Source: Betaproteobacteria bacterium UBA2293
GTDB lineage: Bacteria; Pseudomonadota; Gammaproteobacteria; Burkholderiales; Rhodocyclaceae
Direction of reading: 5' to 3'
NCBI GenBank assembly: GCA_002345845.1
Contig: DDWF01000266.1
Location: 1 to 14,258, forward strand
Length of the DNA stretch: 14,258 nt
This document shows, piece after piece, positions 1-14,258 of this stretch. The stretch's first letter is position 1; every line of letters begins with the position of its first letter. The notes under the pieces were generated by a model. It was not told the origin of the DNA and searched no databases. It saw nothing but the letters and a program-made list of their open reading frames with translations. The position numbers and the translations under genes were made by a program.

Positions 1-195
1 CTCGCCGAACTGGCAGCCAGCGATGGGTACACGACCAATCAGCTGATCGCCAAACTGTACGACGAGCTGCTCGAATACCGTGGCGAAATCGACAATTTCG
101 CCTCCTTCCTGCGCGTCTCCTGCTTGCGTTACCTGACGCTGAAGAAAGGCATCGGCGAACGGCCGGCACTGACCGTCGTCGGCCGCACCGGCTGA
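1..195 (+). CDS. Ribbon-helix-helix domain protein, C-terminal fragment
   Basis: Frame 1 is open from the window edge to a TGA at 193-195, giving 64 residues; the start lies outside. The visible part begins LAELAASDGYTTNQLIAKLY and continues with a segment containing NFASFLRVSCLRYL. This layout (helix, turn with T-x-N-Q-L-I, helix, then an N-x-A-S-x-L-R-V segment before the C-terminus) resembles the RHH_4 type of ribbon-helix-helix proteins, a family of small putative DNA-binding proteins. The beta strand that would contact DNA is in the missing N-terminal part, so the family call is by resemblance only. The gene converges on the M20 hydrolase gene, with three bases between the stop codons and no terminator visible. 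Confidence 0.6.
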   Translation, partial: LAELAASDGYTTNQLIAKLYDELLEYRGEIDNFASFLRVSCLRYLTLKKGIGERPALTVVGRTG

Positions 196-198
196 GCC

Positions 199-1374
199 TC
201 AGGCCCTGGGCAAGGCCTGCTCGACCAGCTTGACCCAGTAGCTGACGCCGAGGGTCAGCAGTTCGTCGTTGAAGTCGTAGTGCGGGTTGTGCAAGGTGCA
301 GCCGCCGGTCCCCGGGCCGTTGCCGAGCCAGACGTAGCAGCCCGGCTTCTCGCGCAGCATGTAGGCGAAGTCCTCGGCACCCATTGACGGCAGGACGTCA
401 GTGAGCACTCGCTCCTCACCAAAGACCGAGGCGGCGACTTCCTGACAGAATCTGGCTTCGGCGACGCTGTTGACCGTCGGCGGATAACGGTGGTCGAAGC
501 GGACACTGATCTGCGCCCCATTGGCCGCGGCAATACCGCTGCACAGGCGCTCGATGGCGCGCTCGACATTTTCCTGGACTTCCGCCTTGAAGCTGCGGAT
601 GGTGCCGCGCAGCACGACTTCCTCGGGAATGATGTTCCAGGCCTCGCCGGCATGGAACTGGGTGACGCTGACCACCGCCGACTCGCAGGGATGCAGCGTG
701 CGGCTGACCACCGTCTGCAGGGCCTGCACCAGTTGCGCCCCGGCGACGATGGAATCGACCCCCTGATGCGGCATCGCCGCATGGCAGCCGTGGCCGCGGA
801 CGAAAATCTCGAAGGCGCAGGTGCCGGCCATGACCGGGCCCGGCATCACCATCATCTCGCCGACCGGAATGCCCGGCCAGTTGTGCAGGCCGAACACGGT
901 ATCGACCGGGAAGCGCTCGAAGAGGCCGTCCTCGATCATCACCGCGGCGCCACCTTCCGACTCCTCGGCCGGCTGGAAGATGAAGACGACAGTGCCGTCG
1001 AAATCGCGATGCGTCGACAGATAACGGGCGGCGCCGAGCAGCATGGCGGTGTGGCCGTCGTGCCCACAGGCGTGCATCTTCCCCTGATGCTTCGAGTGAT
1101 GCGGGAATTCGTTCATTTCCGCCAGCGGCAGGGCATCCATGTCGGCGCGCAGGCCGATCATCTTGCTCGAGTCGCCGGCGCGCAGCACGCCGACAACGCC
1201 GGTACGGGCGATGCCGCGATGCACTTCCAGGCCGTAGCGCTCCAGTTCGCGGGCCACCAGGTCGGCAGTGCGGTATTCGTCGAAGGCCAGTTCCGGATGG
1301 GCGTGGATATCGCGCCGCTGCGCCGTCAGTTCGGCAAGAAACGGCAATTCGAGCAGGGGCGGGGTCGCGGACAT
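199..1374 (-). CDS. M20 family metallo-amidohydrolase (hippurate hydrolase-like)
   Basis: A 391-residue cytoplasmic zinc amidohydrolase of the M20D group (hippurate hydrolase, N-acyl-amino-acid and IAA-amino-acid hydrolases), expected to cleave an N-acyl amino acid to the acid and the free amino acid. Expected metal ligands are visible: the HACGHDGH segment (C103, H105), PAEE (E137/E138, the first the likely general base), the GLHN histidine H164, and H362 in LHNPHYDF. A dimerisation-type insert follows residue 180. An open frame extends to 1431, but I chose the ATG at 1372-1374 because AGGAG sits six bases upstream of it and the family starts there; no signal peptide is seen. The gene is divergent from rapZ. 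A CATAAT -10-like element reads leftward at 1482-1487 with no good -35. The substrate cannot be told from sequence, so I give no symbol. Confidence 0.88.
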   Translation of the reverse strand: MSATPPLLELPFLAELTAQRRDIHAHPELAFDEYRTADLVARELERYGLEVHRGIARTGVVGVLRAGDSSKMIGLRADMDALPLAEMNEFPHHSKHQGKMHACGHDGHTAMLLGAARYLSTHRDFDGTVVFIFQPAEESEGGAAVMIEDGLFERFPVDTVFGLHNWPGIPVGEMMVMPGPVMAGTCAFEIFVRGHGCHAAMPHQGVDSIVAGAQLVQALQTVVSRTLHPCESAVVSVTQFHAGEAWNIIPEEVVLRGTIRSFKAEVQENVERAIERLCSGIAAANGAQISVRFDHRYPPTVNSVAEARFCQEVAASVFGEERVLTDVLPSMGAEDFAYMLREKPGCYVWLGNGPGTGGCTLHNPHYDFNDELLTLGVSYWVKLVEQALPRA

Positions 1375-1481
1375 GTTCGTCTCCTGTTGATGGCTTATTG
1401 ACCGACCAGGGGGCGGCTTGTTCCCGCGCATCGGCCTGTTGGCAAAGCAGGCGTGGTCTCCGCTGCGCCGGTCGGCCTGCC

Positions 1482-1523
1482 ATTATGCCGCGGCTTGCTA
1501 CGGGGCGCCGCCTTGATTATGCT
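1482..1523 (+). promoter_or_regulatory. Sigma70-like promoter of rapZ, overlapping a divergent -10
   Basis: TTGCTA (1495-1500), a 17-base spacer and TATGCT (1518-1523) match the sigma70 pattern at 4/6 and 4/6 positions. The expected transcription start falls on or next to the rapZ ATG at 1531. On the opposite strand a CATAAT element at 1482-1487 could serve the M20 gene. Read from sequence only; no start site is mapped. Confidence 0.45.
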
Positions 1524-1530
1524 GCGTCGC

Positions 1531-2376
1531 ATGCAACTCGTGCTGATCAGCGGCCTTTCCGGTTCCGGCAAGTCCGTGGCCCTCAACCTGCTGGAAGATT
1601 CCGGCTATTACTGCGTCGACAATCTGCCGGTGGTGATGCTGACCGTGCTGGTCCGCATGCTCAAGGGCGAGGAAACGCAGAAGGTGGCGGTAGCCATCGA
1701 TGGGCGTTCCGGCCACGGCATCGAGCTGCTGCCGGAAAAACTGGCCAAACTGGCCGAGGATGGCGTCTCGCCGACCTTCCTCTTCCTGCATGCGAACGAG
1801 GAAACGCTGCTCAAACGCTATTCCGAATCGCGCCGCCGACATCCCCTGGCCGCACCGGGCCAGTCGCTGGAGGAGGCCATCCGCGCCGAACGCGAACTGC
1901 TCGAACCGATCTCCGGCCTCGGCCACCGCATCGACACCAGCGGCCTCAAGGCCAACGCCCTGCGCGAATGGGTGCGCCAGTTCATCGAAGCCGAACCGGG
2001 CCAGGGCCTGACCCTGATGTTCGAGTCCTTCGGTTTCAAGCACGGTATTCCGCTTGATGCCGACCTGGTCTTCGACGTCCGCTGCCTGCCCAATCCGCAT
2101 TACGACACCGCCCTGCGCCCGCTCACCGGCCGCGACAAATCGGTCATCGATTTCCTCGAGGCCGAAGCGGAAGTCGTGCGCATGCGCGACGACATCGCCA
2201 ACTTCGTCGCCAGCTGGCTGCCGGCCTATATCCGCGACAACCGCAATTACCTGACGGTGGCCATCGGCTGCACCGGCGGCCAGCATCGCTCGGTATACAT
2301 CGCCGAGTGGCTCGGCCGCGAATTCGCCCGGCACGCCCGCGTGCTGGTCCGCCACCGGACGCTGGCCGGCACTTGA
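1531..2376 (+). CDS. rapZ: RapZ, RNase adapter / nucleotide-binding protein
   Basis: The product is 281 residues, close to E. coli RapZ (284). The N-terminal P-loop domain has Walker A GLSGSGKS (residues 8-15) and the family signature CVDNLP (28-33). The C-terminal domain carries IGCTGGQHRSVY (about 245-256), the hallmark of the family, and a basic tail (VRHRTLAGT). In E. coli, RapZ senses glucosamine-6-phosphate and presents the small RNA GlmZ to RNase E; in betaproteobacteria the RNA partner is not established, so only the family is certain. The ATG at 1531 is chosen because family members begin MQLVLISGLSGSGKS; in-frame starts at 1453 and 1519 would add a basic extension that is not conserved. 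No Shine-Dalgarno precedes 1531, and a promoter sits directly in front of it. The gene heads a five-gene overlapping operon. Confidence 0.93.
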   Translation: MQLVLISGLSGSGKSVALNLLEDSGYYCVDNLPVVMLTVLVRMLKGEETQKVAVAIDGRSGHGIELLPEKLAKLAEDGVSPTFLFLHANEETLLKRYSESRRRHPLAAPGQSLEEAIRAERELLEPISGLGHRIDTSGLKANALREWVRQFIEAEPGQGLTLMFESFGFKHGIPLDADLVFDVRCLPNPHYDTALRPLTGRDKSVIDFLEAEAEVVRMRDDIANFVASWLPAYIRDNRNYLTVAIGCTGGQHRSVYIAEWLGREFARHARVLVRHRTLAGT

Positions 2377-2750
2377 AACCCTGGCTGGCCCTGCTCCGGC
2401 CGGGCGACTGGCTGGTCGTCCTTGGTGGCGCCCTGCTCGTCGGACTGAGCATCCCCATATTCTGGCAGGGCGGCCTGGCCGATCGCGCCATCATCCGCCA
2501 GGAAGGCAAGGTTTTCGCCGAAGTCGACCTGCGCAGCAAACGTCAGCTGGAAGTCTCCGGCCCGCTCGGTATCACGCTGATCGCCGTCGAGCCCGGCCGC
2601 GCCCGTGTCGTCAGCGATCCCGGGCCGCGCCAGTACTGCGTCCGCCAGGGCTGGCTGATGCGCCCCGGCGAGATCGCCATTTGTGCCCCCAACCGCGTAA
2701 GCCTGCAGATCGCCGGCCGCACCCGCGTCTATGACTCGATCAGTTACTGA
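2373..2750 (+). CDS. NusG domain II membrane-anchored protein (EetA-like)
   Basis: A 125-residue protein with one N-terminal membrane segment (WLVVLGGALLVGLSIPIFW, about residues 12-30) and an extracytoplasmic NusG domain II: a beta-rich body, then DPGPRQYCVRQGW and AICAPNRVSLQIAG before a C-terminal YDSISY. The frame is open further upstream, but only the TTG at 2373 puts the membrane segment at the start as in relatives, and TTG shares bases with the rapZ stop (TTGA), so translation is probably coupled. Despite the domain name this is not the transcription factor NusG. Small NusG-II proteins are repeatedly found next to Gx-type membrane proteins, as here; in Gram-positive flavin-based electron transfer loci I believe the equivalent pair is EetA/EetB. 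Function here is unknown. Confidence 0.8.
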   Translation: MKPWLALLRPGDWLVVLGGALLVGLSIPIFWQGGLADRAIIRQEGKVFAEVDLRSKRQLEVSGPLGITLIAVEPGRARVVSDPGPRQYCVRQGWLMRPGEIAICAPNRVSLQIAGRTRVYDSISY

Positions 2751-3327
2751 GCCCGGGTCGAGCGCCAGCCCCGAGCCGCCGCCCGGAGTGACGCAACTGA
2801 CGGTCAGCGCCGAGGACCGCCGCGTCGCCTGGCTGGCCACGGCAGCGGTCGGCCTGTCGCTGATCGATGCGGCGATTCCCACGCCGCTGCCCGGCGTCAA
2901 ACCGGGTCTGGCCAACATCGTCACCCTGGTCGTGCTGCTGCGCTACGGCTGGGGTACCGCCGTCTGGGTCAGCGTCCTGCGCGTCCTCGCCGGCAGCCTG
3001 CTGCTCGGCCATTTCCTCGCCCCCGGCTTCTTCCTGTCGCTGACCGGAACCACCCTCAGCCTGCTCACCCTCGGCCTGGCCAGGCATTTGCCGCGACGCT
3101 GGTTCGGCCCGGTGACGCTGTCCGTCTTCGCCGCCTTCGCCCATATCGGCGGCCAGTTGCTGCTCGCCCGCGTCTGGCTGATCCCACATGACGGGGTGTT
3201 CCTGCTGACCCCGGTATTCGCCGCTGCCGCCCTTGTCTTCGGCACCATCAACGGCCTGATCGCGGCTAAACTGCTGGCTGAATCATCGGAAGACCCGCCA
3301 TGTCCCAAACCGTCTGCCTCGCCCTGA
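2731..3327 (+). CDS. Gx transporter family / heptaprenyl diphosphate synthase component I-like membrane protein (EetB-like)
   Basis: 198 residues. A soluble N-terminal stretch of about 30 residues is followed by around five hydrophobic segments: [18 protein letters not shown], the region around [42 protein letters not shown], and two more up to about residue 180. The segment [18 protein letters not shown] matches the Pfam Hpre_diP_synt_I family, which is related by membrane layout to ECF-type substrate-binding (S) components. The name 'heptaprenyl diphosphate synthase component I' is historical; no prenyltransferase motif (DDxxD) is present. The ATG at 2731 overlaps the preceding gene by 20 bases, and the 3' end overlaps ubiX by 28 bases. 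It probably works with the NusG-II protein at the cytoplasmic membrane; the substrate is unknown. Confidence 0.82.
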
Positions 3328-3905
3328 CCGGCGCTTCCGGCATGCCCTACGGGCTGCGCTTGCTGGAGTGCCTGCTCGCCGCCGGCTGTCGCGTTCAATT
3401 GTTGTATTCGCAAGCCGCCCAGATCGTCGCCCGGCAGGAGATGGATTTCGAACTGCCGTCGCGCCCGGCTGACGCCCGCGCCGCCCTGCTCGCCCGCCTG
3501 CAGCCGGCCGACCCGGATCTGCTCGCCGTTTATGGCCGCGAGGAATGGTTCGCCCCGGTCGCCTCCGGCTCCAATCCGCCCGATGCCATGGTCGTCTGTC
3601 CGTGCTCGATGGGCACCCTGGCCGCCATCGCCCAGGGGCTGGCCAACAACCTGATCGGTCGCGCTGCTGATGTGGTGCTCAAGGAAGGCCGTAAGCTGGT
3701 GCTGGTTCCACGTGAAACGCCGTTCTCGGCCATCCACCTGGAAAACATGCTGCGCCTGTCGCGCGCCGGTGCCGTCATCCTGCCGCCAAGTCCGGGCTTC
3801 TATCATCACCCGCAGCAGGTGCAGGACCTGGTCGATTTCGTCGTCGCCCGCATCCTCGACCAGTTGCGCGTGCCGCATCAACTGATGCAGCGCTGGGGCG
3901 CCTGA
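3300..3905 (+). CDS. ubiX: UbiX flavin prenyltransferase
   Basis: 201 residues. UbiX transfers a dimethylallyl group to FMN, making the prenylated FMN cofactor that UbiD-type decarboxylases need, for example in ubiquinone synthesis. Visible motifs: [15 protein letters not shown] at the N-terminus (phosphate/flavin-binding turn), [28 protein letters not shown] (about 99-126), the conserved [17 protein letters not shown] (137-153) and [10 protein letters not shown] (162-171). Length is near the 189 of E. coli UbiX. The ATG at 3300 is preceded by GGAAG at a suitable distance and overlaps the end of the membrane protein gene by 28 bases. The next gene starts in its stop codon (TGATG). No ubiD is in the window, so the partner is encoded elsewhere. 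Confidence 0.94.
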
Positions 3906-4537
3906 TGGGCTGGTTCGACTTCGCCCGCGCGCCCTCCGGCACCACCGTCGAGACGTTACGCCTGCCGATCTTTCCGCTGAATACCGTGCTCTTTCCCGGT
4001 GGTCTGCAGCCGCTGAAGATCTTCGAGCAGCGCTACCTGGACATGGCCGCCGCCTGCATGAAGGACAACAGCCCGTTCGGCATCTGCCTGATCGCCAGCG
4101 GCAACGAAACCGGCAAAGCCGCCGAGCCACACCCGGTCGGCACGCTGGCCACCATCGGCGACTGGGAGATGGAACAGCTCGGCATCCTGCAGATCACCGC
4201 CCGCGGCGGCCGGCGCTTCCGCATCATTGAAACGCGCAGCAACGCTGACAACCTGCTTGAAGGCACGGTGGAACTGCTGGCTGTCAACGAACCGACCGGC
4301 GTCCCGGTGGAACGCCAGCGCCTGTTGCCGCTGCTTCAGCGCATCGTCAACGACCTCGGCCCGCAGCGCATGCCGGAGCCGCATCATTTCGACGACGCCG
4401 AGTGGGTCGGCTACCGGATCACCGAAGTGCTGCCCATCCAGAACCTGGCCAAGCAGAAGCTGCTGGAACTGGACGATCCTCTGGCCCGACTGGAAATTCT
4501 CGAAACCTTCCTTGACCAGCGCAAGTTGCTTGGTTGA
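3905..4537 (+). CDS. LON peptidase substrate-binding domain protein
   Basis: 210 residues, made up only of the N-terminal (LAN/PUA-like) domain of Lon: LRLPIFPLNTVLFPGGLQPLKIFEQRYLDM at residues 19-48, the GICLIASG strand, then a helical part ending in LLELDDPLARLEILETFLDQ. There is no AAA+ ATPase and no Ser-Lys protease domain, so it is not a protease by itself; stand-alone LON-domain proteins are widespread and of unknown role, possibly as adaptors that bind unfolded peptides. The ATG shares a base with the ubiX stop (TGATG), so it is probably translationally coupled and the last gene of the rapZ operon. Confidence 0.88.
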   Translation: MGWFDFARAPSGTTVETLRLPIFPLNTVLFPGGLQPLKIFEQRYLDMAAACMKDNSPFGICLIASGNETGKAAEPHPVGTLATIGDWEMEQLGILQITARGGRRFRIIETRSNADNLLEGTVELLAVNEPTGVPVERQRLLPLLQRIVNDLGPQRMPEPHHFDDAEWVGYRITEVLPIQNLAKQKLLELDDPLARLEILETFLDQRKLLG

Positions 4538-4538
4538 G

Positions 4539-4560
4539 CGGGGCCGGCGCAGCGGCCCCG
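4539..4560. terminator. GC hairpin between convergent genes, possible terminator without U-tract
   Basis: CGGGGCCG (4539-4546) and CGGCCCCG (4553-4560) form a perfect 8-base-pair stem with the loop GCGCAG, just after the LON-domain gene stop and just before the CBS gene stop on the other strand. Neither side has a T-run, so it is not a canonical intrinsic terminator; it may still protect RNA 3' ends or aid termination in both directions. Confidence 0.4.
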
Positions 4561-4565
4561 ACCGC

Positions 4566-5006
4566 TTACAGGATTTCCGTCAGCGTCTCGCGCTGCTCCA
4601 GTTCCTGACGGAAATGCAGAATTTCCAGGCCTAGCGCATCGCGCGAGGAAATCAGGCCGATCGGCCGGCCAGCCGGATCAATCACCGGCATGTGCCGAAA
4701 ACCACCTTCGTACATCAGATGCAGGGCGTGGCCGAAAGGCATGTCCGGCCCGATACTCTGTGGCTCTTCAGTCATCACCGCACTGACCGGGGTGGTCAGC
4801 GGATCAAGACCTTCCGCCAATACCTTGAACGCCAGGTCGCGCTCGGTGCAGATACCGATCAAGCGACCGTTTTCAGCATCAACGACAAGGGTCGCCGCCG
4901 CCGCATTCTGCTTCATGTGAACAGCGACAGCGCGAACACTTTTCTCCGGCGTCGACATCAGGAAATCACGATTCTGGATGATCTTGATCACGGCACGATT
5001 CGGCAT
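4566..5006 (-). CDS. Tandem CBS-domain protein
   Basis: 146 residues made of two CBS domains in tandem (about 8-66 and 75-133). Typical CBS features are LIGICTERDLAFKVL at the end of the first and HMPVIDPAGRPIGLISSRDAL at the end of the second; between them lies the VSAVMTEEPQSIGPD linker strand. Paired CBS domains usually bind adenine nucleotides and act as sensors; with no effector domain here, the partner is unknown. The ATG at 5004-5006 is preceded by AAGGAG with a six-base spacer, so I take it over the in-frame ATG at 5087, whose extension (MTMCNRRKLFFRW...) is not CBS-like. It stands alone, converging on the LON-domain gene. Confidence 0.88.
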   Translation of the reverse strand: MPNRAVIKIIQNRDFLMSTPEKSVRAVAVHMKQNAAAATLVVDAENGRLIGICTERDLAFKVLAEGLDPLTTPVSAVMTEEPQSIGPDMPFGHALHLMYEGGFRHMPVIDPAGRPIGLISSRDALGLEILHFRQELEQRETLTEIL

Positions 5007-5104
5007 GGCTGACTCCTTCAGGTGGTTAAGGTTTATGGACAGACCGGGCCAGCGGAAGAAAAGTTTCCGGCGATTACACATTGTCAAACGATTTCACTCA
5101 TCGC

Positions 5105-5389
5105 TTACTCAAGGCTGGCGGCAACGTCCCCATCGCCCGTTGCCAGGTGCGCCGCGTAGTCCCGCTTGGCCGCCGGCGTCAGTTGCTTGACCCGGTATTC
5201 GGCGCGCGAGGCGCTGGCTCGGTCGGCATGGGGTTCGACACCAAGCAGGCGCTGTGGCGGGTGCGAACGCGTGTAGCGGGCGCCCACGCCGCGCTGGTGC
5301 GCGGCATAGCGCGCCGCGACATCGGTGGTGATGCCGGTATAAATGCTGCCGTCAGCGCATTCGATCAGGTAGAGGAACCAGGGCTTCAC
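5105..5389 (-). CDS. GIY-YIG nuclease-fold protein (UPF0213/YhbQ type)
   Basis: 94 residues, the full length of the small single-domain GIY-YIG family (E. coli YhbQ is about 100). The domain covers nearly everything: FLYLIECADGSIYTGITTDV (5-24) supplies the two tyrosine strands (YTG in place of YIG), followed by RYAAHQRGVGARYTRSH with the conserved arginine/histidine, E66-type glutamate in SRAEYRVKQL, and a short tail. These proteins have the fold of UvrC and homing endonucleases; a few have reported nuclease activity, but the physiological role is unclear. The start is GTG (5387-5389), four bases after the stop of the deoxyribosyltransferase gene, so the two are probably co-translated. Confidence 0.85.
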   Translation of the reverse strand: MKPWFLYLIECADGSIYTGITTDVAARYAAHQRGVGARYTRSHPPQRLLGVEPHADRASASRAEYRVKQLTPAAKRDYAAHLATGDGDVAASLE

Positions 5390-5393
5390 CGGC

Positions 5394-5873
5394 TCAACCC
5401 GTCAGTTCCGCCAGCGCCCGCCCGAGGTCGCCGGCGACGATCCGACAGGAAACGCCCAGCATCAGGTTCACCGGCAGGGCGAAATCCTCGATCGCCATAC
5501 CCTGCGGATCGACCGGCCGCCCATCGTGGCGCAGCCGGCGCTCGCCATAGTGAGCCGCGAGCTTGTCGGCCAGCGTCCGGTCATCGCTCAGGTAGCCGAC
5601 CACCGGCTTGCCCAGGGCAACGGCATAGCCAATCTCGAAACAGGTGCCGGAATCCGGCTCGCGACCACGAAACGGATCGAGATTGGCGAGCAGCGCATCC
5701 GCCTCGCCGATCAACGTGATATTGGCCCTGTAGATGCCAGCCGCCGTCGTCTCCTCGTTATCCAGGGGAATCAACGCCCGATGCCCGGCTGCCGCCAGCA
5801 GGCGACGCGCCGACTCGGCCCAGGCCAGGGCATCCGGACGAAAGACATCAGGACCGGCCAGATAGATAATCAT
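5394..5873 (-). CDS. Nucleoside 2-deoxyribosyltransferase family protein
   Basis: 159 residues, a normal length for the family (about 150-170). Motifs: IYLAGPDVF at residues 3-11 (first strand and nucleobase loop), PLDNEE near 36, and ANLDPFRGREPDSGTCFEIG (about 64-83), which carries the D-P-x-R-G-x-x-x-D and G-T-x-x-E-I-G signatures, the last glutamate being the expected catalytic nucleophile. The family exchanges the base of deoxynucleosides or hydrolyses (deoxy)nucleotides in salvage and pool cleaning; which one applies here cannot be told. Two start codons lie close together (5877-5879 and 5871-5873); GAGGAG is nine bases from the inner ATG and only three from the outer, so I chose 5873. 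The gene forms a pair with the GIY-YIG gene and is divergent from dinB. Confidence 0.85.
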   Translation of the reverse strand: MIIYLAGPDVFRPDALAWAESARRLLAAAGHRALIPLDNEETTAAGIYRANITLIGEADALLANLDPFRGREPDSGTCFEIGYAVALGKPVVGYLSDDRTLADKLAAHYGERRLRHDGRPVDPQGMAIEDFALPVNLMLGVSCRIVAGDLGRALAELTG

Positions 5874-5967
5874 TGCCATGCACTCCTCAAACCACCAGAC
5901 AAACTCCATTGTCCGGCTGGATGCCTTCGCCACCAAGGCTTTCGCCGATTGCCCAATTTTTCGGCAA

Positions 5968-6006
5968 GGCAAGAAAAACACCGTTGCGTCAGAGGCCTGG
6001 CGCAAC
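5968..6006 (-). terminator. Hairpin with T-rich tail in the leader of the deoxyribosyltransferase gene
   Basis: The bases at 5983-5992 and 5997-6006 form a 10-base-pair stem (one G-U pair) with a four-base loop. Read on the minus strand it is followed by GGTGTTTTTCTTGCC. This could be an intrinsic terminator stopping antisense transcription that comes from dinB, or a structure in the 5' leader of the minus-strand gene pair. No clear promoter upstream decides between these. Confidence 0.4.
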
Positions 6007-6073
6007 GCCCCAGAGGCAACCCACAGACTTGTCCACAGGAACCGGGGATAAACGGATACCCGGCGGAAGGCAT

Positions 6074-6095
6074 TATACTGTTCGGATGAACAGTA
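6074..6095 (+). promoter_or_regulatory. LexA (SOS) box over the dinB -10 element and start codon
   Basis: TACTGTTC (6076-6083) and GAACAGTA (6088-6095) are exact reverse complements around the centre GGAT, so the site contains the LexA consensus CTGT-N8-ACAG with extended arms. It overlaps TATACT (6074-6079), a 5/6 match to a sigma70 -10, and encloses the dinB ATG (6086-6088). LexA bound here would block RNA polymerase directly, so SOS induction of dinB is the natural reading. Confidence 0.85.
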
Positions 6096-7246
6096 ATCGG
6101 CGCATCGCTCACCTCGACATGGATGCCTTCTTCGCCTCCGTCGAGCTGCTGGCCTACCCGGAATTGCGCGGCCAGCCCGTCGTCGTCGGCGGCCGCCGGG
6201 TGGACCGGCCGCAAACCGGCGCCGATGGCCGCCGCCAGTTCGCCCGCCTGCGCGACTATGCCGGGCGCGGCGTCATCACCACCTCCACCTACGAAGCCCG
6301 ATCGCTCGGCGTCTTTTCCGGCATGGGCCTGATGAAGGCCGCCCAGCTCGCCCCCGAGGCCATCCTGCTGCCCGCCAACTTCGACGCCTACCGCGAGGCC
6401 TCGCGCCGCTTCAAGGCTGCCGTCGCCAGCATCGCGCCACAGATCGAAGATCGCGGCATCGACGAAATCTACATCGACCTCAGCGCCCTCCCCGCCGACA
6501 GCCTCAGCCTCGCCCGGCAGATCAAGCAGGCGGTGCGCGACGCCACCGGCCTCAGCTGCTCCATCGGCATCACCCCCAACAAACTGCTGGCCAAGATCGC
6601 CTCCGACCTCGACAAACCAGACGGCATCACCCTGCTTGCCATGGACGACATCCCGACCCGCATCTGGCCGCTGCCGGCGCGCAAGATCAACGGCATCGGC
6701 CCGAAAGCCGACGCCCGGCTGGCGCAACTCGGTATCCAGAGCATCGGCCAACTGGCGTCGACACCGCTCGAACTTCTCGTCCGCCACTTCGGCCAGCGCT
6801 ACGGCCACTGGCTGCACCGCGTCGCCCACGGCCTCGACGAGCGCCCGGTCATCGTCGAACACGAACCCAAGTCGATCAGCCGCGAAAGCACCTTCGACCG
6901 CGACCTGCACCCGCGTCAGGACCGCGCCGAACTCTCGGAAATTTTCACCGGCCTCTGCCACCGCGTCGCCGACGACCTGCAACGCAAGGGCTACACCAGC
7001 CGCACCATCGGCATCAAACTGCGCTTCGCCGACTTCCACGCCGTCACCCGCGACCTCACCCTGCCCGTCGCCACCGCCGACGCCGCCACCATCCGCCGCG
7101 CCGCCGGCGAATGCCTCAAGCGCATCCCGCTGGAACAACGCATCCGGCTGCTCGGGGTGCGGGCCGGCACGCTCGTGCCGCTGAATGCCGGCGCAACGGA
7201 AAGCTCAGTGCTCCAGCCTGAATTACCGCTATTCGAGCAAGGGTAG
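6086..7246 (+). CDS. dinB: Y-family DNA polymerase IV
   Basis: 386 residues. Translesion polymerase of the Y family; acts on the replication fork clamp during the SOS response. The palm has HLDMDAFFASVE (9-20; the first catalytic aspartate at D11) and RGIDEIYIDLS (123-133; D126 and E127, the second catalytic pair, in place of the usual S-I-D-E-A-Y). A longer-than-usual loop at 36-62 (GGRRVDRPQTGADGRRQFAR...) is, to my knowledge, common in betaproteobacterial relatives. SIGITPNKLLAKIASDLDKP (159-178), the helix-hairpin-helix INGIGPKADARLAQLGI, and the little-finger domain follow. The last residues hold QPELPLF (377-383), a beta-clamp-binding motif. The ATG at 6086 is the only start consistent with the family; no Shine-Dalgarno lies before it. 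The open frame continues upstream without a usable start. Controlled by the LexA box that covers its start. Confidence 0.94.
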   Translation: MNSNRRIAHLDMDAFFASVELLAYPELRGQPVVVGGRRVDRPQTGADGRRQFARLRDYAGRGVITTSTYEARSLGVFSGMGLMKAAQLAPEAILLPANFDAYREASRRFKAAVASIAPQIEDRGIDEIYIDLSALPADSLSLARQIKQAVRDATGLSCSIGITPNKLLAKIASDLDKPDGITLLAMDDIPTRIWPLPARKINGIGPKADARLAQLGIQSIGQLASTPLELLVRHFGQRYGHWLHRVAHGLDERPVIVEHEPKSISRESTFDRDLHPRQDRAELSEIFTGLCHRVADDLQRKGYTSRTIGIKLRFADFHAVTRDLTLPVATADAATIRRAAGECLKRIPLEQRIRLLGVRAGTLVPLNAGATESSVLQPELPLFEQG

Positions 7247-7268
7247 AAATTCTGCGCAATCAGGAAGC

Positions 7269-7294
7269 AAAAAGGCCAACCGAAATGGCTGGCC
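7269..7294 (-). terminator. Intrinsic terminator (minus strand), left copy
   Basis: GGCCAACC (7274-7281) pairs with GGCTGGCC (7287-7294); on the minus-strand RNA the one non-Watson-Crick position is G-U, so all eight pairs form. The minus strand continues into TTTTTGC (7273-7267). It resembles the terminator following tRNA-Gly at 8928-8954 (both contain the GCCAACC arm) and lies 20 bases beyond a copy of the tRNA 3' end. It probably was the original tRNA-Gly terminator and may now terminate the HEPN operon. Confidence 0.65.
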
Positions 7295-7314
7295 TGATCT
7301 ATGGAGCATCTGGA

Positions 7315-7338
7315 TGGAGCGGGCGATGCGAATCGAAC
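7315..7338 (-). repeat. Partial copy of the tRNA-Gly 3' end (attachment-site repeat, distal)
   Basis: TGGAGCGGGCGATG followed by C and GAATCGAAC matches 8993-9016 inside the intact tRNA-Gly gene at 23 of 24 positions: CCA end, discriminator, 3' acceptor strand and most of the T arm. Beyond 7338 the match breaks off. The rest of a tRNA (anticodon and D arms) is absent, so this is not a gene but a duplicated 3' end, as produced by site-specific integration into a tRNA gene. Confidence 0.75.
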
Positions 7339-7480
7339 ACGTGGGGCAAGGGATTAAACGGAAAAGAGCCCGGCGACAAACTCCCTAAATATCCGAAAAT
7401 TACGAACACATCTCCATACACTTCTCACGTACCAGAGCGGTGCATCGTACGATCCAGTTAGACTAAGTTTGATTTCTTTG

Positions 7481-7500
7481 TGACCAGACCCTGACCAGAC
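7481..7500 (+). repeat. Tandem direct repeat TGACCAGAC, 11-base period
   Basis: TGACCAGAC occurs at 7481-7489 and 7492-7500, two bases apart, one helical turn centre to centre. A third GACCAGA in the same orientation is at 8917-8923 near the other end of the island. Such phased short repeats beside an att site resemble arm-type integrase or excisionase binding sites; no integrase is present to test against. The stretch 7247-7515 holds only this, the left terminator and the tRNA fragment; no gene is seen in it. Confidence 0.45.
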
Positions 7501-7515
7501 GCGGAATTTCTTGCC

Positions 7516-8112
7516 TTACGCCATTGTTCTAAACCAATCTTTAACCGTTAATCTTAAACGATCAACTTCGTCATCCGAAATTGGACAACAATGGGCAATC
7601 GGACCACGCAGCAAATTCAAACTACTCATAATCCGTTCAACAGCACGACGGCTGTTAAATATTGGCTCGAAGAGCGTCCAATTATTAGTAATGAGTACAG
7701 AAAGTTCACCAAATGTCGTGTAATTCAATAGGTCATCTGAACGTCGAGTAACGCCACTGTCGAGTTCCTTCTGAACACGATCTCTAACGTCATCTTTGAT
7801 TCGTTGCGGTACCGCTGTTCCATTCCACCAATCAGCGCCAAATGCCTCTGCAAGTGTCTCTGAGACAAGTTTCCGAATCGAAATTTCGAGGCAATAGAAA
7901 ACCTCGTAATGTTTGGACATCTTGGCAGCTTCAGCGCGAACCGATCCTTCAAATTGAGGGTAATACTCAGAAGCATCACCGTCAGAATTATTAAACGGGG
8001 TATGTCCCAATTCTAGGTTTAAGCGGCGTTCAACGTCTCGCAGCTCTTCGTTAATTAGAAAGCCAGACATTCCAAACGACCGAATCCGATCCGCTGCTTT
8101 TCGACTACTCAT
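7516..8112 (-). CDS. Swt1-type HEPN domain protein, putative ribonuclease
   Basis: 198 residues. The N-terminal 65 residues are charged and without a recognised domain. From about 66 to 195 it matches the HEPN domain found at the C-terminus of yeast Swt1 and in many bacterial defence proteins: YEVFYCLEISIRKLVSETL (69-87), FGADWWNG (91-98), YTTFGELSVLITNNWTLFEP (131-150), and RGPIAH (169-174), the R-x4-H motif that forms the RNase active site of HEPN dimers. The motif is intact, so cleavage of RNA is plausible (family knowledge), but the target is unknown. The ATG at 8110-8112 overlaps the upstream gene by eight bases (ATGAGTAG), with a weak AAGAG before it. No signal peptide or membrane segment. 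AT-rich codon use marks it as acquired. Alternative reading: an RNA-binding, inactive HEPN partner. Confidence 0.75.
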   Translation of the reverse strand: MSSRKAADRIRSFGMSGFLINEELRDVERRLNLELGHTPFNNSDGDASEYYPQFEGSVRAEAAKMSKHYEVFYCLEISIRKLVSETLAEAFGADWWNGTAVPQRIKDDVRDRVQKELDSGVTRRSDDLLNYTTFGELSVLITNNWTLFEPIFNSRRAVERIMSSLNLLRGPIAHCCPISDDEVDRLRLTVKDWFRTMA

Positions 8113-8749
8113 CGCTGTCTCTTAAGAGGTTTTCTTTAAGACTTTTAAATATTGCGTTGAATACAGCAATGTCTGAGGTAGCCGGAAGATTAAGATTGAT
8201 CGTATAAGAGAGATTCAACCCAAGACCCGATGTGGCGGACTTTACGCTTTCAGGAATCTCCGAACTGTTAGCTTCACGGTATTGCGGTTCCGATTGAATA
8301 ATTACGTTCGCATGAGAATCTTGTCCTGAGAAATCAGCGTACGCCTTGAGGGCCTTAATCGCACTCATTACACATGAAACAGCACTCGATCCCTCCTCTG
8401 CCCCTGTTTCTTCAATTATCAATCCTTTAAGTTTTGCCTCCGGGAGTTCATGCATGTACTCATTGCGTCTATATAGCGGTTCATATGCCTTCTTAAGTGC
8501 TGCCGCAGCTGCTTGCCCCCGAGTTCCTTGATTTCTGAACTGTCGATAGAGTTCGGTGGGAGAGCCGTCAGGAGCCGCAAATCCAATCTTCTTCAGGTAC
8601 GAAGTCATCTGGTCGCCGGATCCGCCCGGAATCTGAAGAATAGTTTTCACAAAGTCTTGCGTGACTCGCTCTGGGGTGGCTGCCGAAATTATTCCATCCA
8701 AAGCTCTACGGATATTTCCAGATGCTGTGACATACGGAAGTGTTGCCAT
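8105..8749 (-). CDS. DUF5343-like protein, partner of the HEPN protein
   Basis: 214 residues. It starts MATLPYVTASGNIRRALDGI, and residues 1-100 look like the winged-helix-like DUF5343 region: a short helix, TPERVTQDFVKTIL, GSGDQMTSYLKKIGFAAPDG, SPTELYRQFRN, then AAAALKKAYEPLYRRN. After a polar stretch (101-175) it ends with LSYTINLNLPATSDIAVFNA and IFKSLKENLL, a beta strand plus helix typical of the C-terminus of such proteins. The biochemical role of DUF5343 is unknown; being first in a two-gene operon with a HEPN protein, it could be its antitoxin/regulator or a sensor. The start is firmly set by AGGAGG four bases before the ATG (8747-8749), the strongest Shine-Dalgarno in the window. The match is by eye; family membership is likely but not certain. 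Confidence 0.68.
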   Translation of the reverse strand: MATLPYVTASGNIRRALDGIISAATPERVTQDFVKTILQIPGGSGDQMTSYLKKIGFAAPDGSPTELYRQFRNQGTRGQAAAAALKKAYEPLYRRNEYMHELPEAKLKGLIIEETGAEEGSSAVSCVMSAIKALKAYADFSGQDSHANVIIQSEPQYREANSSEIPESVKSATSGLGLNLSYTINLNLPATSDIAVFNAIFKSLKENLLRDSDE

Positions 8750-8784
8750 TTGTCCTCCTAGGATTGCTTCGAGTCGTCCTCAAA

Positions 8785-8816
8785 AGTATAGCAGCCGACA
8801 TATTCCATACACGTAT
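8785..8816 (-). promoter_or_regulatory. Promoter of the DUF5343/HEPN operon with a palindrome at -35
   Basis: TATACT reads leftward at 8790-8785, about 36 bases before the ATG, leaving a leader of roughly 30 bases that contains the AGGAGG. The expected -35 position (17-base spacer) has no TTGACA match but is covered by the palindrome ATAC-AC-GTAT (8807-8816). A promoter with a poor -35 and an overlapping palindrome suggests a regulated, possibly autoregulated, operon. Confidence 0.4.
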
Positions 8817-8850
8817 CGACTTTTTACTTGGGTGCAATACATCACTTCTG

Positions 8851-8868
8851 CTAGCTTCGACCTAGCTT
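8851..8868 (+). repeat. Tandem direct repeat CTAGCTT, 11-base period
   Basis: CTAGCTT occurs at 8851-8857 and 8862-8868 with CGAC between, again one helical turn apart, and together the pair also forms a short inverted repeat (GCTAG/CTAGC). It lies about 65 bases upstream of the operon's -10 element. The interval 8761-8927 otherwise shows the promoter only; no gene is seen. Whether this is an operator, a recombinase site or chance cannot be decided here. Confidence 0.35.
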
Positions 8869-8927
8869 GTTAATGCGACAACACTGTCCCGAAAAATCCC
8901 AAGCTCACCAGATATCGACCAGAAAAC

Positions 8928-8954
8928 AAAAAAGCCAACCGCTTCCGGTTGGCT
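8928..8954 (-). terminator. Intrinsic terminator of tRNA-Gly (right copy)
   Basis: AGCCAACCG (8933-8941) and CGGTTGGCT (8946-8954) form a perfect 9-base-pair stem with a four-base loop. On the minus strand it is followed by TTTTTTGTTTT, a strong U-tract; on the plus strand TTTTTCTTTT follows as well, so it can act in both directions. It ends the tRNA-Gly transcript about 38 bases after the CCA and insulates the island operon promoter from it. Confidence 0.85.
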
Positions 8955-8992
8955 TTTTCTTTTGCAGATCAACGACCTGCCTGAGTTCGATG

Positions 8993-9066
8993 TGGAGCGG
9001 GCGATGGGAATCGAACCCACGGCTCTAGCTTGGGAAGCTAGGGTATTACCATTATACGACGCCCGC
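8993..9066 (-). tRNA. tRNA-Gly, anticodon CCC
   Basis: 74 bases including encoded CCA. Read on the minus strand: acceptor GCGGGCG pairs with CGCCCGC, followed by discriminator T and CCA; the anticodon arm is CTAGC-TTCCCAA-GCTAG, giving anticodon CCC (glycine, codon GGG); the T arm has the loop TTCGATT. Its 3' end is the integration site of the island to its left. A promoter-like pair lies just upstream. Confidence 0.95.
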
Positions 9067-9084
9067 TCTGGGCTTCAGGTCGGC

Positions 9085-9112
9085 ATTCTAACGCAGATGC
9101 CGGCGCGTTCAA
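9085..9112 (-). promoter_or_regulatory. Sigma70-like promoter of tRNA-Gly
   Basis: On the minus strand TTGAAC (9112-9107), a 16-base spacer and TAGAAT (9090-9085) match sigma70 at 4/6 and 5/6. The predicted start is about 12 bases before the tRNA 5' end. The -35 overlaps the stop codon of the flavin reductase gene. Confidence 0.55.
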
Positions 9113-9609
9113 TCGTCCTGCTGGTCGGCCAGTTCGCGGTAGCGGCCGGCGTGGAAGAGTAGCGGGGCGAGGTCGGGGGTTTCGCTGAAGCGTTCGACGC
9201 GGCCGATGAAGATGGTGTGGTCGCCGCCGGCGTGGGCGGTTTCATTGGCGACTTCGAAGATGGCACAGCAGCCGGGGAAGACCGGGACGCCGCCGGCACC
9301 GGCTTGCCAGGGGAGGCCGACGAAACGGTCGGCGGGCCAGGTGGCGAAGCGGTTGGAGAGGTCCATCTGCTGTGCCGAGAGGATGTTGATGACGTGGTGG
9401 CTGGCGCGGCGGAAGGCTTCCAGGCTGTGCGAATTGTTGTCCAGGCACCAGAGGACCAGGGCCGGCTCGAGCGAGACAGCGGAGAAGGAATTGACCGTCA
9501 GACCGATGGGCCTGCCGTCGGGGTCGAGGGCCGTGACGATGGCGACCCCGGTGGCGAAGCGCCCGAGGGCGTTGCGCAGGGCGCGGGTGTCGTTGGGAAC
9601 TTGGGTCAT
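9109..9609 (-). CDS. Flavin reductase family protein (FMN-binding split barrel)
   Basis: 166 residues, the usual size for the flavin reductase domain (HpaC/ActVB type), which reduces FMN or FAD with NAD(P)H, usually to feed a monooxygenase partner. Typical features: ALGRFATGVAIVTALDPDG (10-28), GLTVNSFSAVSLEPALVLWC (36-55), the HHVINILSAQQMDLSNRFA stretch (70-88), and near the end GGDHTIFIGRVERF with the conserved D-H (128-141). No partner oxygenase is nearby. The ATG at 9607-9609 has no clear Shine-Dalgarno. The gene is divergent from mutY, the two sharing overlapping -10-like elements near 9646-9653, and it runs into the tRNA-Gly promoter with no terminator seen. Confidence 0.88.
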   Translation of the reverse strand: MTQVPNDTRALRNALGRFATGVAIVTALDPDGRPIGLTVNSFSAVSLEPALVLWCLDNNSHSLEAFRRASHHVINILSAQQMDLSNRFATWPADRFVGLPWQAGAGGVPVFPGCCAIFEVANETAHAGGDHTIFIGRVERFSETPDLAPLLFHAGRYRELADQQDD

Positions 9610-9630
9610 GGCGATCGGCGGGGTCGGGGA

Positions 9631-9653
9631 CGGCGAAAAACGCCGTATTATCC
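9631..9653. promoter_or_regulatory. Overlapping divergent -10 elements between flavin reductase gene and mutY
   Basis: TATTAT (9646-9651, plus strand) and GATAAT (9653-9648, minus strand) are -10-like and share bases. Directly left is the small inverted repeat CGGCG-AAAAA-CGCCG (9631-9645). Polymerases for mutY and the flavin reductase gene would compete for this spot. -35 elements are weak in both directions. Confidence 0.35.
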
Positions 9654-9683
9654 GTGGTCCCGCAGCCCGCGTCGAGGCAGAAT

Positions 9684-10721
9684 TTGACCGCCACCACCTC
9701 CTTTGCCGAAGTCCTGATTGCCTGGCAGAAGTCCGCCGGACGCCACGACCTGCCTTGGCAGAACACCCGCGACCCTTACCGGATCTGGCTTTCCGAGATC
9801 ATGTTGCAGCAGACGCAGGTGGCGACGGTGATTCCGTATTACCAGCGCTTTCTCGCTTCCTTTCCCGACGTAAGGGCATTGGCGGCGGCGCCGGTGGAGA
9901 TGGTGATGGAGCACTGGGCCGGACTCGGTTATTACGCCCGGGCGCGCAACCTGCATCGTTGCGCGCAGCAGGTGGTGGCGGTGCATGGCGGGCGTTTTCC
10001 CGGTAGTGCGGCAGAACTGGAAACCTTGCCGGGCATCGGTCGATCCACGGCAGCGGCGGTGGCTGCCTTCGCCTTTGGCGAGCGGGCGGCGATTCTCGAT
10101 GGCAACGTCAAGCGGGTGCTCTGCCGGCAATTTGCCGTGACTGGTTTTCCCGGCGCCGCCAAGGTGCATCAGCAGCTCTGGGAACTGGCCGAAAGTCTGC
10201 TGCCGGAGCGCGATATCGAGGCGTACACGCAGGGCCTGATGGATCTCGGCGCCGGTACCTGCACGCGCAGCCGTCCGGCCTGTGGTCGCTGCCCGCTGGC
10301 CGTCGGCTGCCTGGCGCGCAAGCAGGGGCTGCAGGCAGCCTTGCCGGAGGCCCGGCCGCGCGCCGCCGTGCCGGAGCGCCGTGCGGGTTTCGTGCTGATT
10401 CGTCAGGGGCAACGCGTACTGCTTGAACGGCGGCCGCCGAGCGGCCTCTGGGGCGGGTTGCTGGTGCCACCGGAGGGTCTACCGGCGGCGGTGCTTGCCC
10501 GACTTGGATTACAGGCGCTGAGCCAACAGGCCTTGCCACCGCTGCGCCATGCCTTCACCCATTTCCGTCTGACCCTGGAGCCGGTGTTGTGCGATGTATC
10601 GGCAAGCTGCCTTGTTGCCGAACCCGGCCTGGAATGGGTCGAATTGGCGCAGGCGGCGACGGCGGCAGTGCCGACGCCAATCGGCAAGCTGCTCAGGCAG
10701 GTTGCCAGCGCAGCGGACTGA
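9684..10721 (+). CDS. mutY: A/G-specific adenine glycosylase
   Basis: 345 residues (E. coli MutY 350). It removes adenine mispaired with 8-oxoguanine. LSEIMLQQTQV holds the catalytic glutamate E38; the helix-hairpin-helix LPGIGRSTAAAVAAFAFGER (115-134) is followed by LDGNVKR with D139; the iron-sulfur cluster has C193-x6-C200-x2-C203-x5-C209; a NUDIX-like C-terminal domain (about 235-340, with PPSGLWGGLLVPPEG and a HAFTHFRL strand) recognises 8-oxoG. I chose the TTG at 9684 because GAGG stands six bases before it and the family starts there; an upstream GTG at 9654 has no Shine-Dalgarno and would precede the predicted transcription start. The 3' end overlaps the convergent HD-GYP gene by 29 bases. 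Confidence 0.94.
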   Translation: MTATTSFAEVLIAWQKSAGRHDLPWQNTRDPYRIWLSEIMLQQTQVATVIPYYQRFLASFPDVRALAAAPVEMVMEHWAGLGYYARARNLHRCAQQVVAVHGGRFPGSAAELETLPGIGRSTAAAVAAFAFGERAAILDGNVKRVLCRQFAVTGFPGAAKVHQQLWELAESLLPERDIEAYTQGLMDLGAGTCTRSRPACGRCPLAVGCLARKQGLQAALPEARPRAAVPERRAGFVLIRQGQRVLLERRPPSGLWGGLLVPPEGLPAAVLARLGLQALSQQALPPLRHAFTHFRLTLEPVLCDVSASCLVAEPGLEWVELAQAATAAVPTPIGKLLRQVASAAD

Positions 10722-11913
10722 GCCCCCAGCGCTCGTAGGTTTCGGCGCGGACAATCTGCCCGTAGTGGTTGCCGACAACGCGCGCCAGGTCGACGCGGAC
10801 CGGCTCAACGTATTGCCGCCGCCCGGAATGGAAGATGACGCGGACGACCGGGCTGAGGATGCTCTCGTGGTGCAGTTCCTCGACCACCGCCAGATGGCCG
10901 CTTTCCAGCAGGACCAGGGTGCCGACCGGATAGACGCCGATGGTGCGGACAAAGGCGGCGACCAGTTCGGGGTCGAACTGGCTGCCGCCCTGGTCGTAGA
11001 GCTGACGTAGCGCCAGCGACGGTGAAATGGCCGGCCGGTAGGGACGGTCCGAGGTCATCGCGTCGTAGGTGTCGACGACGGCGGCCATGCGTCCGGCCAG
11101 GGAGATTTCGTCGCCGGCCATGCGGTAGGGGTAGCCGCAGCCGTTGTAACGCTCGTGGTGTTCGAGGACGACGGCGACCGAGGTTTCAGGCAGGCGAACC
11201 GTCGCCTGCAGCACGGAAAGCCCCTCCTCGACATGGCTCTGGACGACTTCGTACTCCGACTGCGACAACATGCCGGGCTTGGTGATCAGGCGGGCATCCA
11301 TGGCCGACTGGCCGATGTCCTTGACCATGGTGCCGAGGGCCAACTTCTCCAGCTCCGCTTCCGGTAATTCAAGTTGCCGGCCGAGGGCGATGATCAGTGC
11401 TGCCGTCGCCACGGCGTGCTCGGTGGCGTAGGCATCGTGGCGCTTCAGGCGGGCCAGCGGGGCCAGGGCATCCGGGTTGCGCAGCACCGATTCGATCATC
11501 TTGGCAACAACTGGTTCAAGACGCGCCGCATCCACCTCACGCCCGCTGCGCGCGGCCAGCATCAGCTCGGCAACGGTATTGGCAGCCTCGCCGATCAGCC
11601 GCGCCGAACGGCGGCGCTCTTCGCCCAGGGAAACCGTCGCCGGCTTGGCCTTGAGCCGCTGCAGGCGACCGATGAAGTGTTGTTCGATTTCGTCGTTACG
11701 ATAAACAGGCGGCGGCTCGGGCGGCGGCAGGTCGCTGCCCTTTTCCGTATCGATGCTGACTTCGGTGATGCCTTCCTCGACCAGACGGGCGATCTGTTCT
11801 GCATCGCGAATGACAAATTTCTGCCGCCAGAAGGAGTGTTCCAGCCATTTCCGGTGCAAATCCACGACAAACATGCCGGGCTGCAACTGGTCGATGGAGA
11901 GTTTGCGGATCAT
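10693..11913 (-). CDS. DUF3391/HD-GYP protein with degenerate HD motif
   Basis: 406 residues. DUF3391 at about 1-140 (begins MIRKLSIDQLQPGMFVVDLH) precedes an HD-GYP domain, the cyclic-di-GMP phosphodiesterase type. Conserved parts: FEH-like ATEHAVA (H166), SHVEEG (H227), HHERYNGCGYP (252-262) and GRMAAVVDTYDAMTSDRPYR. The core HD pair is altered: TMVKDIGQ (195-202) stands where the sister protein has GLLHDVGK, so the metal-binding histidine is lysine (K198) and the conserved following lysine is glutamine. From family knowledge this should weaken or abolish metal-dependent hydrolysis, leaving a possible c-di-GMP sensor. It is the last gene of a three-gene operon; its ATG at 11911-11913 lies 12 bases past the previous stop with no good Shine-Dalgarno. 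Its 3' end overlaps mutY by 29 bases. Confidence 0.9.
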   Translation of the reverse strand: MIRKLSIDQLQPGMFVVDLHRKWLEHSFWRQKFVIRDAEQIARLVEEGITEVSIDTEKGSDLPPPEPPPVYRNDEIEQHFIGRLQRLKAKPATVSLGEERRRSARLIGEAANTVAELMLAARSGREVDAARLEPVVAKMIESVLRNPDALAPLARLKRHDAYATEHAVATAALIIALGRQLELPEAELEKLALGTMVKDIGQSAMDARLITKPGMLSQSEYEVVQSHVEEGLSVLQATVRLPETSVAVVLEHHERYNGCGYPYRMAGDEISLAGRMAAVVDTYDAMTSDRPYRPAISPSLALRQLYDQGGSQFDPELVAAFVRTIGVYPVGTLVLLESGHLAVVEELHHESILSPVVRVIFHSGRRQYVEPVRVDLARVVGNHYGQIVRAETYERWGLSPLRWQPA

Positions 11914-11925
11914 CGCGCGTGGCGC

Positions 11926-12477
11926 CTATTGTCCAGCCGCCTGCTGCTTCTTCTTTTCCACCTTGGCGGCGTGACGGGCCTGTTTCTGACGCTGCTTTTC
12001 GGCCTCGGCCGCCTTGCGCTTGGCGCCTTCGGCCGCCTTGCGCTCCTTGTCGGCCAGGCGGCCGGCGATGGCGGCGTCGTCGGCTTGTCGGGCAGCTGTC
12101 GTTTCCGCCTGGCGGACCGCCAAGTCGGCTGCCTTCTGGCGCGCCTTTTCCTGGCGGACGAGTTCCGCCTCTTGCGCTTCTTCCTGCCTCACCATGCGTT
12201 CGAGGGCGGCGCCTTCGTTTTCCAGGCGGCGGGCTTCGCGGATGCTCGCCAGGTGATCGTCACGCGCATCTTCGATACAGGAATTGACAAAAAACTTGTC
12301 GGCACAGGCCTTCTGGCGCCTTTCGAACAAATCATCAGCCTGCTGCCGGTGCGCCTGCGCTTCGGCCTGCAGGGCCGTTGCCCGCGCCTGCCGCTGCTGG
12401 CGGTCACCGACCGCTTCTTCGGCCAACACCAGGAGTGGCAGGCCGCAGAGCAGCAGCGCGATCAGGCGGGCAGCCAT
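11926..12477 (-). CDS. Secreted Ala/Lys/Gln/Glu-rich coiled-coil protein
   Basis: 183 residues, no named family recognised. MAARLIALLLCGLPLLVLA (1-19) is a signal peptide ending in a likely cleavage before EEAVGD; it is not a lipoprotein type. Residues 25-170 are almost wholly charged and alanine/glutamine-rich and should form a long helix or coiled coil, broken by a short segment with two cysteines nine residues apart (C58 and C67, in CADKFFVNSC) that may form a disulfide. From about 100 on, repeats such as RQKAADLAVRQAETTAARQA recall TolA-like stalks. I use the ATG at 12475-12477 as the frame upstream of it lacks protein-like features. It overlaps the upstream HD-GYP gene by 16 bases, so it is likely translationally coupled and made together with both HD-GYP proteins. 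A periplasmic role is inferred from the signal peptide only. Confidence 0.78.
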   Translation of the reverse strand: MAARLIALLLCGLPLLVLAEEAVGDRQQRQARATALQAEAQAHRQQADDLFERRQKACADKFFVNSCIEDARDDHLASIREARRLENEGAALERMVRQEEAQEAELVRQEKARQKAADLAVRQAETTAARQADDAAIAGRLADKERKAAEGAKRKAAEAEKQRQKQARHAAKVEKKKQQAAGQ

Positions 12478-13667
12478 TGGTAGGGGTCGATTTTCCACTT
12501 GTCGAAGCTTTCGAAACTGGCGATGCGATCCTGCGACTTGGCGAGATCGACGATTTCCGGCGGGATGTAGTACTGCTGGCCGGCATGGTAGAAGATGCGG
12601 ACGACCGGTTCGAGCAGGCTCTTCTCGTTCTGCTCGACGACAACGCCAAGCCGCTTGCTTTCCAGCTGGACCAGCGCCCCGGTCGGATAGATGCCGATGG
12701 CGCGGATGAAGGCCTGGACCAGTTGCGGGTCGAAGTGATGACTGCTCCATTCAAGCAGCTTCTTCAGCGCCTGCGTCGCCGGCATGCCCTTGTGATAAAT
12801 GCGGTCGGAGGAGATCGCGTCATAGACGTCGACGATGGCCGCCATCTGGCCGTAGAGACTGATGCCGGCAGCACTCAGCCGGTTTGGGTAGCCGGTACCA
12901 TCGAAACGTTCGTGGTGCTGTGCGGTGACCTGTATGGCGATGTCGCTGACGCCGGGGGTCTGGCGCAGCAGCTGCACGCCCTGATCGACGTGCGATTTCA
13001 TGCGCTCGAACTCGTCCTCGTCCAGCTTGCCGGGTTTGTTGAGGATGGCATCGGGGATGCGCGCCTTGCCGACGTCGTGCAACAGGCCGCCGAGCGCCAT
13101 CTCCTTGATCACCGCCTTGTCCAGCTTGAGGCCGCGGCCAAAAGCGACGAGCAGGGCGCAGACGCCGACCGAATGCTCGAAAGTGTAGTCGTCGTGGTTC
13201 TTCAGCCGGGCCAGCGGCAACAGCGCGTCCTGATTGCGGAAGATGGATTCGACCATGTTTTCGACCAGCGGTTCGACGCGATCGACCTGAATCTGCTGGC
13301 CAAGACGGATGTCGTCCATCATGTGGCGGACCACCTTGTTGGCCTCGCCGTGCAGGCGCCGGGCCCGTGCCGCCTCATCCTTGAGCGCCACGGCCACCGG
13401 CTTTTCCGGCTCCTTGCGGGCGATTTCCTGCATCCGACGGTCGAGATCGGCACTAACTTCCTGCTGCGTGCGCGCCGCCCAGACATCCGCCCCCTTGAGC
13501 GTATCGATGTACAGCTCGCGGATGCCGAGATTGATGATCTTGTCCACCGTCGTCTGGTCGTGAACCTTGAAGGCGTTGGACAGGAAGGGATGGTCCAGCC
13601 AGCCACAGTTCAGATCGTGGATGTACATGCCCGGCTTGAGCTGGTCGGTGCGAATCTGCTTGATCAT
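12462..13667 (-). CDS. DUF3391/HD-GYP cyclic-di-GMP phosphodiesterase
   Basis: 401 residues. DUF3391 (about 1-140, starting MIKQIRTDQLKPGMYIHDLN) then HD-GYP, expected to hydrolyse cyclic di-GMP in the cytoplasm. All core motifs are intact: FEH (H165), GLLHDVGK (194-201, H197/D198), KSHVDQG (H226), HHERFDGTGYP (251-261) and the VDVYDAISSDRIYHKGM segment. It is clearly paralogous to the protein at 10693-11913 along its whole length, so the two arose by duplication around the secreted coiled-coil gene. The ATG at 13665-13667 starts the operon; a leftward TAGAAT at 13700-13695 is a likely -10, inside the -35 area of the divergent ABC-F gene. Confidence 0.92.
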   Translation of the reverse strand: MIKQIRTDQLKPGMYIHDLNCGWLDHPFLSNAFKVHDQTTVDKIINLGIRELYIDTLKGADVWAARTQQEVSADLDRRMQEIARKEPEKPVAVALKDEAARARRLHGEANKVVRHMMDDIRLGQQIQVDRVEPLVENMVESIFRNQDALLPLARLKNHDDYTFEHSVGVCALLVAFGRGLKLDKAVIKEMALGGLLHDVGKARIPDAILNKPGKLDEDEFERMKSHVDQGVQLLRQTPGVSDIAIQVTAQHHERFDGTGYPNRLSAAGISLYGQMAAIVDVYDAISSDRIYHKGMPATQALKKLLEWSSHHFDPQLVQAFIRAIGIYPTGALVQLESKRLGVVVEQNEKSLLEPVVRIFYHAGQQYYIPPEIVDLAKSQDRIASFESFDKWKIDPYQWLPA

Positions 13668-13691
13668 GGCATCGGTAGGTGGCGAATCTCC

Positions 13692-13721
13692 CTGATTCTA
13701 GCGCATCGCCGCCGCTATAAT
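13692..13721 (+). promoter_or_regulatory. Promoter of the ABC-F gene, overlapping the HD-GYP promoter
   Basis: TATAAT (13716-13721) is a perfect -10; CTGATT at 13692-13697, 18 bases upstream, is a 3/6 -35. The predicted start lies only about four bases before the ATG at 13732. On the other strand TAGAAT (13700-13695) probably serves the HD-GYP operon, so the two promoters share DNA. Confidence 0.6.
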
Positions 13722-13731
13722 CGGCTCCCTC

Positions 13732-14258
13732 ATGATCGCCCTCCGCCAAGTCACCTTCGCCCGCGCCGGCCGTCCGCTGGTCATCGAGGCCTCCGTCCAA
13801 CTGCATCCCGGCTGGAAAGTCGGCGTCGTCGGCGCCAACGGTTGCGGCAAATCCAGCCTGTTCGCCCTGCTCGCCAACGAACTGCACGCCGAATCCGGCG
13901 ACGTCGACATCCCGACCAGCTGGCAGATCGCCCGCGTCGCCCAGGAAACCCCGGCCCTGCCCGATGCGGCGCTCGAATTCGTGTTAGACGGCGACACCGA
14001 GTTGCGCCGTGTCCAGCGCGAACTGGCCGCTGCCGAAGCGGCGGGCGACGGCGAGGCGATCGGCCATCTGCACGCTCGCTACGGCGAGATTGATGGTTAT
14101 TCGGCCAAGGCCCGCGCCGCCGAAGTGCTGCACGGCCTCGGCTTCAAGGATGCCGACTTCACGCGCCCGGTCGCCGATTTCTCCGGCGGTTGGCGTGTCC
14201 GCCTCAACCTGGCCCGCGCCCTGTCCTGCCGTGCCGACCTGCTGCTGCTCGACGAGCC
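13732..14258 (+). CDS. ABC-F family ATPase, YheS-like, N-terminal part
   Basis: The first 175 residues of an ABC-F protein; the rest lies beyond the window. Walker A is GANGCGKS (about 34-41), followed by QETPALPDAALEFVLDGD, a phrase shared with E. coli YheS, an arm-like insert rich in alanine and glutamate (90-125), the signature FSGGWRVRLNLARAL, and Walker B LLLLDEP at the edge. ABC-F proteins are soluble, have two ATPase domains and bind the ribosomal E site to help stalled or difficult translation; the YheS subgroup has no firmly set role. The ATG at 13732 has no Shine-Dalgarno and lies about 10 bases past a perfect TATAAT. Confidence 0.9.
   Translation, partial: MIALRQVTFARAGRPLVIEASVQLHPGWKVGVVGANGCGKSSLFALLANELHAESGDVDIPTSWQIARVAQETPALPDAALEFVLDGDTELRRVQRELAAAEAAGDGEAIGHLHARYGEIDGYSAKARAAEVLHGLGFKDADFTRPVADFSGGWRVRLNLARALSCRADLLLLDE

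Follow-up and report, generated by a model that had tools for sequence, protein, structure and literature searches.

HEPN domains that carry an Rx4-6H motif are mostly RNases and often serve as toxins or abortive-infection effectors, as stated in the excerpts of the superfamily survey (PMC3710099). Excerpts of two further sources introduce PDCs as phage defence candidates (PMC11514479) and describe them as putative, mostly unvalidated candidates that come from guilt-by-embedding (PMC12988326). Integrase-less islands as such are likewise already known, from the excerpted texts on CIMEs (PMC5704250) and on ssrA islands, 15 of which, each without an integrase, are described in Dehalococcoides (PMC3146451). 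Here, we describe a two-gene module that matches one catalogued candidate system, PDC-M34, and occupies a small island at a tRNA-Gly(CCC) gene within a stretch of 14,258 nucleotides (the window). PDC-M34 has thousands of relatives, and our literature search found no paper naming DUF5343 or PDC-M34 and no mechanism or test of the pair. With somewhat better than even confidence, we judge the PDC-M34 module to be a self-contained two-gene conflict system, in which a HEPN endoribonuclease would be the effector and DUF5343 its dedicated controller, carried as the sole cargo of the tRNA-Gly island.

The gene pair

Both genes are on the minus strand. The DUF5343 gene (PDC-M34A), located from the list of open reading frames and from Pfam and PADLOC-DB profiles, spans 8105..8749 and encodes 214 amino acids from an ATG start, and the HEPN_Swt1 gene (PDC-M34B) spans 7516..8112, also starts with ATG, and encodes a predicted HEPN ribonuclease of 198 amino acids. 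Their reading frames overlap by 8 nt (8105..8112, minus strand), as the preliminary description of this locus had claimed, and its reading of a strong ribosome-binding site on the first gene and a weaker one on the second was borne out: AGGAGG stands four bases ahead of the DUF5343 ATG (8754..8759, minus strand), and the weak AAGAGA of the HEPN gene lies within the DUF5343 frame (8118..8123, minus strand). Two small, co-directional, overlapping genes with the presumed regulator, DUF5343, in first place make up the layout of a type II toxin-antitoxin.

The families proposed from sequence inspection also held in a Pfam profile search, where both proteins scored above the curated cut-offs: the 214-aa protein matches PF17278, DUF5343 (E 1.5e-38, 132.7 bits, cut-off 27), and the 198-aa protein matches PF18731, HEPN_Swt1 (E 1.8e-12, 48 bits, cut-off 27.5). 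At E ≤ 1 the former matches DUF5343 alone and the latter HEPN_Swt1 and HEPN_SAV2148 alone, and neither has an NCBIfam match at E ≤ 1. In PADLOC-DB, the phage-defence candidate profiles PDC-M34A (2.6e-40) and PDC-M34B (2.8e-38), listed as PDLC04589/PDLC04592, cover both proteins almost end to end. The assignment to PDC-M34 is based on a match of both proteins and on adjacent genes with the 8-nt overlap. These are the same two genes, with the difference that the window copy sits in a tRNA-Gly island. The initial view that no characterised system consists of these two proteins thus gives way to a named match, itself a candidate label only, and a novel, unnamed system is ruled out, since PADLOC-DB catalogues the pair. 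The module is therefore placed as a member of a catalogued candidate system, and judged from sequence a HEPN-RNase mechanism is plausible.

A protein database search returned 3,582 relatives of the HEPN protein and 4,496 of the DUF5343 protein at E ≤ 1e-3. We examined HEPN relatives at 18 loci: 7 in genome contigs, 7 from 398 genomes of the phylum, 2 from 199 of the family and 2 from 76 of the genus, where these ranks are relative to G001, the nearest genome (21% of sampled words in common). In 15 of the 18, a DUF5343 gene immediately precedes the HEPN gene in the same orientation, with the two frames anywhere between overlapping by 17 nt and lying 4 nt apart, and the six paired genome-contig loci come from records of Thiobacillus, Terriglobia, Kineosporia, Pseudidiomarina, Lacimicrobium and Alcanivorax. 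Of the three exceptions, one (L003) is a HEPN fragment of 98 aa, and the other two (L013, L014) are longer reading frames that are similar in part, so that every stand-alone full-length homologue examined (15/15) has DUF5343 directly upstream, in line with the recurrent coupling that had been suggested. With thousands of relatives and a gene order that is kept at the loci examined, the pair is not a chance arrangement. The gene pair, together with its family assignments, gene order, invariant motif and island ends, is a confirmed observation.

The GC content of the module is lower than that of its flanks in all 14 loci measured, window included. Few defence genes adjoin the module in other genomes: neighbours in 11 other loci are mostly housekeeping-like by eye, and among ten neighbours scanned, drawn from five loci, there was a single weak PADLOC match (DrmA) and one Mrr-type match just below the Pfam cut-off.

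The HEPN protein

The active-site motif of the HEPN protein, R169-GPIA-H174 in translation, is encoded at 7591..7608 on the minus strand and agrees with the Rx4-6H pattern of the HEPN superfamily, in its Swt1-like form. We aligned 43 sequences, made up of the window, 29 proteins picked from the 120 database matches listed, and 13 loci. The Arg and the His are invariant in 43/43, window included, at identities to the window down to 26%, and the motif is intact as first described. It is improbable, in our estimate, that the HEPN domain serves regulation or nucleotide binding and has no RNase activity, which would make the pair a transcriptional regulator and its helper; the excerpted survey (PMC3710099) does count certain HEPN families as inactive or regulatory, but the invariance of both motif residues at such low identity speaks against this reading. 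We infer, from HEPN family knowledge, gene order and the anatomy of its partner, a HEPN RNase under DUF5343 control; the protein would thus be an RNase, with RNA cutting, toxicity and defence as its predicted effects.

Structure searches offer leads only. Neither the DUF5343 nor the HEPN model had a Foldseek match at E ≤ 1e-3, and a sequence search of solved structures found none that was convincing (best E 0.26 and 0.41 for the two proteins). The top Foldseek match of the HEPN protein, above E 1e-3 and thus a structural lead, is AbiF, and MntA-HepT and HEPN-MNT are also among its fold matches. The AbiF resemblance raises the idea that a nearby non-coding RNA, instead of DUF5343, restrains the HEPN RNase. 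This we consider very improbable: the protein has no Abi_2 profile match at E ≤ 1, an Rfam scan of the window found the tRNA and no other RNA family, and blastn of the intergenic sequence of 14 modules (E 1e-3; up to 300 nt upstream and 250 nt downstream) found nothing in common except between two closely related modules. An RNA antitoxin is judged improbable on the same two grounds, the lack of common intergenic sequence beyond those two relatives and of an Rfam family, and the preferred controller of the HEPN RNase is DUF5343.

The DUF5343 protein and its partners

The structure model of DUF5343, of moderate confidence only, divides the protein into a helical domain (residues ∼1-143), a low-confidence linker (∼144-178) and a conserved C-terminal tail (∼179-208). 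We asked whether the tail also occurs as an independent module in other proteins by searching with the tail of the DUF5343 protein at L022, with a tool to which only proteins of similar length are visible. This idea was rejected: 116 of the 120 matches listed (287 in total) carry PF17278, hence no evidence of the tail in other families.

Across its whole length the helical domain has fold matches to BrxA (3bhw) and SspB, at modest scores that make them structural leads only, and the protein has no Pfam match to DUF1819 (BrxA) at E ≤ 1. From the model, DUF5343 may be a DNA-binding partner that weakly resembles BrxA/SspB. These whole-domain matches are also what suggests a different division of labour, in which DUF5343 would be a sensor or activator, a BrxA-like DNA scanner that delivers the HEPN RNase to invading DNA or transcripts, and the HEPN protein alone would be non-toxic. 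That DUF5343 also pairs with another HEPN-superfamily-like partner fits such a role, but the modest fold scores, the unmatched DUF1819 profile and the moderate model confidence weigh against it, and we regard it as rather unlikely.

The alternative partner was seen in the phylum sample, where DUF5343 occurs in 8 of 398 genomes and is followed by a Swt1-type HEPN gene in five and by a DUF4145-like gene in three. DUF4145 is a family within the HEPN superfamily, according to the excerpts of the survey (PMC3710099). The partner has 170-171 aa, and we call it only DUF4145-like because its Pfam score (18.1-21 bits) is under the curated cut-off of 23.1 and it has no PADLOC match; where these pairs were scanned (L078 8593-9746, L079 9166-10154 and L022 780-2019 are the three), PADLOC matched the DUF5343 half alone. 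By eye, this partner retains the His of Rx4-6H and lacks the Arg. In G036, the DUF5343 frame is split.

Proposed mechanism

In the favoured reading, a self-contained conflict system controlled by DUF5343, the DUF5343 protein would most likely be made first and would bind the HEPN protein via its conserved C-terminal strand-helix tail. Its helical domain, HTH-like and possibly of the BrxA/SspB two-HTH type, would bind DNA: its own promoter, in the manner of type II antitoxins, or the DNA of an invader, which would then be the trigger. Upon infection, DUF5343 would be lost or rearranged and the HEPN dimer freed; the freed dimer would then cut RNA and bring growth to a stop (abortive infection). 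RNA cutting, binding, release and defence by the pair are predicted steps of this scheme. A promoter scan of 7240-9000 gave one promoter-like site against a shuffle mean of 2.0, and no promoter is claimed because shuffles had more sites than the sequence itself. The anatomy of the module yields a concrete, testable model, with a HEPN RNase, a putative DNA-binding partner with a docking tail, and an alternative HEPN-like partner.

The island in the window

The tRNA-Gly gene (anticodon CCC), the likely integration target, lies at 8993..9066 on the minus strand, and the last 24 nt of its 3′ end (the proximal att-like repeat, 8993..9016, minus strand) recur at 7315..7338 on the same strand as a distal att-like repeat with 23/24 identical positions, preceded on its own strand by ACGT. 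Since the tRNA end recurs there, we take the insert to run from the 3′ end of the tRNA to 7315, a length of 1,678 nt between the tRNA-Gly(CCC) gene and a dinB-type polymerase gene. Within it, a terminator-like hairpin follows the tRNA (8928..8959, minus strand), the LEFT end motif CTGGTCGATATCTGGTGA, common to other islands, occupies 8905..8922 (minus strand), and the RIGHT end motif TCTGGTCACAAAGAAATC, common to other islands in at least its first ten bases, occupies 7471..7488 (minus strand); a second terminator-like hairpin lies beyond the distal repeat (7273..7295, minus strand).

The module has a GC content of 0.45 compared to 0.65 in the flanks, which agrees with the AT-rich insert at a tRNA gene that had been described. 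The DUF5343/HEPN pair are the sole likely genes seen in the insert, and a Pfam scan of these two shows neither to be an integrase. With att-like repeats kept and no integration or transfer gene among the two scanned, the insert is built like a CIME. Its accessory, mobile setting, as first proposed, is upheld by the repeat boundaries at tRNA-Gly(CCC) and by islands at the same tRNA in relatives. Elsewhere in the window, a pair of similar genes lying close together on the minus strand (10693-11913 and 12462-13667) encodes proteins of 406 and 401 aa that, by eye, resemble HD-GYP-type paralogues.

Related islands at the same tRNA

The flavin-reductase/tRNA stretch was matched, sometimes briefly, in 58 of 60 relatives. 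Among the 30 sites at the tRNA that we examined, some cut by contig ends, two hold a similar island (G001 and G408), and a search with the LEFT motif found two more (G663 and G597). These four islands share with the window the tRNA, LEFT, the RIGHT core and the junction, and carry other, mostly defence or toxin-like, cargo. G001 holds an RmrA-like HTH/ImmA gene (1.2e-57) and a weak PIN-type gene; G408, a PIN_8 gene (1.6e-65; no PADLOC match); G663, one ATPase-type gene, PDC-S59-like (6e-26); and G597, a type I restriction enzyme, a GmrSD_N/HEC-05-like protein, Drt1a, an NYN protein and an rve-type transposase. The G597 insert is 13,951 nt long, and those of the other three are 1,931, 1,721 and 1,718 nt.

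This setting bears on a simpler account, that the module is an ordinary type II toxin-antitoxin, selected mainly because it keeps the island in the chromosome, with anti-phage effects incidental. The overlapping operon with the regulator first, the HTH-like domain followed by a flexible linker and tail, and the position of the pair as sole cargo of a mobile island would all suit it, as would the G001 island at the same tRNA, whose HTH/ImmA-type and weak PIN-type genes are also toxin-antitoxin-like. PADLOC, however, classes the pair as a defence candidate, and a same-ended island carries a type I restriction enzyme and the Drt1a reverse transcriptase, which is defence rather than addiction. We think this account will probably prove wrong, and retain the conflict system with a DUF5343-controlled HEPN RNase as the preferred reading.

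The LEFT motif CTGGTCGATNTCTGGTNA stands exactly 94 nt past the start of the proximal repeat in the window, G001 and G408 (with one mismatch in G408), and TCTGGTCACANNGNAATC precedes the distal repeat in the same three; an exact search for TCTGGTCACANNGNAATC in the 60 relatives found it in two genomes, precisely at the G001 and G408 islands. The right-end score was reached by 1 of 1,000 shuffles for window/G001, 1 for window/G408 and 78 for G001/G408, and the left-end score by 1 for window/G001 and 12 for window/G408, in regions chosen after the fact. In all five islands, ACGT precedes the distal repeat, where the tRNA has GTGG or GAGG, and the RIGHT core TCTGGTCACA starts 122-208 nt before the end of the distal repeat. 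G663 has RIGHT exactly, nearer the distal repeat (122 nt), and its distal repeat has 5 mismatches; G597 retains the ten-base core only (2 mismatches to the pattern). Because both of these islands were found by LEFT, the independent support that they give is confined to the right end and the junction.

Neither motif is exclusive to islands, a candidate interpretation that we discarded since both also occur elsewhere. RIGHT with at most one mismatch is present in 24 of 199 family genomes compared to 2 of 199 for the reversed control; the 24 places include the G001 island and an exact match in G524, and 19 of the others, viewed in stretches of ∼3 kb, contain two tRNAs, one at a distance of 163 nt to the motif, and nothing related to the three integrases used. 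LEFT with at most one mismatch is present in 28 of 76 genus genomes compared to 1 of 76 for the control; of 20 loci examined, 10 have it 92-94 nt after a tRNA-Gly-type repeat and 10 do not. With LEFT also outside islands, some of the left side could belong to the native sequence that follows the tRNA and not to the element. Six longer stretches were picked by LEFT; RIGHT and a distal repeat were found in two (G663, G597) and not within the stretch in four. Viral contigs gave 31 exact RIGHT and 14 exact LEFT matches, and 4 of the 31 have LEFT somewhere at 2-3 mismatches.

The island cargo proteins scanned (8 of the 10 listed ORFs in G597) contain no recognisable tyrosine or serine recombinase domain, and tblastn with three integrases had no match in eight stretches (L179-L186). 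The DUF6538 integrase islands in G424 and G432 were rejected as the source of a mobilising integrase: RIGHT is absent and LEFT is poor (4 mismatches in G424), and for these reasons they seem to belong to a different family. In the 19 kb examined for each of the two further M34 copies of the genus (G669, G404), the three motifs are all absent from the strand of the module, which makes M34 only one possible cargo.

We tentatively put forward a wider proposal, to which we give less than even weight: that small, recombinase-less elements at the 3′ end of tRNA-Gly(CCC), with common ends (LEFT 94 nt after the repeat start, TCTGGTCACA and ACGT), would be dedicated to defence and toxin-antitoxin genes and would move by means of an integrase acting in trans from elsewhere, as a tRNA-based system of defence cassettes, and that DUF5343 would be a BrxA-like DNA sensor serving interchangeable HEPN-type effectors. 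The common-end islands suggest a route for single defence modules to spread without an integrase of their own; if true, it becomes directly testable how isolated defence genes located away from large defence islands arose.

Other observations at tRNA-Gly(CCC)

A group II intron (Rfam RF02012 and RF00029) interrupts the same tRNA-Gly(CCC) gene near nucleotide 39 in three relatives, G404, G418 and G433, at L064 2239-5060, L068 9587-12372 and L050 535-2644. By eye, the introns encode a reverse-transcriptase-like ORF, which is shorter in L050; just before it each contains an intact second tRNA-Gly(CCC) of different sequence, such that the tRNA is broken and a spare supplied. Among the literature matches listed, no title concerned a group II intron carrying a spare tRNA-Gly. 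At L162 (G651), a similar intron end stands ahead of the repeat, by eye. Four loci (L048 637, L058 525, L066 517 and L071 532) have a tRNA-Gly like the spare of L064/L068 in place of the usual one, with no intron found, possibly as a result of gene replacement.

Tyrosine integrases lie beside the same tRNA-Gly in L045 (10098-12101), L047 (683-2683) and L048 (824-2221); two are ∼666 aa (DUF6538 and Phage_integrase) and one is 464 aa, and their neighbours include a resolvase in L045 and HNH and methylase-type genes in L047. In L184 (627-935, G650), the tRNA-Gly repeat recurs together with LEFT at a distance of 121 nt after a tRNA-Met, and a similar TCTGGT-type motif comes after the terminator of that tRNA-Met itself; by eye, type I restriction-like genes follow. 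Use of the end motif may extend beyond a single tRNA.

Comparison with known systems

The type VII HEPN-MNT systems resemble this module in having the HEPN RNase second and the regulator first, as described in the excerpted survey (PMC3710099), and HEPN-MNT and MntA-HepT are both fold matches; the partner here, in contrast, is DUF5343, with no minimal nucleotidyltransferase, and the module falls outside that class. AbiF/AbiD (Abi_2) belong to the same HEPN group (Abi2/Swt1) in the excerpts of the 2013 classification (PMC3710099) and supply the top Foldseek match, but the module differs in the missing Abi_2 profile match, in that no ncRNA was seen and in its constant protein partner. BrxA and SspB of the BREX and Ssp systems share modelled fold matches across the whole DUF5343 helical domain, whereas the sequence profile differs and the seven window proteins scanned have no BREX or Ssp domain. 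As for the vehicle, CIMEs (PMC5704250) and the ssrA islands of Dehalococcoides are, in the excerpts of their descriptions, also islands bounded by repeats of the target gene without a recombinase. The islands here differ in that they sit at one tRNA with common end motifs, carry mostly defence or toxin-antitoxin-type cargo and are under 2 kb in four of five cases; this element family with common ends, an unexpected vehicle, is a more novel part of the locus than the PDC-M34 pair.
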